Shown here: one piece after another, positions 1 to 62,090 of the stretch
How positions within the stretch are numbered: the first letter of the stretch is position 1
Layout: every line of letters starts with the position of its first letter
IMG/VR virus record: IMGVR_UViG_3300042527_000115
Span: 1 to 62,090 of that record
DNA from: a virus
Strand: one strand, 5' to 3'
DNA length: 62,090 bases
Made by a program: the position numbers and the translations under genes
Notes under the pieces: generated by a model
Told to the model about the DNA's origin: nothing
What the model saw: only the letters and a program-made list of their open reading frames with translations
Database searches by the model: none

Positions 1-221
1 CGAGCCGGCCACGCCTGCTGACCTGAATGAGACCTCCCTTGAGGCGGCTGTTATTCAGATCGCTGCATGGACGGATGAGCGTGGTCTGCTGATTGCTGCC
101 AAGCCCAAGAAGCTGATTGTTCCGCCCGCACTGATGTTCGTGGCGACCCGTCTGCTTGAGACTGAGCTTCGCGTAGCTACGGCTGACAACGACATCAACG
201 CCATCAAGAACAATGGTTCTA
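1..221. repeat. Left copy of terminal direct repeat (circularity)
   Basis: These bases are repeated at 61870-62090 with a single difference (T at 94, C at 61963). The repeat lies inside the major capsid gene and joins its two halves in frame. This is what an assembler leaves when it reads round a circular or circularly permuted genome. It is not positioned like a biological terminal repeat, which would not normally sit within a capsid gene. The mismatch suggests strain variation or a read error. Confidence 0.95.
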
Positions 222-442
222 TCCCCGAGGGTTACACAGTTAACCACTATCTGACGGATACGAACGCATGGTTCCTGACGACAGACGTTCCCAACGGTAT
301 GAAGCACTTTGTCCGTACCCCGCTGCAAAACAGCATGGACGGTGACTTCGACACCGGTAACGTCCGTTACAAGGCTCGTGAGCGTTACAGCTTCGGCTTT
401 AGTGATCCGCTTGGAATGTTCGGTTCGCCGGGCGCTTCCTAA
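2..442 (+). CDS. Major capsid protein, C-terminal part
   Basis: This is the C-terminal 146 residues of the major head protein whose N-terminal part begins at 61400. Joining the two across the terminal repeat gives one open frame of 303 residues. The reading frame is open from base 2, with no start codon needed. Its position right after portal, co-chaperonin, scaffold and a 208-residue head protein, and its size, match the major capsid protein of podovirus-like aquatic phages; I infer the HK97 fold, and a Mu gpT-like subfamily is possible. A strong intrinsic terminator follows nine bases after the stop codon, suggesting high-level expression that ends here. Confidence 0.85.
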   Translation, partial: EPATPADLNETSLEAAVIQIAAWTDERGLLIAAKPKKLIVPPALMFVATRLLETELRVATADNDINAIKNNGSIPEGYTVNHYLTDTNAWFLTTDVPNGMKHFVRTPLQNSMDGDFDTGNVRYKARERYSFGFSDPLGMFGSPGAS

Positions 443-450
443 GCGTAAGG

Positions 451-478
451 AAAAGGGGGTTGCAAAACCCCCTTTTTT
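451..478 (+). terminator. Intrinsic terminator after capsid gene
   Basis: A stem of five G-C pairs (GGGGG 455-459 with CCCCC 468-472), extended by T-A pairs inside and A-T pairs outside, has a four-base loop and is followed by a run of six T. It lies immediately after the capsid stop codon and should end the head-gene transcript. Confidence 0.92.
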
Positions 479-577
479 CTGTATTCTGTCGTTTAAGTCT
501 AGGATTTTTACCTGTACCGACTGGCCTAGCAGACTTAGTAGAGACGGTGCGGGGATGTGCTACTACACGAGGACAAC

Positions 578-1174
578 ATGGCTCGTACTACCTTTTCAGG
601 CCCAGTCGCGTCTGACAACGGCTTCATTGGAGGCACCGCCTCTTCCCCCATCACAGTAACCACCGCACAAAACATTTCCAGCTCATACGGATCTACATCT
701 GCGACCACTGGTGATACCCGTCTTTCTTATCAGCGTTTAGCCTTTACCTCGACCGGTTCTGGCGAGACTCTTCGCGCTTTCTCAGTTGTGACCGGTGCTT
801 CGGCTGCTACTGGCGGCACGATCAACGGCGCACACATTTCTACGTCGATCAATACGACCGGCACGATCTCTGGCGCTGCTAACGCAATCCGCGCAACTCT
901 TGGCGGCACTGCAACCACCCCGGGCGGTACGCTGGCTGTTCTTCAGCTGGATACCGACTACGGCACCAACGTAACTCTTGGTTCAGCCTCTTCGTTCATT
1001 CGTGTTACGGACAGCGGAACCCAGACTGGTGAAGTTCAGAACCTGTTCAACATTGAGACTGGCCCAGCTGCCACCATTGTTGCAACCGGTACTGTTGGTG
1101 GCACCGCTAAAGGTATCAAGATCCTGATTGGCGGCGTTGCTCACTACATCACCGTTGGTACAAGCATTTCCTAA
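578..1174 (+). CDS. Putative virion decoration or head protein
   Basis: 198 residues, very rich in Thr, Ala, Gly and Ser with a regular beta-strand-like alternation, as expected for a surface or decoration protein of the virion. The start at 578 is chosen over an in-frame ATG at 557 because GAGG lies six to ten bases upstream. It is the first gene after the capsid terminator, and its stop codon overlaps the start of the next small gene (TAATG). No enzymatic motif is visible. The capsid-proximal position supports a structural role; a head fibre is an alternative. Confidence 0.6.
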   Translation: MARTTFSGPVASDNGFIGGTASSPITVTTAQNISSSYGSTSATTGDTRLSYQRLAFTSTGSGETLRAFSVVTGASAATGGTINGAHISTSINTTGTISGAANAIRATLGGTATTPGGTLAVLQLDTDYGTNVTLGSASSFIRVTDSGTQTGEVQNLFNIETGPAATIVATGTVGGTAKGIKILIGGVAHYITVGTSIS

Positions 1175-1347
1175 TGCAGATAACCAAGGAGTTTTTGGAA
1201 ACTGAGATAGCGGCTCTGGAGCAGGAATTAAATAAGGCGCAAGTCTTTCAGATTCAAGCCCAAGCCACTATCGCGGCGTACAAAATGCTAATAAACCGGT
1301 TAGACGCACCCGAACAGGAGAAGCAAGATGCCATCAATGCAGTATGA
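1174..1347 (+). CDS. Small coiled-coil protein, 57 residues
   Basis: A short gene whose ATG overlaps the TAA of the preceding gene and which runs into the start of the following gene. The product is an amphipathic helix (EFLETEIAALEQELNKAQ near the N terminus) followed by an alanine-rich helix. This suggests an oligomerising coiled coil. Its tight packing between two structural genes (overlaps at both ends) supports a real gene. The function is unknown; a small chaperone or minor virion component would fit. Confidence 0.6.
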   Translation: MQITKEFLETEIAALEQELNKAQVFQIQAQATIAAYKMLINRLDAPEQEKQDAINAV

Positions 1348-1819
1348 CGTTAAATCGCAATATGCGACTGCGTCTGGCCTAATCATCCCGTACCGCACCC
1401 GACTCAAAGCATTTCTGTTTGGGTCGGCTACAACCAGTCCTGGTATCGTGGGGATGTATGACGACAATTCGATATCTGGAACGTATACCCGTTCAACAAC
1501 AACCGCCACTGTAACTGCTCAAAACCACGGTCTAGTTGTTGGTGAATACACGTTCATAGATTGGTCAGGCGGTACAAACCCAACAGACAACTTTTATCGA
1601 GTTGTCACAGTGGCCGATGCAAACACATTTACCGTAACGGTAGCAGATGCTGGAGATGGTTCTGGTAATGCGCTGGTCTACAACGATGTAATGGTGATTA
1701 GTAAGGTCACCACGGCAAACGACGTTTTTAATATTATTCCTGGCGAGGGCATCCTTGCACGGAAAGGTATCCGGATTTATCTGGAAAACAGTGTTACCGC
1801 AACCATCTACTACGGATAA
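1328..1819 (+). CDS. Beta-rich structural protein with NHG-type domain
   Basis: 163 residues. The first 45 residues resemble a small virion anchor (polar, with IIPYRTRLKAF). Residues from about 50 form a beta-sandwich-like domain with the pattern AQNHGLVVGEYTFIDW, then a Tyr-Arg-Val segment and NTFTVTVADA. The same pattern recurs in the 634-residue tail protein at 18605. An AGGAG motif precedes the ATG at a good distance. It probably codes for a virion surface or fibre-associated component. Confidence 0.5.
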   Translation: MPSMQYDVKSQYATASGLIIPYRTRLKAFLFGSATTSPGIVGMYDDNSISGTYTRSTTTATVTAQNHGLVVGEYTFIDWSGGTNPTDNFYRVVTVADANTFTVTVADAGDGSGNALVYNDVMVISKVTTANDVFNIIPGEGILARKGIRIYLENSVTATIYYG

Positions 1820-1821
1820 CC

Positions 1822-2562
1822 ATGCACCAAGAACAATCCTACGATCTGGTTGGCAGCAAGGTCTTCATTGGCCTGCCTGCTTATGACTTTAAGATAAGCG
1901 TAAAGCTAGCCATTTCGTTAGCAGAGTTCTGTGTCAAGGCACAGGCACACGGTATAGCGGTCCAGTTAGCAAATATTTCTGGATGCTCCGTGGTGTCTCG
2001 TGTCCGTAATAGCATTGCCAAATTGTTCTTGGAATCCAACTGTGACCACCTGCTTATGGTGGACTCAGATATGGTCATTAACGCTGACGATATCTTCCGG
2101 CTCCTGGCATTTAATAAGACCCGTCCGATTGTGGCCGGTGTTGGATGCGCCAGGAAAAAGGAGAAGGTTTACTTCTCCATGCTGGACCAAGACGAAGACG
2201 GAAACATAATGATGGATTCGATGGGCCTTGTCCGAGCCAAGCGGGTTGGAACCGGGTTCATTATGATCCAGCGGGCTGTATTTGAGACTCTGAAAGAAAA
2301 GCATCCAGAGTGGAAATACTACGATCAGAACCATGAGTGCGACATGTATGCCTACTTTGACTTCCTGTTAAATCAGGAAGAAGGCTACATGGGTGAGGAC
2401 TTTGTGTTCTGTGAGCGGGCAAAACAGGCTGGATTTACCGTCTGGATTGACCCAACAATCAAGCTTGGTCACATGGGAGTGCATGAGTTCGAGGGGAACT
2501 TTGGAGAGGATTATCTCTATCCCCGTCTGCGTCCGATTGATGAGAAAAAAGAGGCAGCTTAA
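1822..2562 (+). CDS. GT-A type glycosyltransferase
   Basis: 246 residues. Visible features are a Rossmann-like N terminus (VFIGLPAYDFKISV), an Arg-Asn segment (VSRVRNSIAKLF), then the metal/nucleotide-sugar site LLMVDSDMVINADDI with a DSD motif typical of GT-A enzymes, and a later acidic GEDFVFC segment followed by a His near HMGVHEF. The family transfers sugars from nucleotide sugars. In a phage the acceptor may be a virion protein, DNA base or host polysaccharide, which cannot be told here. It is paralogous to the enzyme at 37524. It sits among structural genes, so modification of virion proteins is a reasonable inference. Its stop codon overlaps the next ATG. Confidence 0.8.
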   Translation: MHQEQSYDLVGSKVFIGLPAYDFKISVKLAISLAEFCVKAQAHGIAVQLANISGCSVVSRVRNSIAKLFLESNCDHLLMVDSDMVINADDIFRLLAFNKTRPIVAGVGCARKKEKVYFSMLDQDEDGNIMMDSMGLVRAKRVGTGFIMIQRAVFETLKEKHPEWKYYDQNHECDMYAYFDFLLNQEEGYMGEDFVFCERAKQAGFTVWIDPTIKLGHMGVHEFEGNFGEDYLYPRLRPIDEKKEAA

Positions 2563-2855
2563 TGGCTAAGGCTAAGGGCATGGGCATAGCAACCTCGGTG
2601 AAGTCGGGTAACTTCCGCCCCACCAAGCAGGGTGCTGGCATGACCGCCAAGGGCGTTGCCGCATATCGCCGGGCTAATCCTGGCTCAAAGTTACAAACTG
2701 CTGTTACTGAATCAAGCCCTACCGGCAAACGTGCAGCTCGACGGAAATCGTTTTGCGCAAGGATGGAAGGCATGAAGAAATTAGCCAATCCGGAAACCAA
2801 ACGTGATCCAAACAGCCGGTTAAATCAATCTTTGAAACGATGGAGATGCGGTTAA
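2562..2855 (+). CDS. Small basic protein, DUF6321-like
   Basis: 97 residues with many Lys and Arg. A segment reading GMTAKGVAAYRRANPGSKL followed by RAARRKSFCARMEGM and a C-terminal SLKRWRCG is characteristic of a small phage family that I associate with DUF6321. The conserved FCARM core with a C-terminal Cys is notable. Function unknown; a basic, possibly DNA-binding or internal head component is likely given the neighbours. First of a run of tiny basic proteins. Confidence 0.65.
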   Translation: MAKAKGMGIATSVKSGNFRPTKQGAGMTAKGVAAYRRANPGSKLQTAVTESSPTGKRAARRKSFCARMEGMKKLANPETKRDPNSRLNQSLKRWRCG

Positions 2856-3104
2856 ATGGACTCGGTAGGTATTATTTGGAATGGTCTTCTTACCCTAGCC
2901 GCAGCTTTTTTTGCTCTGGTTGCATATATGGCACAAGAAAAGTTTAGGAAAATAGACCAGATTGAACAGAAACTTAATGAAACACGTGTGGAGGTAGCCC
3001 GTGATCACGTTACTAAAGAAGAAGTTCAGCGAATTACTGAACACATTGATGCAAGGTTTAACCGCCTTGAAGAAAAAATTGACCGACTTATTGGCAAGGG
3101 GTAA
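2856..3104 (+). CDS. Small membrane-anchored coiled-coil protein
   Basis: 82 residues. One hydrophobic segment near the N terminus (about residues 5-26, rich in Leu/Ala/Phe) is followed by a charged coiled coil with Lys-Ile-Asp-Gln heptads to the end. The layout matches small phage membrane proteins sometimes annotated as holin-associated or spanin-like. A similar layout is found in the 86-residue protein at 16836 beside the holin, so this may be its paralogue in the structural region. Confidence 0.5.
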   Translation: MDSVGIIWNGLLTLAAAFFALVAYMAQEKFRKIDQIEQKLNETRVEVARDHVTKEEVQRITEHIDARFNRLEEKIDRLIGKG

Positions 3105-3107
3105 GTG

Positions 3108-3380
3108 ATGGCCGAGTCTCAGCAAAATTATTATGTTCTTGGGAAACCTGTTACCAAAGAACAATATGATGCTGCAACTAAAAAAATGCAGCAGGAGTCT
3201 GAAGAATTTGATAAAAAAATGCAATCAAGCCAATCGCAAGAAGAAGATGAATTAAATGAATTTGCTAAAAAAGCAAAGCAAAGAATGAAGGGCATGAAAG
3301 CAGGCGGTAAAGTATCTTCTGCCTCTTCTCGTGCTGATGGCATTGCTCAGCGTGGTAAGACCCGTGGAAGGATGGTTTAA
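3108..3380 (+). CDS. Lys-rich protein with C-terminal ADGIA tag (copy 1)
   Basis: 90 residues. The N-terminal two thirds are charged, helical and glutamine-rich; the last 25 residues form the tag GGKVSSAS-x-RADGIAQRGKTRGRMV (written in parts). The ATG at 3108 is chosen over a GTG at 3105 because AAGGGG lies upstream with normal spacing. The same tag ends the next gene, and a variant ends the gene at 3880. Shared, conserved tails in tiny basic phage proteins suggest a common binding partner, perhaps capsid interior or DNA, but that is inference. Confidence 0.7.
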   Translation: MAESQQNYYVLGKPVTKEQYDAATKKMQQESEEFDKKMQSSQSQEEDELNEFAKKAKQRMKGMKAGGKVSSASSRADGIAQRGKTRGRMV

Positions 3381-3641
3381 ATGGCCGAGAAATCAGAAAA
3401 GACCAAGGCAATTGAGTCTGCACCTGTAGCAGACGAGGGCCGGTTTGGTATTCCTGGAATGGTTAAAAAAGCCATGACCGGTGCGGCAACGATAGAGGAT
3501 TACATCCGCGATAAGCTCGGCATGAAGCCTGCTGAGGCGCCTACTACTGTTAAGAAAGCTAAGGGTGGCAAGGTTTCTTCTGCTTCAAAGCGAGCTGATG
3601 GAATCGCTCAGCGCGGCAAGACTCGTGGACGGATGGTCTAA
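3381..3641 (+). CDS. Lys-rich protein with C-terminal ADGIA tag (copy 2)
   Basis: 86 residues, starting directly after the preceding stop codon. Residues 20-55 contain a hydrophobic-helical part (RFGIPGMVKKAMTGAATIED) that the neighbour lacks, while the last 25 residues repeat the ADGIAQRGKTRGRMV tag. Comparing the tag codons with those of copy 1 shows about 14 synonymous differences and one amino-acid change, so the tag is held by selection on protein sequence. The stop codon overlaps the next ATG (TAATG). Confidence 0.7.
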   Translation: MAEKSEKTKAIESAPVADEGRFGIPGMVKKAMTGAATIEDYIRDKLGMKPAEAPTTVKKAKGGKVSSASKRADGIAQRGKTRGRMV

Positions 3642-3883
3642 TGAACAAGCCAGAATCCAAAGATCTGATCTATCGGCCCCCAAAGCCTCCCGCCAAACCA
3701 AAAGAAGTAATGGTTAAAAAAGGCGGCGCAATTAAAGGCCAGAAGAAGGTAGCCACGGTTATGCGCGAATTTAAGGCGGGGAAGCTTAAGTCTTCCTCGG
3801 GGCAAAAGGTTACCAATCCCAAGCAGGCTATTGCTATTGGCCTGAGTGAGGCTGGTATGTCAAAGAAGCGAGGCAAGAAATGA
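3641..3883 (+). CDS. Small Lys-rich protein of head region
   Basis: 80 residues, proline- and lysine-rich N terminus (YRPPKPPAKPKE), then a compact motif KVATVMREFKAGKLKSSSG followed by VTNPKQAIAIGLSEAG. The latter resembles a short helical domain found in many small phage proteins (NPKQAIAIALSEAG type, DUF6496-like). It lacks the ADGIA tag. Overlaps at both ends with neighbouring tiny basic genes argue for translational coupling. The function is unknown. Confidence 0.65.
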   Translation: MNKPESKDLIYRPPKPPAKPKEVMVKKGGAIKGQKKVATVMREFKAGKLKSSSGQKVTNPKQAIAIGLSEAGMSKKRGKK

Positions 3884-4182
3884 AATACGGAGTTAAAAAG
3901 GTTCTCCCAACCTCTGAGCAAATGGGCAACATGGGCATGAAAAAAGGTGGCGAAATGAAAGAGTCAAAGAAAATGATGGCTAAGGAAGTTTCCTTTATGA
4001 AGAAAAAAGGCGCTCCCAAGTCAATGATTAAACATGAGATGGCCGAGGCCGGTATGAAGCATGGCGGAAAAGCTAAGAAAATGTCCGCTGGTGGCTATAC
4101 CCGTTCAGCTGATGGCATCGCCAAGAAGGGCAAGACCCGTGGCACGATGGTCAAGATGATGGGCGGCGGCAAGGCTTGCTGA
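3880..4182 (+). CDS. Lys/Met-rich protein with ADGIA tag variant (copy 3)
   Basis: 100 residues, strongly basic and Met-rich. The middle (VSFMKKKGAPKSMIKHEMAE) is a recurrent phage motif. Residues about 70-91 carry the third tag, GGYTRSADGIAKKGKTRGTM, followed by a short Gly-rich tail ending in Cys. It overlaps the preceding gene by four bases. It probably belongs to the same functional set as the proteins at 3108 and 3381. Confidence 0.7.
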   Translation: MKYGVKKVLPTSEQMGNMGMKKGGEMKESKKMMAKEVSFMKKKGAPKSMIKHEMAEAGMKHGGKAKKMSAGGYTRSADGIAKKGKTRGTMVKMMGGGKAC

Positions 4183-4183
4183 T

Positions 4184-4465
4184 ATGAGAGCCAGCCGGGG
4201 TATGGGAGCAATCCTCCCATCTAAGATGCCGAGGGCTAAAATTAAGTCCCGCCGGGATGATACTGACTTTACAGAGTACGCTGAGGGTGGAAAGGTTAGC
4301 AAGGTAAATGAAGCCGGAAACTACACCAAACCAGGAATGCGAAAGCGGCTCTTTGAAAGTATTAAGGCTGGTGGAAAAGGAGGTTCGCCTGGCCAGTGGT
4401 CGGCTAGAAAAGCTCAGTTACTGGCAGCCGAGTACAAGAAGGCTGGAGGCGGATACAAAGATTAG
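4184..4465 (+). CDS. Small basic head-region protein, GYKD-ending
   Basis: 93 residues. It begins MRASRGMGAI and contains RRDDTDFTEYAEGGKV, NYTKPGMRKRLF and PGQWSARKAQLLAAEYKK, ending GGGYKD. The WSARKAQ...YKKxGGGY part is a recognisable domain repeated across small phage proteins. No catalytic residues are evident. It lies in the run of tiny basic genes between glycosyltransferase and connector and is probably a minor virion or assembly protein. Confidence 0.65.
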   Translation: MRASRGMGAILPSKMPRAKIKSRRDDTDFTEYAEGGKVSKVNEAGNYTKPGMRKRLFESIKAGGKGGSPGQWSARKAQLLAAEYKKAGGGYKD

Positions 4466-4625
4466 GCGGCCCGTCTTTAACCAGGAAACTGACGGAAATG
4501 TATTTAAATGGCTGATTGCAACATCAGAAGACTTTAGGAAGATAAAACAGCGAGAGAGATGGAATGAGCTTAAAAAAATCTCAGAGAAGCCTAAAGTCCT
4601 GGACGGAGCAAAAGTGGCGGACTAA
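4461..4625 (+). CDS. Possible small gene with non-canonical start
   Basis: A coherent protein-like frame (RRPVFNQETDGNVFKW, then DFRKIKQRERWNELKK) begins just after the preceding stop codon, but no ATG, GTG or TTG lies at the right place. The coordinates assume an ATT at 4461, with GGAGG at 4445-4449 upstream. A CTG at 4443 or an in-frame ATG at 4308 inside the previous gene are alternatives, and so is a frameshift product of the previous gene. About 54 residues from the ATT. The start is uncertain. Confidence 0.35.
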   Translation: MRRPVFNQETDGNVFKWLIATSEDFRKIKQRERWNELKKISEKPKVLDGAKVAD

Positions 4626-4824
4626 GAGTGGCAAACCTTCTACGCAAGGATCGCAGGCGACAGGGGAAAGATACCTCCCTTCCTCCGCCATCAAAGCGCT
4701 CTCCTCGTCCGAATATGCGGCCACTACCCGGGCTAAAAGGGCTGGACGAGCTGCTGGAAAGCAATTCGTCTCCCAACCTAAATCCATCGCTGCCAAAACC
4801 GCCAGACACAGGAAAGTAACATGA
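4564..4824 (+). CDS. Small basic protein, DUF5872-like
   Basis: 86 residues: MSLKKSQRSLKSWTEQKW, then SGKPSTQ...TGERYLPSSAIKALS, EYAATTRAKRAGRAAGKQF and a C-terminal KSIAAKTARHRK. This succession is characteristic of a small family seen in aquatic phages and large DNA viruses that I associate with DUF5872. The function is not established; high basicity suggests nucleic-acid contact. A frame at 4628-4819 overlaps it in another phase and is less convincing. Confidence 0.7.
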   Translation: MSLKKSQRSLKSWTEQKWRTKSGKPSTQGSQATGERYLPSSAIKALSSSEYAATTRAKRAGRAAGKQFVSQPKSIAAKTARHRKVT

Positions 4825-5579
4825 CGACATCCGGCACGAATACCTTTAATCCAGATCTAAACGAGATGGCTGAGGAAGCTTTTGAGCGGGCCGGCCGTGA
4901 GATGCGCTCAGGCTATGATCTCCGTACAGCCCGTCGAAGTATCAACCTTATGCTGGCCGACTGGGGTAACCGTGGGATCAACCTCTGGACCATCGAGCAG
5001 GGGACCATCAATTTGTTGCAGGGCGTCAATACTTACGACCTGCCCGTTGATACCGTGGATCTCTTGGATCATGTGATCCGAACCGGGCAAAGTAACCCAA
5101 CTACACAGTCCGACCTGACCATTACCCGGATCAGCTCCTCTACATACGCCACAATCCCCAATAAATTGACCCAGGCAAGGCCGATTCAAGTCTGGGTACA
5201 GCGCCTTACCGGACAGACCTATCCAGCCACCAGTGACTATGCTCCGGGTGCCGTAGCCTATCCCAGGATTACGGTATGGCCCACCCCAAATCAGGGTACC
5301 TTGGCTAGCCCGTACTACCAGTTTGTTTATTGGAGACTGCGCCGGATGCAGGATGCCGGAAACGGGATTAACACGTTTGATATCCCCTGGCGGTTTCTTA
5401 ACTGTTTTGTCGCTGGACTTGCGTACTACATTGCCATGAAAATACCGGAAGGGACACCAAGGCTGGAAATGCTTAAGGCGTCCTACGACGAGGCTTGGAA
5501 TTTAGCGGCGGGAGAAGACAGGGAGAAAGCAGCGGACCGGTTCGTGCCGAGACAGTACTTCATAGGATCGGCATCGTGA
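4821..5579 (+). CDS. Head-tail connector / tail accessory factor (P22 gp4-like)
   Basis: 252 residues. The pattern FNPDLNEMAEEAFERAGRE followed by DLRTARRSINLMLADWGNRGINLW and a Thr/Asp-rich beta region is typical of the adaptor that docks under the portal ring in P22-like and many environmental podoviruses. Aromatic-rich strands (YYQFVYWRLRRM) and a helical C terminus (KASYDEAWNLAAGEDREKAA) are visible. It should extend the portal channel and help retain packaged DNA. The assignment to the gp4 type is by pattern; a second adaptor candidate lies at 6326. Confidence 0.65.
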   Translation: MTTSGTNTFNPDLNEMAEEAFERAGREMRSGYDLRTARRSINLMLADWGNRGINLWTIEQGTINLLQGVNTYDLPVDTVDLLDHVIRTGQSNPTTQSDLTITRISSSTYATIPNKLTQARPIQVWVQRLTGQTYPATSDYAPGAVAYPRITVWPTPNQGTLASPYYQFVYWRLRRMQDAGNGINTFDIPWRFLNCFVAGLAYYIAMKIPEGTPRLEMLKASYDEAWNLAAGEDREKAADRFVPRQYFIGSAS

Positions 5580-5580
5580 T

Positions 5581-5931
5581 ATGGGTAACAGGTTCGCTAG
5601 TGGTAAATGGGCAATATCGGAATGCGACATTTGTGGCTTCCGGTACAAACTAAAGGAGTTAGCGCAGCTCGTAATTAAGACAAAGAACGTAAATATCCTG
5701 GCCTGCCCGGAGTGTTGGAACCCGGATCAGCCGCAGCTCCAGCTGGGAATGTACCCGGTTGATGACCCCCAGGCGCTGCGCAATCCCCGTCCAGACTTCA
5801 CCGGTTACCCCCAGAGCCGTTCTTTGACCTTACAGTTGCAGATTGGACCGATAGAGCCTGGAGATACTTTTGCAATAGGCCAGGTTATAGGGTTTGGTGG
5901 TGTAGGACAGGTAACGATCAACATTACGTAG
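5581..5931 (+). CDS. Zinc-ribbon structural protein
   Basis: 116 residues. A four-cysteine zinc site is clear: ECDICGFRY near residue 14 and ACPECWNPDQPQ near residue 41. A conserved MYPVDDPQALRNPRPD segment follows, and then a short beta-rich C terminus. The Zn ribbon is probably structural, holding a small virion or assembly protein together. It sits two bases after the connector gene, so a connector or neck role is plausible. Confidence 0.65.
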   Translation: MGNRFASGKWAISECDICGFRYKLKELAQLVIKTKNVNILACPECWNPDQPQLQLGMYPVDDPQALRNPRPDFTGYPQSRSLTLQLQIGPIEPGDTFAIGQVIGFGGVGQVTINIT

Positions 5932-5940
5932 GAGTAGGAA

Positions 5941-6126
5941 ATGGATAAATCAGCAATGAAAAAGGTCGCCAAGGCCGAAGTAAAGGGCCATGAAAAGCGC
6001 ATGCACGGTAAAGGTTACCGCGCTGGCGGCAAGACCAATCTGGAAATGAAGAAGCTCGGGCGTGGCTTGGCAAAGGTTGCCAACCAGATGTCGCCTGTCC
6101 GTAAAGTCCGCGCAACGGGGATCTAA
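5941..6126 (+). CDS. Small basic protein, 61 residues
   Basis: 61 residues with about one in four Lys or Arg. The sequence MDKSAMKKVAKAEVKGHEKRMH followed by YRAGGKTNLEMKKLGRGLAKV is a repeated type in aquatic phage head operons. Nine bases of spacing contain GGAG (TAGGAGTAGGAA). It shares the AGGK element with the tagged proteins at 3108-4182 but not the ADGIA tail. The function is unknown. Confidence 0.65.
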   Translation: MDKSAMKKVAKAEVKGHEKRMHGKGYRAGGKTNLEMKKLGRGLAKVANQMSPVRKVRATGI

Positions 6127-6127
6127 C

Positions 6128-6325
6128 ATGGATACCGATAAGTTCAACTACTTCTCGCCTGAGACCAAAGATCCTATTGGCAAGTACACCCAGCCAAAGG
6201 ATTATGATCAGGCCGATACTGGCAACAATGGTTACCCCAACGCTATTCCCAGCACCCAGACTCAAAAGACTCGCGGTACTGGAGCAGCAACCAAGGCGAC
6301 CAAGCACAGCACAAAGATGGGCTAA
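6128..6325 (+). CDS. Small hydrophilic protein, 65 residues
   Basis: Begins MDTDKFNYFSPETKDPIGKYTQP; Asn/Thr/Lys-rich and probably disordered. The start is placed at 6128, preceded by GGGG, rather than an upstream in-frame ATG lying within the previous gene. The stop codon abuts the ATG of the next gene. No known domain. Its retention between connector genes suggests a minor assembly or virion role. Confidence 0.6.
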   Translation: MDTDKFNYFSPETKDPIGKYTQPKDYDQADTGNNGYPNAIPSTQTQKTRGTGAATKATKHSTKMG

Positions 6326-6958
6326 ATGAACTACACCCAGTTAAAAGCCAACATAGCCGACTACTGTGAAAACACGTTCACAGAGGACGAGTTTGCTACG
6401 TTTACCCAGTTAGCCGAGCAGCGGATCTACAACAGCTGCCAGCCTCCGGCCATTCGTAAGAATGTGACCGGTCAGACTACGGCTAACAATAAGTATCTGG
6501 AGCAGCCTTCGGATTTCTTGTACACCTATTCACTAGCGGTCATTGATCCGACAACCGGGGCGTATGAGTATCTACTTAACAAAGATGTTAACTACATCCG
6601 CCAGGCGTTTCCTTTTCCGGCTGTAACTGGTAAGCCCACGCATTACGCTTACTTTGACGAAAACACGTTTATTCTTGGCCCAACCCCAAACGCAACGTAC
6701 ACGATGGAGCTGCACTATGGCTATTACCCAGCGAGTATCGTTACGGCTGGGACTTCGTGGCTAGGTGATAACTTTGACTCTGCGCTATTTAACGGCGCTA
6801 TGGTCGAGGCGATCACCTTTATGAAGGGAGAGCCGGACCTGGTCAAACTGTACGAGGATCGGTATATCCAGTCGATTGCCCTGTTGAAGAACATGGCAGA
6901 CGGCAAACTGCGTGAAGATGCCTATCGTGATGGGCAAGTTAAGGTTAGGGTGGCTTAA
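6326..6958 (+). CDS. Head-tail adaptor-like protein
   Basis: 210 residues. It starts NYTQLKANIADYCENTFTEDEF, with AEQRIYN and then a beta-rich middle (YLEQPSDFLYTYSLAV, FILGPTPNATYTMELHYGYYP) and a helical end. This is the recurring adaptor or neck protein of aquatic podoviruses and some siphoviruses; the helical N terminus probably packs against the portal or connector. It overlaps the next gene by one base. It is distinct from the 4821 adaptor but probably part of the same neck. Confidence 0.6.
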   Translation: MNYTQLKANIADYCENTFTEDEFATFTQLAEQRIYNSCQPPAIRKNVTGQTTANNKYLEQPSDFLYTYSLAVIDPTTGAYEYLLNKDVNYIRQAFPFPAVTGKPTHYAYFDENTFILGPTPNATYTMELHYGYYPASIVTAGTSWLGDNFDSALFNGAMVEAITFMKGEPDLVKLYEDRYIQSIALLKNMADGKLREDAYRDGQVKVRVA

Positions 6959-7245
6959 TGTTTTCGACATCTGGTGGCGCACTTTTAGGTCAAATCACAG
7001 CTAAGGGGGTCTCCGGTCGGGGATTTACTCCAGAGGAATTGGCCGAAAACGCCGTAGATCGGATTATTTCTATTAGCGCAACCGCAGATCCTGTGATTCG
7101 TCAACAGGCTGAAGCGTTTCGCGATCACATTCGTATGGTGCTGGTGAGCTATGGCAATCAGTGCGTCAGATCAAATCACACCACGATTTCTAACCGTCTC
7201 CGCGATGCGGGACATTCTGAATTAACTAAACTTTTGGAGAACTAA
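6958..7245 (+). CDS. Conserved small helical protein
   Basis: 95 residues, predicted mainly helical: GRGFTPEELAENAVDRIISIS, then PVIRQQAEAFRDHIRMVLVSYG. The pattern is frequent in neck regions of aquatic phages. No catalytic motif is visible. The gene overlaps the adaptor by one base and precedes a virion protein by one base. It may be a tail-completion or assembly protein, but that is inferred from position only. Confidence 0.55.
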   Translation: MFSTSGGALLGQITAKGVSGRGFTPEELAENAVDRIISISATADPVIRQQAEAFRDHIRMVLVSYGNQCVRSNHTTISNRLRDAGHSELTKLLEN

Positions 7246-7246
7246 A

Positions 7247-7708
7247 ATGGCTGGATTTACTACTGCTATGCCGACTTCCTTCAAGGTGGAAATCCTGAAG
7301 GCTGTTCACAACTTTACCGCTTCGACCGGCAATACTTTCAAGATTGCTCTGGGCAAGTCAACTGCTACTGTTACTGGCACATACAACGCTGCCACAACCA
7401 GCTACGACACCCTGTCGTCAAACTCTGACGAGCTGGCCAACGGTAACGGCTACACCACGGGTGGCGCTACGCTGACCTCGGTTACCCCGGTTGCTGATGG
7501 CACTACCGCAGTCTGCGATTTTGATAACTACACTTGGACTTCCGCAACCTTCACAACCTCTGGCGGCATCATTTATAACGACACCGCTACTGGAAATCCG
7601 GCTTGCGCAATTCTGAGCTTCGGTGGCGATCAGCAGGTTTCTTCGGGCGACTTCCAGATTCAGTTCCCCGCAGCAGCTGCCGCTACCGCGATCATTCGTA
7701 TCGCCTAA
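7247..7708 (+). CDS. Virion structural protein, beta-rich
   Basis: 153 residues, Ala/Thr/Ser/Gly-rich with alternating hydrophobic residues. It opens MAGFTTAMPTSFKVEILKAVHNF, then has a repeated ATVTGTYNAATTSYDTLSSN region and ends FQIQFPAAAAATAII. The composition and position among connector and fibre genes indicate a virion component. GGAGAAC precedes the ATG. The exact role is not known. Confidence 0.55.
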   Translation: MAGFTTAMPTSFKVEILKAVHNFTASTGNTFKIALGKSTATVTGTYNAATTSYDTLSSNSDELANGNGYTTGGATLTSVTPVADGTTAVCDFDNYTWTSATFTTSGGIIYNDTATGNPACAILSFGGDQQVSSGDFQIQFPAAAAATAIIRIA

Positions 7709-7717
7709 GAGTAAGAC

Positions 7718-8785
7718 ATGCCGGTATATGCTGGCTGGGGTGAAGTCCCTTGGGGTGATGGTACCTGGGGACTTGACCTCTATTATTACCAGGTAACCGG
7801 CGTTTCAGGATCCGGGGCCGTAGGCTCCGTGTCCTTCCAAATAACATCTAATGTCACCGGGGTTGCCGGAACAGGTGCGGTTGGTGATGAGACCCCGCTT
7901 GTTTCTTATACTCAGTCCGGTGTCAGCGCAACAGGTGCAGTAAACAATGTTGCAACGCAAATCCTAAAACTTGTCATCCCAACCGGGGTAGAAGGAACCG
8001 GGGCAGTAGCAGCTCCGGCCAACTATCTCTTAACCGAAACTCCAAACGGGGCCAGCGGCACAGGGGCGGTTGGGGATGTACTGATCAAGATTGATGACGC
8101 TCTGATCGTCAATGGCGTCCAGGGTACCGGAGCCGTGGGCGATGCCCAGATGGTTGAGGTGTTTGACCGGACCGTCTACTTCGATGGTTGGGGATCAATC
8201 AACTGGGGTGGCGGAGGCTGGGGTAACGGCTCTATATCGGTGGCCGGAACCGGAGATATTGGATCGGTCACCTTCCAGACCAATGATGCTTACATCCCAG
8301 ACGGCGTCCAAGGTACAGGTGCCATCGGTACGGTTTCCTTCAGCGTTGGGGAAAACATCATTCCGACTGGGGTACAGGGAACTGGTCAGGTAGGAACCAC
8401 CACCCCGGCAATTTCATACACACCGACTGGAGTACAAGGAACCGGTGCGGTATCTGCCGGCATCTTTGTATTTGAGGTAATGGTTACTGGAGTTGGGGCT
8501 ACCGGAGCGGTTGGGACGGTAACACCTCAATTCGACGAGACCGTCATCCCAACCGGGGTTTCTGGAACAGGTGCGGTTAGTGCGGCTACACCAACGCCCA
8601 CGGCCAAGCCTACCGGAGTATCTGGGACTGGGGCTATCGGAACGGTTGAAATTGAGATAGACGATAGTAAACTTGTAACCGGAGTTGCCGGAACCGGCGC
8701 TGTCGGAACAGTTTTGATTAGAGGTTGGACGATTATTAATGACGCTCAGGCAGCAAACTGGGAACAAATCAACACAGCAGCATAA
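7718..8785 (+). CDS. Tandem-repeat fibre protein (TGVxGTGAVG repeats)
   Basis: 355 residues containing 14 copies of a short repeat with core TGVxGTGAVGxV, each followed by a variable beta-strand-like linker, giving a unit of about 20-25 residues. Two Gly-Trp motifs, GWGEVPWGDGTWG at the N terminus and GWGSINWGGGGWG near residue 160, divide the array; a related GWG motif occurs in the 634-residue tail protein at 18605. One more GVAGVGAVGSV unit ends the fibre protein at 20506. The regular array suggests an extended trimeric beta structure. Probable tail fibre or head fibre. Confidence 0.6.
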   Translation: MPVYAGWGEVPWGDGTWGLDLYYYQVTGVSGSGAVGSVSFQITSNVTGVAGTGAVGDETPLVSYTQSGVSATGAVNNVATQILKLVIPTGVEGTGAVAAPANYLLTETPNGASGTGAVGDVLIKIDDALIVNGVQGTGAVGDAQMVEVFDRTVYFDGWGSINWGGGGWGNGSISVAGTGDIGSVTFQTNDAYIPDGVQGTGAIGTVSFSVGENIIPTGVQGTGQVGTTTPAISYTPTGVQGTGAVSAGIFVFEVMVTGVGATGAVGTVTPQFDETVIPTGVSGTGAVSAATPTPTAKPTGVSGTGAIGTVEIEIDDSKLVTGVAGTGAVGTVLIRGWTIINDAQAANWEQINTAA

Positions 8786-8794
8786 GGATCAAAC

Positions 8795-9772
8795 ATGGCA
8801 ACTAATTACACCACCCTATTAGGGTTTGCCCTACCTACCACCGGGGAGTTATCCGGTACGTGGGGTACCACAGTTAACGACAGTATTACTCAGTTGGTCG
8901 AGGACTCTGTTGCGCAGAGGGCCACAGCCAGCGTAGCTTCTGGTGACTGGACGCTAACAACCACTGGATCTGGATCAGCTAACCAGGCTCGGTGTGCAAT
9001 CTTGATTCCGACTGGATCCCCCGGGGTCAGCCGAAACATTATTGCTCCGTCTTCAAGTAAGGCTTACATCGTCATTAACCAGTCTGACGCAGCCGTAGTG
9101 GTCAAAGGATCGGCCACAACTGGTGTGACGATTGCAGCTGGAAAGAACGCTTGCGTAGCCTGGAACGGATCAGACTTTGTCAAGATTGCTTCTAACGAGG
9201 CAGTTAGCCTGACCACTGGGGTTAGCGGAACTCTGCCGGTAGCAAATGGCGGAACCGGACTGACATCTGGAACTTCCGGCGGTGTGCTGGCCTATACCGC
9301 AACCGGAGTCTTGGCTTCTTCTGGAGCGCTTGCAGCAAATAATTTTGTAATCGGTGGTGGCGCAGGTGTGGCCCCTTCAAGCACAAGTTTGCTGGCCCTG
9401 TCAGCAGCAGTCACGACAGGTAACTTTGTTAAGGCAGTTGGATATGCCGACACGGTTACGGCCCTGGGTAACACCGGTGCGGCCATTAACATAGACGCAA
9501 CAAGTGGCGGAGTTTTTACGGCTACTCTTAACAATAGCTGCACCTTTACGATTCGTTATCCGGTAGCTTCAGGAGCATCATCATTTGTGCTGATTCTTAC
9601 CAATGACGCAACACCAGGTCGGACGGTGACACTTGCCGGTGGTACATTCAAGTATCCTGACGGATCGGTGACCCGGACTACGACCGCAAACGCAACAGAT
9701 ATTTGGTTCTTTATGACACCTGATGGTGGAACCACTTATTACGTTTCAATCCCAATGAAAAACCTTTCTTAA
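8795..9772 (+). CDS. Tail fibre-like protein
   Basis: 325 residues. The N-terminal third is globular (YTTLLGFALPTTGELSGTWG, a common fibre-protein start). A hinge VSGTLPVANGGTGLTSGTSGG follows; the motif LPVANGGTG is a classical phage fibre linker. The C-terminal third is beta-rich with Gly/Ala/Thr. The protein probably contributes to host attachment. It follows the repeat protein by nine bases. Confidence 0.7.
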   Translation: MATNYTTLLGFALPTTGELSGTWGTTVNDSITQLVEDSVAQRATASVASGDWTLTTTGSGSANQARCAILIPTGSPGVSRNIIAPSSSKAYIVINQSDAAVVVKGSATTGVTIAAGKNACVAWNGSDFVKIASNEAVSLTTGVSGTLPVANGGTGLTSGTSGGVLAYTATGVLASSGALAANNFVIGGGAGVAPSSTSLLALSAAVTTGNFVKAVGYADTVTALGNTGAAINIDATSGGVFTATLNNSCTFTIRYPVASGASSFVLILTNDATPGRTVTLAGGTFKYPDGSVTRTTTANATDIWFFMTPDGGTTYYVSIPMKNLS

Positions 9773-9787
9773 TTAAGGAGTAACAAA

Positions 9788-9988
9788 ATGGCTCTTACCC
9801 AAGAACAAATTGACACTATTGAGTTTCAAAAAGCACAACAGGCGCTTGGAACCAGAATGGAAACTATTCGTTTGGCCAAAGAAGTTTTAATGGAAAATGA
9901 TCGCAATAAGCCGGTTGGTGATCGTGGCATTACTGCTGCTGACATTACTGCGTTTGCTCAATCTATTGAACAATATGTCAACCAGTGA
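9788..9988 (+). CDS. Small helical protein, 66 residues
   Basis: The sequence begins MALTQEQIDTIEFQKAQQAL and is predicted to be a pair of helices. AAGGAG lies upstream of the ATG. It overlaps the first 2OG oxygenase gene by four bases, so it belongs to that AT-rich transcript. Short proteins of this type often lie next to phage oxygenase genes. Function unknown. Confidence 0.55.
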   Translation: MALTQEQIDTIEFQKAQQALGTRMETIRLAKEVLMENDRNKPVGDRGITAADITAFAQSIEQYVNQ

Positions 9989-10584
9989 ATGAGTTTCACT
10001 ATTTTCCATCTGCCGTGTATCGGGAAGAAAAGCCCGAGTGGGTTGATCACGTTTTAAAAAACGTAGAAAGGTATTACGAACAGCAAAAACAAATCAACAA
10101 AGAACAAAACAATATGTGGCCGGTTACTCAAACTAGTCACATGGGAAACGATCCAGAGTTGTTTTTTCTAGCTGATTATTTTGCAAAAACCGCTACAGAT
10201 CTTTTAAAACAACAAGGTTACTTTATTGACCCATTTGAGTTTTACACATCTGGTATGTGGGGGCAGGAAATAGGATATGGAGGAATGCACGAGCCGCACG
10301 TTCATGCTAATACGCAAATGTGTGGCTTGTTCTTTTTAGAAGCTCCAGAAGGCGGATCGTTTCCAATATTTTCAGATCCAAGAACTAGCAAGGCCATGAC
10401 TGATTTAATGATGGCAGACAATGAAGTACGAGTTGGGACGCCAAAGATTTATTTTAACAATATGGTGCCAGGCACATTTATGTTTTTTAATGCTTGGCTA
10501 CCGCATCAGTTTTCTTTTAGTAATGTAGAAGCTCCAACCAAATTTGTTCATTTCACTTTAAATTGCAAAGAAAGACAAAACTAA
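9985..10584 (+). CDS. 2OG-Fe(II) oxygenase (type 5-like)
   Basis: 199 residues. The iron site is visible as HEPHVHAN (His102, His105, His107) and a distal His near residue 174 in NAWLPHQFS, with a beta-barrel pattern between them (MCGLFFLEAPEGGSFPIF). This is the phage 2OG-Fe(II) oxygenase group resembling 2OG-FeII_Oxy_5. The family uses iron, oxygen and 2-oxoglutarate to hydroxylate proteins, nucleic acids or small molecules; the substrate here is unknown. It is the first of four consecutive members. Confidence 0.75.
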   Translation: MNEFHYFPSAVYREEKPEWVDHVLKNVERYYEQQKQINKEQNNMWPVTQTSHMGNDPELFFLADYFAKTATDLLKQQGYFIDPFEFYTSGMWGQEIGYGGMHEPHVHANTQMCGLFFLEAPEGGSFPIFSDPRTSKAMTDLMMADNEVRVGTPKIYFNNMVPGTFMFFNAWLPHQFSFSNVEAPTKFVHFTLNCKERQN

Positions 10585-11178
10585 ATGCAATATGCATTAA
10601 CTCCATATTCGGAGGCGCGCGAACCATTTGCATGGTGGGATGGGGCATTTAACGAACAACAGTTAAATTGGCTTCAACAACAAGCCCGTGATGTAAAAGT
10701 AAAAGCCCAAGTTGGGGGTGGAGGCGTGGGGGTTAATGACCCAGGAATACGTCGATCAGGACTTCATTGGTTACCAAACACACCAGATACACAATGGGTT
10801 TTTGAAACGCTGGCCCATGTTGTGTCAAGTTTAAACGCTCAGTTTTTTAGATTTAACTTAACTGGTTTTGGAGAACAAATTCAGTTAACAAATTATGACG
10901 AATCTGAAAATGGCATGTATGGGTGGCATGTAGATATGGGTCCACATACGAATTCGCCGTGTCGAAAATTATCAATAGTTATGCAGTTGTCTGACCCAGT
11001 TGAATATGAGGGTGGTGTATTAGAGCTACAACCACATGGAAAAGACATAATTAAAATGAGAAAGCAACGTGGTCTTATTGTTGCATTTCCATCTTGGACT
11101 TTGCATCAGGTAACTCCTGTTACGCAAGGGAATCGTCAATCGTTAGTAGCATGGATATCGGGGCCACCATTCAAATGA
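10585..11178 (+). CDS. 2OG-Fe(II) oxygenase (prolyl hydroxylase-like)
   Basis: 197 residues. The HxD pair is in YGWHVDMGPH (His115, Asp117), the distal His in TLHQVTP (His174) and the 2OG-binding Arg in GNRQSLVAW (Arg184). All four ligands of the active site are therefore present and correctly spaced. The sequence is closest to PKHD-type hydroxylases. It starts directly after the previous stop codon and its stop overlaps the next ATG. Confidence 0.82.
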   Translation: MQYALTPYSEAREPFAWWDGAFNEQQLNWLQQQARDVKVKAQVGGGGVGVNDPGIRRSGLHWLPNTPDTQWVFETLAHVVSSLNAQFFRFNLTGFGEQIQLTNYDESENGMYGWHVDMGPHTNSPCRKLSIVMQLSDPVEYEGGVLELQPHGKDIIKMRKQRGLIVAFPSWTLHQVTPVTQGNRQSLVAWISGPPFK

Positions 11179-11777
11179 ACGAAACAGAATACAAAGACTT
11201 TATTGGATTTTATTACAACTTGTATCCAGCAGGATACTGTCAGCATCTTATTAACGAGTTTGATCGTTTGCAAGAAAATGGTGCTGGTGCCAATCGTCAG
11301 CGTTCAGAAAATGCAGACAAACATATAAAAGACGACTATCAAATTAATTTTAATATTCGTAATCATGCGTTAGAAAGATTTCAAGAAAAAGATCCATCTG
11401 ATATGTTTTTTGATGGACTTCAGGCTTGTTATAACGATTACACCGCAACATATTCAGTGCTGCGTAACAACGGCATGGTTCGTGCAACAGTTATGAAAAT
11501 GCAAAAAACCGGCCCTGGTGGTGGTTATCATGTTTGGCATGGAGAACAAGGTTCTGGAACGCATGCAAACAGAGTGATTACTTATATGGTTTATTTAAAT
11601 TCACTTGAAGATGGTGACGGAGGAGAGACAGAATTTTTGTATCAAAGAACCAGAGTTAAGCCAAAAGAAAATTTGATGTTGTTATGGCCTGCGGCGTACA
11701 CACATGCGCATCGCGGTAACCCTGTGTTAACAGATAAATACAAATATATTGTTACGGGATGGTTTTACTATGACTAG
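11175..11777 (+). CDS. 2OG-Fe(II) oxygenase
   Basis: 200 residues from the ATG that overlaps the previous stop codon (ATGA). The probable iron ligands lie in YHVWHGEQ (His119, His122, Glu124) with distal His177 and His179 in THAHRGNP. The first ligand pair therefore deviates from HxD and may use H-x-x-H or H-x-E. The region MVYLNSLEDGDGGETEF is typical of the prolyl 4-hydroxylase-like core. The active site should be confirmed structurally. It is translationally coupled to both neighbours. Confidence 0.72.
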   Translation: MNETEYKDFIGFYYNLYPAGYCQHLINEFDRLQENGAGANRQRSENADKHIKDDYQINFNIRNHALERFQEKDPSDMFFDGLQACYNDYTATYSVLRNNGMVRATVMKMQKTGPGGGYHVWHGEQGSGTHANRVITYMVYLNSLEDGDGGETEFLYQRTRVKPKENLMLLWPAAYTHAHRGNPVLTDKYKYIVTGWFYYD

Positions 11778-12345
11778 AACTGAAGAGTTTCAAAACAAAG
11801 GTTACACAATTGTCCGTGGGTTTATTGATCCACAATCGGTGTCAACTATTTCCCGTTACCTTGAAAATTCATTAAAACGCTATCCAGAAAACAATCAAGG
11901 TGGTCGAGTTGGAGATAGCAGTAAAATTTCTTGGTACGCAGATCCGCTAATTGAAACGGTTTTGGTTAACTCTCTTCCTGAGATGGAAGAAATTACTGGG
12001 TATAAGCTATTTCCGTCATATTCATTTACCAGGGTCTATACCAAGGGCGACGAGCTTAAACCGCATACTGACCGACCGGCATGTGAAATATCAGTCACTT
12101 GCCATATAGCAACCGTTGGCAAACCCTGGCCTATCTGGATGCAAGCTCCTGGTTCGGAGCCATCAGAACATTTTCTTGAGCCTGGCGATGCTTGTATTTA
12201 TCATGGGTGCCAAGTTAAGCACTGGCGCACACCGGCTGTAGAAACAGATGTAAATGTGCAGTTTATGTTGCATTACGTTAAACAGGACGGCCCTAATGCC
12301 GACCATAAATTTGATAAGCGCCCAAGCTTGGGGCTTAAAAAGTAG
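11770..12345 (+). CDS. 2OG-Fe(II) oxygenase (phytanoyl/prolyl-like)
   Basis: 191 residues. The metal site is KPHTDRPA (His99, Asp101) and VKHWR (His151), with Arg153 as a possible co-substrate ligand. The sequence begins MTRTEEFQNKGYTIVRGFID, similar to the start of many phage hydroxylases. It overlaps the preceding oxygenase by eight bases. Together the four consecutive oxygenases are different in sequence, so they are not recent tandem copies. The substrate is unknown. Confidence 0.78.
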   Translation: MTRTEEFQNKGYTIVRGFIDPQSVSTISRYLENSLKRYPENNQGGRVGDSSKISWYADPLIETVLVNSLPEMEEITGYKLFPSYSFTRVYTKGDELKPHTDRPACEISVTCHIATVGKPWPIWMQAPGSEPSEHFLEPGDACIYHGCQVKHWRTPAVETDVNVQFMLHYVKQDGPNADHKFDKRPSLGLKK

Positions 12346-12354
12346 GGGGTAAAA

Positions 12355-13809
12355 ATGCCTATAGGATCAGCAAAAATTGGTGTTCTTGGGGCCGGATTGG
12401 TTCCTGGAGGCACGGAAACATTTAACGCTTCTGGAACATTTACTGTTCCTCCTGGCGTTAAAAAAGTAAATATCACTGGAAAAGGTGGAACCGGAAATCC
12501 TGGCAACGCTGGGAATCCTGGAAACGCAGGAAATTTGGGATCTGGTGGATCTGGTGGTCAAGGCGGCGGAACACTCAGAACTCCGGCTGTGCCGCCTTCA
12601 ATAGAACAGTACGCTGGCGGTGCTGGCGGTGCTGCTTACAGGGCAAAAAATTGTTCTAGTCAAGCTCCATACGCTGGTCCACCCAGAAATATAAGTGCGC
12701 CTCCTTCGTTTCCGTGGCCAACAGCACCAGGGCAATGTTTGCTATCGCCAACGGCTAATAATCCGGGTGGGCCAGGTAATTCAGGACTAAGTGGATTTTC
12801 TGGAGATGTAGGAACAGCTGGAAACGCCGGAAATTCTGGTAACGCAGGGACTACTGGAAATTCTTCAACAGCAATATGTAAAACATTTACTGGTGGAGCT
12901 GGTGGTAATGCTGGCGCGGGAGGGGCAGCTGGAAATGCTGGAAATGGAGGAACCGGGGGAGGTGGTGGCACCGTAGGAAGTCATGGATGTTCAAATAATC
13001 CAGTCCCTGGTGGTAGTGGTGGAAATGGAGCTGGCAATGCTGGATCGGGATTAAGCAGAAACCAAAATACAATAACTGGTCCATCAACTCCTGCTGCCAC
13101 TTGGGCAAAAATAGGTGGATGGGGTGGAGGTGGTGCTGGAATAAATTCCGGAGGTAGCGGCCAGTGTGGTCAAGCTGGTAAGGGAGATTATTTTTCTCCA
13201 TATAATAATTTAGCAAAAGCAGTTGGTGGTACAGATCCAGCAAATTTGTTTCAACAAAATAACCCAACATTTAACAACAATGTTTATGCTAATACTGTAA
13301 CTCGTAATATGACTGGTGGCGCTGGTGGTTATACAATTGGCGTTGTTGGAAGTGCTGGATTGACTGCAATATCTCAGTTCGCCAATGATAATTTTAATAT
13401 TTCAAATCCAGGTCCAATACCTTGCAGTGCGGTATGGTCTGGAAGAACTTGTGCTTCCGGTAACCACAATATCATAGGTTTGCCAAATAGTTGTGGCGGT
13501 CCGCTTAGTACAACTAATAATGCATTTAGAGCTGGTGGAGGTGGAGGGTCTGGTGGTTCTGGACGGTATCCTGGATGTTATAATTTAATACCATCTACAA
13601 ACAGACTTCCTTGTCTAGCTTCAGCTGGAGGTGGGGGAGGTGGTGGTAGAGGGAATGCAGGGGGTTCTGGTGGAACTTCAACTGGTGGCGCAGGATCAGC
13701 AGCTACACCAGCAACATTTAATTGCGTTCCAGTAACACCAGGAAGTCCGTATCCTGTAACTGTTGCAGCTCCAGGTGGTCAAGTCGTTATTTCATGGAAT
13801 CCACAATGA
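12355..13809 (+). CDS. Glycine-rich tail adhesin candidate
   Basis: 484 residues. The N terminus has a small beta domain (TFNASGTFTVPPGVKKVNI), the usual opening of Gly-rich tail-tip proteins. Long stretches of GNPGNAGNPGNAGN- and GGxGG-type sequence follow, broken by short Cys-containing loops (more than ten Cys). Such Gly-X-Gly arrays can form polyglycine-II helical bundles as in T-even adhesin gp38, with variable loops that contact the receptor. AGGGGG precedes the ATG. The role as receptor-binding protein is inferred. Confidence 0.6.
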   Translation: MPIGSAKIGVLGAGLVPGGTETFNASGTFTVPPGVKKVNITGKGGTGNPGNAGNPGNAGNLGSGGSGGQGGGTLRTPAVPPSIEQYAGGAGGAAYRAKNCSSQAPYAGPPRNISAPPSFPWPTAPGQCLLSPTANNPGGPGNSGLSGFSGDVGTAGNAGNSGNAGTTGNSSTAICKTFTGGAGGNAGAGGAAGNAGNGGTGGGGGTVGSHGCSNNPVPGGSGGNGAGNAGSGLSRNQNTITGPSTPAATWAKIGGWGGGGAGINSGGSGQCGQAGKGDYFSPYNNLAKAVGGTDPANLFQQNNPTFNNNVYANTVTRNMTGGAGGYTIGVVGSAGLTAISQFANDNFNISNPGPIPCSAVWSGRTCASGNHNIIGLPNSCGGPLSTTNNAFRAGGGGGSGGSGRYPGCYNLIPSTNRLPCLASAGGGGGGGRGNAGGSGGTSTGGAGSAATPATFNCVPVTPGSPYPVTVAAPGGQVVISWNPQ

Positions 13810-14501
13810 AACGCAAAGAAGCTATTCAAAAAGTCAAAGAACATGAAAATGCGGTTGAGGTTGAACGCATTAAAAAACTTCGTGAACTTGAAGCTAAGCT
13901 GGATTTAGAAAACCGAGAGAGCAATTATAACCGAGCTAGATCTATTACAGTTGGAACATCTTTTGGCGGCACTACAGAAATCATGATGCGTGGTGATGGA
14001 GGTCGCCATCTTTGGTGTGTAATGCAACCAGTAGAGGTTATTGAACTTATTTATCAATTAGCCGCAAATGTTGGTTGCAATGCACAACTTACTCCGCGCA
14101 AAGATTTTGCAAGCTGGAGAGATTGGCGAGTTTCAGAAGCAGAAAAAAAACATTTAAATGGTCACGCACCCTTTGTAAATGATATGGCGTTGGTTCAAAA
14201 TCTAGGACGATCTGGGTACGATGATAAGCATGTACAAAAAATACTTGATGATTTAGCAAAGATGAAAGATTTTGCTAATGAAACTGACGATGCAAAAATT
14301 TTAGGCCAAGAATCAAAAGACGATGGAGCGCCAAGTTTGATGATTGGCGAAGAGGATGGATTGCTTCACAATAAATTAGCAATAAAAAATGGAGAACTTC
14401 TTCAAATGTCTGGTGGAACAGGGGGAGATCCAACCATACAACTTAGAGACTTAGAGGAACAAAATGAAACTGTGGCAACTAAAAAATCCGCAAACCGGTG
14501 A
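13806..14501 (+). CDS. Hypothetical protein with N-terminal coiled coil
   Basis: 231 residues from the ATG that overlaps the adhesin stop codon. Residues 1-45 form a charged coiled coil (EAIQKVKEHENAVEVERI); a globular region follows with GGRHLWCVMQPVEVIELIYQLA and a later acidic, poorly ordered end. No known domain is recognised. Translational coupling to the adhesin suggests that it helps assemble or attach it. Confidence 0.5.
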   Translation: MKRKEAIQKVKEHENAVEVERIKKLRELEAKLDLENRESNYNRARSITVGTSFGGTTEIMMRGDGGRHLWCVMQPVEVIELIYQLAANVGCNAQLTPRKDFASWRDWRVSEAEKKHLNGHAPFVNDMALVQNLGRSGYDDKHVQKILDDLAKMKDFANETDDAKILGQESKDDGAPSLMIGEEDGLLHNKLAIKNGELLQMSGGTGGDPTIQLRDLEEQNETVATKKSANR

Positions 14502-14832
14502 AAATATTGGTGGCCTACAACCACTGCCGGAAAACTGGGGTCCAATATTTGGCATGGAAGGTGTCAAAGATCGTTTGGGAGATTTGTCATGGCTGGGTAT
14601 TACGGATCGCTGTTGGGTTGAAGTCGAGGCAGATGATCCAGTTAACCCTGTAAAGCAAGACATTGATGATCGAATAGCAATTTTTTATGAAGAAGCAAAT
14701 CAAAAACTTGCAAATCAAACACTGACTAAAGGTCAGTGGCAATCATGGATTGATTATCAACAAAAATTACAAAACGTACCATTGCAGCCTGGATACCCTA
14801 ATGAAGTGAGATGGCCTGATAAACCTGAATGA
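14464..14832 (+). CDS. Tail fibre assembly protein-like
   Basis: 122 residues. The sequence NPQTGENIGGLQPLPENWGPIFGM followed by LSWLGITDRCWVEVEADDP and a helical C-terminal half with DDRIAIFYEEANQKLA and WIDYQQKLQNVP is similar to the assembly chaperones placed after fibre genes (Tfa or DUF4376 type). The start at 14464 is supported by GAGGAAC just upstream, though it overlaps the previous gene by 38 bases. The role is inferred from pattern and position. Confidence 0.5.
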   Translation: MKLWQLKNPQTGENIGGLQPLPENWGPIFGMEGVKDRLGDLSWLGITDRCWVEVEADDPVNPVKQDIDDRIAIFYEEANQKLANQTLTKGQWQSWIDYQQKLQNVPLQPGYPNEVRWPDKPE

Positions 14833-15068
14833 ATAAATACTTAATCCGGTTTAATAAATCAAAAGGCGAGCCGGGCCGAGGAAGTGAAGAACATGTGTGG
14901 CGAGTTTTTGAAAACGGTAACGAGATATTAGCCAGGCATGTGAGGATTAATGTTCCAAGTTGGAGTGAGCAGACCGAGCCAGACTGGAACATTGCATGTA
15001 TTGGTCAAATGACGTTTCATCCCGGTGTAGACATTGTTGAAATTAATAGAGTGGAAGGATGGGGTTAG
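14829..15068 (+). CDS. Hypothetical protein, 79 residues
   Basis: Begins MNKYLIRFNKSKGEPGRGSEEH, with WRVFENGNEILARHV and ending in a beta-rich segment (IACIGQMTFHP). The ATG overlaps the previous stop codon. It has the look of a small beta-barrel protein and may be an accessory of the neighbouring cupin. No family recognised. Confidence 0.5.
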   Translation: MNKYLIRFNKSKGEPGRGSEEHVWRVFENGNEILARHVRINVPSWSEQTEPDWNIACIGQMTFHPGVDIVEINRVEGWG

Positions 15069-15509
15069 ATGCACAGTCCAGAGGTTCAAATAGTTGCAAT
15101 TAGTAATGTATTTACTAGATTAATGCACTTTGTTAATCGCGGAGATTGTGAATCCGGACATACCCATACATACGATCATGCAACGATGGTTAGTGCAGGA
15201 TCGGTGCTTTATGAGGTTCTTGATGGACCCGATGGAAATGTTGTAAAAGCTAAAGAGTTCAAAGCTCCTGGCTATGTGTTTGTTGAAAAAGATAAGTATC
15301 ACCGAATTACAGCACTAGAGGACAATACGGTGTGTGTATGTATTCATGCTTTACGCACTATTGATGAAACAATAATTTCACCAGATTCTTTTATTGAACC
15401 TTTATATTCAACAAACAACGGTGAAATTAAAAATGCCGTACAACAACTAACAGGAATTAGCTGGAACGAAATAACTCGATATGAACCAGTAGGAGGCCAT
15501 CATGGCTAA
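15069..15509 (+). CDS. Cupin-type metalloprotein
   Basis: 146 residues. The first cupin motif is seen as SGHTHTYDHATMVSAGS, giving His-x-His and a nearby His, and the second as KYHRITALEDNTVC. The core is a small double-stranded beta-helix like that of cysteine dioxygenase or other iron cupins. It follows the oxygenase-rich block and adds another probable iron-dependent enzyme or sensor. The substrate is unknown. It overlaps the next gene by eight bases. Confidence 0.65.
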   Translation: MHSPEVQIVAISNVFTRLMHFVNRGDCESGHTHTYDHATMVSAGSVLYEVLDGPDGNVVKAKEFKAPGYVFVEKDKYHRITALEDNTVCVCIHALRTIDETIISPDSFIEPLYSTNNGEIKNAVQQLTGISWNEITRYEPVGGHHG

Positions 15510-15771
15510 AGACTTTCCAGATTTAACAGGCGACGGCCAAGTGACCAAAGCTGATGTGCTTAAGGGTCGTGGCGTCATTGCAAAAAAGGGTGGCAAGGTA
15601 GGTGAGAAATGGATTCAGTCGGCCATCAAAAAGCCAGGCGCTTTACGAAGCTCGCTTGGTGTAAAGAAAGGGGAAAAGATCCCCGCAAAAAAGCTCGCAG
15701 CCGCAGCCAAGAAACCAGGCAAATTAGGACAAAGAGCGCGGCTAGCTCAGACCCTGTCAAAGCTCAAATAG
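15502..15771 (+). CDS. Small basic protein with EF-hand-like loop
   Basis: 89 residues. Residues 7-18 read DLTGDGQVTKAD, placing Asp, Thr, Asp, Gln, Thr and Asp at positions 1, 3, 5, 7, 9 and 12, the pattern of a dockerin-type EF-hand calcium loop. The rest is basic with WIQSAIKKPGALRSSLGVKKGE and a repeated KKPGKLGQRARLAQTL, a domain common in tiny phage head proteins. AGGAGG precedes the ATG by six bases. A terminator follows. Calcium binding by a single loop is inference. Confidence 0.65.
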   Translation: MAKDFPDLTGDGQVTKADVLKGRGVIAKKGGKVGEKWIQSAIKKPGALRSSLGVKKGEKIPAKKLAAAAKKPGKLGQRARLAQTLSKLK

Positions 15772-15797
15772 CCCCAACCTTCGGGCTATTGCTTTTT
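15767..15797 (+). terminator. Intrinsic terminator
   Basis: An eight-base stem (AATAGCCC with GGGCTATT) with an eight-base loop is followed by a run of five T. It starts within the stop codon of the EF-hand-like gene and closes the AT-rich oxygenase block. Confidence 0.85.
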
Positions 15798-15845
15798 GGG
15801 GTGTCTCTGGTATGTTCCTTGCTAATAGTCGCATGGGGGCAGTAG

Positions 15846-16301
15846 ATGTCATTGCCAGATCCAGCCGACCCATCCAAGGTCGTTCAAACCGCTTTAGGTG
15901 GAATCCGCGAGGCGATCAAAGCCGGACGGGACATCAAAGAGACAGCCAAAGAAGTCAATGCTTTTCTGGACGAAGAAGCTCGCGCCCGTGTGGCGTGGCG
16001 CAGGAAACAACAGGAAGTTCAACGCCGGGGCGACATGATGTACGTGGACGCCATCAACGAGTATCGGGTGCTGTACAACCTGCGGCGCAACAAAGAGGAT
16101 GCGTTTAAACAGATTGAGAAAGAGTTTGGTAAGCGGGCGATAGATGAGGTTCAGGCATTAGAAGTCAAGCTTCGGAAGGAGCGCAAGGAGTTGCAAAAGG
16201 AGTACGACTCTGACCGACAGGCAACACGGAACGAATGGCTGGTGCTGGGGGTTTTGTCTTTAATTATTTATGCGGTGCTTAAAGTGACGAAGGTATGGTG
16301 A
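15846..16301 (+). CDS. Coiled-coil protein with C-terminal membrane segment
   Basis: 151 residues. Nearly all of it is a charged helical coiled coil (many Lys, Glu, Arg), ending in a hydrophobic helix of about 17 residues (LVLGVLSLIIYAVLKV) near the C terminus. Such a layout fits a tail-anchored inner-membrane protein, possibly part of the lysis module since holin and lysozyme follow soon. A GGGGGCAGTAG motif precedes the ATG. The function is unassigned. Confidence 0.55.
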   Translation: MSLPDPADPSKVVQTALGGIREAIKAGRDIKETAKEVNAFLDEEARARVAWRRKQQEVQRRGDMMYVDAINEYRVLYNLRRNKEDAFKQIEKEFGKRAIDEVQALEVKLRKERKELQKEYDSDRQATRNEWLVLGVLSLIIYAVLKVTKVW

Positions 16302-16825
16302 TGTTTGATGTTGGACTTAATTTGGTGACTGTAATTGACAATTTTATATCTGACGAAGATTGCAATCAGCTTACGCAATGGACATTGGCAAATTACATGA
16401 GTCCTTATTTTCAACCAGCTTGCGGAAGAATATCAACACGCCACACTAGGGTTGGAGTCCCGTTTCCAAACAAAGCATACAGTGTTCAAGAAAAAATTAT
16501 TTCTACTCTAAATCTTCATGAAGCACTTCTGGCCCCATTTTGTGACGGTATGTATTCGGGTCTTGCACGAAACAAAGACGAAGTTTTTTACGAGATGCAC
16601 AGAGATCCGGTTTATGTAGACGGAACATACACTTTGCACTGCAATATAGTGACAACAAACTCAGCAGATGGTGATGTGTATATTGAAGAGAACGGCGTTA
16701 TTGCAATGAAAAAGGGGCGACTTGTAGCGTATCCAGTTTCAGAGCTAAATCACGAGGTAAAGCCATCTTTGGCAGATGGAATACGTAATTTGTGGGTGTT
16801 TGGTTTTTGTGTAACTAAACAATAA
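16301..16825 (+). CDS. 2OG-Fe(II) oxygenase (fifth copy)
   Basis: 174 residues from the ATG at 16301; an in-frame ATG at 16295 has poor ribosome-binding-site spacing. Iron ligands are visible as MHRDPV (His100, Asp102) and ELNHEV (His151), with Arg in IRNLWVFG as the likely 2OG ligand. It is separate from the four at 9985-12345 and lies between two membrane/coiled-coil genes. The product is a short, complete double-stranded beta-helix enzyme; its substrate is unknown. Confidence 0.75.
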   Translation: MFDVGLNLVTVIDNFISDEDCNQLTQWTLANYMSPYFQPACGRISTRHTRVGVPFPNKAYSVQEKIISTLNLHEALLAPFCDGMYSGLARNKDEVFYEMHRDPVYVDGTYTLHCNIVTTNSADGDVYIEENGVIAMKKGRLVAYPVSELNHEVKPSLADGIRNLWVFGFCVTKQ

Positions 16826-16835
16826 AGGTGTGGTG

Positions 16836-17096
16836 ATGGACTGGACAAAAGTAATTCAAATGGCGTTTCCGGTGATTGTGGCTGCAATTACTTGGATGAT
16901 CAGCGCCGTAACTAACATCCAACACGACCTGGTAGACATCAAGTCTAAGATGCCAGCCCTGATTACCCCCAGCGGCACCCCAACCGATTCTCCAATTTCA
17001 GCCGAAGCACGGCACAAGCTTAAAGAAGAAATCTACAAAGATATTCACGACCTTCAGGTCCGTCTAAAACTCCTTGAAGAAAGGTCTAAGCGATGA
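16836..17096 (+). CDS. Small membrane protein beside holin
   Basis: 86 residues with one hydrophobic segment (MAFPVIVAAITWMISAVT, about residues 8-25) and a charged coiled-coil tail. The start at 16836 is chosen because AAAGG lies seven bases upstream; two GTG codons precede it. The layout matches an antiholin or a spanin-like partner, and the next gene is a probable holin overlapping by four bases. Confidence 0.55.
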   Translation: MDWTKVIQMAFPVIVAAITWMISAVTNIQHDLVDIKSKMPALITPSGTPTDSPISAEARHKLKEEIYKDIHDLQVRLKLLEERSKR

Positions 17097-17575
17097 TTAC
17101 CCTGCTTTCTACCCTTGTTTCCTTCTTAATGGGCGGTCTGCCCAAGGTCTTGGACTTCTTCCAGGATCGGTCGGATAAAGCCCATGAGCTGGAGCTTGCC
17201 AAGATGCAGACGGAGCGGGAGCTTCAGATGCTGGAGAAAGGCTTTGCCGCCCAGGCCCGGGTTGAGGAGATCCGGACTGACCAAGTGGCCATGCAGACAG
17301 CCGTTCAGGAGCGCCAGGCACTCTATGCCCACGACATCGAGATCGGCAAGGGAGCGTCCCAGTGGGTGATCAATATGAGGGCTTCTGTCCGTCCGGTCAT
17401 TACCTACGGCATGTTCTGCATGCTGCTCTTTGTAAACATTTTCGGGTTCTTCTACGCATGGAAGACCGGTGTGCCGTTTGACCAGGCTATGGCAATCCTC
17501 TGGGATGAGGACTCGGCCATCATCTTTTCAAGCGTGATCGCGTTTTGGTTCGGAAGTCAGTCTTTTAAGAAATGA
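17093..17575 (+). CDS. Holin, three-transmembrane type
   Basis: 160 residues. A short N-terminal hydrophobic stretch (LLSTLVSFLMGGLPKVL), a long charged helix, and two hydrophobic segments near residues 104-122 and 141-155 (FCMLLFVNIFGFF and AIIFSSVIAFWFG) are visible. This resembles the 3TM holin family known from gene-transfer agents and phages. It would permeabilise the inner membrane to release the endolysin. It is separated from the lysozyme by a homing endonuclease gene. Confidence 0.7.
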   Translation: MITLLSTLVSFLMGGLPKVLDFFQDRSDKAHELELAKMQTERELQMLEKGFAAQARVEEIRTDQVAMQTAVQERQALYAHDIEIGKGASQWVINMRASVRPVITYGMFCMLLFVNIFGFFYAWKTGVPFDQAMAILWDEDSAIIFSSVIAFWFGSQSFKK

Positions 17576-18129
17576 ATCAAGAATCTTACGCCGTTTACCA
17601 CATCTGCCTAAATCCAGGCAGAGGAATTCTTTTAAATGAAGGATATGTTGGTATTACAAAAAACTCTGAGTTACGGTTTGCACAGCACGGGTGGAAAAGA
17701 AAGAAATCAAACGCCCACCTTAAAAATGCTTTAGCCAAATACAAAGATCAAGTTAAGTTTGTTGTCTTGGCTGAAAACTTAGATTATGAGGCGGCGTGTT
17801 TATTGGAAGAAATGTTGCGTCCAACAGTAAATATTGGTTGGAACATAGCTAAGGGTGGATCTATTCCGCCAAATCCAAAAGGAAAAGTTAGATCAGAAGA
17901 GTATTGTAAAAATATAGCCAAAGCTAAACTTGGAAACAAAAATCCCATGTTTGGCAAAAAAGTTATATTTTCTGAGGATCATAAGGCTAAAATTTCAAAG
18001 GCTTTAAAAGGCAAAAAAAGTAGCCTAATAAATGTTAAACGACCAACAATTGAATGCCCACATTGCGGGAAAATAGGCGGTGTTGGTGCAATAAATCGTT
18101 GGCACTTTGACAATTGCAGGGACAAATGA
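17572..18129 (+). CDS. GIY-YIG homing endonuclease
   Basis: 185 residues. The N-terminal domain has the GIY-YIG signature in variant form (AVYHICL then GYVGITKN), with conserved Arg in LRFAQHGW and Glu in EAACLLEEML. Two short DNA-binding NUMOD-like motifs follow (NKNPMFGKKVIF and EDHKAKISKALKGK), then a C-terminal zinc-finger-like Cys-Pro-His-Cys pattern (ECPHCGKIGG). Both junctions are ATGA overlaps with holin and lysozyme. It is AT-richer than its neighbours, indicating recent transfer. Confidence 0.8.
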   Translation: MNQESYAVYHICLNPGRGILLNEGYVGITKNSELRFAQHGWKRKKSNAHLKNALAKYKDQVKFVVLAENLDYEAACLLEEMLRPTVNIGWNIAKGGSIPPNPKGKVRSEEYCKNIAKAKLGNKNPMFGKKVIFSEDHKAKISKALKGKKSSLINVKRPTIECPHCGKIGGVGAINRWHFDNCRDK

Positions 18130-18602
18130 AAATAACTGAACAAGTTATTGAACTTGTAAAACACCACGAGGGCGTCCGGGTGCGGCCATACCGTTGCCCG
18201 GCTCTGCTCTGGACAATCGGTGTAGGCCATGTCATTGACCCCAAACATATTGGAGTGAAGCTTGAAGACCGCAAAAACCTACCCATCCCGGACGGCTGGG
18301 ACCGGACCCTCAGTATGGATGAAGTCAATAAGATTCTGTCTGAGGATCTGGGGCGGTTTGAGGCAGGGGTACGCCGACTATGTCCTGATGGGCTTACTCC
18401 TGGTCGCTTTGGCGCACTCGTCAGCTTCGCTTTCAATGTTGGTCTCGGCAACCTCCAGCGGTCCTCTATAAGGATGAAGCACAACCGGGGGGAGTATGAA
18501 GAAGCCGCCGAGGCATTTATGATGTGGACTAAGGCCGGGGGGAAGGAATTACCGGGACTGGTTAAACGCCGTAAGGACGAACGCAACCTATATTTGAGCT
18601 GA
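18126..18602 (+). CDS. Endolysin, GH24 muramidase
   Basis: 158 residues starting at the ATG within the previous stop codon. Catalytic Glu15, the Cys24 that replaces Asp in many phage members, and Thr30 are spaced E-8-C-5-T as in phage lysozymes, in the context HHEGVRVRPYRCP and LLWTIGVGH. Further conserved parts are TLSMDEVNKILSEDL and ALVSFAFNVGLG. There is no signal peptide or membrane anchor, so export depends on the holin. It should cleave peptidoglycan glycan strands. Confidence 0.9.
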   Translation: MKITEQVIELVKHHEGVRVRPYRCPALLWTIGVGHVIDPKHIGVKLEDRKNLPIPDGWDRTLSMDEVNKILSEDLGRFEAGVRRLCPDGLTPGRFGALVSFAFNVGLGNLQRSSIRMKHNRGEYEEAAEAFMMWTKAGGKELPGLVKRRKDERNLYLS

Positions 18603-18604
18603 TC

Positions 18605-20509
18605 ATGCCACTCAAGAAGATACTGTTTAAACCAGGTGTGAACAAAGAAAACACCCGGTATACCACCGAAGGCGGCTGGTACGAATGCGACAAAGTCCGT
18701 TTCCGTCAGGGTAGCCCTGAGAAGATTGGTGGGTGGGCGCAGATCTCTAGTAGCCGATTCTTGGGGGTGTGCCGGTCGCTGTGGAACTGGGTGACCCTGG
18801 GAGGGGCAAACCTGATCGGAGTGGGTACTAACCTTAAGTTCTACATAGAGCAAGGCGCTGCCTACTATGACATCACCCCCATCCGAGCCACAACGGCGGC
18901 TGGCGAGGTGACCTTTGCAGCCTCTAATGGCAGCTCGACCATCACCGTTACGGACAACAACCACGGAGCCTATACGGGCGATTTTGTGACCTTCTCTGGG
19001 GTAGATGCCAACGGCCTTGGGGTCGGGGGAAATATCACCGAGGCAGTCCTTGAGCAGAACTACCAGATCGCCCAGGTTTTGACTGCCAATACCTACACCA
19101 TCGTAGCCAAGAACCCAACAACAGGAGCGGCTGTAACTGCGAATGCGAATGACTCCGGAAATGGTGGGGCATCTGTGGTTGGTGCTTATGAAATCCATGT
19201 GGGCGCTGCAACACAAGTTCCGTTTACAGGGTGGGGCGCAGGCTCATGGGGCGAAGGAAACTGGGGCCAAGGCGGTACAACACCCGAACTGATTCGGCTT
19301 TGGAGTCAGGCTAACTTTGGTGAGGATTTGCTTTTTGCTAACCGTGGAAGCCCGATCTATTACTGGGATTCCTCTGCCGGGACCAGCAATCGGGGTGTGC
19401 TTTTGTCCAGTCTTGGAGGGGCTTCTGGGGTTCCGACTACGGTAAATAAGGTATTCGTGTCCGACGTTTACCGATTTGCTATGGCTTTTGGAGCAAACGA
19501 CATCGGCTCTGGAACCTTAGACCCAATGCTGATTCGGTGGTCAGATCAGGAGTCGGCGGTAAATTGGACACCTAGTGCTACCAATCAGGCTGGCAGTCTG
19601 AGGCTTTCCAGTGGATCAACAATTGTTGCCGTAATCCAGTCCCGGCAAGAGATTATCGTATTTACAGACTCGGCCATTTATTCTCTCCAGTATCTTGGCC
19701 CACAAGGCGGCGTCTGGGGAGCTACGCTTTTGGCAGATAACATCTCCATCCAAAGCCCAAATGCCGTGGCGTTTGCCTCCGGTATCGTGTACTGGATGGG
19801 TATCGACAAGTTCTACTATTACGATGGCCGGGTACAAACGCTGCCCTGCGATCTGCGCCGGTTCATCTTCAACGACATCAATCTTCAGCAGACCGACCAG
19901 ATCTTTGCTGGGACAAGCGAGGGATTTACAGAGGTCTGGTGGTTCTACCCCACCGCTGGATCTAGCACCATTGACCGGTATGTGATCTATAACTACCTTG
20001 AAAAAGCCTGGTACTACGGGACTCTGGCCAGGACGGCATGGTTAGATAGCGGACTACAGGACTACCCGATAGCAGCCACTTACACTAATAACCTGGTCTA
20101 TCACGAGTTTGGTATCAATGACAACGAGACCGGGACTCCGGCGGCTATCGAGGCGTATATCTCCTCCTCAGAGTTTGACATTGACGATGGCCATAACTTT
20201 GGCTTTATCTGGAGGATGCTGCCGGACATCACCTTTGAAGGGTCTAGTGCCTCCAACCCACAGGCGGTATTCACGCTCCAACCCATGAAGGGTTCAGGAT
20301 CAGGGTTTACTACCCCAGCGTCCACCGGAGGCACTAACTTTGCTACGGTAACCAGAACGGCTACGGTGCCAATTGAAGCGTTCACTAACATTATCTACAC
20401 CCGGGTCCGCGCCCGGCAGATGATCTTCAAAGTATCTTCCAGTGATCTGAATACCACCTGGCAGCTTGGCGCACCCCGTATTGACATCAGGCCAGACGGG
20501 CGCAGATGA
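18605..20509 (+). CDS. Tail accessory/stabilisation protein (P22 gp10-like)
   Basis: 634 residues. The start (KKILFKPGVNKENTRYTTEGGWYECDKVRFRQG, read in parts) followed by GWAQISSSRFLGVCRSLWNW is the beginning of a large beta-propeller-like tail protein found in aquatic podoviruses; I compare it with the P22 gp10 tail-stabilisation family. Residues about 95-190 hold an extra beta domain with DNNHGAYTGDFVTFSG, shared with the 163-residue protein at 1328. A GWGAGSWGEGNWG motif follows at about residue 205. The C-terminal half is beta-rich with many aromatic residues. Confidence 0.6.
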   Translation: MPLKKILFKPGVNKENTRYTTEGGWYECDKVRFRQGSPEKIGGWAQISSSRFLGVCRSLWNWVTLGGANLIGVGTNLKFYIEQGAAYYDITPIRATTAAGEVTFAASNGSSTITVTDNNHGAYTGDFVTFSGVDANGLGVGGNITEAVLEQNYQIAQVLTANTYTIVAKNPTTGAAVTANANDSGNGGASVVGAYEIHVGAATQVPFTGWGAGSWGEGNWGQGGTTPELIRLWSQANFGEDLLFANRGSPIYYWDSSAGTSNRGVLLSSLGGASGVPTTVNKVFVSDVYRFAMAFGANDIGSGTLDPMLIRWSDQESAVNWTPSATNQAGSLRLSSGSTIVAVIQSRQEIIVFTDSAIYSLQYLGPQGGVWGATLLADNISIQSPNAVAFASGIVYWMGIDKFYYYDGRVQTLPCDLRRFIFNDINLQQTDQIFAGTSEGFTEVWWFYPTAGSSTIDRYVIYNYLEKAWYYGTLARTAWLDSGLQDYPIAATYTNNLVYHEFGINDNETGTPAAIEAYISSSEFDIDDGHNFGFIWRMLPDITFEGSSASNPQAVFTLQPMKGSGSGFTTPASTGGTNFATVTRTATVPIEAFTNIIYTRVRARQMIFKVSSSDLNTTWQLGAPRIDIRPDGRR

Positions 20510-21462
20510 CAATCGAGAAGACCTATGTTGCACCAGCGCTACCGTATGCACCAGTTACGGAGTTCAATGCCACATTCATGGACGGGTACAGCCGTATCCT
20601 GCGCCTGTACTTCAACCTCAATGACAACCTAATCGACCAGATTCTGGAGCTGCTCAATAACGGCGGCTACTTCCCAGAGCTTAACGCCGGGGAGTTCAAT
20701 GGGGGTAACTTTAACGGTGATACGGCCAACCTAGACCTGGTCAATGCCGGGCAAGTAGTGGCGGCTCTTGCCTACCTGCAAACCTTGTACGCCGGGGGAG
20801 TCCAGGCTCAAGACGTATTGGCTAACAATGTGACCGGCTCAAACGTAAACGGCAGCTTGTTTACCGGATCTGGCAGACAGCTAAATTTCCCCCATATTGG
20901 CGCTAGCGGCAACGCTGATCAGTACGCCACAGCAAACGACACGCCAACCATCGTTCAGTGGGATACCGCAGACGAAATATTAGGGTTTACCCTTAACAAT
21001 GACTATACAGCCACCCCTACTTACAACGGGGTGTACAAGATTACTTACGGTCTTCAGTTTGCTAATACTGACAACGCTGCTCACGATGTAGTTATTTGGA
21101 TAAGAGTTAATGGAACGGATGTAGTCAAGTCGGCGGTCAAGTACACCTTGCCAGCTAGAAAAAGCGCAGGAGTTCCGTCTTATCTCTTGGCGGGATCAAC
21201 AATTGTTTTTGATATTCAGGCTGGGCAGTCGGTGGGGTTGTGGTGGGCAACCGATAAGGCATACAGCACGACTGGCCCGGTAGATGGGGTCTACATAGAA
21301 TATCTCCCAGCTCAAACCACTCCATACGCACATCCAGCTGTTCCGGCTTCAATTGGAGATATTTCCTATGTATCTGCACCATTCCCGCCGAAAACTCAGG
21401 TGGCCCTGGTAGGGGTAGCTGGAGTCGGTGCTGTCGGTTCTGTGTCCATATTGGTCTATTGA
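20506..21462 (+). CDS. Tail fibre with C1q/TNF-like domain
   Basis: 318 residues. A helical N terminus (YSRILRLYFNLNDNLIDQILEL) is followed by a Gly/Asn-rich linker. A jelly-roll domain of about 125 residues comes next (YNGVYKITYGLQFANTDNAAHDVVIWIRVNGT), resembling the C1q-like heads of phage fibres. The extreme C terminus carries one GVAGVGAVGSV unit identical in type to the 14 repeats at 7718. It overlaps the previous gene by four bases. Probably a receptor-contacting or virion-attached fibre. Confidence 0.65.
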   Translation: MTIEKTYVAPALPYAPVTEFNATFMDGYSRILRLYFNLNDNLIDQILELLNNGGYFPELNAGEFNGGNFNGDTANLDLVNAGQVVAALAYLQTLYAGGVQAQDVLANNVTGSNVNGSLFTGSGRQLNFPHIGASGNADQYATANDTPTIVQWDTADEILGFTLNNDYTATPTYNGVYKITYGLQFANTDNAAHDVVIWIRVNGTDVVKSAVKYTLPARKSAGVPSYLLAGSTIVFDIQAGQSVGLWWATDKAYSTTGPVDGVYIEYLPAQTTPYAHPAVPASIGDISYVSAPFPPKTQVALVGVAGVGAVGSVSILVY

Positions 21463-21487
21463 CTCGTACATGACACAGAGCTATAAT
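21459..21487 (+). promoter_or_regulatory. Strong sigma70 promoter before internal-protein operon
   Basis: TTGACT at 21459-21464 and TATAAT at 21482-21487 are separated by 17 bases. The -35 box overlaps the final codons of the fibre gene. It should drive the genes from 21567 to 33223. Confidence 0.85.
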
Positions 21488-21566
21488 CCCGACCAATTTC
21501 TAGGGTTAATTCCGGCCTCCCCTAGCCGTGCGCATTCCGTAGTGAAACCAATCTTTGGGATTGAGC

Positions 21567-23951
21567 ATGGCGTCATTTGAAGAAGCGTTGCCGGGGTTAC
21601 AAGCGCAGTATCCAAATATCATGGATGCCTTGGCTGCGTACAACCAATCGCAGCAACAAGCTTACTTCGCGCCAGCCACAACTCCAGCAGCACCAGCCAC
21701 AACCCCTGCCGGTATTGCCGCATTACCATCTGCAACCCCTTTAAACATCGCAGTACCAACAAATCTTCCAACTGATGTTGCTGGTTTGTACACATCGGTG
21801 CTTGGCCGTGACCCGTTAGCCGGACAACAACCAGATACGACTGGGTTTAATTACTGGCAAAAAGAAATTGGATCAGATGGCATAACCGCAGACGAATACA
21901 AAAGATTTTATGAAGCTGGCATACCGGAACTGATTAGCTCGGCATACAAGACCGTGCTTGGTCGGGACATCCCCGCAACGGACACTGGCCCGTCTTATTA
22001 CACTGAACAACTTCGCTCTGGGGCATTGACTCCGCAAACTTTACGATCTGCTTTGGTATCTGGAGCGACCGGCACAGATATCCTGCCCGCTCAGGCTTAT
22101 GACATTTTAGGTAGCTCAGGGATTTATCAAGCATTAGAGAACCCACGATATGCAACAGCTTTAGAGCAAAAGCTTGGTCTTGATCCGGGAACATTAGCGC
22201 CAACAGTTAAGTCTTCCGATCTAGCAACCAAAAACTTGCAAGAACTCCAAAGCATCTTGCAAACATCAGGATTTAATAAATACCAAGAAGCAGATCGTGT
22301 TAGTGGGATTGCTAAAAACCTTTACGGTTTAACTGATGAGCAAACAATCAAGTTAGAAAAAGATTTAATTAGCGGTAAATCAACAGATCCATTGTTGAAA
22401 GAAATTTATCAATCTTATTTAACTGGCAAGCCAAACGAAGAGTTACAACAAAAGCTAGTTCAAGATGCTGCTACTAAAGCACCGGATTCTCCTTTCTTCC
22501 AAGCCAATCCATTCCAAAAAGTTATCAACACCCCTATTGGTGAAATAAAACGGGGTGAAGAAACATCCAACACTTACGGTGTTGATCCTCGCACGAACCT
22601 ACCAATTCTCCACAAGAAAGCATTTGACGACATTCTTGACAAAGACGGTGAAGTCTTTATTGGTGGAATGCAGGATATGACGGACAACATTCGTCATCAA
22701 TATGTTGGAGCAGACCCACACAGTAAATGGCAGGGTGCTTTAGCCAGAGGAACCGGTGTTTTTGGTGTAACCGCTGACAAAAAAGATATATCTGACTTTG
22801 CACGAATTGAAAAAGAACTAAACAGGCTTGGTGGTGTTCAAAAGCAGATTGACCCAGAAACTGGGTCTGAGATGGATGTTGTTTATGTAGAACGACAAGA
22901 TCCGGAAAATCAGAATCGCACTTATAAGATACCGGTTACAGCCGAACAATTCTTTGCTATGCAGTTGGCTGGAGATCAGTATTACGGTGCCGAAGATCCA
23001 GCAAGCGTAGCCAGATACACCAGAAACTTTGAGTCAACATCGGCATACGACTATTACAAAAACACCAAAGCCAGGCTTGATGAAATTGCTAAGGATACAT
23101 ACAAAGACCCATCCAAAGCACCGCAATACAAAGACATTAAAGATGTTTATGACGATCTAAACAACAAGTACAAAGATCTTTATCTTTGGCAGGGCCGTAC
23201 CGATACCCTAGATCCAGCAGCAGCCAAGACGCTAGGCATTGACGACGTTAAAGAAAACTCCAAACACGCATCAATTTTGTACACATCAGCTAACGATAAG
23301 CTGGTACCGGTCAAAGTTCAGCGTGTGTATGACTTTGAAGATCCCAATACAAGTAGCGGATTCTTTGGTGATCTCTTTAACAACATCATGGAGATCCTTT
23401 CTGTACCGCCAATTGCTATGGCGCTTGGTGCGTATTTAACTACCCCTGGAATTGATGCAATAACTGGAGCCGCAACACCTGCGCCGTTGTCAACTGCAAC
23501 TAGTTCAGTGGCAAACTTATTACCAAGCGGGTTAACAAGTATTCTTCCAGCATCTATTACTCCGGAAATGATTGCAAGGTCAATTATTAGTTCTGGCATT
23601 GGAGCGTTACCTGCTGGTACTCGTGGTCTTGATGATTATTTAAAAGCGTTTGGAACTAACTTAGCAGGTCAAGCTGTACAACTCGGTGGTCAAGGCATTG
23701 GTCTGCCATCAGTAGTTTCTAGAGGACTTGGCACAGCAACGACCGCTGCGCTCTCAGATCGTGACGTAGGGGATGCGCTTACACGATTAACAACATCTGA
23801 GGGGATTGGTGCATTGTTACAAAATGCCACAACCGGTGATTTTGATAAAAATTTACTCGCAGCTTTTGCACCTTCAATTTTGAGCGGAAGACTTACTCCA
23901 GCAGATTTAATGCGTATTGCTCAAGTAACAAATCCGTCACCGAAGAAATGA
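21567..23951 (+). CDS. Large internal virion protein with DUF4214-like repeats
   Basis: 794 residues. Residues about 70-170 hold two LY-x-x-VLGRD-type repeats (VAGLYTSVLGRDPLAG and SSAYKTVLGRDIPATD), a DUF4214/phycobilisome-linker-like pattern. The middle is helical and charged. The last 150 residues are Ala/Gly/Leu-rich (SVPPIAMALGAYLTTPG and beyond) and could contact membrane. The size and location after the strong promoter suggest an internal core or ejected protein. An ATG at 21555 in the same frame lacks a ribosome site. Confidence 0.55.
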   Translation: MASFEEALPGLQAQYPNIMDALAAYNQSQQQAYFAPATTPAAPATTPAGIAALPSATPLNIAVPTNLPTDVAGLYTSVLGRDPLAGQQPDTTGFNYWQKEIGSDGITADEYKRFYEAGIPELISSAYKTVLGRDIPATDTGPSYYTEQLRSGALTPQTLRSALVSGATGTDILPAQAYDILGSSGIYQALENPRYATALEQKLGLDPGTLAPTVKSSDLATKNLQELQSILQTSGFNKYQEADRVSGIAKNLYGLTDEQTIKLEKDLISGKSTDPLLKEIYQSYLTGKPNEELQQKLVQDAATKAPDSPFFQANPFQKVINTPIGEIKRGEETSNTYGVDPRTNLPILHKKAFDDILDKDGEVFIGGMQDMTDNIRHQYVGADPHSKWQGALARGTGVFGVTADKKDISDFARIEKELNRLGGVQKQIDPETGSEMDVVYVERQDPENQNRTYKIPVTAEQFFAMQLAGDQYYGAEDPASVARYTRNFESTSAYDYYKNTKARLDEIAKDTYKDPSKAPQYKDIKDVYDDLNNKYKDLYLWQGRTDTLDPAAAKTLGIDDVKENSKHASILYTSANDKLVPVKVQRVYDFEDPNTSSGFFGDLFNNIMEILSVPPIAMALGAYLTTPGIDAITGAATPAPLSTATSSVANLLPSGLTSILPASITPEMIARSIISSGIGALPAGTRGLDDYLKAFGTNLAGQAVQLGGQGIGLPSVVSRGLGTATTAALSDRDVGDALTRLTTSEGIGALLQNATTGDFDKNLLAAFAPSILSGRLTPADLMRIAQVTNPSPKK

Positions 23952-23958
23952 GATAACT

Positions 23959-25044
23959 ATGGCCGATTACAGTTTTTTCGATGAAAACTACGACTCGTAT
24001 CTCCCTGGAGGTGGGTTCGAAGGATTCCCATCTAGCTTTGATATTCCTAGTATTGACTTAGGTAACCTTGATTTGTCAAGCATAGATTTGGGTGGAGACT
24101 CTTATGGCGGGTTTGGGATTGATCTAAGCAGTCTAGGAGACAGTTTTGGTTTTGATCTGTCCGGCATAACTCCAGATATGAGTTTGTACGGACTTGACTT
24201 AGGCGATCTAAGTGGAATGCTTCCAGATGTGGAATCAGATCCATATGCCGGTCTTGGTTACTCAGCACAGGATATAAAAGAATTACAAGAAGGAACATAC
24301 TCAGGTCCAGAGCAAAGCGATGAGTATGTAAAACAACAGCTCGGGGAAGACTTATACAAAGAGTTGTATCCGTACGGTACAGGAGGCCGAGGTGGCGATG
24401 CTGAGGCTCAAGAGGGTGGTTTCTACGGAAACACTAAAAATGCTACCTATGACCCCAAGACAAACACAACGACAATTCGCAATCCAGATGGAAGCACTCG
24501 TACTATTCAAGGGCCACCAACTCCTGGCGGAACCAACACCATCACTCAAAAAATAACAGATGTTATTAATCGACTTACCACCACCGGACCCAACAAACAA
24601 GATGCGCTACTAGCAGCACTGCTTGGCGGTCTAATGGGATTACTTGGCAAAGGTTCTGCTGCTAAAGGTCCGGTTGGCTACAAGGGAGAGATTCCTAAAT
24701 TCACAGCAGTCCGTGGTAAACCCGGCGAGGGTACCAAGTTTATTCAAGCAGCAGGCGGTGGTTTGATGGATCTTGCCCAGGGTGGTCGTGCAGCTCGTTA
24801 TCTCCGTGGCGGCACGGACGGAATGGCCGACAAGATTAAGACCGACATTGATGGCAAACAGCCCGCCCGTCTATCGCACGGAGAGTTTGTAATTCCGGCA
24901 GATGTGGTGTCTCATTTAGGTAATGGCAACTCAGATGCTGGAGCCGATGTGTTGTATGAAATGATGGACAAAATTCGCACAGCTCGGACAGGCACAAAGA
25001 AACAAGGCAAACAGATTAACCCCCGGAAATACATCCCGGCATAA
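23959..25044 (+). CDS. Internal virion protein with SHGEFVIPADV domain
   Basis: 361 residues. The N-terminal 90 residues are low complexity, built of repeated Leu/Ile-Asp-Leu segments (IDLGNLDLSSIDLGGDSYGG), probably disordered. The C terminus has ARYLRGGTDGMADKIKTDIDG followed by ARLSHGEFVIPADVVSHLGN, a domain that recurs in aquatic phage proteins with unknown role. TDGMADKI is a degenerate relative of the ADGIA tag seen in the small basic proteins at 3108-4182. Likely packaged inside the head. Confidence 0.55.
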   Translation: MADYSFFDENYDSYLPGGGFEGFPSSFDIPSIDLGNLDLSSIDLGGDSYGGFGIDLSSLGDSFGFDLSGITPDMSLYGLDLGDLSGMLPDVESDPYAGLGYSAQDIKELQEGTYSGPEQSDEYVKQQLGEDLYKELYPYGTGGRGGDAEAQEGGFYGNTKNATYDPKTNTTTIRNPDGSTRTIQGPPTPGGTNTITQKITDVINRLTTTGPNKQDALLAALLGGLMGLLGKGSAAKGPVGYKGEIPKFTAVRGKPGEGTKFIQAAGGGLMDLAQGGRAARYLRGGTDGMADKIKTDIDGKQPARLSHGEFVIPADVVSHLGNGNSDAGADVLYEMMDKIRTARTGTKKQGKQINPRKYIPA

Positions 25045-25053
25045 GGAATGATC

Positions 25054-26001
25054 ATGGCAACAGGAATGGAAACCACAGGCGGTACCGAATCAAGCTTATC
25101 CCCATACGTTGGTCCGTATGTCACGAGGATGCTGGGTCAGGCCGAGGCTCTTGGCCCGTATGGCGTTACTGCGGAGGGGCAAGAGTTTGGACGAAAGTTC
25201 CAACCTTATGGGGCTGAGCAATACACAGCCGCTACAGATATTGCCGGACGACTGGTTGCTCCTGAGTCAAACTTACAAACCAAAGCATTCACAGGGATTG
25301 GCTCATTAACCGTACCAACTGCATTGACTACCGCCGGGACACAGGCAGTCGGCACTTACGGTGCATCCCAACAATATATGCCTACGGTCGGCACGGTTCA
25401 GTCCTACATGAATCCGTACCTTGAGGCAGTCCTTGAGCCACAGCGTCGGGAGGCTAGTCGTCAGGCTGATATTGCCCGTAACGAAATGCAAAGCCGTCTG
25501 GCTAAAGCCGGCGCTTATGGCGGCTCCCGTCAGGCAATCATGGAAGCTGAATCTCAGCGTAATCTCCAGACTCTTTTGGGAGATATCACTGGCAAGGGAT
25601 ACGCTGGTGCATTTGAAGCAGCTCAAAGACAACGTCAGGCAGATATTGATGCGGGGCTTCGTGGGCTTGCCGCTCAGACTGCCGCGACCCAAGCTTTGAC
25701 TCAGGCCGGAAGTCAGCAGGGCGAGTATGGATTACGTAATCTCCAGCAGATGTTGTCAGCAGGTCAGACGGAGCGTGACATCGAGCAGGCTGGACTGACT
25801 GCCGCATACAACCAGTTCTTGCGTGAGGAGCAGTATCCGCAACAGCAGCTTGAGTTCCAGCGTTCAATGCTGTCTGGCTTACCAATCGCCGCAGCCAGCT
25901 TCTATCAGCCTGCACCAAGCGCATTCCAGTCTGCCGCAGGCGGTGCTGGAACCACTTTAGAACTTCTCAGAATTCTTGGACAGATCGGAAAACAGTCATG
26001 A
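25054..26001 (+). CDS. Ala/Gln-rich helical virion protein
   Basis: 315 residues. Long Gln/Ala/Arg-rich helical stretches (REASRQADIARNEMQSRLAKAGA, read in parts) fill the middle. The start is placed at 25054 because AAGGA lies seven bases upstream, whereas ATG 25048 is too close. The composition is that of internal podovirus core proteins. It overlaps the next gene by four bases. No enzymatic motif is seen. Confidence 0.55.
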   Translation: MATGMETTGGTESSLSPYVGPYVTRMLGQAEALGPYGVTAEGQEFGRKFQPYGAEQYTAATDIAGRLVAPESNLQTKAFTGIGSLTVPTALTTAGTQAVGTYGASQQYMPTVGTVQSYMNPYLEAVLEPQRREASRQADIARNEMQSRLAKAGAYGGSRQAIMEAESQRNLQTLLGDITGKGYAGAFEAAQRQRQADIDAGLRGLAAQTAATQALTQAGSQQGEYGLRNLQQMLSAGQTERDIEQAGLTAAYNQFLREEQYPQQQLEFQRSMLSGLPIAAASFYQPAPSAFQSAAGGAGTTLELLRILGQIGKQS

Positions 26002-27686
26002 TGAATCTTGTTCAACTTCAAGAACGTCTTAAAGACGTTCCGATGCAGGCACTAATGCAGTACGCCAACGGGGCTAATCCACAGGTTCCCCCGTTCCTTG
26101 CCTTGGGCGAACTGAACCGCCGCAAGAAGATGCAAGAGTCAGCCGCTGCCGATCAAGCCCAAGAGATGGAAGGTGCGCCCACGGTTAAGCAGCAGATCGA
26201 GCAAGCCGCTGGTCTCATGGCGCTTCAGGGTAGCCGTCAGCGTCAAGCCGCTCAACAGCAACAAGGCATTCAGGCAAATATGCCTATGGCCGCACCTAAT
26301 ACGACAACCTCTGAGCCAGCTCAGTTAGCGGGCGGTGGATTCATTGATGACATTGTGGTTCCTCGGGACTACCAGGCTGGCGGTCAGGTTAATCCTGAGA
26401 TGATGAAGAAGTTGATGATGATGAAGATGATGCAAAAGCGTCGTCCAGGAGTCGCCGGTATTCCAATACAAAACATGTTTAAACGCAGCGACTACGCAGG
26501 CGGCGGAATCGTAGCGTTCAATGGTACGTTTGATTCTTTTGTGCAAGAAACAAGCCCCAGGGGAGATACCAAAGAGCGTGAAGCAACTCCTGAAGAAAAA
26601 GAACTTATGACTCTTTCTGAACTTCAAGAGTACAACCGATCCGGTAAAATTCCTGATCGGGTTAAAGCACAACCCACTCCTGCTCCTCGTCAAGTATCGC
26701 CAACGGAACCACCGCCATCGGCAGCTACTCCTGCCGCAGCTGCACCGGGTGTCGCTTCAAGAACCGGTATTGGGTCACTTCCCACAACTCCCAGAGCGCT
26801 TTCACAAGCAGTAGTCAGTGCGCTTGGTATGAGCGCGGATGAAATGTTTCCCGATACGCCAGCTCGCAGTTTTGATGAAATCATTAATGAACAGCGACGT
26901 CGTCAGAAAGCTATGGGAATTAGTGAAGCATACCTTGATGAACGCGAAAAAAGACTTGGTGATATTCAACGTCGTCGTGAAGCGGAGAGAGCTGATCAAC
27001 CTATGACGGAACTTACTAAGTTTCTCCAGGGCGCTGCAACCGGTCCTCGTGGCGGTACCTTTGGTACGCAAGGTGCGTCCGGTGTAGCTGCTTCGTCTAA
27101 GTATCGTGAGGAGCAACGCGCTCTCCGTGATAAGCAGGACATGGAGATGGAGGATCTGAAATTTACTGTTGCTGCCAAGCGTGATGCTATCCGTCGTGGT
27201 GATATGACTGCTGCTGAGGCTTTCGAAGCTCAGGAGAAGAAATTGCGTCAAGATCTTGCCAAGATTCGTTCTGATATCAAACTTAAACAGGGTGAGCTTG
27301 GTAGCTTAGAAGAGTATCGTCGTCGTTCAGGTGACATCGAATCAGCAAAACTTGTTGAAAGTCGAGACCTAAATAACTTCAATCGTGCAATGACCGCGGC
27401 GAATCTTGAGGCAGAACGGGTTCGTAGTGATCTTCGTAAGCGGGCCGAAGGTATGATGGATAAGGGATTGAACGAAAAAATCAAAGCCAATCCAAACTAC
27501 ATTGAAGAGCAAGTAGAGGCGGCACGTAATCGCATACTGCGTGGATATGGCGTTGGTTCATTACCTGCGGCGGATACCCAAGCGGCCGGAGGCAACGTAG
27601 AGGTTAAGTTGCCAAATGGCAGATCAATGTATTTCCCAAATCAACAGGCAGCAGATCAATTTAAACGTGAAGCCGGAATCAGGTAA
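25998..27686 (+). CDS. Internal virion protein with AGGG motifs
   Basis: 562 residues. The N-terminal 100 residues are helical and Gln-rich; residues 110-175 carry LAGGGFIDDIVVPRDYQAGG and DYAGGGIVAFNG, short AGGG elements typical of aquatic phage internal proteins. Residues 280-500 form long charged coiled coils (many Lys, Arg, Glu). It overlaps the giant downstream gene by one base (TAATG). Probably a core or ejected protein. Confidence 0.55.
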   Translation: MMNLVQLQERLKDVPMQALMQYANGANPQVPPFLALGELNRRKKMQESAAADQAQEMEGAPTVKQQIEQAAGLMALQGSRQRQAAQQQQGIQANMPMAAPNTTTSEPAQLAGGGFIDDIVVPRDYQAGGQVNPEMMKKLMMMKMMQKRRPGVAGIPIQNMFKRSDYAGGGIVAFNGTFDSFVQETSPRGDTKEREATPEEKELMTLSELQEYNRSGKIPDRVKAQPTPAPRQVSPTEPPPSAATPAAAAPGVASRTGIGSLPTTPRALSQAVVSALGMSADEMFPDTPARSFDEIINEQRRRQKAMGISEAYLDEREKRLGDIQRRREAERADQPMTELTKFLQGAATGPRGGTFGTQGASGVAASSKYREEQRALRDKQDMEMEDLKFTVAAKRDAIRRGDMTAAEAFEAQEKKLRQDLAKIRSDIKLKQGELGSLEEYRRRSGDIESAKLVESRDLNNFNRAMTAANLEAERVRSDLRKRAEGMMDKGLNEKIKANPNYIEEQVEAARNRILRGYGVGSLPAADTQAAGGNVEVKLPNGRSMYFPNQQAADQFKREAGIR

Positions 27687-30600
27687 TGGATTACGAAGCC
27701 CTGGCAAGGAAGTATGGCGGTAGTCCTGCGCCATTAGCTGCCGATCCTCTTGAGGATTTGGCTCGCAAATACGGTGGATCACCAACGCCGCTAGCATCCC
27801 CCGCGGCTGCTCCGAAAGAACCGGAAAGCGGTGTTCTACGTCAGATAGCAGACGTTCCGCTAGGTGTAGCCAAAGGCGTTACATCCGGCATTCGGATGTT
27901 GTCCGACATCTTTGGTGCAGATAACCCCGTTAGCCAGGCACTCAAGGGAACCGAAGGATATCTCAATGATCTGATGTCAGCTCAGGCCCGCAACGATCAG
28001 AAAGAGATCGCGCGGATTATGAAAGAGGCTGAGGACAAGGGCGTCTTAGATCAGGTGATAGCTGGTGTCAAAGCCTTTGCCACAGCCCCGGTCGATATGC
28101 TTTCTCAAGCAGCAGGCACAGCTATTCCAACCATTGCTGGTGGCCTAGCAGGAACAATTCTTAAAGTAGCTCCAAAGGTTACCGCTGGATTGACCGGTGT
28201 TGGCATGGGTACCGGCGTGGTCAAGGGAACAATCTATGAAGAGACCAAGCAAGCTCTTAAAGATGCCGGCGTATCTGAAGATCAGGCGGAAGCAAGGGCG
28301 CAGCTAGCTCAATCCTACGGCGGCAAAAATCTAGATCAGATCCTACTAGGATCAGCATTGGGTGGATTGACTGCGGTAGTTGGTGTCGAACCTGCTGCGA
28401 TAGGTGCTTTAACCAAACGTATATTGGCCAAAGAGGCAACTGAGAAAGCTGCTGAGGCAACTGCTAAAGAAGCCTCAAAATCTGTCGCCAGACGGGCTGT
28501 TACTACCGGCGCTACTGAGGCTGGCCCAGAATTTCTACAAGCCTTCCAAGAGCAAGTTGCATCGAACATTGCCCAGCAGCGTGAGGGTCTAGATGTAGAT
28601 GCCATTCGCGGAGCTGTAGCTGCTGGTACTTTGGAAGGATTAGCTGGTGCTGGTCTTGGTGCTGGAGTTGGCGCAATCACTGGGCCACGGGTAGCGGCTG
28701 AGAAGAGGACGCCTGAGGAGATTGCGGCCGAACAGAAACCGGCTGAACCAACCATTACCAAATACTCCACAGTTAATCGCCGCGGTCAGGCTATCACTGT
28801 AGATGTCAGTGAAAACCCAGATGGAACCATTACGGCCAAGAGTAGCGATGGTACTGACTTCGACCTTGATCCTTTCTTGAACCGCGGCATGTCTGTGCCT
28901 GAGGCGGTCAACGCAGCTTTTGCCCGTAAGAATGCCAAGATGGCCACGCCTGTGACCGAAGAGGTTGAGGAAGAGGCTAAGGTTGAAGAGCCTGCAAAAG
29001 TAGTCCCTCCGGTGGCAGCTGAGACAGCTCCTGAAGTAATTAAGGCTGCTGAGCCTGAGACTGAGGCTCCTCCAAAACTAACCGCTCCTGAAGGATTCAA
29101 GCTTAAAGAAGGGCGTAACGAGCAAGTAGTTCTTGCTGCCCGTCAACTTGAAGAAAAACTAGCCGCTGCTAAAACAGAGGAAGAAAAAGCTACAGCTAAA
29201 GCTGAATACGACAGATATGTAAATTATTACACACCGGTTCCAGCTTTAAAGTCAGATGCTATTGAGAGTCCCTTGTCTTCCGAGGAACTTCAAAAGGTTT
29301 TAACTCTTCCAAAGGTTCAAAAAGACCAGGCCAAAATCGATGCACCGATAGAGGATGGCACTCGGGTTGGTTTGCGCATGGATATTCCGGCCCTGAAAGA
29401 GTCTAAAAAGGTTGGTCTTCGGGGTAGCGTTGTATCTGTTCACAAGGGTGCAGACCCTGAAAAGAAAAGCACTGGTGATAACATAAGCTACAAGAGTGCT
29501 GGCCACATTACCGATGCCAAAATGGCTATCCGTAGTGAAGAGGCAGCATTTGATGTAGCAAAGTCTGAAGAGGGTCGAGCTGGGCAAAAGAAGCCGCAGC
29601 AAACCATTGAGGGTAAATGGGTCAATACCCCTCCAGAAGAAATTTATTCTCGGGTACAGCAGTTAATGGAGGATCCTGAGTGGACTCAGGTCAGCCTAGA
29701 TCCTAATCGTCATTCATTCTTTTACGATCGTAAGACTCTACGCCCAGTCGTTGCTGCTGATGAGGTGTACCAGATCGGCCGATTTGTTTTGGCTAAAAAT
29801 GCAAAGTTTGGCAATCGTAATAACTTTTTGTATGCACAAACTAAACCCGGAACTAAAGGCAATCCTAAAGCTGCGGTTCAAGCTCTGATTAATAAGGTCA
29901 AAGAGGGTTGGGTTAACGCACCTAACACAGAGGTTGTCCAATCAATCAGCGAGTTACCACGCGACTTACAGAACCAGATTGAAGAAGACGGTGTCAATCC
30001 CCGCGGTGCGTATCACCCGCCGACCAATACCGTTTACATCATCTCGGACAATATTGCTGGATATCGAGACGCATTTGTTACCCTGACTCACGAGGCGCTC
30101 GGCCACTTTGGTCTGCGGTCTATTCTTGGCAATAGATACAAATCAGTCATGGAAAACTTCTATGAAACCAATTCAGAGGTTAAGAAGTTAGCTGATAAGA
30201 AGATCAAGGAAGGTCTAGACAAAGCTACCGCTGTTGAAGAGGTGCTGGCTGAAGCTATTGAGGATCGCATACCGCAGGACACGACTCTTGGTAAAGCTAT
30301 CCAAATGCTCAAAAACATCATCCGTCAGTTTGCCAAGATGCTTGGCGTCAAGACGTTGAATGATGCAGAAGTACAAAGTCTCCTCGATTCTGCCCGTGAC
30401 TACGTGATTGAGGGTAGATCTAAGGGGGCTTCTCCACCAGCTGAGGGTCGGGCCGTATTCGCTAAAGCCAAGAAGCCTGCCGCCAAGCGTAGCGTTGCTG
30501 GCGAAGCAGCCATGCAAACAGTCAAGGATCTAGGCAGGGAACAAGAGGTTCCGCCTAGCACCATGGAAAAAGCCTTGAGCGTTTTAAGAGACGCCAAGGA

Positions 30601-33223
30601 GAACCCATCCCTGTCCAAGGAAGAGGCTAAGAAGGCCTTGACCAGATTTATGGACATGATTGAAACCAAAATCTTTGCTACTGATGCTGCATTAAACAAT
30701 GCTATTCGCCGAGTCATTAACGACGCGACAATGGAAGACAAAGACAAGATTGGTCTCTTGTTAAGCATCAGCTCTAATCAGGCGGTCCACGCTGACGCTA
30801 TTGCTAGCCTGGCGATTCAATACGGCTCTGTGCAATACAACCCCGAACTGTACAAATATGAGGCGGTTGAAGATCCTAATAACTTTATTGCTTTATCCAA
30901 AGCCATAGACGACATAGTCAAGAAACACGGATTGACGAAGCAAGAGGCAGAACGAGTTGCACATACGTACTTTGAAGCGCGTCGTTTAAATGGTGTGATG
31001 GAGTACAACGAACGAGTTGATGCTGAACGATTTGATGCAATAGATCGGATTCAAAAAGCAATTGACGCAGATGATGCCAACGCCGAAAAGGTAGCTGAAC
31101 AAGATTTACGTCGGGCAGTTGAAAAATATAAATATGTTCACATGAGCCGTGAACATATTGATGAGGGTTTAGAGTTAGTTAAGACAATCCCAGAGTTAGA
31201 GCAAGTCGCTGATATCTGGTATGGAATTCGCCAGAACACCGCAAAGATATTGGTTGATAGCGGTCTTTGGTCAGCAGAGGAAGCTGATCTTCTCCTATCA
31301 AATATTGACTATGTTCCGTTCTATCGAGAAGATCAGTTAGAAAAGGGCAAAGGTCCAAAAGAGTTCTTGCGTGGTATTCAGGTTCCTGCCAAAGAAAAGA
31401 AATTTAAGGGATCAGATCTTCCGGTAGCTGATGTCTTTGACAACATGGTTCGCTGGACGCAATACGCGGTCAAGCGGTCTGTGATGAATAAGCTTGGTCA
31501 GGCAAAGGTAGACGCAGCAGTACAGTTTGATTTGGCCACCCCGGTGGGAGAATCTAAAAAGGGTCCAAATTCGGTTCGTATATGGAGAAACGGTGAGGCT
31601 GAGTTTTATGACATGGCAGACCCGCTATTCATGGAATCCTTTGCTGGACTGGAGAGCGTTGCGCTTCCAATTTGGAAAGTGTTCGCCTCGATGTCTAACT
31701 TCCTGCGTCAGTCCGTGGTTTTGTATCCGCTGTTCTCGGTATCTCAGGTTCCGCAGGACGCCTTTGCAGCCATGTTCTCATCTGGTCTAAAGACTAGATT
31801 CGCATTGAGTATCCCGGCTCGGGCAGTCAAAGAATTTATTCAAACGCTAACCAAGTCAAGCAAGACACATGAAGAGTTGCGACGTATTGGTGCCGTTGGT
31901 ATTCGTGACTTTTCCTCTGCTGTGGCTCGTAACGATGCTGAAGTAGCAGCTGGACTGAAGAAGACCCCGGGCATATGGAACAAAGTTAAAGGTATGCTTG
32001 AGCATATCTCCATGGCATCTGACAATGCTGTTCGTCAGGCTGTCTATAGCGCATCGATTGCTCAGGGACTGTCTACTGCTGAAGCGATGGAAAAGGCATT
32101 TGCCATCATCAACTTCCGTAACCGCGGTAGCAGCCCGACCATTCGGATGCTTGGCCAGGTGGTGCCGTTCTTTAACGCCTACCTTGCAGCTCAGCATGTG
32201 GCCATCAAGACTATCTCTGGGGTTGGCATCTCTCCATCTGCACGGGAAGATGCATTGAAGACCTTGGCTGCTACGACCGGCACAGTTATGGCGCTGTCAT
32301 TGATCTACGCCATGGCCATGGATGACGATGAGGACTACATCGATAAGCCCTCTGTAATGCGCGATCGCCTGTTCATCATCCCAGGCACGGGCATGACGAT
32401 CCCGATCCGTACTGACATCTTCTCGATGCCAAAGATCCTGACCGAGCATATGTACATGCTGATGACGGATCAGGGCATGGCCGATGGACGCAAATTCCGG
32501 GATTCGATGAAGGCAGCTCTGGGCAATATCCTGCTTGGTCCTACCCCTGTTCCCCAGGCAATCAAGCCCGCGGTCGAGGTGGCTGTGAACTACAACTTCT
32601 TCCAGGGCCGGCCGCTGATTGGTACGTTCCAAAAAGGTCTGGAGTTAGAGCGGCAGTTCAACGATTCAACCTCGGAGCTGGCCAAGCTATTTGGTCAGAC
32701 TGGTCTGATCTCCCCGATCGCAGCTGATCACCTATTCCGCGGCATGCTGGGATCTCTGGGCGGGTTGATCGTTTACGCAACCAACCCAATCCTGCATAAC
32801 GCTGTTGGAGTTCCGCGGCCGGAGCTGTCGTTTACGGAGGCCATGGCAGCTTTACCTGGCACCAGTGGATTCATCTCCCGGCCCTTTGAGACTGGGCTTA
32901 AGAATGACTTCTACGTCCTTCGGGATGAGGTGGCCAAAGCGGCTAATACCTTCAACGATATCAAGCGCCGTAGCCCAGCCGACATCGAGGAGTTCCTGGC
33001 CAATGAGGACAAGGCAACCAGGGTCGGGATGCAGAAGGCGGTTAATAACATTACCGAAGCGCTCAGCAATATCCGTCGCCGTATATCAGTGATTACTAAC
33101 TTACCAGCTTCTGAGATGTCTGCCTCCGAAAAGCGGACGGAGATCAATCAGCTGCGTGAGATGGAGCGGGATATGCTCCGGAACATTGATATCAAAGAAC
33201 TGCGCCGGATGGCTAACCTGTAA
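27686..33223 (+). CDS. Giant polyvalent internal virion protein
   Basis: 1845 residues, the longest gene. The N terminus has two LARKYGGSPxPLA repeats. A helical, Ala/Gly-rich region follows, and then a Pro/Glu-rich linker near residues 425-470. At residues 802-807 the sequence THEALGHFGLR is a metallopeptidase-like HExxxH motif known from polyvalent phage proteins. Near residues 1330-1510 the run VVLYPLFSVSQVPQDAF and later NFRNRGSSPTIRMLG and VVPFFNAYLAAQH match the large polyvalent-associated domain LPD38. A helical tail ends at 1845. Expected to be packaged in the head and injected with DNA. Confidence 0.75.
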   Translation: MDYEALARKYGGSPAPLAADPLEDLARKYGGSPTPLASPAAAPKEPESGVLRQIADVPLGVAKGVTSGIRMLSDIFGADNPVSQALKGTEGYLNDLMSAQARNDQKEIARIMKEAEDKGVLDQVIAGVKAFATAPVDMLSQAAGTAIPTIAGGLAGTILKVAPKVTAGLTGVGMGTGVVKGTIYEETKQALKDAGVSEDQAEARAQLAQSYGGKNLDQILLGSALGGLTAVVGVEPAAIGALTKRILAKEATEKAAEATAKEASKSVARRAVTTGATEAGPEFLQAFQEQVASNIAQQREGLDVDAIRGAVAAGTLEGLAGAGLGAGVGAITGPRVAAEKRTPEEIAAEQKPAEPTITKYSTVNRRGQAITVDVSENPDGTITAKSSDGTDFDLDPFLNRGMSVPEAVNAAFARKNAKMATPVTEEVEEEAKVEEPAKVVPPVAAETAPEVIKAAEPETEAPPKLTAPEGFKLKEGRNEQVVLAARQLEEKLAAAKTEEEKATAKAEYDRYVNYYTPVPALKSDAIESPLSSEELQKVLTLPKVQKDQAKIDAPIEDGTRVGLRMDIPALKESKKVGLRGSVVSVHKGADPEKKSTGDNISYKSAGHITDAKMAIRSEEAAFDVAKSEEGRAGQKKPQQTIEGKWVNTPPEEIYSRVQQLMEDPEWTQVSLDPNRHSFFYDRKTLRPVVAADEVYQIGRFVLAKNAKFGNRNNFLYAQTKPGTKGNPKAAVQALINKVKEGWVNAPNTEVVQSISELPRDLQNQIEEDGVNPRGAYHPPTNTVYIISDNIAGYRDAFVTLTHEALGHFGLRSILGNRYKSVMENFYETNSEVKKLADKKIKEGLDKATAVEEVLAEAIEDRIPQDTTLGKAIQMLKNIIRQFAKMLGVKTLNDAEVQSLLDSARDYVIEGRSKGASPPAEGRAVFAKAKKPAAKRSVAGEAAMQTVKDLGREQEVPPSTMEKALSVLRDAKENPSLSKEEAKKALTRFMDMIETKIFATDAALNNAIRRVINDATMEDKDKIGLLLSISSNQAVHADAIASLAIQYGSVQYNPELYKYEAVEDPNNFIALSKAIDDIVKKHGLTKQEAERVAHTYFEARRLNGVMEYNERVDAERFDAIDRIQKAIDADDANAEKVAEQDLRRAVEKYKYVHMSREHIDEGLELVKTIPELEQVADIWYGIRQNTAKILVDSGLWSAEEADLLLSNIDYVPFYREDQLEKGKGPKEFLRGIQVPAKEKKFKGSDLPVADVFDNMVRWTQYAVKRSVMNKLGQAKVDAAVQFDLATPVGESKKGPNSVRIWRNGEAEFYDMADPLFMESFAGLESVALPIWKVFASMSNFLRQSVVLYPLFSVSQVPQDAFAAMFSSGLKTRFALSIPARAVKEFIQTLTKSSKTHEELRRIGAVGIRDFSSAVARNDAEVAAGLKKTPGIWNKVKGMLEHISMASDNAVRQAVYSASIAQGLSTAEAMEKAFAIINFRNRGSSPTIRMLGQVVPFFNAYLAAQHVAIKTISGVGISPSAREDALKTLAATTGTVMALSLIYAMAMDDDEDYIDKPSVMRDRLFIIPGTGMTIPIRTDIFSMPKILTEHMYMLMTDQGMADGRKFRDSMKAALGNILLGPTPVPQAIKPAVEVAVNYNFFQGRPLIGTFQKGLELERQFNDSTSELAKLFGQTGLISPIAADHLFRGMLGSLGGLIVYATNPILHNAVGVPRPELSFTEAMAALPGTSGFISRPFETGLKNDFYVLRDEVAKAANTFNDIKRRSPADIEEFLANEDKATRVGMQKAVNNITEALSNIRRRISVITNLPASEMSASEKRTEINQLREMERDMLRNIDIKELRRMANL

Positions 33224-33566
33224 TCGGCAGGATCACAACGGTACAGCCCCCGCCAATTTTGACCCCCTGGCGGGTCACATGCAGCTCATCGACCTGCTCG
33301 TCATCATGGAAGCAGCCAGCGTGTTCTAGGGCATCTAAGAGGCTTTTGATGCGATTGTCTATATCGAACCTTATGCGATTGGCTGGGAACAGCGCTATGT
33401 GTACAGAAAGCCTCCCATCGAGGGGCTGGACGTTTGCATCCAGGCAGGCTTCAGCCACGGAAACACGAAACTCTTTTCCCTTTTTTCCCAAAAATCTTTG
33501 CTTTCCATTGACTCCCCAGTAGTGGTTAACACTAGGTGGCATCGGTAATTCAAGCTGGATGTGCAT
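33213..33566 (-). CDS. rusA: RusA-family Holliday-junction resolvase
   Basis: 117 residues. The signature PMPPSVNHYWG at the N terminus and the acidic motif RFDIDNRIKSLLDAL with a later HDDEQVDE match RusA, including the catalytic Asp residues. The enzyme cuts four-way junctions, resolving recombination or replication intermediates before packaging. It is transcribed opposite to its neighbours and overlaps the giant gene by 11 bases at the 3-prime end. A palindromic operator overlaps its predicted -35 box. Confidence 0.88.
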   Translation of the reverse strand: MHIQLELPMPPSVNHYWGVNGKQRFLGKKGKEFRVSVAEACLDANVQPLDGRLSVHIALFPANRIRFDIDNRIKSLLDALEHAGCFHDDEQVDELHVTRQGVKIGGGCTVVILPITG

Positions 33567-33579
33567 GGTCGTTTAGCCT

Positions 33580-33608
33580 AAGTTATTGATTTTATTGATG
33601 AATGTCAG
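33580..33608 (-). promoter_or_regulatory. Putative promoter of rusA
   Basis: Read on the minus strand: CTGACA, 17 bases, TAACTT. The -35 box overlaps the palindrome at 33605-33627, which would suit repression. Moderate match only. Confidence 0.45.
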
Positions 33609-33627
33609 TGTAACAGTGTTACACTGA
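33605..33627. promoter_or_regulatory. Palindromic operator candidate, site 1
   Basis: A perfect inverted repeat with ten-base arms (TCAGTGTAAC and GTTACACTGA) and a three-base spacer lies between the divergent rusA and nuclease operons. The core AGTGTAAC recurs in a second palindrome at 54214-54233. Probably the binding site of a dimeric regulator. Confidence 0.65.
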
Positions 33628-33666
33628 GAATTTATATATTACATGATTCAACATGGGTATGACCTA

Positions 33667-33695
33667 TTGACATGATATTTCTTTGGGTCCAAAAT
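33667..33695 (+). promoter_or_regulatory. Putative promoter of recombination operon
   Basis: TTGACA at 33667-33672 is a consensus -35; 17 bases later CAAAAT (33690-33695) can act as -10. It precedes the nuclease gene at 33722, whose ribosome site is TGCTAGGAG. Confidence 0.6.
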
Positions 33696-33721
33696 TCAAT
33701 TGTCTACTGCTAGGAGTAAAA

Positions 33722-34594
33722 ATGAAATTAACCAACAAGTTCAATATCCCCCAGACATTTATCAATGTACTGGAGCGCCCGACTTATTCCAAGGGAAAGG
33801 CGAATCTCTCTGTTACCCAGCTGATCAACAGCCCCAAGATCGTAGCCCTGACCAAGAAGTTTGAGGACGAGCTGGAGCAGGACGTCTCGGACATGGTCTG
33901 GTCGATCTTTGGCTCGGCCGTCCACAAGGTCTTAGAGCATGGCCAAGATGACAACCATATCGTTGAGGAGCGCCTGTCTACCGAGATCGATGGCTGGAAG
34001 ATCTCCGGGGCTATCGACCTCCAGATCAAGGGGGATAACTTCATCGAGATCCGGGACTACAAGACAGTCTCAGCATGGGCCGTGATGAACGAAAAGATTG
34101 AGTGGGAGCAGCAGCTAAACCTGTATGCCTACCTAGTAGAGAGAGTAAAAAAGATTCCGGTCATATCCCTTGGGATCGTGGCCATCATCCGGGACTGGAG
34201 CCGCCGCGATGCCGCCACCCGGGAGGGCTACCCAGAAGCTCCGGTCAAAGAGATCCCTATAAAGCTATGGCCGTTTGAGCAGCGGGAGGCGTTCATTAAA
34301 GAGCGTATCCATGCTCACTCTTCTTGCGAGTTTGAGTTAGAGACCGATGGCAACCTGCCGGCCTGTACCCCGGAGGAGATGTGGGAGAAACCGACCATGT
34401 GGGCGGTGAAGAAAGTCGGTGGTGCGAGGGCTAGGTCGGTTCACACAACCAACCAAGAAGCCTTAGAGACGATCGCCAAATTAGGAAAAGCTTACGAGAT
34501 CGAAGTGCGTCCGGGCAGTCGCACCCGATGTGAATCTTTCTGCCCAGTTTCCAACTATTGCCAGCAATGGCGTGATTATCAGGAGAGTAAATGA
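33722..34594 (+). CDS. PD-(D/E)XK nuclease with Cys cluster
   Basis: 290 residues. The nuclease core is ISGAIDLQIKGDNFIEIRDYKTV, with the Asp, Glu and Lys of the PD-(D/E)XK fold. A C-terminal Cys pattern (RCESFCPVSNYCQQW) resembles the iron-sulphur cluster of Cas4/AddB-type nucleases. It is the first gene of the recombination operon, so DNA end processing for the ERF annealase downstream is likely. The start at 33722 has GCTAGGAG five bases upstream; an in-frame ATG at 33683 lies in the promoter. Confidence 0.8.
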   Translation: MKLTNKFNIPQTFINVLERPTYSKGKANLSVTQLINSPKIVALTKKFEDELEQDVSDMVWSIFGSAVHKVLEHGQDDNHIVEERLSTEIDGWKISGAIDLQIKGDNFIEIRDYKTVSAWAVMNEKIEWEQQLNLYAYLVERVKKIPVISLGIVAIIRDWSRRDAATREGYPEAPVKEIPIKLWPFEQREAFIKERIHAHSSCEFELETDGNLPACTPEEMWEKPTMWAVKKVGGARARSVHTTNQEALETIAKLGKAYEIEVRPGSRTRCESFCPVSNYCQQWRDYQESK

Positions 34595-34857
34595 CAGCCA
34601 ATGAGGAGCAGGTGGGTGGGCGGCATTACATTGAAAAGCCCATCCAGCCCTGGGATTACATCATTGCCAACAAGCTGGGATACCTTGAGGGCAACATCGT
34701 GAAGTATGTATCCCGTTACAAAGAGAAAGGCGGCGTTGAGGATTTAATCAAAGCTTCCCATTACTTAGAAAAACTTATTGAGGTGACCTTAAATGACACA
34801 GAACGTGTATCAAAAGCTGCAATTAGCGAGACTACTGCTTCAGGAAAAAAAGCTTAA
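34591..34857 (+). CDS. DUF3310 protein
   Basis: 88 residues. QVGGRHYIEK, IQPWDYIIANKLGYLEGNIVKY and RYKEKGGVEDLIKASHYLEKLI are the conserved parts of the DUF3310 family, widespread in phages and often annotated as nucleotide kinase-associated; the biochemical role is not established. The gene overlaps the nuclease by four bases and the annealase by 65 bases. Confidence 0.85.
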   Translation: MTANEEQVGGRHYIEKPIQPWDYIIANKLGYLEGNIVKYVSRYKEKGGVEDLIKASHYLEKLIEVTLNDTERVSKAAISETTASGKKA

Positions 34858-35497
34858 TAAATCAGGAAAGAACAAGTTTGCAGGCTATGAATATTTCGAG
34901 CTTCAAGATTTTCTACCGGCTGTTCAAACCATCTTTGCTGATACTGGCCTTTGCCCTGTGTTTAGGTGTGGTGTTAACGATGCTACTTTGACGGTATATA
35001 ACGTAGAGAAGCCGGAGGACTACGTCTTGTTCACGGCCCCGATGGCCGCGGCAGAACTCAAGGGATGTCACCCTGTGCAGAACCTGGGTGCATCGATCTC
35101 GTATCTTCGACGCTATCTGTACGTCAATGCCCTAGAGATCGTGGAGCATGACGCCCTCGATGCCACAACGGGGAAAGAAGCATTGGCACCAAAGCCTGTA
35201 CCCAAAGCTGTAGCTGCTGAGCCAAAGCCGGCCCCCAAGAAAGAAACGATCGAAGGAAAGTCTGGCGATTGGCAGATGGTTGTGACAGGTACCCCGGGCG
35301 ATGCTGATTGGATGGAGCTGGTCGAAGAAGCGGCAAACAAACTTCTAGACTTTGCCAATAGCGAAGAAGATGTCATGGCCATCTACAAGAAAAACAAGCA
35401 GTTATTCGAAGAGGTAAAGGCTCAGGACGCTGTGTTCTTTAAAGATCTGATGGATAAGTTTTCTACGGCCCGCGCCAAATTTAAGGAGGCAGCATGA
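34793..35497 (+). CDS. erf: ERF-family single-strand annealing protein
   Basis: 234 residues. The segment VYQKLQLARLLL, then KSGKNKFAGYEYFELQDFLPAVQTIF and LGASISYLRRYLYVNALEI, matches the ERF superfamily core. A Pro/Lys-rich linker and a helical acidic C terminus follow. ERF proteins anneal complementary single strands and can circularise phage DNA. The neighbouring nuclease and SSB-like gene complete a recombination module. Confidence 0.82.
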   Translation: MTQNVYQKLQLARLLLQEKKLNKSGKNKFAGYEYFELQDFLPAVQTIFADTGLCPVFRCGVNDATLTVYNVEKPEDYVLFTAPMAAAELKGCHPVQNLGASISYLRRYLYVNALEIVEHDALDATTGKEALAPKPVPKAVAAEPKPAPKKETIEGKSGDWQMVVTGTPGDADWMELVEEAANKLLDFANSEEDVMAIYKKNKQLFEEVKAQDAVFFKDLMDKFSTARAKFKEAA

Positions 35498-35793
35498 CCT
35501 TTATACCCAAACCAAATACCGGGTCTCTTTGGAAGAACGATAAGAAGACCGATGACAAGCACCCCGATATGCGTGGCGATGCGGTGATTGATAAGCGTCT
35601 GCTATTGGATCTGATTTCCAAGGGAGAAGATCCGGTCAAGATAGCTGTAGCCGCATGGAATCGGACCACCAATACCGGCCGGGATTACACCTTCATTACC
35701 TTTTCTGAGCCGTTCATTCCTCAGAAGAAGGCTGAGCCAGCTCCCAAGCAACAAGCGCTAGACCAGGAGGATGACGAAGATGTCCCTTTCTGA
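35494..35793 (+). CDS. SSB-like protein with acidic DDEDVPF tail
   Basis: 99 residues. The body (TGSLWKNDKKTDDKHPDMRG, then KIAVAAWNRTTNTGRDYTFITFSEPF) resembles a small OB-type fold. The end is a flexible Pro/Gln/Lys linker followed by EDDEDVPF, strikingly like the acidic tip of bacterial SSB that recruits repair proteins. The domain is not a canonical SSB, so I call it SSB-like. Position directly after the ERF annealase supports single-strand DNA binding. Confidence 0.6.
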   Translation: MTFIPKPNTGSLWKNDKKTDDKHPDMRGDAVIDKRLLLDLISKGEDPVKIAVAAWNRTTNTGRDYTFITFSEPFIPQKKAEPAPKQQALDQEDDEDVPF

Positions 35794-36217
35794 GATACCT
35801 ACGCTTCAATTTGAGGCAATCAAGGTCGCTCTGAAGCAGGACAAGACAGGGTTCGTGCTGACCCTGTGCATCCACCCGGATGACATCCCGAATGAACTGA
35901 TGCGGGATTTTGTTGGCTCGCACTATCAGGTGGTCATGGTTCGGTTGAACCAAGACCATCAGCCCATGGAGCGCGATCAAGAGTTTGAAGGAGATCGGGC
36001 CATACGGTTGGCTGGAGTTCTGTGCCGAGAAAAAGAATTCTGGGAATACCTGCACGACGATAGTCAGATCTTTGATGCCAATGAAGAAGAAGCTACGAAC
36101 TGGGTACGTGAGTATCTCGGCGTCCAGTCCCGGTCGGAATTAAAGACCAATCAAGAGGCCCGACTTAGGCTGAAGAAGGTTAATGAGGATTACAAAAAAT
36201 GGAAGGCAAAAAACTAG
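35780..36217 (+). CDS. Hypothetical protein of recombination operon
   Basis: 145 residues. Start at 35780 chosen because GGAGG is nine bases upstream, whereas the ATG at 35771 is adjacent to it. The protein has a beta-rich first half (VLTLCIHPDDIPNELMRDFVG) with VVMVRLNQD and a helical end (EARLRLKKVNEDYKKWK). It overlaps both neighbours. Similar sequences occur next to phage recombination genes; the function is unknown. Confidence 0.55.
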   Translation: MSLSEIPTLQFEAIKVALKQDKTGFVLTLCIHPDDIPNELMRDFVGSHYQVVMVRLNQDHQPMERDQEFEGDRAIRLAGVLCREKEFWEYLHDDSQIFDANEEEATNWVREYLGVQSRSELKTNQEARLRLKKVNEDYKKWKAKN

Positions 36218-36480
36218 TTCCGTATTCGGTTTATATACCGATCGAACAGCATGATCAGCTTAAGCAGCTGGCCAAAAGCCGTAAAGCCGCGGCGCTCGTG
36301 CGGGATGCCATCAACATCATCCTGAATGGTAATGACCAATACAAATCTGGATACAACAACGCAATCAAGGATGCGGCTCAGATCGTTTACGAATGCAAGG
36401 AAGCTCAGATGGTGGCGGTAAACGGTCGGGATGTGGGTGCGCTCTTGTCAGATCAAATAAAGGAGCTTGCAATCAAATGA
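36199..36480 (+). CDS. Putative ribbon-helix-helix-type DNA-binding protein
   Basis: 93 residues. The N terminus reads VPYSVYIPIEQHDQLKQLAK followed by AAALVRDAINIIL, which is the strand-helix-helix arrangement of RHH proteins. A helical C terminus follows. The family binds DNA as dimers and often autoregulates. No conserved operator is seen immediately upstream, as the gene is within an operon. Confidence 0.5.
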   Translation: MEGKKLVPYSVYIPIEQHDQLKQLAKSRKAAALVRDAINIILNGNDQYKSGYNNAIKDAAQIVYECKEAQMVAVNGRDVGALLSDQIKELAIK

Positions 36481-36683
36481 ACGGACATCCATTAATCGAA
36501 TGGAGAAAGATTAAGCAGTGGGTCAGGGCAGCTTGGGCAGAGTCTTTTGGAATAGTTGTGGCGTTTGTGTTGGGAATCTTGCTTGGAATTGTTTACAAAC
36601 AGGAGGACATCATGGAAGACTGCAAGTACTCCGGGACGTTCCGGGTTCACAGCCAAGCTTATAACTGCCAGAGGAAGATATGA
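36477..36683 (+). CDS. Small membrane protein, 68 residues
   Basis: Start within the previous stop codon (ATGA). One transmembrane segment (FGIVVAFVLGILLGIVY, about residues 24-40) with a basic N-terminal side and a Cys-containing outer part (DCKYSGTFRVHSQAYNC). The outer part repeats Cys twice, so a disulphide in the periplasm is possible. Unknown role. Confidence 0.5.
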   Translation: MNGHPLIEWRKIKQWVRAAWAESFGIVVAFVLGILLGIVYKQEDIMEDCKYSGTFRVHSQAYNCQRKI

Positions 36684-36967
36684 GAAAGCTACTGATTGCG
36701 TTATTAATGGCCCCGTCTATGGCGATGAGTCAAGTATTCGTGGTGCCAAATAAAGGTGGCGGAGAGATCACGATTACTACTCGGCCATGTATTGTCAAGG
36801 GCCAGAATCACTCCGAGCTTAGGGAGGCATACACCTGGTCACCGTCATCTCCATACGAGAAGGGGTGCTGGACGATCATTGATGGGATGGTTCACATCCT
36901 GTTCCTAGACACCAACAGTCGTCGTGTTTACCCGATTGAAGAGTTTCAAAAGAAAGAAACGCGATGA
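36680..36967 (+). CDS. Secreted/periplasmic small protein
   Basis: 95 residues. The first 18 residues (MRKLLIALLMAPSMAMSQ) form a classical signal peptide with basic start, hydrophobic core and probable cleavage after AMS. The mature part is about 77 residues, with two Cys (RPCIVKG and KGCWTI) that may pair. No family is recognised. It might act in the periplasm, for example superinfection exclusion, but that is only a suggestion. Confidence 0.5.
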   Translation: MRKLLIALLMAPSMAMSQVFVVPNKGGGEITITTRPCIVKGQNHSELREAYTWSPSSPYEKGCWTIIDGMVHILFLDTNSRRVYPIEEFQKKETR

Positions 36968-37527
36968 GCTACGAGTTCACCAATGACTGGTTCAAGCGTA
37001 CCGCTCACGGCTGGTCCCAGTTCCCCAAAGCTGGCAGAGTCCTGGAAATTGGATCGTATGAGGGTCAGTCAGCTGTGTGGATCATTGAGAACATGCTGAC
37101 CGATGATGGGATCTTGTACTGCGTGGATACATGGATCGGCGGCGAGGATCACCAGGGCATAGACTTTGAGCAGGTTGAGACTAGGTTTGAAGCCAACATA
37201 AAAAAGGCCAAGCGCGGTGAGCAAAAAATTTACAAGTTAAAAGATGAGTCTTACCGGGCGCTTGCCACCATTATTACAGGCGCTCCGGAGATGGATTTCA
37301 TCTACATCGACGGCTCTCATGTGGCGAAGGATGTTTTGACCGATGCTTGTATGGCGTGGCCGCTGCTGCGTCAAGGTGGTCTGATGGTCTTTGATGACTA
37401 TATCTGGGGTGATTCCCGGGACATTCTGCACCGCCCCAAGATGGCCATTGATGCTTTTGTCAACATCTTCGCAGAGGAAGCCCAGCTAGTCGGCTGGGGA
37501 GCGCAAACCATTGTGAGGAAAAGATGA
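36964..37527 (+). CDS. Class I SAM-dependent methyltransferase
   Basis: 187 residues. Motif I is RVLEIGSYEGQSAVW, motif II contains ILYCVDTWIG, and motif IV/V is DFIYIDGSHVAKD followed by GGLMVFDDYIWG. This is the Methyltransf_24-like group acting usually on glycans or small molecules rather than DNA. The next gene is a glycosyltransferase overlapping by four bases, so a sugar acceptor is likely. Confidence 0.82.
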   Translation: MSYEFTNDWFKRTAHGWSQFPKAGRVLEIGSYEGQSAVWIIENMLTDDGILYCVDTWIGGEDHQGIDFEQVETRFEANIKKAKRGEQKIYKLKDESYRALATIITGAPEMDFIYIDGSHVAKDVLTDACMAWPLLRQGGLMVFDDYIWGDSRDILHRPKMAIDAFVNIFAEEAQLVGWGAQTIVRKR

Positions 37528-38240
37528 AAGGTACCAAACTGTTTGTAGCTACACCGATGTACGGCGGGATGTGTTATTCACCCTATGCCCTGGCTCTGTC
37601 CGATCTGTCTGTGGCCTGCCGGAATTACAACGTTCCGCTTAAGATCCGGGTGGTCAACAACGATGCCCTGATTGTGAACGCCCGTAACCTACTGGCCCAT
37701 TACTTCCTGGCCGAGACGGACTGCACCCACATGATGTTCATTGATGCGGATGTGTCGTTTAAGCCGGAGCATGTGTTCAGCCTGATCGAGGAGAACAAGG
37801 ATCTGATCGCGGGGAACTATCCCAAGAAGATGATTGACTGGGAGGAGGTTCAGAAGGCGGTCAAGGCAGGCGTCCCAGTGGATCAGTTGAAATACCACAC
37901 TGGTCGTCCGACGTTTGCCATCATCCCCGGTACAGAGGGAGAGCATAAGTTTGAGAACCCCTTGGAGGTGGAGACCGTAGCCACCGGGTTCATGCTGATC
38001 AAGCGCCGGGTATTTGAGGAGTTAGCCCCTTTGGTTGATGAGTATTGGCACCCAGACCACAAGGACCGTCCGATCAAGAACTTCTTCAGACTCTTGGTAG
38101 AAAACACCAAGCTGTACTCAGAGGACAACTCATTTTGCAAGCTGTGGCGGCAGCACGGTGGCAAGGTATACCTAGCCCCATGGGTAATGTTGAATCACAC
38201 CGGAACATACACATTTGAAGGAAGGCTAACGGGGCTATGA
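37524..38240 (+). CDS. GT-A type glycosyltransferase, second copy
   Basis: 238 residues, paralogue of the enzyme at 1822. The donor site is MMFIDADVSFKPEHVF (DAD motif), with NARNLLAHYFLAETDCTH before it. A further region GEHKFENPLEVETVATGFML and a C-terminal DNSFCKLW segment match positions in the paralogue. Coupling to the methyltransferase suggests synthesis or decoration of a modified glycan. Sequence divergence indicates an old duplication or separate acquisition. Confidence 0.8.
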   Translation: MKGTKLFVATPMYGGMCYSPYALALSDLSVACRNYNVPLKIRVVNNDALIVNARNLLAHYFLAETDCTHMMFIDADVSFKPEHVFSLIEENKDLIAGNYPKKMIDWEEVQKAVKAGVPVDQLKYHTGRPTFAIIPGTEGEHKFENPLEVETVATGFMLIKRRVFEELAPLVDEYWHPDHKDRPIKNFFRLLVENTKLYSEDNSFCKLWRQHGGKVYLAPWVMLNHTGTYTFEGRLTGL

Positions 38241-38312
38241 AAAAACGCAAACTTATTAAAGATTGCTTAAATATAAAAATTCTTATTAAAGAAAACTTAA
38301 AGGAGAAGAACA

Positions 38313-38549
38313 ATGCCCAAAGGACTATTTGATGACATTCCGCTAAAAAACATAGACCGAGACAAATCTTGGGAGGCGTTTATTAAACGCAAAGATGTTA
38401 AGTCTTTGTTTGAAATGCACAACGATCCAGAGTTTGAGTTTCCTCTCGGTGGTGGCTATTACGATCTGTGGTGTCTTTGCTGGCAGAGGGCCTGGACCAA
38501 GGGGTTTGAGGCTGGTGCAAAGTGTGATCTTGAGGAGGAATCAGATTGA
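38313..38549 (+). CDS. Hypothetical protein, 78 residues
   Basis: Begins MPKGLFDDIPLKNIDRDKSW and ends with FEAGAKCDLEEESD. The middle has a conserved Trp-rich piece (YYDLWCLCWQRAWTKGF). AAAGGAGAAG precedes the start. It lies after 72 AT-rich bases. Function unknown. Confidence 0.5.
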   Translation: MPKGLFDDIPLKNIDRDKSWEAFIKRKDVKSLFEMHNDPEFEFPLGGGYYDLWCLCWQRAWTKGFEAGAKCDLEEESD

Positions 38550-38746
38550 ACTACATCATTGGTGCGTTTTTAGCTGTCATTCTTGGCATACTAATTTCTA
38601 CCCGCCCCGCCCCCAAGGAATACTGGGACGATGGTTACAAGGCCGGCATGAAGGCGGCATTGAAGACCAATCCCCCATCAGACGAGCTGGAGATGACCTG
38701 TGCTGGTCTGTGGCTGGGAGAACAACAGAAGAAGAAAGGTAAGTGA
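38546..38746 (+). CDS. Small membrane protein with TTG start
   Basis: 66 residues, starting with TTG that overlaps the previous stop codon (TTGA); GAGGAGG lies eight bases upstream, which decides the start. One transmembrane segment (IIGAFLAVILGILIST, residues about 3-18) is followed by a soluble tail (YWDDGYKAGMKAALK). Unknown role. Confidence 0.5.
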   Translation: MNYIIGAFLAVILGILISTRPAPKEYWDDGYKAGMKAALKTNPPSDELEMTCAGLWLGEQQKKKGK

Positions 38747-38949
38747 TGAACGGATTCTGTAGTGAGTGCAGAAAGCCATGCCGGGAGGTAAAGCGGGACT
38801 TCGGGTATGGTCGCACGGAATACTGGGGCGCTGTGTCTAGCCATGAGAATTGGCATGTAGTCTCAGAGTGTTGTGATGGAGATGTTCTAACCCAAGAACA
38901 GATGGAGGAGATCAATGAACTTAACAGTCCTGGTTGTGGAGTGGAATAG
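38746..38949 (+). CDS. Cys-rich small protein
   Basis: 67 residues. Two Cys-rich parts, FCSECRKPCREV at the N terminus and VSECCDGDVL near residue 41, probably form a zinc-binding site. The start is placed at ATG 38746 with AAAGG upstream; a GTG three bases earlier is in frame. It contains the start of the next, smaller gene. Confidence 0.5.
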   Translation: MNGFCSECRKPCREVKRDFGYGRTEYWGAVSSHENWHVVSECCDGDVLTQEQMEEINELNSPGCGVE

Positions 38950-39028
38950 CTTGGGGCCGGCTAAGTTTTACATAGCCATGATGGCGTACATAACAATTTT
39001 GCTATGGTGGGGGGCTAAGCATGAATGA
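38915..39028 (+). CDS. Tiny membrane protein, 37 residues
   Basis: Overlaps the ends of both neighbours and is preceded by GGAGGAG at proper spacing. The product has a single hydrophobic helix (FYIAMMAYITILLWW) near the C terminus. Such tiny overlapping membrane genes are frequent in phages and are easily missed. The strong ribosome-binding site is the main support. Confidence 0.45.
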   Translation: MNLTVLVVEWNSLGPAKFYIAMMAYITILLWWGAKHE

Positions 39029-39275
39029 GCCACATAGATTAGCGGCGTGGCTTAAGGCCAATGCCAAACACATGAAGTTTGAAGACGAGCGGATTGAGAT
39101 GATCAAGGCAGCGCAGATGTTGCAGATGCTTGAAGATGATCGAGTCGCAAGCCTGGAGGCTTTATACAAAGCCCGCCAGACACTGTCCGAAGTCAGGGGA
39201 ATGATCAATGAATTACCGAAACAAGAAGCTCTTGGAGATAGTCCGGGAGTCTCCATGTCAGCTCTGTGGCGCTAG
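39021..39275 (+). CDS. Hypothetical helical protein, 84 residues
   Basis: MNEPHRLAAWLKANAKHMKF begins a mainly helical protein with DERIEMIKAAQMLQML and a second amphipathic helix. It may form coiled coils. The gene overlaps the tiny membrane gene and the nuclease gene that follows by 68 bases. No family recognised. Confidence 0.45.
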   Translation: MNEPHRLAAWLKANAKHMKFEDERIEMIKAAQMLQMLEDDRVASLEALYKARQTLSEVRGMINELPKQEALGDSPGVSMSALWR

Positions 39276-39498
39276 CGACGGGACTGTGGTGGCCGCCCAT
39301 TCCAATCAGCTGCGGGATGGGAAGGGCCGCTCGATCAAGGCACATGACTATCGGATCGCAGCTCTGTGCTATCGGTGCCATTTTGACTTAGACCAAGGGT
39401 CCAAGATGAGCAAAGAAGACCGGGTTGATATTTGGGAGATGGCCCACCGTAAGACTGTTGGGTGGCTCTTTGATAACGAACACTTGGAGGTGAAATGA
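39208..39498 (+). CDS. HNH-like nuclease (YbcO/DUF1364-like)
   Basis: 96 residues. The metal-binding arrangement is SPCQLCGASDG, then VAAHSNQ and CYRCHFDLDQG, giving Cys-x2-Cys, His and Cys-x2-Cys-His, as in YbcO-type HNH relatives. The rest (HRKTVGWLFDNEHL) is helical. Such small nucleases in phage nin-like regions are linked to recombination. A structural zinc pair and a catalytic His are inferred. Confidence 0.65.
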   Translation: MNYRNKKLLEIVRESPCQLCGASDGTVVAAHSNQLRDGKGRSIKAHDYRIAALCYRCHFDLDQGSKMSKEDRVDIWEMAHRKTVGWLFDNEHLEVK

Positions 39499-39887
39499 CA
39501 GACCGTGAACTAATGCAGATGGTATTAAAAAAGCTAGATCATATTTGGGAACTTGGCGTGGAAGTAGAAAGTTATAGACTTAGTGATGATCTTTTGCCGG
39601 AAATGAAAGCCCTGCGTGACCGATTAGCGCAGCCTGAACCGAAGCCTATTGCATGGGTGCATCACGCTGAAGGTTACAAAATGCAGGTGACTCAACACTC
39701 ACCAGAACCCCCTTGCAAATTGCCGGATGGGTTTAAAACAATCCCGGTTTATTCAAATCCACCAAAGCGTGAATGGGTTGGGCTGACGGATGAGGAAATA
39801 GATGTCGCTGTGAAGTCATGCAATACGGTAAATACCTACAAGTATTTTCGTGCCATCGAAGCCAAACTAAAGGAGAAGAACAGTTGA
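39495..39887 (+). CDS. Hypothetical protein, 130 residues
   Basis: A helical start (DRELMQMVLKKLDHIWELGVE) leads to a middle with IPVYSNPPKREWVGLTDEEI. The WVGLTDEEI phrase is common in phage proteins that carry short C-terminal helical tags, with FRAIEAKLKEKN following. No catalytic motif. It overlaps the next gene's TTG start. Confidence 0.55.
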   Translation: MTDRELMQMVLKKLDHIWELGVEVESYRLSDDLLPEMKALRDRLAQPEPKPIAWVHHAEGYKMQVTQHSPEPPCKLPDGFKTIPVYSNPPKREWVGLTDEEIDVAVKSCNTVNTYKYFRAIEAKLKEKNS

Positions 39888-40519
39888 ACTTTGTATGCCC
39901 ACTCCCCCCGGTCAAGGTCTGGGTTCGGCCTGAGTATCTCTATGACTTTACCTGCCCATTCGATACGCCGCTGGTCAAGGGCATCTGGGTTAGCGTCAAG
40001 GCTATCCGTGGCGAGGCGTTCAGGTTTGAGACCTATCTCCCTGATTACGGCGCTCTGTACGACAAGCTACCGATCCACGCCTTTTGCTGGGCGCCGATCC
40101 ATGATGAGCTGCCGCTCGATGTCCTCCAGATCTGGGATGCGCTGAGCTATTACGTTACCGTGGTGGAGAAGCCTTTCCTCAAAGGTCTTCGGGCTGAGTT
40201 CTTTGGCAAGGACCGCCAGACCCATGATGGTGAGTACATGTTTACCCTGGATACATGTAACCCAGACCCCAGGATTCCAGACTTCACCCTGTCTGAGACC
40301 ATTGATGAGCATAAGAGCTACAACCTTTTGAAGCTGGACAATGGCCAGTTTGCCCTCCAGCCCAATAACCGCTGCCGGTTCTTTGACCCAGCCTTTAATC
40401 CAGATGTTATGAAGAAACCGGACTTCAGGGTGGCTACCAAGAAATACCGGGTCGAGCAGTTTGCCAAGTGGCGCCTGGGAGATACTGAGACTTTTGATTA
40501 CGATGGGAGGGGAGAATGA
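39884..40519 (+). CDS. Hypothetical protein with TTG start
   Basis: 211 residues. The TTG at 39884 overlaps the previous stop codon (TTGA) and has AAGGAG eight bases upstream; no ATG is in frame until later. The protein has beta-rich and aromatic segments (VWVRPEYLYDFTCPF, VSVKAIRGEAFRFETYLPD). It resembles proteins of unknown function from aquatic phages. No recognised domain. Confidence 0.5.
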   Translation: MNFVCPLPPVKVWVRPEYLYDFTCPFDTPLVKGIWVSVKAIRGEAFRFETYLPDYGALYDKLPIHAFCWAPIHDELPLDVLQIWDALSYYVTVVEKPFLKGLRAEFFGKDRQTHDGEYMFTLDTCNPDPRIPDFTLSETIDEHKSYNLLKLDNGQFALQPNNRCRFFDPAFNPDVMKKPDFRVATKKYRVEQFAKWRLGDTETFDYDGRGE

Positions 40520-40734
40520 ACTATCAAGATAGGCTGGCCAAGGGTGTGGCTGAGCTACAGAAATACCAAAGCACCGCCGGGGAGGTGGTGCAGGTCGAGG
40601 TCGGCCATGACGATGACTGCGGGGTCTTTGATAAGCGGGACTGCACCTGCATCCCGGATATTTACCTGAAGGCCGGGGACAGGACTTGGAAGATCGACCA
40701 GGAGGGCGCCCCTATTTTGTTGACAGTTAACTAG
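40516..40734 (+). CDS. Small Cys-containing protein
   Basis: 72 residues: MNYQDRLAKGVAELQKYQST and then HDDDCGVFDKRDCTCIPDIY, a compact Cys/Asp cluster. Repeated acidic residues beside three Cys suggest a metal site. It overlaps the previous gene by four bases, and its 3-prime end overlaps the promoter of the first small RNA candidate. Confidence 0.5.
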   Translation: MNYQDRLAKGVAELQKYQSTAGEVVQVEVGHDDDCGVFDKRDCTCIPDIYLKAGDRTWKIDQEGAPILLTVN

Positions 40735-40748
40735 GCAGGGTGTATAAC
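40720..40748 (+). promoter_or_regulatory. Promoter of small RNA candidate 1
   Basis: TTGACA (40720-40725), 17 bases, TATAAC (40743-40748): 11 of 12 consensus positions. It lies at the 3-prime end of the preceding gene with no coding gene directly downstream. Confidence 0.82.
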
Positions 40749-40754
40749 CCGCCT

Positions 40755-40856
40755 AGATTGCGACTCTCCTCGCGGTCACCATGAAACCTCCTAGCAGTGG
40801 TCCATTCATGGCACCTTCAGTGGTAACCCCCGGCCTAGACACCCGGGGGTTTTTTT
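40755..40856 (+). ncRNA. Small RNA candidate 1
   Basis: About 100 nucleotides between a near-consensus promoter and an intrinsic terminator. Hairpin 1 pairs CCATGAA (40779-40785) with TTCATGG (40805-40811); its loop contains CCTCCTAGCAG, which is complementary to ribosome-binding sites. The terminator hairpin pairs ACCCCCGG with CCGGGGGT and ends in seven T. A short frame of 37 codons has no ribosome site. The loop matches the leaders of 33722 and 50405 in reverse complement. It could be a trans-acting antisense RNA. Confidence 0.6.
40825..40856 (+). terminator. Intrinsic terminator of small RNA candidate 1
   Basis: ACCCCCGG (40826-40833) pairs with CCGGGGGT (40843-40850), nine-base loop, then T-run to 40856. 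The following ATGG resembles that after the second terminator at 41117. Confidence 0.9.
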
Positions 40857-40991
40857 ATGGCCGGCCGGGTGTAGGATGGAATCGGAGGGGGTAACAACAG
40901 GATTTGAGGCAACGTGGGTTCGGTTGTTGTACACACCCCCCTCCACCCCTTGCGGAACTTTCCTGGACTGTGATAGTCTTCTACTTGTCGG

Positions 40992-41019
40992 TTGACACCC
41001 GGCGTTTGGCGGTTACTAG
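40992..41019 (+). promoter_or_regulatory. Promoter of small RNA candidate 2
   Basis: TTGACA (40992-40997), 16 bases, TACTAG (41014-41019). A consensus -35 with a weaker -10 element. Confidence 0.55.
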
Positions 41020-41025
41020 GTAGCA

Positions 41026-41116
41026 ACAGAACCCTTTAGTGGGGGCTTGTAGTCATCGTTTGGTAACCGCCCGATGCTGGCCTGTCAAGCCCAAGTCTCC
41101 ACTAAAGGGTTTTTTT
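41026..41116 (+). ncRNA. Small RNA candidate 2, long hairpin with terminator
   Basis: A compound hairpin: AACCCTTTAGTGG (41030-41042) with CCACTAAAGGGTT (41099-41111), inner GGGCTTG (41043-41049) with CAAGCCC (41086-41092) and CATCG (41054-41058) with CGATG (41072-41076), ending in a T run (41110-41116). The apical loop GTAACCGCC is complementary to GGCGGTTAC near the promoter. The structure could serve as terminator, processing signal or antisense RNA. The whole piece lies in a 443-base stretch without a gene. Confidence 0.6.
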
Positions 41117-41177
41117 ATGGGCGCTTGGGATCTGACCCGTAGGTGGGCGGTTCCTGCTGAATCATCGGAGCCTAGTC

Positions 41178-41408
41178 ATGCCGATTGTTTATTCCCGCAA
41201 ATACCTGCCAATGAATGGCCGGTTCTACTGCGTGACTAACCAAGAGCAACATGACCTGGCTAAAAAATTCCCCGGATGTGAGGTGGAATGGTGTCTGAAG
41301 GAGCTGGAGTCTTATCTGGTAGCCAACCCAGAGTCCCAGCAAAGATCAGCCACTAAGACCAAGAATCTCATTCGGATGTGGTTTTCCGGTGCGTCCGCGA
41401 CACGGTAG
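41178..41408 (+). CDS. Hypothetical protein, 76 residues
   Basis: Begins MPIVYSRKYLPMNGRFYCVT and contains AKKFPGCEVEWCLKELESYL. GGAG lies about ten bases before the ATG. Of the overlapping frames here this one is the most protein-like. It follows the second small RNA candidate. Function unknown. Confidence 0.5.
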   Translation: MPIVYSRKYLPMNGRFYCVTNQEQHDLAKKFPGCEVEWCLKELESYLVANPESQQRSATKTKNLIRMWFSGASATR

Positions 41409-41660
41409 TTGATGGCTTGAATCGGCTGAATCGCAAGAAAGACACCTAGCGGTTACACCCCCCGTTTAGGTACCAGCCTGTCAGCGAGGGACTGGTGTAG
41501 CCAGGAGGTAAGTGGTGGGACAAGACTCCTGGTGAATGAATCGCTGCCCCCTGGGTTTGCTGGGTTGGCCCCTTGAGTGGCCCTCCGGGCAGGGTAAGAG
41601 CTTCGGCTTCCACCCCTTGGGGATAGAGTAATCTGCACGTATTACATGATTGGAAAGGTA
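41409..41660 (+). ncRNA. Structured leader RNA candidate
   Basis: A GC-rich noncoding stretch of about 250 bases before the PAPS-reductase-like gene. Several perfect hairpins are visible: CCAGGAG (41501-41507) with CTCCTGG (41526-41532); ACCAG with CTGGT around 41480; GCCC with GGGC near 41586; a UUCG-closed AGC/GCT loop near 41608; and CCCC with GGGG near 41620. It may be a 5-prime regulatory leader or structured RNA; no known riboswitch signature is recognised. Confidence 0.4.
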
Positions 41661-41668
41661 GTCATCTG

Positions 41669-42454
41669 ATGAGAGACCCGTACAGGATTACAGAACCTAC
41701 GGTGATATCGTTCTCGGGAGGAAGAACGTCGGCATACATGCTGCACAGGGTTATGCAATCTAATGACGGACTACCAGAGGACGCAATAGTTTGTTTCGCT
41801 AACACTGGCAAGGAAGAACAAGCAACCTTAGACTTCGTGCATGAGTGTGAAACAAAGTGGAATGCACACATTGTGTGGCTGGAATATCGGTCAGACAAAC
41901 CAAGATTTGAGGTGGTCACATACGAGACAGCTTCTCGGAATGGAGAACCATTTGAGATGCTTATTGAAAAGAAGAACTACCTACCAAACATGGTGGCGAG
42001 GTTCTGCACTCAGGAGCTAAAGGTGCTGGCTATCGATCGGTATTTAAAATCGATTGGATTAGATGAGTACATTACTTTCGTGGGAGTCAGAGCCGATGAG
42101 CCTAGGCGGGTTGCAAAGATCCGTACTCAGGGGGATAAGTTTTGCCCATTAGCTGATGATGGAATAACCGAGAAAATTGTTTGGGATTTCTGGAACAAGA
42201 ATGAGTTTGACCTGAAACTTCCAAAGGTATCAGGAGCTTCAAATTGTGATTTGTGTTTTTTAAAGGGCGCTGGAATTATCGGAGGTTTAATTTCAGAGAA
42301 GCCTGAGAGGGCGGTTTGGTGGGCGAAGATGGAAGAAAAGATTGGTGCCACCTTCAGACCAGACAGACCGTCGTATAAAGAGATGGCAAAGTTTCATGCC
42401 AACCAGGGAAGCTTGTTTGGTGATGAATCTGTTGCTTGCTTTTGTGGGGACTAA
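41669..42454 (+). CDS. PAPS-reductase-like PP-loop protein
   Basis: 261 residues. The PP-loop is SFSGGRTSAYM at residues about 14-24, followed by CFANTGKEEQATLDFV. Cys residues in ARFCTQELK and SNCDLCFLKGAG, with a C-terminal CFCGD, suggest an iron-sulphur cluster. The superfamily includes phosphoadenosine phosphosulphate reductases and DndC-type DNA phosphorothioation proteins. Without DndA, B or D, phosphorothioation is not shown. A thiol-transfer or nucleotide-pyrophosphatase role is possible. Confidence 0.75.
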   Translation: MRDPYRITEPTVISFSGGRTSAYMLHRVMQSNDGLPEDAIVCFANTGKEEQATLDFVHECETKWNAHIVWLEYRSDKPRFEVVTYETASRNGEPFEMLIEKKNYLPNMVARFCTQELKVLAIDRYLKSIGLDEYITFVGVRADEPRRVAKIRTQGDKFCPLADDGITEKIVWDFWNKNEFDLKLPKVSGASNCDLCFLKGAGIIGGLISEKPERAVWWAKMEEKIGATFRPDRPSYKEMAKFHANQGSLFGDESVACFCGD

Positions 42455-42658
42455 ATGCCAGCAATACTTACAAACTTACAAGAAAAAGTTTTAATATATT
42501 TGAAGGACCATAAGACACCAGTACTTGCCAAGACTCTAGCAAAAAGGTTTATAGTTAGCGACAGTGCAGTGTCTAGCGCTTTAAAGTATTTACACGAAAA
42601 ACAATTAGCAGACGTAATCAAGGTAGGCAATCAAAAGTTTTATAAACTGAAGGACTAA
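42455..42658 (+). CDS. Winged-helix DNA-binding protein
   Basis: 67 residues starting directly after the previous stop codon. A helix-turn-helix is visible in LAKTLAKRFIVSDSAVSSALKYL, followed by a short beta wing (LADVIKVGNQKFYKLKD). It resembles the DNA-binding half of small MarR/ArsR-like regulators. It may control its own operon. Confidence 0.6.
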   Translation: MPAILTNLQEKVLIYLKDHKTPVLAKTLAKRFIVSDSAVSSALKYLHEKQLADVIKVGNQKFYKLKD

Positions 42659-42667
42659 GGAGAGAAA

Positions 42668-43537
42668 ATGAAGAAGTTAAATCTTCTCGTCATCCGTATT
42701 GATGGCGGGACACAGGCCCGTGTCGCTCTTGATCAGGCCGTAGTCACAGAATATGCGGAACATATGAAGGATGGGGATCAGTTCCCCCCGATCACAGTGT
42801 TCTATGACGGCAGCGAATATTGGTTGGCTGACGGATTCCACAGATACTTTGCGACCAAAGCCAATGGCATGGTCAGCATCGAGGCAGACGTCAAAGAAGG
42901 TACCCAAAGAGATGCGTTGCTCTATTCGTTCGGAGCCAACGGTCGCCGCGGCCTATCAATGAACTTCGAAGATCGACGCAGCGTTATCAAGCGGATGCTG
43001 GAAGATCAAGAGTGGAGCCAATGGACCAACGCTCAAATCGCCAAGCACATTGGCGTATCCAAGATGACGGTGGGCCGTATCAAGGCGCAGCTGGAGGCAG
43101 AGAAGGGCGCAGAAGAGGCACCTACCACCAAGAAATATATTGACAAGCACGGCAACGAATCCACGATCAATACCAAGAATCTTGGTAAAAAATTCTCTAA
43201 GAACCAAGAAGAACCAACTCTAGATAGAAAGTTAATAGAGGCCGAAAAGTTGGAAGAGGATGACAGGCTTAAAGAACTAGCCGACACCATCCGGGAACTT
43301 GAGGAAGAAAATACCCTATTGAAAGACAAGATGGCGATCGGTCAATGGGACGCCTCGGAGATTGAGAAGATCGATGCCGAGGAGCTGATCAAGGATTTAC
43401 GCAGCCAGATCAAAGTGCTGGAGCTGGACAACAAGGCACTTAGGGATAGTCGGGATATGTTCCAGAATCGTAATGCGGAATTATTGAAGACCGTCAAGAC
43501 ATTAATGTCTAAACTGAAGAAGGCAGGAATTGAATGA
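42668..43537 (+). CDS. ParB-like nuclease-domain protein with HTH
   Basis: 289 residues. The ParB/sulfiredoxin core is seen in DGDQFPPITVFYDGSEYWLADGFHRYFA, and a helix-turn-helix in NAQIAKHIGVSKMTVGRIKAQL. The last 110 residues form long coiled coils (EELIKDLRSQIKVLEL). AAGGAGAG precedes the ATG. Phage ParB-like proteins may bind and cut or organise DNA, or regulate transcription. The partner gene parA is absent. Confidence 0.72.
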   Translation: MKKLNLLVIRIDGGTQARVALDQAVVTEYAEHMKDGDQFPPITVFYDGSEYWLADGFHRYFATKANGMVSIEADVKEGTQRDALLYSFGANGRRGLSMNFEDRRSVIKRMLEDQEWSQWTNAQIAKHIGVSKMTVGRIKAQLEAEKGAEEAPTTKKYIDKHGNESTINTKNLGKKFSKNQEEPTLDRKLIEAEKLEEDDRLKELADTIRELEEENTLLKDKMAIGQWDASEIEKIDAEELIKDLRSQIKVLELDNKALRDSRDMFQNRNAELLKTVKTLMSKLKKAGIE

Positions 43538-43722
43538 AGCGGGTGGAAATGGCAAGAGATTATTCAGAGTTTTTGATTCGCGCCAAGATGACATTAAGAA
43601 ACATTGAAAAAGCGATGAATGATGGGAATTTAGATGTGGCGATGTTCATGTCTAATGAGTTAAAAATTACAGCAATACTGATGCATGACTCGATAAGTCA
43701 AAAGGAGTTGGCTAAGTCATAG
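43534..43722 (+). CDS. Small helical protein, 62 residues
   Basis: ATG overlaps the previous stop codon. Begins MKRVEMARDYSEFLIRAK and has a second helix with DGNLDVAMFMSNELKIT. No motif recognised. It is followed by a leader hairpin before the helicase. Function unknown. Confidence 0.45.
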   Translation: MKRVEMARDYSEFLIRAKMTLRNIEKAMNDGNLDVAMFMSNELKITAILMHDSISQKELAKS

Positions 43723-43727
43723 CCCTA

Positions 43728-43746
43728 GCTGCGGGGGAATCGCAGC
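43728..43746 (+). promoter_or_regulatory. Leader hairpin before helicase gene
   Basis: GCTGCG (43728-43733) pairs with CGCAGC (43741-43746) around a GGGGAAT loop. AAGGAGAG for the helicase follows nine bases later, so the stem may tune translation. Confidence 0.4.
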
Positions 43747-43761
43747 GGTTAAGGAGAGAAA

Positions 43762-45237
43762 ATGGATTTACAGCTTTGGGATCACCAGATGCAGGTGATC
43801 GACAAGCTGCGTGAGGGCTTCCGTCAGGGCCATCGGGCGCAGCTTTTATACGCACCAACAGGATTTGGTAAGACAGAGGTGGCGATCTATCTGATGAAGG
43901 CCACCGCGGATAAGTACAACAGCGCAGCGATCATCCTAGATCGCTTGGTACTGGTAGATCAGACCAGCAACCGACTGACAAAGTACAAGCTTGACCATGG
44001 CGTATTCCAATCAGGCCATTGGAAATACGATCGGCATAAGCGGTTACAGGTTACATCAGCCCAGACCATGGAGCGCAGGGATACATTCCCAGAGGTGGAC
44101 ATGGTGATTGTCGATGAGTGCCATATCACCAGGAAACAGACGACCGAGTTCATCAAGAACAATCCTGATGTCAAGATCGTAGGTCTTACAGCCACGCCAT
44201 TTACCAAGGGACTCGGATCGATCTACACCAATGTGGTCAACGGAGCCACGACCGACTGGCTGGTCAGAAACAAATATCTCACCCCGTTGCGCGTGTACAT
44301 CGCTAAAGAGATTGACATGACCGGGGCCAAGAAGGTGGCCGGCGAGTGGTCCCCCGATGTGGTGACCGAGCGCGGGATCAAGCTGACCGGAGACATCGTT
44401 CAAGAGTGGATTCGCAAGACGCATGAGATCTTCGGACGGCCACGTAAGACGATCGTGTTCTGTGCAGGCGTAGCCCATGGTGCGGATCTTGTAGAGCAGT
44501 TTGCCCGGGAGGGATTCAACTTTGTGTCGATCAGCTACAAAGATAACGATGACTTCAAACGAGCAGCCATCGAGGACTTTGCCAAGCCAGACACAGAGAT
44601 CCACGGCCTGATAGCTACGGACATCTTGACCAGGGGATTCGATGTCCCGGATGTGATGATTGGCGTATCGGCCCGGCCGTTCTCAAAGAGCCTGGCATCC
44701 CACGTTCAGCAGATGGGACGGGTAATGCGTGGCCATCCAGAGAAAGAGTTTGCGGTATGGCTAGATCACTCAGGTAACTACCTCCGATTCCGGGATGATT
44801 GGGACGAGGTGTACGAGGAAGGCATTCAGAAGCTGGACGAGAAGATCGAGAAGGCAAAGCGAGAGCCGACCGAGAAGACCAAGAAAGAATCCAAGTGTTC
44901 AAACTGCGGGCATCTATGGCCACGCAACGCAGACATCTGCCCATCATGTGGTCATGTGAGACAGAAGCGTAACCACGTTGAAGCGGTGGCGGGAGAGCTG
45001 CAAGAGCTGGTTCAAAACGGGCGGGCAATCAGGGATGAAAAACAAAAGTTCTACTCCGAGCTGATCTACATAGCGAACGAGAGGAACTACAAATCAGGAT
45101 GGGTTAGTCACAAGTATCGGGAGAAGTTTGGCGTCTGGCCGAAGAATCTGATGGAGGTTCCAATCCTCCCAAGCAACAAGACCAGAAGCTGGATCAGGCA
45201 TAAGAACATCGTTTGGTCCAAGCGGGTGACGCCATGA
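43762..45237 (+). CDS. Superfamily 2 DNA/RNA helicase
   Basis: 491 residues. Walker A is YAPTGFGKTEVA (Lys37), motif II is VIVDECHIT (Asp118, Glu119, Cys120, His121), motif III is GLTATPFTKG; the second RecA domain has ATDILTRGFDVPDV and QQMGRVMRGHPEKEF. A C-terminal four-Cys zinc ribbon (CSNCGHLWPRNADICPSCGH, from residue 379) follows. The type resembles phage UvsW-like and DEAD-related helicases. With the TOPRIM protein downstream it probably serves replication or recombination. Confidence 0.88.
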   Translation: MDLQLWDHQMQVIDKLREGFRQGHRAQLLYAPTGFGKTEVAIYLMKATADKYNSAAIILDRLVLVDQTSNRLTKYKLDHGVFQSGHWKYDRHKRLQVTSAQTMERRDTFPEVDMVIVDECHITRKQTTEFIKNNPDVKIVGLTATPFTKGLGSIYTNVVNGATTDWLVRNKYLTPLRVYIAKEIDMTGAKKVAGEWSPDVVTERGIKLTGDIVQEWIRKTHEIFGRPRKTIVFCAGVAHGADLVEQFAREGFNFVSISYKDNDDFKRAAIEDFAKPDTEIHGLIATDILTRGFDVPDVMIGVSARPFSKSLASHVQQMGRVMRGHPEKEFAVWLDHSGNYLRFRDDWDEVYEEGIQKLDEKIEKAKREPTEKTKKESKCSNCGHLWPRNADICPSCGHVRQKRNHVEAVAGELQELVQNGRAIRDEKQKFYSELIYIANERNYKSGWVSHKYREKFGVWPKNLMEVPILPSNKTRSWIRHKNIVWSKRVTP

Positions 45238-45521
45238 GAGATCTTTTAGACAGAGTCGAGCGGTTAGGTTGGCAAATGGAGCAGTTCCGTCAGCTACGGG
45301 GCGCCTGCTCATGTGGAGATTCCACAATCCTGGGCGTGATCCATTCGGACACCAAGCCGTGCAGTCTGCCGACCGTTCACTTGCCTTTGACAGATCATCA
45401 GATCCAGGACATCGGGGTGAACTACGCAGACCTGGGTGGGGACATTGGGTGCAAGAACTGGGAACAATTTGCAAGGGCCATAGAAAAGGCTCATGGGATC
45501 GGGGGGATCAATGAGGTTTGA
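45234..45521 (+). CDS. Hypothetical Cys-containing protein
   Basis: 95 residues. ATG overlaps the helicase stop codon. A helical start (DRVERLGWQMEQFRQLRG) is followed by ACSCGDSTILG and a Pro-rich middle, with GCKNWEQFARAIEKAHG. It lies between helicase and TOPRIM protein and may be their accessory. Not recognised. Confidence 0.5.
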   Translation: MRDLLDRVERLGWQMEQFRQLRGACSCGDSTILGVIHSDTKPCSLPTVHLPLTDHQIQDIGVNYADLGGDIGCKNWEQFARAIEKAHGIGGINEV

Positions 45522-46341
45522 AGACTTTGCCCGCAGCCACGGGCTGATTATCAACGGCGTCATTCCAGGCAAATGGATCGCCACGCCAACCGAAGATCAC
45601 CCAAGGAAAAGGAACGGACGCTATAAGTACATGGGAGACCATGGCTGGGTTCAGAACTGGGCAACCATGCAGAAGGCTGTGCTGTGGAAATCTGACCGTC
45701 CACAAAGGCTCTCACCGTCTATCTATCAAGCCGTGCGTAACTCTGACAAAGAGCGGGAAGACATGGCCAAGAAAGCCGCGGCTCGGGCTGGCTGGATCTT
45801 GCATAACTCATTTAACGCCCCGCATCCATACATGGACAAGAAGGGATTCCCGGAGGAGCCGACCAAGGTTTGGACAGATGACGACGGCAAGCGCCTGTTA
45901 GTTGTGCCGATGCGGATCAACAACGTGCTGGTTGGCGCTCAACTCATCGATGAAGAGGGGGGTAAGAAGTTCCTGAAGGGACAGCGTTCCAAAGGCGCAT
46001 CCTTCACCATGGACGCAAAAGGACTGCCGATCTTCTGCGAGGGGTACGCCACGGGCCTCAGTATCAGAGCCGTAATGAAGCTCGTAAATATCCGCTATCA
46101 GATCCATGTGTGCTTTAGCGCAGGAAACATACAGGAGATATCTCGGAGCATCCCCGGCGGGATAATCGTCGCTGACAACGATGCAAGCGGAACGGGAGAA
46201 AAGGCCGCGCTTGAAACAGGCAAGCCTTACTGGATCTCCCCCACAACTGGGGAGGATTTCAACGATTTTCATCAGCGCGTTGGTGACTTCAAAGCCAGCC
46301 AATCCCTTAAATCATTAATCATTAAAGCTCAGTCTCAGTAG
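45511..46341 (+). CDS. TOPRIM-domain primase-like protein
   Basis: 276 residues. The TOPRIM core is IFCEGYATGLSIRAV (Glu177) and IIVADNDASGTGEKAA (Asp222, Asp224), which together bind divalent metal. The N-terminal 100 residues (RKRNGRYKYMGDHGWVQNW) resemble the N-terminal part of phage primase-polymerase-like proteins. No zinc finger or AEP domain is present, so catalytic primase activity is not proven. The start at 45511 has GGGGGG seven bases upstream. It converges with a minus-strand gene. Confidence 0.75.
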   Translation: MRFEDFARSHGLIINGVIPGKWIATPTEDHPRKRNGRYKYMGDHGWVQNWATMQKAVLWKSDRPQRLSPSIYQAVRNSDKEREDMAKKAAARAGWILHNSFNAPHPYMDKKGFPEEPTKVWTDDDGKRLLVVPMRINNVLVGAQLIDEEGGKKFLKGQRSKGASFTMDAKGLPIFCEGYATGLSIRAVMKLVNIRYQIHVCFSAGNIQEISRSIPGGIIVADNDASGTGEKAALETGKPYWISPTTGEDFNDFHQRVGDFKASQSLKSLIIKAQSQ

Positions 46342-46590
46342 CCTGATGAACTTAGCTTCCATCTGACGGACCCTTTCCTTGGACAGGCCGTAAAGATTGC
46401 CTGCCTCGGAGAGGGTGCCGCCTTCTGCCCGCTTCTTCAAGATAGCCCAATACTTTTCCCGATTGTCTGGTGCCACCTTCTTAAGCAGCTTATCGAAGTC
46501 TTCCCGCGAGGGAAAGTCCACCAGTCTATACGGCATATTGGGATCACCCGTTTGAATCGGGACTCGCCCGCCTGCATCTTTCAAATTCAC
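46315..46590 (-). CDS. Sigma region 4-like regulator, GTG start
   Basis: 91 residues with GTG start preceded by AAAGGAG at seven bases. The C-terminal half, GGTLSEAGNLYGLSKERVRQMEAKF, then IRLLR, is closely similar to sigma70 region 4.2, whose helix-turn-helix reads the -35 element. No regions 2 or 3 are present, so it is not a full sigma factor; an anti-sigma-like or activator role is possible. Its leader is preceded by about 730 bases of GG-periodic DNA. Confidence 0.65.
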   Translation of the reverse strand: MNLKDAGGRVPIQTGDPNMPYRLVDFPSREDFDKLLKKVAPDNREKYWAILKKRAEGGTLSEAGNLYGLSKERVRQMEAKFIRLLRLSFND

Positions 46591-46604
46591 TTTGTTACTC
46601 CTTT

Positions 46605-47335
46605 ATCCTTAACTGCCTTACCTCACCGAACCGAACCAAACTCTAAATCACCGTGCCTTGACTGCCTTGCCGCACCATTCCGCGCGTAGCCACGCCCCGC
46701 GTAACCAGTCGACACCACGACTGCCATACCGCATCAGACCTCGCCTCGCCTCTGGCTCCGGACCATAGCTGCCTAACCGATCCCGACCAAATCAGACCGT
46801 TGCACACCGCTTCGCAACTAGCCAAGCCCAGCCGCACACAGCCTAGACTGCCCAACCACACCATTCCTTGCCCCACCTTGTCATACCGCGCCGGATCGCA
46901 CACCACCCAGCCTGAACTGCCTTACCAAACCCAACCTGACTAGTCCCAGCCTGATTACGCAAAACTACGCCCTGCCGAACTGCACCTAGACTGCCCAACC
47001 AAACCACTCACTACCGCGCCATGCGCTAGATGTCCCGACCTATCCACGACTGCCAGACCATATCTCGCTGGACCCAACCAAATAACTCGCTACGCAACCA
47101 TGACTGCCATGCTCCACCAAATCTCGCCTGACCTGTCGCTGTGTAACCTCGACAGACCTAGACTGCCTAACCCCACCTTACACCACCTATCGCCGCCGGT
47201 CCTCAACTCTCCATGGCTGCCAAATCTTTCCGCTTGCTACCGTGTCTAAACTATCCAAGCGCCACCAAGACTGCCCTGCCCAACCCAACTCTACGAGACC
47301 AGTCCTAACATATCCAATCCCCGACTGCCGTGCGG
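46605..47335. repeat. Noncoding region with 5-base GG/CC periodicity
   Basis: About 730 bases without a gene. On the plus strand CC recurs at multiples of five bases, and on the minus strand GG does (for example GGTTCGGTTCGGTGAGGTAAGG). The degenerate word GACTGCC recurs at 46660, 46719, 46846, 46989, 47048, 47102, 47161, 47269 and 47323, often 54 or 59 bases apart. Minus-strand GGN3GGN3GG runs are typical of two-tetrad G-quadruplexes. The periodicity is not a multiple of three, so it is not coding. The region is transcribed, if at all, as leader to the sigma-like gene. Confidence 0.75.
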
Positions 47336-47358
47336 GGGGACCGAAGTCCCCCACCAAG

Positions 47359-47838
47359 TTACATCTTTACCGCTTCTTTTACTCGACCTAAGTCTTCTAA
47401 AAGATCATCGATCTGGCCGTTCATACCAAGAGCTTCAGCGTGTAGCTTGGCTCTTTGCAAGTGTGATTCAGCCCGAGCAAACTCCATGACGATCGACTCC
47501 CTTGCTAAATCAGAACTGGTCTTGAGTTTATCGATCGATACGTAGCCCTGCTCCATCGAAGCAGCCTCCGGGTCTCGCACGTAGTAAACCGTGGAAATCT
47601 TTCGGTTTTCCGTAGTGATCACCACCCGAACCGAGGTGATGATCTGACGGGCTTGGAACAGTCGATGCTGATGTGCAGCTAGTCCATCATCCCACTCAAA
47701 CAAACCATGCAGGATCGAATTAGGATCTTTCGCTGCATCTAACACTAGGTCAGGAGTGAGCCGACCGCCGTTTAGATCAGCAATCTCTGCAAGCTTTTCA
47801 GCAACTAATTCTCTGTCTTTGATGATTGCGGTACTCAT
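47359..47838 (-). CDS. Conserved phage protein of minus-strand operon
   Basis: 159 residues. The motif SILHGLFEWDDGLAAHQHRLFQARQII is widespread in phage early regions. The N terminus is helical and the C terminus has a helix-rich part (EFARAESHLQRAKLHAEA). It starts four bases into the end of the previous gene, so the pair is translationally coupled. Function unknown. Confidence 0.6.
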   Translation of the reverse strand: MSTAIIKDRELVAEKLAEIADLNGGRLTPDLVLDAAKDPNSILHGLFEWDDGLAAHQHRLFQARQIITSVRVVITTENRKISTVYYVRDPEAASMEQGYVSIDKLKTSSDLARESIVMEFARAESHLQRAKLHAEALGMNGQIDDLLEDLGRVKEAVKM

Positions 47839-48608
47839 GCTGCCACCTTAAATCCGCGGCGCTTGGTCTCAGCCTCAAACCATGACAACAACTCTTCGGT
47901 CTCGGCATCGAAACACTCAGGCTCGGCCATAGCTTTGACTTGCGCCTTGCGTCCCATGGTCTTGATGATCCGCTGGAAATCTTTGTCGTCCTCACTCACC
48001 AACTTGAAGCAACCATAGTTTCCGGAACCTTTCTCCTGACGCCAATCACCCACACCAGACACCATCCCGCCAGAGGCCAACAGGTTAGCGACCGATTGCT
48101 CTTTGAGCAGAGGCTTTGTGAACTCAATCGTCAGACGGCAGGCCCACTCAGGCATGACTGCCCGGGTGCGAACGTCCGGTGTGCGATTGATATCGGCCGA
48201 TCGGGTAGTGGCCATGAGAACCTGGGGGATACCGTAGATCTCGATCGCCTGACCTTCGACATAGATATGCTTCTTGATCTGTGTACGGGCTACTCCGGGC
48301 ATATCGAGTGCCGCGGTCATCATCGTTCCCTTAAATGCGCTGGGCAGCAGGGAGATCAGAGTATTAGCATCTTCCTCCTTGATGATGTAAGGCGAATCGC
48401 GGAACTCTTGCAGCGGATTGTGCTTCAGGCTGATCGCCTTCTCAGCTGCGTTCTTCTTGCCCTTTGGGAATAGCAACTCTTGCAGGGCTTTTTGGCTCAT
48501 GCGATTGTGGATCAGCGGGGTGGTTCCCAAGACGCAGAACTCCATTTTGCCGCGGGTTTGCTCATAAATAACGATCTCACCTGTAGAGGTGGTTGAAGCT
48601 TTTGCCAT
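47835..48608 (-). CDS. Conserved phage protein with Gly-rich loop
   Basis: 257 residues. Features are LGTTPLIHNRMSQKALQELL near the N terminus, LLPSAFKGTMMTAAL in the middle, and SGGMVSGVGDWRQEKGSGNYG at the C-terminal side. The Gly-rich loop and scattered beta strands recall RAMP-type folds, but no catalytic pattern is clear. It is preceded by a GGTCAA-CA-TTGACC palindrome (48631-48644). Function unknown. Confidence 0.6.
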   Translation of the reverse strand: MAKASTTSTGEIVIYEQTRGKMEFCVLGTTPLIHNRMSQKALQELLFPKGKKNAAEKAISLKHNPLQEFRDSPYIIKEEDANTLISLLPSAFKGTMMTAALDMPGVARTQIKKHIYVEGQAIEIYGIPQVLMATTRSADINRTPDVRTRAVMPEWACRLTIEFTKPLLKEQSVANLLASGGMVSGVGDWRQEKGSGNYGCFKLVSEDDKDFQRIIKTMGRKAQVKAMAEPECFDAETEELLSWFEAETKRRGFKVAA

Positions 48609-48630
48609 GATTTTCTCCTTGATTTAGGCA

Positions 48631-48671
48631 GGTCAACATTGACCACATAGCCCGCTCATCGAACGGGCTAT
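48631..48671. promoter_or_regulatory. Palindrome and hairpin before 48608 gene
   Basis: GGTCAA (48631-48636) and TTGACC (48639-48644) form a perfect palindrome with two central bases. Beside it ATAGCCCG (48647-48654) pairs with CGGGCTAT (48664-48671) in a hairpin of eight pairs without a T-run. Probable control region between two parts of the minus-strand operon. Confidence 0.5.
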
Positions 48672-48684
48672 AGGGAAATGCTGG

Positions 48685-48873
48685 CTAAACGTGTCCGCTC
48701 TTTGATTCCAAGAAAGAACTCACCGCGTCATAGATGCGGCTTAATTCGTCCTCGTTGATCTCCATAGAATCCAAGACCACCCCGTACATATCCCGGTTCT
48801 CAAGTGCCATTTGCGCAATGGTCAGCGCAATGATCATGTCCGGGCCGGTGAGCAGGGTGCGCACTATAGCCAT
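48685..48873 (-). CDS. Small helical protein, 62 residues
   Basis: MAIVRTLLTGPDMIIALTIA is a hydrophobic start, followed by ALENRDMYGVVLDSMEINED. It might be a small membrane-associated or regulatory protein. It overlaps the preceding gene on this strand by ten bases. No family recognised. Confidence 0.45.
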   Translation of the reverse strand: MAIVRTLLTGPDMIIALTIAQMALENRDMYGVVLDSMEINEDELSRIYDAVSSFLESKSGHV

Positions 48874-49268
48874 CCCGCGTATTTCTTAAATGCTTTTTTG
48901 TATTCCGCATAGGTCTTAAACCCCTGCGGCTTACGCATCACGCAGTACAGGGCAAAGTCTTCTGACATGAAATGCCCCTGCGCCAACTCATCGTGCGACT
49001 TTCCGACCTGATCGTAGGTCTCACCGTTGTAGTGGGCTTTGAGAACAAACTTAAGCTTTTCCCACAGATCATGGTCATATCCATCAGGGCAGATGTCCTG
49101 CCCATCGACGCGCCCATATCCATCGTAGACGCCCTCGAGCTTTCGGCCATCCGGATACAGGACCACGATGTCGAATAGCTGCGGATACTTCCTATGCCAA
49201 TCGTTCCCGTAGCCATGATGGATCACGGGGTGGTGTGATTTCGCGCAAGTCTTTGAAAAGAATCCCAT
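48864..49268 (-). CDS. Hypothetical His/Tyr-rich protein
   Basis: 134 residues. The start MGFFSKTCAKSHHPVIHHGYG is rich in His; the middle has GYGRVDGQDICPDGYDHDLW. It ends in a helical basic tail (YAEYKKAFKKYAGWL). The first 30 residues look like a metal-binding loop. No known domain. AAGGAGAGAAAGC precedes the ATG. Confidence 0.5.
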   Translation of the reverse strand: MGFFSKTCAKSHHPVIHHGYGNDWHRKYPQLFDIVVLYPDGRKLEGVYDGYGRVDGQDICPDGYDHDLWEKLKFVLKAHYNGETYDQVGKSHDELAQGHFMSEDFALYCVMRKPQGFKTYAEYKKAFKKYAGWL

Positions 49269-49279
49269 GCTTTCTCTCC

Positions 49280-49567
49280 TTAAAGTGTGGGAAATACTTC
49301 GTCTTGATCCATGAACAGGGCGCCTCCGTTGTTGCCCTCATCATCAGCTGAAGCAAACATATAGCTGCCGTTATCGAACACAATCACCAGCGGGCGCTTC
49401 GACCAATACATCTCATCCGCTTCGTCTTTGGTCATGTATCTGACCTCTTTGATGCGCCGGCCGACAAGCTTTTTTTCTGCAATCTGCGTGGCCCGACCTT
49501 CGATAATCAACTCGTTTGATTTCACGGGAAGATCCACGCTGATCGTGGGGGTGAGGGTAACTTTCAT
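49280..49567 (-). CDS. Hypothetical beta-rich protein, 95 residues
   Basis: MKVTLTPTISVDLPVKSNEL begins a beta-rich protein with a KKLVGRRIKEVRYMTKDEADEM centre and ends FDNGSYMFASADDEG. It starts at 49567, preceded by GGGAGGCAGC, rather than an in-frame upstream ATG. It resembles small phage early proteins; the YMTKDEADEMYW part is characteristic. Unknown function. Confidence 0.55.
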   Translation of the reverse strand: MKVTLTPTISVDLPVKSNELIIEGRATQIAEKKLVGRRIKEVRYMTKDEADEMYWSKRPLVIVFDNGSYMFASADDEGNNGGALFMDQDEVFPTL

Positions 49568-49755
49568 GCTGCCTCCCTGATGCGGGATAGCGTTCCGCAG
49601 ACAAGGCAGCACCCGTCTTCATGCGGTGTGCGGTCTTCGCATGGCAAGCAATCGCGCCATGAATCACAGGTTAGAGTGCCGTCCTCAACCGCTTTGTAGA
49701 CGGCAGACTGACCACCTTTTTCGTAGATCTGAACCGCCTTTTCGTAATTAGACAT
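49564..49755 (-). CDS. Cys-rich small protein
   Basis: 63 residues. LTCDSWRDCLPCEDRTPHEDGCC followed by LVCG shows six Cys and one His, and is probably a zinc-binding fold. The N-terminal part is helical (YEKAVQIYEKGGQSAVYKAV). It overlaps its neighbours by several bases. It may bind nucleic acid or a host protein. Confidence 0.55.
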   Translation of the reverse strand: MSNYEKAVQIYEKGGQSAVYKAVEDGTLTCDSWRDCLPCEDRTPHEDGCCLVCGTLSRIREAA

Positions 49756-50071
49756 GGCTCACCTCCAACTCTTCGGGCAATTCAATCTCATCGCCAAGCT
49801 TGCTGGCCACATAGCATCGCATCGCGGCGATTAGGGGTGTTGGCCCAGAATAATGAGATTCTTCGGAAAACTCTGCGTCATATGGCAAGGCTACCCATTC
49901 TTCAATGTGTTGTTTTACTTGTATGCCTTCCCGTTCAATGATCGGGCCACCTTGCGCCCAATTTTTTGAGTATTCAGGGCAAGAATCATCGAATCCATAA
50001 CGAACATTTGCATATTCGCATTGGGCTACTGCCCAATCTAATGCGGCTCCTGATAATTCATTTGTTTTCAT
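49748..50071 (-). CDS. ninX: NinX-like protein (DUF2591)
   Basis: 107 residues from the ATG at 50071 with GGGAGGCAGC upstream. Characteristic parts are GAALDWAVAQCEY, WAQGGPIIEREGI, EEWVAL and the C-terminal GPTPLIAAMRCYVASKLGDEIELPEE. This matches the phage NinX/DUF2591 family of lambdoid nin regions; the biochemical function is unknown. It overlaps the next gene by four bases. Confidence 0.8.
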   Translation of the reverse strand: MKTNELSGAALDWAVAQCEYANVRYGFDDSCPEYSKNWAQGGPIIEREGIQVKQHIEEWVALPYDAEFSEESHYSGPTPLIAAMRCYVASKLGDEIELPEELEVSHV

Positions 50072-50244
50072 GCTGCCTCCCTTACTTTCAGATCCCAAGC
50101 TTGTTGCAGCCCTTTATCTGAAAATTGATCGTATCCACCACCAGCAAAAAACATGGTTACCTGATGTAGCTGATCAGGGTTATCTAACAAAAAGCGCAAC
50201 TCTAATTCGGTCAATTCCTTGACCATCTGCTCTCTTGTTTTCAT
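50068..50244 (-). CDS. Small helical protein, 58 residues
   Basis: Begins MKTREQMVKELTELELRFLL with an amphipathic helix and continues DNPDQLHQVTMFFAGGG. The ATG lies in the stop codon of the previous gene (ATGA). No motif recognised. Part of the early minus-strand operon. Confidence 0.5.
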   Translation of the reverse strand: MKTREQMVKELTELELRFLLDNPDQLHQVTMFFAGGGYDQFSDKGLQQAWDLKVREAA

Positions 50245-50405
50245 GCTTTCTCTCCTTCGGTGTAAAAGAAAAAAGTTTTTTGACAACGCGGGCAAACACC
50301 GCTCTCACCCTCACCCACTAGCGGCGTAGTGAAAATGCGAACGCCATCACGCGGACAAGACGGAAGATCGTCTGCCTCAAGTGCATAAAAAACTGGGTTA
50401 TCCAT
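50241..50405 (-). CDS. Small zinc-ribbon protein, first gene of operon
   Basis: 54 residues. LPSCPRDGVRIF near residue 17 and GVCPRCQKTFFFY near residue 37 give three or four ligands for zinc. The strong ribosome site TGCTAGGAGGTTT precedes the ATG. It is the first gene after the promoter at 50430-50459. The leader is complementary over 13 bases to the loop of small RNA candidate 1. Confidence 0.65.
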   Translation of the reverse strand: MDNPVFYALEADDLPSCPRDGVRIFTTPLVGEGESGVCPRCQKTFFFYTEGEKA

Positions 50406-50429
50406 TTTTAAAACCTCCTAGCAATTGAA

Positions 50430-50459
50430 AGGATATTGAAAGTCAATATTGTTTGTCAA
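50430..50459 (-). promoter_or_regulatory. Promoter of minus-strand operon
   Basis: On the minus strand TTGACA (50454-50459), 18 bases, TATCCT (50430-50435). The spacer contains TTGAAAGTCAA in plus-strand sense (50436-50446), and TTGTTTGTCAA (50449-50459) covers the -35: a pair of the operator-like elements also found at 53263 and 54199. Confidence 0.6.
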
Positions 50460-50460
50460 G

Positions 50461-50529
50461 CCTCACCAACCAGCCTCACCTTCTCAGGCCTCACCCATTC
50501 GGACTCACCCACCAGCCCTCACCTACCAG
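50461..50529. repeat. CCTCACC direct repeats
   Basis: Five copies of CCTCACC (the fourth has one change) start at 50461, 50474, 50489, 50503 and 50517, 13-15 bases apart, with CCAG between several. The last copy with its flank, CCTCACCTACCAG, is identical to 54140-54152 within the terminase small gene, and a near copy is at 50309. The array lies at a promoter and at the edge of a composition island. Confidence 0.55.
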
Positions 50530-50637
50530 CACGAGGGTAGCGACGAGTGCGACCGCCAGCGCGACCGCGACCGCAACGCGAAGCGCGACCGGGTCCGGAT
50601 CGGACCCAGCCGGCCGCGGATCGATATCGGCGCCCAT
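50491..50637 (-). CDS. Tiny membrane protein candidate
   Basis: 48 residues with start MGADIDPRPAGSDP, then ALRVAVAVALAVALVATLVL as a transmembrane segment and a WWVSPNG end. The hydrophobic part is encoded by GCG/GTC repeats. No clear ribosome site; the ATG nearly overlaps the stop codon of the upstream gene. The gene is weakly supported. Confidence 0.35.
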   Translation of the reverse strand: MGADIDPRPAGSDPDPVALRVAVAVALAVALVATLVLVGEGWWVSPNG

Positions 50638-50639
50638 GA

Positions 50640-50828
50640 TCAGCTGCGATCGATGCAGCTGGAAGGGATCAGCCCGATCAGCTTTCCCGCTAGCGTTTCC
50701 GCGTATACCCACGGCGCCCACGGTGTCCGCAGGCGAATCCGCAGGCCATAGGGCAGGCCCGCGAGATGTGGCAGCTGCGCGGCCGTGGCCGAGGGCTTAT
50801 AAATAAAAACCGGTTTAGATTTCCGCAT
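50640..50828 (-). CDS. Hypothetical basic protein, 62 residues
   Basis: MRKSKPVFIYKPSATAAQLP begins a short protein with LRIRLRTPWAPWVYAETLAG and a C-terminal LIGLIPSSCIDRS. The start is preceded by AGGGGAAATT, the same leader as at 51798. It is the terminal small protein of the GC-rich minus-strand operon. Function unknown. Confidence 0.5.
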   Translation of the reverse strand: MRKSKPVFIYKPSATAAQLPHLAGLPYGLRIRLRTPWAPWVYAETLAGKLIGLIPSSCIDRS

Positions 50829-50908
50829 AATTTCCCCTAAGTGATCCCCGAGACAATTCCCGGGCCGGTATCCCCTCAGCTGCGGCCGAAGGGATATAAG
50901 CCCGGAAA

Positions 50909-51586
50909 CTATGCCCGGGCGATCGGGATCACTCGACGGGCGCGGGCTTCGGTTATCTTTTCCCGGAATCCATGGGCGCGGAATCCGACGATCACGGACC
51001 GATCAGGGACCGCGCAAAGCTTGCAAGACTCGCACGTTACCCCGTCTCGGGATTGCGCAGGGCAGATCACGATCGGCCGGCCGGCTGGCGTGTAGGTTTT
51101 TTCCGGGGTATCCGCGGGCACTATCGCGACGACCGGACCGGCTTTTAATTCGGCCAGCTGATCAGCTTCGCCCGCATCATCCGCGGATAAATTGATCGTG
51201 AAACCCCACGCGTTAGCGTGTCGAATCCAGCCGACCGCCTGCGGGCTTTTTTTGTGCGTGTACGTGTAACCCCTGCGCCCGGTATTGGCCGCGACTAGGT
51301 GGCCGAGGGCGACCGGATCGACCGCTTCCCCGTCTCCGGGAAGATCCCCGGCCACGTTATGACGCCAAAGCTGGCCGGCCGGTAAAGCTGCGACACGTTC
51401 GCAAAGCTTCGACCATTCCAGCCCGGCCGCTGCGCGATTCCACGCGAGACGCGTATGAAAAGCTTCGGCATAGCAATCCAGCCCGTAATGAGGGCAGGAA
51501 GGCGGGCAGCTTTCCCGCTGCGTATACGTTACCGGGATCGGGCCGGTTTTAACGTTCGCGGATCTCTCGACAAAAAGCGCTTTCAT
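50909..51586 (-). CDS. Conserved Cys-rich phage protein
   Basis: 225 residues. The N terminus KTGPIPVTYTQRESCPPSCPHY has a Cys-x3-Cys motif with another Cys after a Tyr-Gly-Leu-Asp step. The C-terminal part has VICPAQSRDGVTCESCKLCAV with four more Cys, followed by VIVGFRAHG. A metal or iron-sulphur site is probable. The family is common in phage genomes and is of unknown function. The gene overlaps its neighbour by one base. Codon use is GC-rich. Confidence 0.6.
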   Translation of the reverse strand: MKALFVERSANVKTGPIPVTYTQRESCPPSCPHYGLDCYAEAFHTRLAWNRAAAGLEWSKLCERVAALPAGQLWRHNVAGDLPGDGEAVDPVALGHLVAANTGRRGYTYTHKKSPQAVGWIRHANAWGFTINLSADDAGEADQLAELKAGPVVAIVPADTPEKTYTPAGRPIVICPAQSRDGVTCESCKLCAVPDRSVIVGFRAHGFREKITEARARRVIPIARA

Positions 51587-51798
51587 TATTTGCCCCCTTT
51601 AGTGATTTCAAAAACAACGGATCGCATTAGGTCCAGCGCATCGGGCCACGCGTGGCCGTTCGCCTTTAATCGATCGAAGTACGGCCGCGCAGCTGATTCC
51701 ATCGCGCGGGCGTCCAGCTTTCCCGCGGCCAGTACCGGCGCGACCGCATCGCGGAATTGCATCAGGATCACCGCGTCGGAATTTTCAAGTTTGCTCAT
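51586..51798 (-). CDS. Hypothetical helical protein, 70 residues
   Basis: Start at 51798 (MSKLENSDAVILMQFRDAVA), preceded by GAGGGGAAATT; an upstream in-frame ATG is rejected. The protein is helical with DARAMESAARPYFDRLKAN. It overlaps neighbours by one and four bases. Unknown function. Confidence 0.5.
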   Translation of the reverse strand: MSKLENSDAVILMQFRDAVAPVLAAGKLDARAMESAARPYFDRLKANGHAWPDALDLMRSVVFEITKGGK

Positions 51799-51962
51799 AA
51801 TTTCCCCTCGACGGATTCCCATGCATCGATTAAAGCCCGCGAGACCTTGTGATAATTGGAATCTTCCAAAGCTGCGAGACAGATTAAAAAAACGTCTCGC
51901 CCGTCCCAGTCGGTAGACGCGGCAAGCGATAGCCCTAAATTTAAGATTTTCTGATCGTCCAT
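51795..51962 (-). CDS. Small protein, 55 residues
   Basis: MDDQKILNLGLSLAASTDWD starts a short helical protein continuing GRDVFLICLAALED. The start overlaps the preceding stop codon (ATGATGG context) and the end overlaps the next start by four bases. It has normal operon geometry, which supports a real gene. Function unknown. Confidence 0.45.
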   Translation of the reverse strand: MDDQKILNLGLSLAASTDWDGRDVFLICLAALEDSNYHKVSRALIDAWESVEGKL

Positions 51963-52234
51963 CATTGCGCCCCCGAATAAGTGTCATATCCGCGGACCTT
52001 TGACCGCCGTTCACGGGCTACGCGCTCGCGATACTTTGGGGGGAATCCGAAACATTCTAAAAAAGCTTTTTGAAATTTCGACGCGTCGCAATCTTCTTCG
52101 AGATATGCGAAACCGTCGCGCTCATATGAGTAGCGCGAAATTTCTCGCGAGATCAGAAGATCAGCCAAAAGGCGCTTTGGTACTTTGACCCAGCCGTGGC
52201 CGGGATCGGAAATAAAATCGAACGTTTTTTGCAT
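51962..52234 (-). CDS. Hypothetical protein, 90 residues
   Basis: Starts at 52234 with AAGGGG upstream. MQKTFDFISDPGHGWVKVPK is a known opening of small phage proteins, then RYSYERDGFAYLEEDCDASK and a basic end. It is similar to proteins of unknown function in phages of GC-rich hosts. The gene uses codons typical of the island. Confidence 0.55.
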   Translation of the reverse strand: MQKTFDFISDPGHGWVKVPKRLLADLLISREISRYSYERDGFAYLEEDCDASKFQKAFLECFGFPPKYRERVARERRSKVRGYDTYSGAQ

Positions 52235-52281
52235 TGTGTAACCCCTTGAAAAAACCCCGGGGAAATCCCCCGGGGAATTGA

Positions 52282-52692
52282 TTAATCGAGACGGGATCCC
52301 GCGAAGGCGTCGATTCCCGCAGCCCGCAGGGTTTCCGCGTACGCGGCCGCGAAGGCGCTTTTCCGTTCGACGGATTGTCCGAATTCGGAAACCCAGTATT
52401 GGATCCCGCCACCATAAGCTGACCGCATCAGGCCCGTTTTTTTCGCCCATATCCCGAAGCTGGAATTCGCAGGCTTTACCGTGACCCACGCGAACCCGCA
52501 GGCTCCATCGTCGACGCGCCAAAGCTGGCCGCGTAATTCGTCGATTACGTGCATCGGGACGGGCGAAGCTTCAATTCCCGCCTGAATCCCGGCTTCGCGG
52601 GCGCGATCCGCTAAAGCTTGAAATTCCGCGTAACGGCTAGCGCGGGCGTTTTTTTCAGCGCTGATTTTTTCTTTAAGTGTCGCGTATTGCAT
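52282..52692 (-). CDS. Hypothetical protein, 136 residues
   Basis: Start at 52692 (MQYATLKEKISAEKNARASR). A helical N-terminal half leads to LRGQLWRVDDGACGFAWVTV and WAKKTGLMRSAYGGGIQYW. The pattern of Trp and Gly in the second half suggests a compact beta domain. No family is recognised. Codons such as GCG, GAT and GCT predominate. Confidence 0.5.
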   Translation of the reverse strand: MQYATLKEKISAEKNARASRYAEFQALADRAREAGIQAGIEASPVPMHVIDELRGQLWRVDDGACGFAWVTVKPANSSFGIWAKKTGLMRSAYGGGIQYWVSEFGQSVERKSAFAAAYAETLRAAGIDAFAGSRLD

Positions 52693-52714
52693 GATTCGAT
52701 TCCCTTTCATGTAT

Positions 52715-52930
52715 TTAATGATTCGCAAAGCTTCGGACGGAAAGCCCGAAGGATTCCAGCCCCTGAGATTTCACGTCGATCGAGTAACCTAGGGCTTCGA
52801 TTTCGCGCAGGCTGGCCGGGGTTAGCGTTTTCGTCCCTGCGATCCGGGCAAAGCTTTTTGAAGCTTCGCAGGCGGGATACACGACCCGCGAACCGTAGAC
52901 GTCTTTTATTTCGACAATGATTGTTTTCAT
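52715..52930 (-). CDS. Hypothetical protein, 71 residues
   Basis: MKTIIVEIKDVYGSRVVYPA shows a beta-strand start. The next part, ASKSFARIAGTKTLTPASLREIEALGY, is helical. It resembles short phage proteins near single-strand DNA-binding genes, without assignable function. It overlaps the next gene upstream by one base. Confidence 0.5.
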   Translation of the reverse strand: MKTIIVEIKDVYGSRVVYPACEASKSFARIAGTKTLTPASLREIEALGYSIDVKSQGLESFGLSVRSFANH

Positions 52931-53190
52931 TATTCCCCCCGGGCTTTATTGATTGCAGCTTGAACGATCGCGGCCGTTTCCGCGGGCATTTCGACGTTAC
53001 CGTCGAAGGCGACGAATTCGAGGGCTGCGAGTAGATCCGGCGCAGCTGCGATAAGGCGGGCGTCAGCTGGCCGGCGCGTTTCCGAGTAGACAATTTCCCC
53101 GACTGCATCGCGGCCGGAATTGATCAGATAGACGCGTGGGCTTATACCGTCTGCGATATTCCACGGTCCGGGCGTGTAATTAGATTTCAT
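52930..53190 (-). CDS. TPGPW-type small phage protein, first gene of operon
   Basis: 86 residues. MKSNYTPGPWNIADGISP and ADARLIAAAPDLLAALEFV are hallmarks of a very common phage early protein of unknown function. The start at 53190 is preceded by AAAGGGTTCAA. It is the first gene of the GC-rich minus-strand operon, next to the control region at 53263. Confidence 0.7.
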   Translation of the reverse strand: MKSNYTPGPWNIADGISPRVYLINSGRDAVGEIVYSETRRPADARLIAAAPDLLAALEFVAFDGNVEMPAETAAIVQAAINKARGE

Positions 53191-53428
53191 ATTGAACCCT
53201 TTTTGATATTCCCGGGATCGTCCCGGTCCGTGTCGATAAAAACGAATCGACAAATGCAATCGTTGACTTTCAAGACTTGATTGTCAACACTTTATCTCTA
53301 TCGATCAAGGGGAATTGATAGCGGGAAACAATCGCGGGAGATCCGCGGCCAGCCCGAAGGGCGAAGGCTTGCATTTTGCCCGATTAGGATTAGACTATCG
53401 ATTCTAAGAAATACCCATATAAAACACT
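53191..53428. promoter_or_regulatory. Divergent control region with TTGAC elements
   Basis: 238 bases between the minus-strand operon and the terminase small gene. TTGACTTTCAA (53263-53273) and TTGATTGTCAA (53277-53287) lie 14 bases apart and include a TCAAGACTTGA palindrome between them. On the minus strand TTGACA (53282-53287) could serve as -35. No perfect -10 is seen on either strand. Confidence 0.5.
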
Positions 53429-54202
53429 ATGACGAAAAGACTGACCCGGCGGGAGATATCCGAAGGATTAAAGACAGTACCAATCGAATCGCTATTGATC
53501 GGGGTAAACAATCCCGCGGGAATAAAGCTTACAGCAAAGCAAAAAAGATTCGCCGAGGAAATAGTGAAGGGGAACACGAAGGCGGGAGCGTATAGGGCAG
53601 CTTATCCCGACAGTAAAGCTAAGCCAGCCGTCCAAAGCGTAGAGGGTCATAGATTAATGGCGAATCCTAAAGTGTCCCTTCAAATAGACGCGATGAGGCT
53701 GGCGCTGGAGCGGCAGAAATATACTACCCCTGCAGCTTTGAGGGCTCTCGTAATCGATCAGCTGGTGGAAAAGGTCCTAGACCCCGAAGTAAAGCCCGCG
53801 CAGCAGCTGAAAGCGCTGCACCTGCTGGGGACCGTTACCGAGGTCGCAGCCTTTACCGAACGGAAAACAATCGAACACACGGGGACCGATTCGGAATCTA
53901 TCCGCGGCCGGCTACTTGAGACAATCCGGGCCGCTTTGAAGGTGGACGCGATCGACGTCGAGACAATCGAAGGCGATGATCTGCTGGCCGAGATCAAAAG
54001 CGCCCGCGCGGAACCCCCGGCCGATGCGGATTCGACGCCCGCGGACCCCACCCGGACGCCACCCCCCGCGGACGATTCGACGGACCCACAGTCCACTATG
54101 CATACTATTCCACACTCTCAATCCCCTCTTGAATCTAAGCCTCACCTACCAGTAGAAACGGGTGCGGTTCTAGCGGAGAAAGAGGACAATGAAACTACTT
54201 GA
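53429..54202 (+). CDS. Terminase small subunit
   Basis: 257 residues. LTAKQKRFAEEIVKGNTKAGAYRAAYPDS and SVEGHRLMANPKV form the helix-turn-helix domain of the Terminase_2 family, which recognises the packaging start site. The middle is helical (KPAQQLKALHLLGTVTEVAA) and the last 60 residues are Pro/Thr/Asp-rich and disordered. No clear ribosome site precedes the ATG, so the start may be leaderless or later. It includes a CCTCACCTACCAG word repeated at 50517, perhaps related to the packaging site. Confidence 0.82.
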   Translation: MTKRLTRREISEGLKTVPIESLLIGVNNPAGIKLTAKQKRFAEEIVKGNTKAGAYRAAYPDSKAKPAVQSVEGHRLMANPKVSLQIDAMRLALERQKYTTPAALRALVIDQLVEKVLDPEVKPAQQLKALHLLGTVTEVAAFTERKTIEHTGTDSESIRGRLLETIRAALKVDAIDVETIEGDDLLAEIKSARAEPPADADSTPADPTRTPPPADDSTDPQSTMHTIPHSQSPLESKPHLPVETGAVLAEKEDNETT

Positions 54203-54248
54203 CTGTCAACCTCAGTGTAACAGGTGTTACACTTAACTTGACTTTCAA
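54199..54248. promoter_or_regulatory. Operator cluster before LexA-like gene
   Basis: TTGACTGTCAA (54199-54209, perfect palindrome), AGTGTAACA-GG-TGTTACACT (54214-54233, perfect arms) and TTGACTTTCAA (54238-54248) lie side by side, directly after the terminase small gene. The middle palindrome is like the one at 33605. They may bind the product of the gene at 54378 or another regulator. Confidence 0.6.
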
Positions 54249-54377
54249 GGGGGTGGGGGTAGTAACAAAGTTATGGATGTGAGGGTAGGGGTGATTTATA
54301 GGAAAGCCCCCCTTTGTGTTTTGAAATGAGAGTGGGTGGGGGGGTATATTTTTTTGGGAAGGCGAAAGGTTAGAGAA

Positions 54378-54602
54378 GTGACTCCGGCTCAGAAGGAAGT
54401 ATTTTTGATAATTGATGAGTTTTGGAAGAGGTATGGATTTGCGCCCTCGATAGATGATGTTATGTATCTAACGGGCGAAAAGGGTCGTGGGAATGTGGCG
54501 AGGAAGATGAGAAGGTTAGTGGAGTTGGGGTTGTGTAAGGGGATTCCTGGGAGAGCCAGGACGATTAGACCTGCGAACGTAAGGGCGCGGGACATTGAGT
54601 AA
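54378..54602 (+). CDS. LexA-type HTH protein with GTG start
   Basis: 74 residues from a GTG at 54378, reading TPAQKEVFLIIDEFWKRYGFAPSIDDV, then VARKMRRLVELGLCKGIP and RARTIRP. This is closely like the LexA DNA-binding domain, without the protease domain. An in-frame GTG at 54336 is the alternative start. G-rich DNA lies just before it. It overlaps the large terminase gene by eight bases, an unusual location for a regulator. Confidence 0.7.
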   Translation: MTPAQKEVFLIIDEFWKRYGFAPSIDDVMYLTGEKGRGNVARKMRRLVELGLCKGIPGRARTIRPANVRARDIE

Positions 54603-56094
54603 AGTAATAGATTTAATTAATCAACTTCCCGAAGGTGAAAGGGAAGAACTATTGGTCATGGCGCAGGAGTATCAGGATGCGCTTATGAGGGAAAAGGCTC
54701 AGAAGTCGTTTATGACCTTTGTGAAGTCAATGTGGCCGGCCTTTATTCATGGAAGGCATCATGCGGTCATGGCTAAGAAGTTTGAGGAAATCGCCGAGGG
54801 GAAGCTAAAGAGGCTGATTATTAATATGCCCCCGCGGCACACGAAGTCGGAGTTTGCTTCTTACTTATTGCCGGCCTGGTACTTAGGGCGGTTTCCCCAC
54901 AAAAAGATTATTCAAAGCTCCAATACAGCGGAGTTAGCGGTGGGATTTGGACGTAAAGTTCGAAATCTGGTGGATGGAGATATGTATGCAAAAGTCTTTC
55001 CGAACGTATCCCTGCGACACGACTCTAAGGCTGCTGGGCGGTGGTCTACTAATGCTAATGGTGAGTATTTTGCTATTGGCGTTGGCGGTACCGTCACTGG
55101 TAAGGGAGCTGACCTCCTTATTATCGACGACCCTCACTCGGAACAAGAAGCAGCCCTAGCCGGCCAAGACCCAAGTGTCTACGATAAGGTCTATGAGTGG
55201 TACTCCTCTGGGCCGCGGCAGCGTCTTCAGCCTGGTGGAGCGATCGTAATTGTGATGACGCGCTGGGGAAAGCGCGATTTAACGGGGCAAGTTATCAAAG
55301 CCAGCGCTCAAAGGGGCGGCGATGAGTGGGATGTCATTGAATTTCCAGCGATTTTGCCCTCTGGAAAGCCTTTGTGGCCTGAATTTTGGAGCCTAAAAGA
55401 GCTTTCCGCTCTAAAAGAAGAGCTTCCGAACCCAAAATGGCAGGCTCAGTACCAGCAAGATCCGACTTCTGAGTCCTCAGCAATCGTAAAACGGGAGTGG
55501 TGGCAGGTCTGGGAGGAAGATAGCCCCCCATCTGTGAGCATGATCATCCAAGCCTGGGATACTGCGTTTGAAAAAAACAACCGCGCCGACTATTCGGCCT
55601 GCACAACCTGGGGAGTTTTTGATCATCCGGATAATAATGGCGTTTATCAGGCGAATTTGATTTTATTAAATGCCTTTCGCGATCGGCTTGAGTTTCCGGA
55701 ACTGAAAAAACGCGTGTTGGAACAATATAAAGAGTGGAGTCCAGACGGTCTGATGATTGAAAAGAAGGCCTCTGGAGCGCCATTGATTTATGAGCTGCGA
55801 AGCATGGGGGTTCCGGTACAAGAATTCACCCCAACCCGCGGCAATGACAAGATCACCAGACTAAACGCCGTGGCCGATTTGTTTGCCTCCGGCCGAGTCT
55901 GGATTCCAAACACAAACTGGGCCGAGGAAGTCGTGGACGAGGTTGCATCTTTCCCCTCCGGAGAGCATGATGACTACGTTGACTCCGTATCCCTGGCTCT
56001 AATGAGATTTAGGCAGGGTGGTTACGTTCGTACCATCCTGGATGAAGAGGACGAACCTACTTACTTTAAGCAGCGAAGAGCTGCCTATTACTAA
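54595..56094 (+). CDS. terL: Terminase large subunit
   Basis: 499 residues, TTG start (54595) overlapping the LexA-like gene, with AAGGG about ten bases upstream. Walker A is NMPPRHTKSE (from residue 77), Walker B is LLIIDDP (Asp178, Asp179). The nuclease domain has Asp322 in QAWDTAFEKN and an acidic end HDDYVDSV. This ATPase-nuclease drives DNA into the head and cuts it. The length is normal. The start codon is unusual but is placed by geometry with the previous gene. Confidence 0.93.
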   Translation: MSKVIDLINQLPEGEREELLVMAQEYQDALMREKAQKSFMTFVKSMWPAFIHGRHHAVMAKKFEEIAEGKLKRLIINMPPRHTKSEFASYLLPAWYLGRFPHKKIIQSSNTAELAVGFGRKVRNLVDGDMYAKVFPNVSLRHDSKAAGRWSTNANGEYFAIGVGGTVTGKGADLLIIDDPHSEQEAALAGQDPSVYDKVYEWYSSGPRQRLQPGGAIVIVMTRWGKRDLTGQVIKASAQRGGDEWDVIEFPAILPSGKPLWPEFWSLKELSALKEELPNPKWQAQYQQDPTSESSAIVKREWWQVWEEDSPPSVSMIIQAWDTAFEKNNRADYSACTTWGVFDHPDNNGVYQANLILLNAFRDRLEFPELKKRVLEQYKEWSPDGLMIEKKASGAPLIYELRSMGVPVQEFTPTRGNDKITRLNAVADLFASGRVWIPNTNWAEEVVDEVASFPSGEHDDYVDSVSLALMRFRQGGYVRTILDEEDEPTYFKQRRAAYY

Positions 56095-56099
56095 GAACC

Positions 56100-56321
56100 A
56101 TGATAATTAAATATTTGGCCGGTAAGTTGTGGTTTTACAAAATTGAAGGCATGGATACTTTCAACGGTATCAACGTATATAGAAAAAATAATGAAAACAA
56201 TGCCGGATTTGTTTTAAGACTTGGCCAATTAATTTTTAAGTGCCGCTATTCCAAACGAATCAATAAATGGTTTTTAGGATTTCGGTGGCACAAACCGACT
56301 TATATGGAATACAAAAATTAA
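56100..56321 (+). CDS. Small aromatic-rich protein, 73 residues
   Basis: MIIKYLAGKLWFYKIEGMDT then RYSKRINKWFLGFRWHK. It is rich in Lys, Asn, Phe and Trp, and its DNA is AT-richer than terminase or portal. It separates terminase and portal genes. No family recognised; it may be a recently inserted small gene. Confidence 0.5.
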   Translation: MIIKYLAGKLWFYKIEGMDTFNGINVYRKNNENNAGFVLRLGQLIFKCRYSKRINKWFLGFRWHKPTYMEYKN

Positions 56322-56330
56322 GGACTGAAC

Positions 56331-58709
56331 ATGGCTATTGAAAAGGCTTTATATCAAGCTCCAGTAGGGATCGAAGAGGAACCAGCCGAGGCGATTGAAA
56401 TTGAAGTCGTTGATCCGGAGTCAATGTCTATCAAGATGGATGGGGTAGAGATTGATATTGAACCCCGCGAGCTTGGTGAGACGGACTTTGATGCCAACCT
56501 AGCCGAGTTTATGAATGAGTCAGAGTTAACTCAGTTCGGATCTGAGTTAACTTCAGACGTAGAGAATGATGAGAACTCCAGAAAAGACTGGGCCGACATG
56601 TTGGTTAAAGGTCTGGAGGTCTTAGGAATTAAATATGAAGAAAGAACCGAACCCTGGAACGGAGCCTGTGGAATCTTCTCCACTTTGCTTTCAGAGGCCG
56701 CGATCAGATTCCAGTCCGAGACGATCATGGAGACCTTCCCGGCCAAGGGACCGGTCAAAACGAAAATCATAGGTCAGCCTAACAAGTTTAAGGAAGAGGC
56801 ATCCGAGCGGGTTCAGCAAGATATGAACTATCAGCTCACCGAGGTGATGGTTGAGTACCGCCCCGAGCATGAGCGACTTCTCTACTCTCTGGGTCTTCAG
56901 GGTTCAGCATTTAAAAAGGTTTACTACGATCCGAGTCTTGGCCGTCAGGTTTCTTTATTTGTGACCGCAGAAGATGTGATCGTTCCTTACGGCGCATCTA
57001 ATTTAGAAACAGCGCCTCGTATTACTCATGTAATGCGTAAAACTCGCAACGAACTAAAGCGTTTACAGGTTGCTGGCTTTTATCGTGATGTAGATCTTGG
57101 AGATCCGGTCTTTATTCAGACCGATATTGAAAGGAAGAAGGCGGAAGAGGCAGGCTTCACGCTAACTTCGGATGACAGATATACATTGCTTGAGATTCAA
57201 GCTGACCTTGACCTGCCAGGATACGAGGATAAAGATGGAATCGCACTCCCGTACATCGTTACGATTGATAAAGGGACCTCAACAGTCCTCGCCATTCGTA
57301 GAAACTGGAATCCCGATGACCCCCTTAAGCTTAAACGGACCCATTTTGTCCACTATGGCTATATTCCCGGCTTTGGCTTTTACAACCTTGGCCTCATTCA
57401 TATTATCGGTGGGTATGCTCGCGGAGGCACGACGCTTATACGTCAACTTATTGACGCAGGATCCCTGGCTAACCTTCCAGGAGGGCTTAAAGCCCGAGGT
57501 CTCCGAGTAAAAGGAGACGACACGCCGATTGCTCCGGGTGAATTTAGAGATGTAGACATTCCGGGCGGGGCAATTAAAGACAACATAATGACTCTGCCCT
57601 ATAAAGAGCCGAGTCAGACCCTTCTTGCACTGCTTAATCAAGTAAACGACGAAGCCCGTCGATTAGCCTCAGTTGCAGACATGAAAGTGTCTGACATGAG
57701 CGCACAGGCGCCGGTCGGTACCACGCTGGCTTTGCTTGAAAGACAGCTGAAGACCATGAGTGCCGTGCAGGCGAGGGTCCATCACGCGATGAAGCAGGAG
57801 TTCAAACTCCTAAAGAACATCATCCGTGACTATACGGAGGACGCTTATGCTTACGAACCGCAGAACGCACCACCCCGCGCAAAGAAAAGTGATTACGACC
57901 TTGTTGAAGTCATCCCAGTCTCTGATCCAAACGCCGCCACTATGGCGCAGCGAGTTGTCCAGTATCAGGCGGTTATTCAACTGGCTCAATCCGCGCCTCA
58001 GATTTACGACCTTCCTGCTTTACACCGCCAGATGCTTGACGTACTTGGCATTAAGGATGCAGCAAAGCTCGTACCGACCATCGACGATCAAAAGCCTGTA
58101 GATCCGGTCTCGGAAAACATGAATGCTCTGAAGGGCAAACCTCTCAAGGCATTTATCTACCAGGACCACGACGCACACATCGCAGTTCACCAGACGATGA
58201 TGCAAGATCCCAAGATCATGGGAGCGATTGGTCAAAACCCGATGGCTCAACAGATCCAGGCTTCGCTCATGGCCCACATTGCAGAACACCTTGGCTTTAA
58301 ATATCGCCGCGATATTGAGAATACGCTGGGTGTTCCGCTGCCCCCGCCGGACAAGAATCTGCCGGAGGATGTGGAAGTCAACCTGTCTCAGCTGGTGGCT
58401 CAAGCCTCGGCCCAGCTTCTCCAGAAGAACCAGGCAGAAGCAGCTCAAGCTCAAGCTCAGGCCCAGGCACAAGATCCTGTTATTCAAATGCAGCAACAGG
58501 AACTCCAGCTCCAGGCTCAGAAACTTCAGATGCAGGCCCAGAAGGATCAGGCCGAACTTACTCTCAAGGCTCAGCAGCAGGAGATCGAGCGCGAGCGGAT
58601 CATGTCCGAGAACAAACGCGAGGCTATGAGACTGGCAGCAAAAGAGCGCGGCGAAGACAAGAAAGCCCAAACCGCAATATTGAAAGAGACACTCAAACCA
58701 AAAGGATAA
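56331..58709 (+). CDS. Portal protein (P22-like)
   Basis: 792 residues. The sequence EERTEPWNGACGIFSTLLSE, followed by FQSETIMETFPAKGPVKT and QDMNYQLTEVMVEYR, is the portal core of podoviruses and gene-transfer-like phages. The last 140 residues are Gln/Ala-rich coiled coil (AQAQAQAQAQDPVIQMQQQE), which fits a long C-terminal barrel as in P22. The dodecamer would form the DNA channel at the special vertex. Length and position after terminase are typical. Confidence 0.85.
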   Translation: MAIEKALYQAPVGIEEEPAEAIEIEVVDPESMSIKMDGVEIDIEPRELGETDFDANLAEFMNESELTQFGSELTSDVENDENSRKDWADMLVKGLEVLGIKYEERTEPWNGACGIFSTLLSEAAIRFQSETIMETFPAKGPVKTKIIGQPNKFKEEASERVQQDMNYQLTEVMVEYRPEHERLLYSLGLQGSAFKKVYYDPSLGRQVSLFVTAEDVIVPYGASNLETAPRITHVMRKTRNELKRLQVAGFYRDVDLGDPVFIQTDIERKKAEEAGFTLTSDDRYTLLEIQADLDLPGYEDKDGIALPYIVTIDKGTSTVLAIRRNWNPDDPLKLKRTHFVHYGYIPGFGFYNLGLIHIIGGYARGGTTLIRQLIDAGSLANLPGGLKARGLRVKGDDTPIAPGEFRDVDIPGGAIKDNIMTLPYKEPSQTLLALLNQVNDEARRLASVADMKVSDMSAQAPVGTTLALLERQLKTMSAVQARVHHAMKQEFKLLKNIIRDYTEDAYAYEPQNAPPRAKKSDYDLVEVIPVSDPNAATMAQRVVQYQAVIQLAQSAPQIYDLPALHRQMLDVLGIKDAAKLVPTIDDQKPVDPVSENMNALKGKPLKAFIYQDHDAHIAVHQTMMQDPKIMGAIGQNPMAQQIQASLMAHIAEHLGFKYRRDIENTLGVPLPPPDKNLPEDVEVNLSQLVAQASAQLLQKNQAEAAQAQAQAQAQDPVIQMQQQELQLQAQKLQMQAQKDQAELTLKAQQQEIERERIMSENKREAMRLAAKERGEDKKAQTAILKETLKPKG

Positions 58710-58712
58710 TGA

Positions 58713-58907
58713 ATGAATACGAGAGTGCTAGAAGTACTTTCCTCTCAGTTAGACGACCAAATTGCACAGACACAAGAATTTCTAGGTAGCGGCCAGCCGA
58801 AAGACTACGCCGAGTACCGAGAAAGTTGCGGCAAGATCCGAGGGCTGCTCGCCGCAAAACAACTAGTAGAAGACCTCGTGCGCAATTTGGAGAACTCTGA
58901 TGAGTGA
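58713..58907 (+). CDS. Small helical protein, 64 residues
   Basis: MNTRVLEVLSSQLDDQIAQT leads to EYRESCGKIRGLLAAKQLVED. All helical, probably a coiled coil. It overlaps the GroES-like gene by eight bases. Small proteins of this type lie between portal and scaffold in many phages. Unknown function. Confidence 0.55.
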   Translation: MNTRVLEVLSSQLDDQIAQTQEFLGSGQPKDYAEYRESCGKIRGLLAAKQLVEDLVRNLENSDE

Positions 58908-59310
58908 ACTTTTAATAGGGGTAAACCCTGATGCACCGGAGGAGGCGACGGTTTTACCCGAGACTCCCGAGGAAAAGGCAAGGCAGCTGCCTAAGCCTAT
59001 GGGATACAAAATCCTTGTTTGTATCCCTGAGATCGAGGAAAAGTACGAAAGCGGCATTCTCAAAGCCGAGCAGATTATGCGGTATGAAGAACTGCTTACC
59101 AATGTCCTTTTCGTAGTTGAGCTTGGTCCGGACTGTTACAAAGATAAAGACCGTTTCCCCCACGGCCCGTGGTGTAAGAAGGGTGATTTCGTGCTGGTCA
59201 GGGCTAACACTGGTACCCGAGTCAAGATTCATGGCCGGGAATTTAGGCTGATAAATGACGATTCTGTCGAGGCCGTGGTTGAAGATCCCCGGGGAATTTC
59301 CCGTGCTTAA
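58900..59310 (+). CDS. GroES-like co-chaperonin
   Basis: 136 residues. Residues 33-130 match the Cpn10 fold: PKPMGYKILVCIPEIEEKY, GILKAEQI (mobile-loop position), VLFVVELGPDCYKDKDRFP, KKGDFVLVRANTGTRVKIHG and EFRLINDDSVEAVVEDP. It may cap host GroEL to fold the capsid protein, like T4 gp31. The gene sits between portal and scaffold, which supports that. A long N-terminal extension is present. Confidence 0.8.
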   Translation: MSELLIGVNPDAPEEATVLPETPEEKARQLPKPMGYKILVCIPEIEEKYESGILKAEQIMRYEELLTNVLFVVELGPDCYKDKDRFPHGPWCKKGDFVLVRANTGTRVKIHGREFRLINDDSVEAVVEDPRGISRA

Positions 59311-59320
59311 GGAGTAGAAA

Positions 59321-60295
59321 ATGGCTGAAGAAAAAGTAGAGTTTGAATTTCCGGACGAAAAAGAGGCTAAGGAGTCTCCCCAGAAAGAGCTTCCTCTAGA
59401 GAAAGAATCTAAGGCTAACGATTCTGATATCGAGGTTGTAGACGACACCCCGGAACAAGACCGTGGCCGAAAGCCATTGGAAGCTGCACCGGAAGATCCG
59501 TCTGAGGACGAGCTTGCCCAGTACTCGGAAAACGTCCGCAAGCGGATTGAGAAATTTACCAAGGGCTACCACGACGAGCGCCGGGCTAAAGAAGCCGCCA
59601 TGCGCGAGAAAGAGGAAGCCATTCGGCTAGCCCAAGCCATTATTGAGGAGAACAAGAAGCTTAAAGGTTCCCTGAATAAAGGCCAGGAAGCTCTAATCAA
59701 TCAGGCCAAAGCGGCCACTGAGCTAGAGCTAGAAAAGGCTAAAAAGAAATTCAAGGAAGCGTACGACGCCGGTGATTCTGAGGCGCTGGTTGAGGCACAA
59801 GATGCCCTGACCGCGGCCAAGATGAAAGCCGAGCGGATTGCTTCTTTTAAACCTACCCCTTTACAGGAGGAAGAAAAGGGAGTAGAAACGCAACAAATCG
59901 TTCAAGCGCCTCAAGCTGACACCAAAGCACTTGCCTGGCAACAAGAAAATCGGTGGTTTGGACAGGACGAGGAAATGACTAGTTTTGCGCTTGGATTGCA
60001 CCAGAAGCTAGTCAAGTCGGGCATCGACCCGAGAAGTGAAGAGTACTACGAGCGCATTGACTCTCGTATGCGACAAGTTTTTCCGGATGCCTTTGATTCT
60101 CCGGAAGATGTTACCGAGAAGGTTGAAAAGCCTGCTCGTGCCACAAAAAGCGTGGTAGCGCCTGCGACCCGCAGCACGGCCTCTAAGAAGATCGTGTTAA
60201 CACAAACGCAGGTTAACATCGCCAAGCGGCTTGGCGTTCCTTTGGAACTCTATGCCAAAAAGGTTGCAGAAGAAGCGAGGAAACAAAATGGCTGA
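59321..60295 (+). CDS. Scaffolding protein
   Basis: 324 residues, highly charged and helical with an acidic N terminus (EFEFPDEKEAKESP) and long Lys/Glu coiled coil (EKAKKKFKEAYDAGDSEALVEA). The C terminus is basic with LTQTQVNIAKRLGVPLELYAKK. This is the usual composition of a head scaffold, just upstream of the capsid. It overlaps the next gene by eight bases. It should direct assembly of the procapsid. Confidence 0.75.
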   Translation: MAEEKVEFEFPDEKEAKESPQKELPLEKESKANDSDIEVVDDTPEQDRGRKPLEAAPEDPSEDELAQYSENVRKRIEKFTKGYHDERRAKEAAMREKEEAIRLAQAIIEENKKLKGSLNKGQEALINQAKAATELELEKAKKKFKEAYDAGDSEALVEAQDALTAAKMKAERIASFKPTPLQEEEKGVETQQIVQAPQADTKALAWQQENRWFGQDEEMTSFALGLHQKLVKSGIDPRSEEYYERIDSRMRQVFPDAFDSPEDVTEKVEKPARATKSVVAPATRSTASKKIVLTQTQVNIAKRLGVPLELYAKKVAEEARKQNG

Positions 60296-60740
60296 GAACA
60301 GAAATAGTCGTGAGATAGAAAAACGTGAAACCACCGAGCGTGTAAAGAGCTGGACACCTCCTACTCTTTTACCCGAGCCAACCCCACAGGAAGGCTATGC
60401 GTTTCGTTGGATTCGTTTATCAACTCTGAATCAAGCTGATCCAACCAACTTGTCTGCCAAACTTCGCGAGGGATGGGAACCCGTCAGGGCGTCCGACCAC
60501 CCAGAACTGATGTTGCATGGGACTGACATTAATGAAAAGTTCAAAGACAACGTAGTTATTGGTGGACTGATTCTCTGCAAGACCCCGACAGAATTAGTCG
60601 AGCAACGGAATGCTCATTTTCAAAAGATCACCGAAAGCCAGACTGAATCTGTTGATAACAACTTCATGCGCGAATCTGACCCACGGATGCCGCTTTATAG
60701 AGAGCGGAAATCGTCGGTTAGCTTCGGTAAAGGCTCTTAA
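60288..60740 (+). CDS. Minor head-region protein
   Basis: 150 residues starting MAENRNSREIEKRETTERVK at 60288. It includes SWTPPTLLPEPTPQEGYAFRWIR and GWEPVRASDHPEL, which occur in aquatic phages between scaffold and capsid. It ends in a charged tail. Perhaps a head-assembly or virion protein. It has no recognised domain. Confidence 0.6.
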   Translation: MAENRNSREIEKRETTERVKSWTPPTLLPEPTPQEGYAFRWIRLSTLNQADPTNLSAKLREGWEPVRASDHPELMLHGTDINEKFKDNVVIGGLILCKTPTELVEQRNAHFQKITESQTESVDNNFMRESDPRMPLYRERKSSVSFGKGS

Positions 60741-60760
60741 CTTTTTGAACGAGGTTTAAC

Positions 60761-61387
60761 ATGGCATATCCTGCTGTTTCAAGCCCCTACGGGCTACGTC
60801 CGATCAATTTGATCGGCGGACAGGTGTTTGCTGGCTCGACCCGTCTGCTGCCCATTGCTTCTAGCTCCGGCACCGCCATTTATTATGGTGATGTTGTGGT
60901 TCTGAACAGTGGCGGTACGATTACTAAAGTCGCAGCAACAGCGTCCGGTGTTTCCGTCGTTGGTGTTTTCCTGGGCTGCCAGTACACCAACCCCACAACC
61001 AAGCAATTGCTCCAGCAACAGTACTATCCTGGTGGCGTGACTGCAACTGACATCAAGGCTTTCGTCCTGGATGATCCGGATGCACTTATGAAAGTTGCAG
61101 TCGTTACCGCTGGTACTACCACGGTATCGTTTGTGACCCAGGCTGCTGTTGGTCAGAACACCGCTTATGTGCCGAACGCTGCTGATGGTTCGACCACGAC
61201 CGGTGATTCTGCTGCTGCCGTTTCTGCTACTACCGATACTGAGACGCCTCTGCCGTTTAAGATCGTTGATGTAGTGCCTGACACAGCAATCGCTGGTTTC
61301 CCCGGTTCTTATACCGAGGTAATCGTTAAGTTCAACTTTGGTATTCACCAGTACTACAATGCTGGCGGATCCCAGGTGTCGGCATAA
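60761..61387 (+). CDS. Head structural protein, 208 residues
   Basis: Begins MAYPAVSSPYGLRPINLIGG, then a Thr/Val/Gly-rich beta structure and an end with VKFNFGIHQYYNAGG. The pattern is the decoration or stabilisation protein that precedes many aquatic phage capsid genes. GAGG lies ten bases before the start. Likely part of the capsid surface. Confidence 0.6.
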   Translation: MAYPAVSSPYGLRPINLIGGQVFAGSTRLLPIASSSGTAIYYGDVVVLNSGGTITKVAATASGVSVVGVFLGCQYTNPTTKQLLQQQYYPGGVTATDIKAFVLDDPDALMKVAVVTAGTTTVSFVTQAAVGQNTAYVPNAADGSTTTGDSAAAVSATTDTETPLPFKIVDVVPDTAIAGFPGSYTEVIVKFNFGIHQYYNAGGSQVSA

Positions 61388-61399
61388 GGAGCTAATTAA

Positions 61400-62090
61400 A
61401 TGGCTATTTCACGCGCACAACTACTGAAAGAGTTGCTCCCGGGCCTGAACGCACTGTTTGGTCTGCAATACGCAACCTACGGGGAAGAGCATAAAGAGAT
61501 CTATGAGACTGAGACCTCTGAGCGTTCTTTCGAAGAAGAAACCAAGCTGTCCGGATTCTCCGCCGCTCCGGTGAAGAACGAGGGCGCTGCCATTGCTTAT
61601 GACAATGCGCAGGAAGCTTTCACTGCACGTTACAACCACGAAACCATCGCCCTGGGTTTCTCGATCACCGAAGAGGCAATCGAGGACAACCTGTACGACA
61701 GCCTGTCGTCCCGGTACACCAAGGCACTGGCCCGTGCTATGGCTTATACCAAACAAGTTAAAGCCGCCAACGTGCTTAACAATGGTTTCTCCGCTAACTT
61801 CCCGGGCGGTGATGGCAAACCTCTGTTTGCTACCGATCACCCCCTGGTGTCTGGTGGAGTTAACTCAAACGAGCCGGCCACGCCTGCTGACCTGAATGAG
61901 ACCTCCCTTGAGGCGGCTGTTATTCAGATCGCTGCATGGACGGATGAGCGTGGTCTGCTGATCGCTGCCAAGCCCAAGAAGCTGATTGTTCCGCCCGCAC
62001 TGATGTTCGTGGCGACCCGTCTGCTTGAGACTGAGCTTCGCGTAGCTACGGCTGACAACGACATCAACGCCATCAAGAACAATGGTTCTA
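61400..62090 (+). CDS. Major capsid protein, N-terminal part
   Basis: 230 residues visible; the gene continues at base 222 of the window for a total of 303 residues. The sequence MAISRAQLLKELLPGLNALF, then EGAAIAYDNAQEAFTARYNH and LALGFSITEEAIEDN-like segments, is the capsid type found in aquatic podovirus-like genomes. I infer the HK97 fold. AAGGAGCTAATTAA precedes the start. Its position after scaffold and head protein agrees. Confidence 0.88.
   Translation, partial: MAISRAQLLKELLPGLNALFGLQYATYGEEHKEIYETETSERSFEEETKLSGFSAAPVKNEGAAIAYDNAQEAFTARYNHETIALGFSITEEAIEDNLYDSLSSRYTKALARAMAYTKQVKAANVLNNGFSANFPGGDGKPLFATDHPLVSGGVNSNEPATPADLNETSLEAAVIQIAAWTDERGLLIAAKPKKLIVPPALMFVATRLLETELRVATADNDINAIKNNGS
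61870..62090. repeat. Right copy of terminal direct repeat
   Basis: Same 221 bases as at 1-221 with one difference (C at 61963). It shows that the sequence closes into a circle within the capsid gene. Confidence 0.95.

Follow-up and report, generated by a model that had tools for sequence, protein, structure and literature searches.

A putative small RNA of uncultured phages with a loop complementary to a leader motif that overlaps the Shine-Dalgarno sequence of early phage genes

The c4 antisense RNA of phages P1 and P7 has one target, the ant antirepressor mRNA; both are encoded on one transcript, from which c4 RNA is processed out. Through loop complementarity, c4 RNA pairs with a phage mRNA in the region of its ribosome binding site, and sar RNA of P22 and OOP RNA of lambda are further phage antisense RNAs that lower the expression of phage genes; the phage antisense RNAs covered by this review have, for the most part, individual phage genes or host RNAs as targets (PMC12197685). 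In alphaproteobacteria, the alpha-r14 (NfeR1, 'cuckoo') RNAs keep an ultraconserved anti-Shine-Dalgarno sequence, CCUCCUCCC, unpaired amid highly variable stems, and silence many mRNAs by blocking translation initiation (PMC10746234). The sX13 RNA of Xanthomonas has three stems, the apical C-rich loops of which repress mRNAs carrying G-rich motifs at their ribosome sites in an Hfq-independent manner (PMC3771888).

In this study, a putative small RNA (sRNA) was analysed in a window of 62,090 bases, that is, the whole stretch of viral DNA under analysis (record IMGVR_UViG_3300042527_000115). The features of the locus are listed in Table 1. The predicted fold of the sRNA was more stable than those of shuffled sequences (z-score −2.6); the arms of hairpin 2 lie at 40779-40785 and 40805-40811, and its loop includes most of AAACCTCCTAGCAGT. 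As in the class of trans-acting antisense sRNAs, the locus appears, from its promoter and intrinsic terminator sequences, to be a stand-alone transcription unit, and a poly-U terminator is present. When operons were read from the open reading frames, the sRNA was located at the 3' end of the rightward early operon headed by target 1, upstream of ParB-like, helicase and primase genes, and facing the leftward operon headed by target 2; we infer the label 'early' for this region from its gene content. Read-through from the 33.7-40.7 kb operon would also stop at the sRNA terminator.

Table 1. Coordinates of the putative sRNA, its predicted targets and neighbouring features in the window
Feature	Position	Strand	Basis or remark
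Small RNA, ~102 nt, three hairpins	40755..40856	+	Fold and syntenic relatives; probable start near 40755
sRNA promoter, TTGACA - 17 nt - TATAAC, strong sigma-70-type	40720..40748	+	Sequence
Hairpin 1, loop CUCUCC	40756..40777	+	Fold
Hairpin 2, 7-bp stem CCAUGAA/UUCAUGG, 19-nt loop with seed	40779..40811	+	Fold
Seed AAACCUCCUAGCAGU, complementary to both leaders	40784..40798	+	Sequence
Intrinsic terminator, CCCCCGG...CCGGGGG TTTTTTT	40827..40856	+	Sequence; identical hairpin in L004, L105, L119
Target 1, ACTGCTAGGAG, Shine-Dalgarno and bases upstream, exonuclease gene	33706..33716	+	ATG at 33722
PD-(D/E)XK exonuclease, heads early operon	33722..34594	+	PF12705, phrog_2139
Promoter-like TTGACA-17-CAAAAT, first early operon	33667..33695	+	Sequence
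Target 2, TGCTAGGAGGTTT leader, 13 bp complementary	50411..50423	-	ATG at 50405
54-aa cysteine-containing small protein, heads leftward operon	50241..50405	-	ORF
ParB-like gene	42668..43537	+	Own leader reads CTAAGGAG

Several further elements were seen in the vicinity of the sRNA. Directly downstream of it, at 40884-40944 of the window, lies a conserved structured element (GGAGGGGG TAACAACAGGATT...GCAACGTGGGTTCGGTTGTTG...CCCCCCTCC), a stretch in which no Rfam match was found; it is present in relatives L002/L006 and L019/L004, and in L005/L097 its outer stem is changed yet paired. A second small RNA at 41028-41115 of the window (AACCCTTTAGTGG...CCACTAAAGGGTTTTTTT) lacks a conserved counterpart at the corresponding position of L002, a near-identical relative. 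In one phage subgroup (L108/G040 and L062/G006), an apparently non-coding stretch lies about 50-140 nt 3' of the sRNA; it has a promoter-like −10, starts with GCTAGGAG and runs for about 250 nt, with possible structure, and it may serve the sRNA as a sponge or as one more target.

The loop of hairpin 2 is complementary to the ribosome sites of two genes of the window. As shown by direct comparison, AAACCTCCTAGCA (40784-40796) is the reverse complement of TGCTAGGAGGTTT on the minus strand (50423-50411; 13 bp), and CTCCTAGCAGT (40788-40798) is the reverse complement of ACTGCTAGGAG (33706-33716; 11 bp). The original prediction, which had named these coordinates and complementarities at the 50405 and 33722 leaders, was borne out base for base; as read from the open reading frames, both targets are the first genes of operons, and they have TGCTAGGAG in common. 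TGCTAGGAG occurs exactly three times in the 62,090 bases, namely in the two leaders and, as its reverse complement, in the sRNA loop, and the loop core CTCCTAGC is the reverse complement of GCTAGGAG in both leaders. Predicted duplex energies with the two leaders were −24.5 and −24.2 kcal/mol. When the other leaders of the window were scored (442 candidate starts and 97 gene models; the 54-aa gene at 50405, too short for the automatic gene set, was added by hand), none equalled these contiguous matches, the next best being 8 bp; on the other side of the balance, the window has no more than two strong targets. In dinucleotide shuffles of the sRNA, a best match of 13 bp arose in 2 of 300, and 13 bp together with a second match of 11 bp in 0/300, which counts in favour of the predicted pairing. 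Both in the window and in relatives, the exposed seed was found to be complementary to translation initiation regions elsewhere.

With respect to gene content, the operon of target 1 also has genes for an Erf-like annealing protein (phrog_155, 34793) and for a protein resembling phage nucleotide-kinase families, and the promoter-like element upstream would place the target 1 motif close to the 5' end of the mRNA. In the leftward operon, a NinX-like gene (49748-50098, PF10765) is next after the gene for the 54-aa protein, for which a family match was looked for and none was found; a promoter-like TTGACA-18-TATCCT lies directly upstream of target 2. In the ParB-like leader of the window (42640-42670, CTAAGGAG) the motif is weakened or lost, and the same gene is a motif target in 19 other contigs.

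By analogy, the biology of the phage sRNA would be closest to that of c4 RNA, in that its loop is complementary to the ribosome-site region of phage mRNAs. However, c4 RNA has one target (ant), whereas many unlinked targets, including targets on the opposite strand, are proposed here; instead of being on the transcript of its target, the sRNA has its own promoter, and its predicted targets are found at 33.7 kb and, on the other strand, at 50.4 kb. Similarly, sar and OOP RNAs have single antisense targets, in contrast to the proposed multi-gene regulon with a common leader motif.

To survey related phages, an exact 22-mer search was used, which yielded three contigs, and a gapped pattern of seed and terminator, which yielded 28 viral contigs; further loci, selected independently of the RNA, came from searches with the exonuclease and ParB-like protein sequences, and additional RNAs were found by synteny, upstream of the ParB-like gene. 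In this set, found partly by motif, a syntenic RNA was present in about 30 related uncultured, mostly aquatic phages, and the recurrence of the same RNA and motif across them had been beyond the reach of the original prediction. The shared layout consists of a strong sigma-70-type promoter, hairpin 1, hairpin 2 with a (C/T)CTAGC apical loop, and a terminator. The CTAGC core was located in the apical region of hairpin 2 in 26 folded variants, and a search for the enclosing stem found 25 different sequences for it among 31 RNAs, with the loop core kept, although for some long loops the automatic stem was not that of hairpin 2. Promoters of the TTGAC(A/G)-15..19-TAT type were found 5' of many related RNAs, with automatic −35/−10 calls failing in about six of the 26 variants, and hairpin 1 loops elsewhere are of the UCUCC or CCCAC type. 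A full MAFFT alignment failed to align the stems well, so that the structures rest on single-sequence folds. The sRNA of L118 (L191) has an additional copy of CTCCTAGC in the stretch that separates its seed hairpin from the terminator.

Motif and RNA were not always found together. G012-G014, G021 and G029 have motif leaders, and an RNA was looked for in them and none was found, possibly because these contigs are fragments; G027 and G028 had neither motif leaders nor RNA. Among named, cultured relatives identified by terminase (023Pt_psg01, DSL-LC04, MinM2, HTVC023P, and HTVC027P apart from its last 7.6 kb), no pair of GCTAGGAG leader and RNA was found. In Manatee Spring phage MW202545 (L204), which has a ParB-like gene and two ACTAGGAG leaders, a matching RNA was looked for and none was seen; MW202545.1 may possibly carry a variant system with a different core. 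Two MAGs, of Desulforudis (L122) and Candidatus Dactylopiibacterium (L123), gave matches that were rejected as chance, since they had no matching hairpins and the motif was not in excess over the control in these genomes.

The leader motif was examined across these phages. In total, 120 leaders with the motif (GCTAGGA) and an open frame were collected, up to 8 per phage. They precede genes of numerous unrelated families: the ParB-like protein is represented in 19 contigs, a 155-aa protein in 15, a DUF6876 protein in 13 and the exonuclease in 9, besides a helicase, an HNH endonuclease and many small unknown genes. The motif core occurred 93 times, compared with 12 times for the reversed control (30 contigs); in G001, 8 of 9 occurrences were leaders, and the motif was among the commonest leader 8-mers in several phages. 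It was kept despite an altered Shine-Dalgarno sequence, as AACTGCTAGGAC in G016-G018 and CTGCTAGGAAAGG in the L071 phage. A good promoter was found at 26 of the 120 motif leaders, compared with 87 of 3240 random sites, mostly 7-16 nt upstream of the motif, so that mRNAs made from these promoters would begin almost directly with the motif; other motif leaders are operon-internal or follow hairpins. In the early regions of G018, G031, G039 and G047-G051, many motif leaders come after a short hairpin and a conserved AACT (e.g. GATTGTCATTCGGCAATCATAACTTTAACTGCTAGGAG), suggesting that hairpin, AACT and motif leader form a portable intergenic cassette.

Loops and leaders were then compared between phages. 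Loops with CTCCTAGCG occur together with CGCTAGGAG leaders, and loops with CTCCTAGCA with TGCTAGGAG leaders. In raw counts over leaders, without lineage correction, the base before GCTAGG was C in 17 and T in 2 for G-loop phages, and T in 66, C in 6 and A in 2 for A-loop phages; exceptions at position −1 are G034 and G008, in which an A-loop goes with a CGCTAGGAG leader. When loops were permuted among 16 lineage representatives, own loops matched over 11.3 bp and swapped loops over 10.2 bp (p about 0.0002), with duplex energies of −20.5 and −18.6 kcal/mol, respectively (p 0.0003). The p value of this swap test was 0.0002 over all 33 phages, 0.00005 with Watson-Crick pairs only, and at most 0.001 when any one lineage was left out. 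The RNA of L270, which has a 14-nt exact match with a divergent upstream flank (GCCC / GGGC), had been picked by its own match; p was 0.0006 when L270 was omitted, and 0.004 when both L270 and the window, the two strongest, were omitted. In L269, the leader GGAAA goes with the loop TTTCC. Within the subgroup with the GCAC...GTGC framework, the swap test was not significant (p 0.17). A first test of positions −1 to −3 only had been weak (p 0.02-0.04), and an automatic extraction of ParB pairs, in which 7 of 19 were lost and one wrong site was included, gave p 0.13; both were superseded by the full-flank swap test. By that test, seed and target appear to have coevolved, with exceptions: as to compensatory changes in relatives, loop changes come with compensating leader changes in most phages, though not in all.

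Several hairpins, conserved anti-Shine-Dalgarno loops and variable stems make the phage sRNA similar to the alpha-r14 RNAs. In contrast to these, which bear CCUCCUCCC in the loops of three hairpins, the phage core CUCCUAGC is found in one hairpin, and the seed CUCCUAGC(A/G) has conserved bases beyond Shine-Dalgarno complementarity, is phage-encoded and is matched to phage leaders. The C-rich-loop design also resembles that of sX13, but sX13 is chromosomal, and its targets share a G-run only, without the specific extended motif or the seed-target covariation of the phage sRNA. When Rfam was scanned at gathering scores, no family matched the sRNA; the best weak match was RF02837 anti-hemB (Burkholderia RNA 7), at 23.9 bits (E 0.003), far below the gathering score of 49.5 that membership takes. 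The two have in common a CUCC-type-loop hairpin followed by a terminator, and this generic shape alone was matched. A blastn search of INPHARED with the sRNA region gave no match. By the tests made, the phage sRNA belongs to none of alpha-r14, sX13 and c4, and it is best filed as a candidate phage trans-acting RNA that would control a regulon of multiple phage genes through an extended seed of its own.

Taken together, these data make it likely that a phage trans-acting sRNA pairs with a leader motif of its own phage and occludes the Shine-Dalgarno sequence of an early-gene regulon. The sRNA of ~100 nt would be made from its own strong sigma-70-type promoter, and the apical loop of hairpin 2 would expose CUCCUAGC(A/G). 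In the cell, this loop would bind in trans the leader motif (T/C)GCUAGGAG of several phage mRNAs, which is situated at their 5' end or close to it and overlaps with the Shine-Dalgarno sequence. Occlusion of the ribosome site would then reduce protein synthesis from the leading genes of early operons, i.e., those for the exonuclease, the ParB-like protein and many small early proteins. In the window, two early operons on opposite strands would be targeted; the sRNA is at the 3' end of the first and could thus exert delayed negative feedback, with early translation shut down as the RNA accumulates. The original prediction of a trans-acting RNA that pairs with early-operon leaders is thus supported by comparative evidence, namely recurrence of the pair in many phages, flank covariation, constant antisense orientation and a motif that is always in a hairpin loop; repression is the part that we infer.

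Alternatively, pairing might activate or stabilise mRNAs with short leaders, or the leaders might be sponges (decoys) for an RNA with host mRNA targets; the target sites are close to the 5' end of the mRNA, a place at which pairing could prevent decay, the anti-Shine-Dalgarno-like loop could pair with host leaders, and in one subgroup the apparent non-coding RNA downstream also starts with GCTAGGAG. Given that the pairing spans the Shine-Dalgarno sequence itself, which normally blocks initiation, and that the covariation is with phage leaders, we regard such modes of action as unlikely. It was also considered whether GCTAGGAG is a DNA operator of a phage regulator (e.g. the ParB-like protein), with the copy at the sRNA locus being another operator in reverse. 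The frequent position of the motif directly downstream of a promoter −10 is compatible with an operator, and a ParB-like gene adjoins, with a PAPS-reductase-like gene (41669-42454) and a short ORF lying between it and the sRNA in the window. However, the motif is non-palindromic and is kept in one orientation and at Shine-Dalgarno distance in leaders, even in those without a detectable promoter; in the RNA loci, it is invariably antisense and never outside a hairpin loop while the stems change, and its flanks covary as base pairs. An operator is therefore quite improbable.

A C-rich loop of generic anti-Shine-Dalgarno type, combined with shared ancestry of the leaders, could likewise produce complementarity with no specific pairing, inasmuch as CUCC is anti-Shine-Dalgarno in any bacterium and a loop of the CUCC type is seen in hairpin 1 of several phages as well. 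We consider this very improbable, because the conserved core has CUAGC, which is outside Shine-Dalgarno complementarity; because G016, G018 and G022, which keep CCTAGCAG without the 5'-side CTC, have lost the CUC part and kept AGCAG(UU), the loops of G018 and G022 having CAGTT, which matches AACTGCTAGG of their leaders; and because leaders of unrelated genes have in common a GCT upstream of AGGAG that has no part in pairing with the 16S anti-Shine-Dalgarno sequence. Finally, the alternative originally offered, that the locus is an old inverted leader copy with a minus-strand ribosome site and ATG (the minus strand reads GCTAGGAGGTTTCATG) and no functional RNA, can hardly be credited, since the minus frame stops after 9 codons, no conserved minus-strand frame was seen in relatives, and related loci keep the loop core only, with different stems and flanks, and have their own promoter and terminator.

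Beyond the window, we lean towards the view that a large clade of uncultured phages has a phage-wide post-transcriptional regulon, in which one RNA silences a variable set of early genes through a portable leader motif, new genes join by gaining the motif, and seed and motifs diverge together between lineages. Compared with the phage antisense RNAs reviewed in PMC12197685, such a system would stand apart in that one RNA has as many as eight targets in its own phage, recognises an extended Shine-Dalgarno motif dedicated to it, and covaries with these targets from lineage to lineage through its seed. It would offer natural compensatory variants ready for testing seed rules, as well as a route to co-regulated small early genes. 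If this reading is true, phages can set groups of early genes at the level of translation through one small RNA.

Follow-up and report, generated by a model that had tools for sequence, protein, structure and literature searches.

A viral genome holds a stretch in which GG recurs every five bases on one strand, just upstream of a small sigma-like gene, and the question is what such a stretch is for. It lies at 46605-47335 of what we call the window, the whole 62,090 nucleotides of IMG/VR record IMGVR_UViG_3300042527_000115 that were analysed. The earlier note, made from the letters alone, had offered an origin, a packaging or recombination element, or an element for control at the RNA level. 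Our answer, in which we have great confidence, is that the phage encodes a VIPR system and has the vrRNA array of that system here, with at least two guides predicted to target tyrosine-integrase genes. The guess at RNA-level control, one of several, agrees with the match to VIPR vrRNAs, and the origin, packaging and recombination elements are not supported.

VIPR (Viral Interference Programmable Repeat) was reported in an April 2026 preprint in which two systems were studied experimentally (PMC13142463). As presented there, the parts are a RAMP protein (Vipr), an accessory protein (Vap) and vrRNAs that contain 9-16 YNNGG pentads. In that account the NN pairs engage double-stranded DNA by base-pairing, with one base skipped between pairs, and the systems are used against rival phages; for type II VIPR the preprint gives binding of double-stranded DNA and repression with either strand targeted. 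The statement in the earlier note that no phage element of this form had been described held until 2026, but no longer does now that vrRNAs have been reported (PMC13142463). In what follows the array, the RAMP fold, the gene association, the conservation of NN over GGY and the integrase matches at skip 1 were computed here, and RNA binding, DNA targeting and repression are taken from the preprint (PMC13142463). Coordinates are collected in the table.

Features of the VIPR locus in the window, with the evidence or assignment for each
Feature	Coordinates	Strand	Description
Proposed vrRNA array	46613..47329	-	12 GGYNN-pentad units, with 4-nt GGCA junctions then G(T/C)(C/T)NN; from lag-5 statistics and unit parse
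Hairpin GGGGGAC-TTCG-GTCCCCC	47335..47352	-	between accessory-gene stop and array; from sequence
vipr gene	47835..48608	-	257-aa RAMP protein, phrog_4652; predicted vrRNA coat
Accessory gene (vap-like)	47359..47838	-	159 aa, phrog_15946; 4-nt overlap with vipr; between vipr and array
Sigma-70 region-4-like small gene	46315..46590	-	just downstream of array; Pfam Sigma70_r4, E 2.4e-6
Guide unit, 15 NN	46774..46848	-	predicted antisense to [DE]R[NK][SR]VTAAYNHAQY of P4-type tyrosine integrases
Guide unit, 11 NN	46996..47050	-	predicted antisense to HKTLAMLxRYT of tyrosine integrases
Guide unit, 10 NN	47055..47104	-	tentative: antisense to SGHKTLQM of tyrosine integrases
Guide unit, 14 NN	46922..46991	-	tentative: antisense to KHxxQWxxTLxxY of the P4-type integrase core-binding domain

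A chain of pentad units

On the minus strand of 46605-47335 there are 47 GG...GG pairs at lag 5 against 18.5±3.8 in dinucleotide shuffles (z = 7.5; none of 2000 shuffles reaches 47). The harmonics at lags 10, 15 and 20 have 46, 39 and 44 pairs (z = 7.0, 5.3 and 6.5), values that none of the 2000 shuffles equals, the expected number being 18.2-18.5 for lags 5, 10, 15 and 20. A lag-25 harmonic is also present, and lags 2, 3, 6, 7, 8 and 11-13 fall below the shuffle expectation. With both strands of the window scanned, this is the sole stretch of its kind. The five-base period seen by eye is thus well founded, but it is not an unbroken run, as the register slips by -1 base at a recurrent GGCAGTCnnGG, at the GGCA|GTC junction. 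These slips make the stretch a chain of units, each of 5k+4 nucleotides.

Our parse of the minus strand gives 12 units of 9-15 pentads, each of the form GGCA + (GTC NN) + n x (GGY NN), with the first GGCAG at 47329 and the last at 46613. The pentad is best written GG-Y-NN, the third base being T, C or A and never G in the window, and the last two near-random. The consensus in the window is weak (G 0.74, G 0.83, T/C 0.82), weaker than that over 209 strict units (G.91, G.81, C/T.86, NN flat), and the units of relatives have 7-15 pentads, with 9-11 most frequent. The only open reading frames over the array are short, overlapping ones of 56 and 87 aa, and the period of five with its slips is retained even in relatives where identity in the flanking genes is 44-84%. 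The earlier note was right in calling the stretch non-coding and in seeing in it a pattern that is neither random nor driven by codons.

The hairpin may have a role in processing or mark the 5' boundary of the array, and a comparable G/C stem is found at its position in relatives L004 and L007. There is no hairpin tail between units, where only the GGCA-GTC junction is constant, and folding of the array RNA is no better than that of shuffles (z -0.95). No sigma-70 promoters were found in 46250-47500, an Rfam search of the stretch gave nothing relevant, and BLASTN of the locus against GenBank phages gave no match. Elsewhere in the window, at 50461-50591, there are two short imperfect tandem repeats with units of 14 and 18 bp, in which GGTGAGG recurs on the minus strand; this region has no lag-5 GG excess and is therefore not a second vrRNA array.

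The vipr gene, its neighbours and its relatives

The AlphaFold model of the 257-aa protein (pLDDT 84, pTM 0.80) has only Csm3/Cas7 RAMPs as its top matches in Foldseek (E 4.5e-6), and it aligns with a Csm3-like fold with VIA Z 9.3 over 157 residues at 3.8 A. In the family alignment G185, G187, W189 and R190 of the G-loop, G-x-G-D/E-W-R, are invariant, and G-V-G-D-W-R is near-invariant. The family profile matches PDB 36pp, 'SUSP1 Vipr protein' (E 2.2e-6), and in the SUSP1 genome it finds exactly one ORF, 28474-29061 (E 2.2e-12). That ORF is flanked by lag-5 GG arrays, with intergenic counts of 11 and 21, which provides a positive control. On alignment and model, then, the window gene is a single-RRM RAMP with a G-loop, homologous to known Vipr. 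Given the Vipr fold, the G-loop, the homology to SUSP1 Vipr and the lag-5 arrays in SUSP1, we assign the stretch to the vrRNA arrays of VIPR systems. The features of VIPR found here are a Vipr homologue, an adjoining accessory gene, GGY/NN pentads, 9-15 pentads per unit and, in silico, decoding at skip 1.

In nearly all relatives the accessory gene adjoins vipr, and gp54 of Mycobacterium phage Gorge (L028 4833-6050) is a fusion of the two. On this gene context the 159-aa protein is the predicted accessory partner of Vipr. Its model is helical (pLDDT 81, pTM 0.57), and the fold search gave no PDB match at E<=0.001 and only three viral relatives. For the sigma-like gene a relative was found only in a near-identical contig, and it is best regarded as a neighbour, not a conserved part of the VIPR system. 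Further off in the window, at 41669-42451, a PAPS-reductase-like gene (phrog_424) lies beside ParB-like, helicase and Toprim primase genes.

Relatives were found with the 257-aa protein in IMG/VR, bacterial genomes and GenBank phages, and include Mycobacterium phages Saal and Gorge and Gordonia phages UmaThurman and ODay; identity of Vipr to that of the window drops to about 25-30% among them. A GG-pentad array lies beside vipr in 78 of 89 distinct loci, many of the 11 array-less loci being short contigs or cut near the gene. There are 94 arrays on the vipr strand and 1 on the opposite strand; when 177 control loci were scanned in this way, 6 weak clusters came up.

Several of the relatives have features of their own. 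In Saal and Gorge (L027/L028, about 4507-4899) near-perfect GGCNN arrays occupy a formerly unassigned gap upstream of the vipr homologue. In UmaThurman (L025, NC_031249.1) an annotated CDS, gp40 (5583-5906), overlies the pentads of the array at 5510-5945 and is probably not a real gene. The Vipr homologues of L020 (5277-6695) and L021 (5395-6813) have about 200 extra N-terminal residues, making 472 aa in total, and L067, L083, L100, L104 and L105 have two or three separate GG-pentad arrays at or near one vipr gene. In L019 (7267-8426) the gene before the long array seems to have its 3' end (CGTCCATCCGGAAGCGAGAGCTT) repeated within the array, as if a duplication had taken in both the array and the end of the gene.

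Guides and their predicted targets

Comparison of homologous units gives an indication of which bases matter. Between the window unit 46996-47050 and its counterpart in L004 there are changes at 1/22 NN and 10/33 GGY positions, between L004 and L005 at 2/20 and 12/30, between L005 and L006 at 0/16 and 5/24, and between window unit 46774-46848 and L007 at 3/20 and 14/30; the pairs were picked by NN similarity, so the contrast proves that such pairs exist and not their overall frequency. NN being kept while GGY changes is the opposite of what is expected for free loops or spacers. Both L003 and L004 retain the unit 46996-47050. Although L003 shares 95-98% identity with the window around the array, entire units bounded by GGCAGTC junctions have been substituted, and this looks like guide turnover via recombination at the junctions.

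We decoded the guides on the antisense strand with a 1-nt skip, the two NN letters being read as the first and second positions of a codon. Decoded in this way units of L004 and L005 spell MKTRxEHRVPL and MKMKREHIVPL, both motifs of tyrosine integrases, and two window units also spell such motifs; the decoded peptides are too short for Pfam scoring. For the 15-NN guide the first 8 NN, used as a pattern in IMG/VR, gave 58 stretches, 50 of them integrase C-termini of the ERNxVRAAYNHAQYLPERR type, whereas four other exact 8-NN scans (the middle part of this guide, 46667-46721, 46996-47050 and 47055-47104) gave a chance-like 7, 8, 16 and 8 matches, among which no integrase motif was seen. At full length this guide matches its best integrase at 26/30 at skip 1 (shuffled 18.9±0.8) and its best IMG/VR stretch at 27/30, but integrases L167-L224 were themselves selected with its first 8 NN, so that here the test carries weight only in the other 14 positions (up to 11 of them matching) or in the set that was not so selected; on integrases not selected with the guide it matches at 23/30, against 18.5±0.9 for shuffled NN order.

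The 11-NN guide matches HKTLAMLKRY of the L282 integrase, from an independent integrase set, at 19/22 (shuffled 15.3±0.6, p 0.005), and does so only at skip 1. For the two tentative guides the best match of the 10-NN one is TGHKTLQ of L280 (16/20, p 0.08), with SGHKTLQMLKRYTHL found in the L281 integrase, and the 14-NN one matches 19/28 at NTKHRAQWRSTLDTY (p 0.13). These p values rest on 200-400 shuffles each, with no correction for how many guides were tried; the main control lies in comparing one skip rule with another. Over all 183 guides and 21 unselected integrase genes the mean z at skip 1 is +0.26 (se 0.07), and about 0 at skips 0, 2 and 3; with 75 integrases, some of which had been selected by means of one guide, it is +0.375 (se 0.10) at skip 1. 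Against these 75, 7/183 guides reach p<=0.01 at skip 1 and 0/183 at each of skips 0, 2 and 3.

Most window guides are without an assigned target, and no full-length perfect target was found, the best being 27/30 and 19/22. When up to 3 mismatches were allowed, the 15-NN guide still had no match among 399 genomes from the order presumed to include the host, that of the one bacterial relative; the host is probably a freshwater betaproteobacterium. There was no excess of guide targets at any skip inside the fetched vipr loci, and the window guides match the window no better than shuffles do, no integrase having been found in it. From the decoded motifs we suggest that at least two of the window guides, and perhaps four, are aimed at conserved tyrosine-integrase motifs.

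The array would be transcribed leftward, with or after vipr and the accessory gene. Vipr is expected to coat the RNA, one subunit per GGYNN pentad, gripping the GGY bases, and with these held the NN pairs would face the DNA. One guide would correspond to one unit of 9-15 pentads, as delimited by the GGCA junctions, its NN pairs base-pairing with the target and every third target base being skipped. The skipped base would be the codon wobble position, and we propose that for this reason a single guide could suit many integrases. It is likely that the integrase would be repressed, and with it the lysogeny or excision of temperate phages or satellites that compete within that host, to the benefit of the phage. 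It is quite possible, and we suggest it tentatively, that this is a clade with its own array design of abutting guides with a 4-nt GGCR slip, and with a conserved, broad-range arsenal against tyrosine integrases, in which one guide reads the same motif in many integrases by wobble skipping and cassettes turn over at the junctions.

The integrase matches are mostly antisense to the gene, nearly all of those with recognisable motifs being so, with the skipped base on wobble positions. Pairing with mRNA therefore stays a rival for this clade, the array being a VIPR array in which the guides act on integrase mRNA in antisense-RNA style and not on DNA, and it is in keeping with this that the nearest folds are those of RNA-targeting type III Csm3. 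We think it unlikely, however, as type II VIPR shows binding of double-stranded DNA and repression from both strands (PMC13142463), and one guide of the clade, from L055, fits an integrase in sense orientation and so could not pair with the mRNA.

It is less probable again that the integrase matches are due to chance, with the guides aimed at other, unsampled elements. The lack of a perfect target and the fact that only some guides match would fit this. However, other skips and shuffled NN order give no such excess, several guides fall on textbook integrase motifs in the correct codon phase, and one 8-NN core leads to integrases in 50/58 matches where the four other patterns gave 7-16 matches and no integrase motif.

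We see very little likelihood that the array lacks a guide function and instead binds an RNA-binding protein in ring or filament form, as with a TRAP-like regulator or a decoy titrating a host protein, with Vipr merely coating it. RAMP proteins do coat RNA, and TRAP likewise reads a dinucleotide every five nucleotides, but NN should then be free, yet in shared units it is the conserved part, and a skip of 1 is the only one at which it spells integrase motifs; the nearest solved folds to Vipr are the backbones of guide-bearing effectors.

The earlier note saw in the GGN3 repeats the pattern of two-tetrad quadruplexes. This reading, in which they would fold in DNA or RNA and signal an origin, packaging or recombination or else block transcription, can be set aside with hardly any reservation, since although GGN3GGN3GGN3GG does occur, one strand is G-rich and the maximum 25-nt G4Hunter score is 1.48, there are 0 canonical G3 motifs and the mean G4Hunter score is 0.63, exact 3-nt loops with GGCA slips every 9-15 pentads are not needed for quadruplexes, homologous units retain NN, the putative loops, while GG changes, and in 78/89 loci the array goes with a RAMP gene and keeps to a single strand.

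Reading the stretch as a vrRNA array extends VIPR independently to a divergent clade, of probable betaproteobacterial phages and well-studied Mycobacterium and Gordonia phages, and lends the 1-nt-skip code separate support in silico. If the proposed targets are right, these phages fight rival temperate elements at the integration step, with guides broad enough for whole integrase families. The members from phages of Mycobacterium smegmatis and Gordonia make the clade testable with laboratory phages.

Comparison with known systems

With regard to TRAP (trp RNA-binding attenuation protein), its target RNAs resemble the array in having a dinucleotide, AG, read about every five nucleotides. They differ in that here the NN are informative and there is no ring-sized unit, and no TRAP homologue was found. 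A TRAP-like ring had been suggested by the period of five, and was dropped after the RAMP fold and the NN conservation were seen.

The Csm complex of type III CRISPR-Cas shares the Csm3/Cas7-like fold and a guide RNA with periodic contacts. In contrast to it there are here no cas1/cas2 and no repeat-spacer array, the period is 5 nt and not 6 nt, and the code is a gapped 2-of-5 one. CRISPR-Cas was rejected, as the tandem-repeat scan of the window gave no direct-repeat array and the RAMP gene stands alone with its accessory gene.

The closest likeness is to the type II VIPR of Escherichia phage SUSP1 and of a Pseudomonas fulva prophage, with a G-loop RAMP homologous to SUSP1 Vipr, a two-gene locus and encoding by a phage. 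As in type II VIPR there are intergenic GGY/NN pentads (9-15 per guide here, 9-16 as published), a 1-nt skip and, as predicted here, targets in rival mobile elements. The vipr neighbour in SUSP1 is not homologous to the accessory protein here (phrog_15946), and the predicted targets here are integrase genes, the word 'integrase' being absent from the main text of the preprint (PMC13142463). SUSP1 has separate vrRNAs with a 3' hairpin tail, whereas here the guides abut, with a 4-nt GGCR slip and no visible structured tail, and the structured 3' tail described for the SUSP1 clade may be type-specific. The junction-slip array and the integrase target class are thus new, in that neither is described in the main text of the preprint (PMC13142463). 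However, the preprint mentions 'staggered arrays with overlapping vrRNAs' for other VIPR types (fig. S18; PMC13142463), and the GGCR-slip array may be this 'staggered' form.
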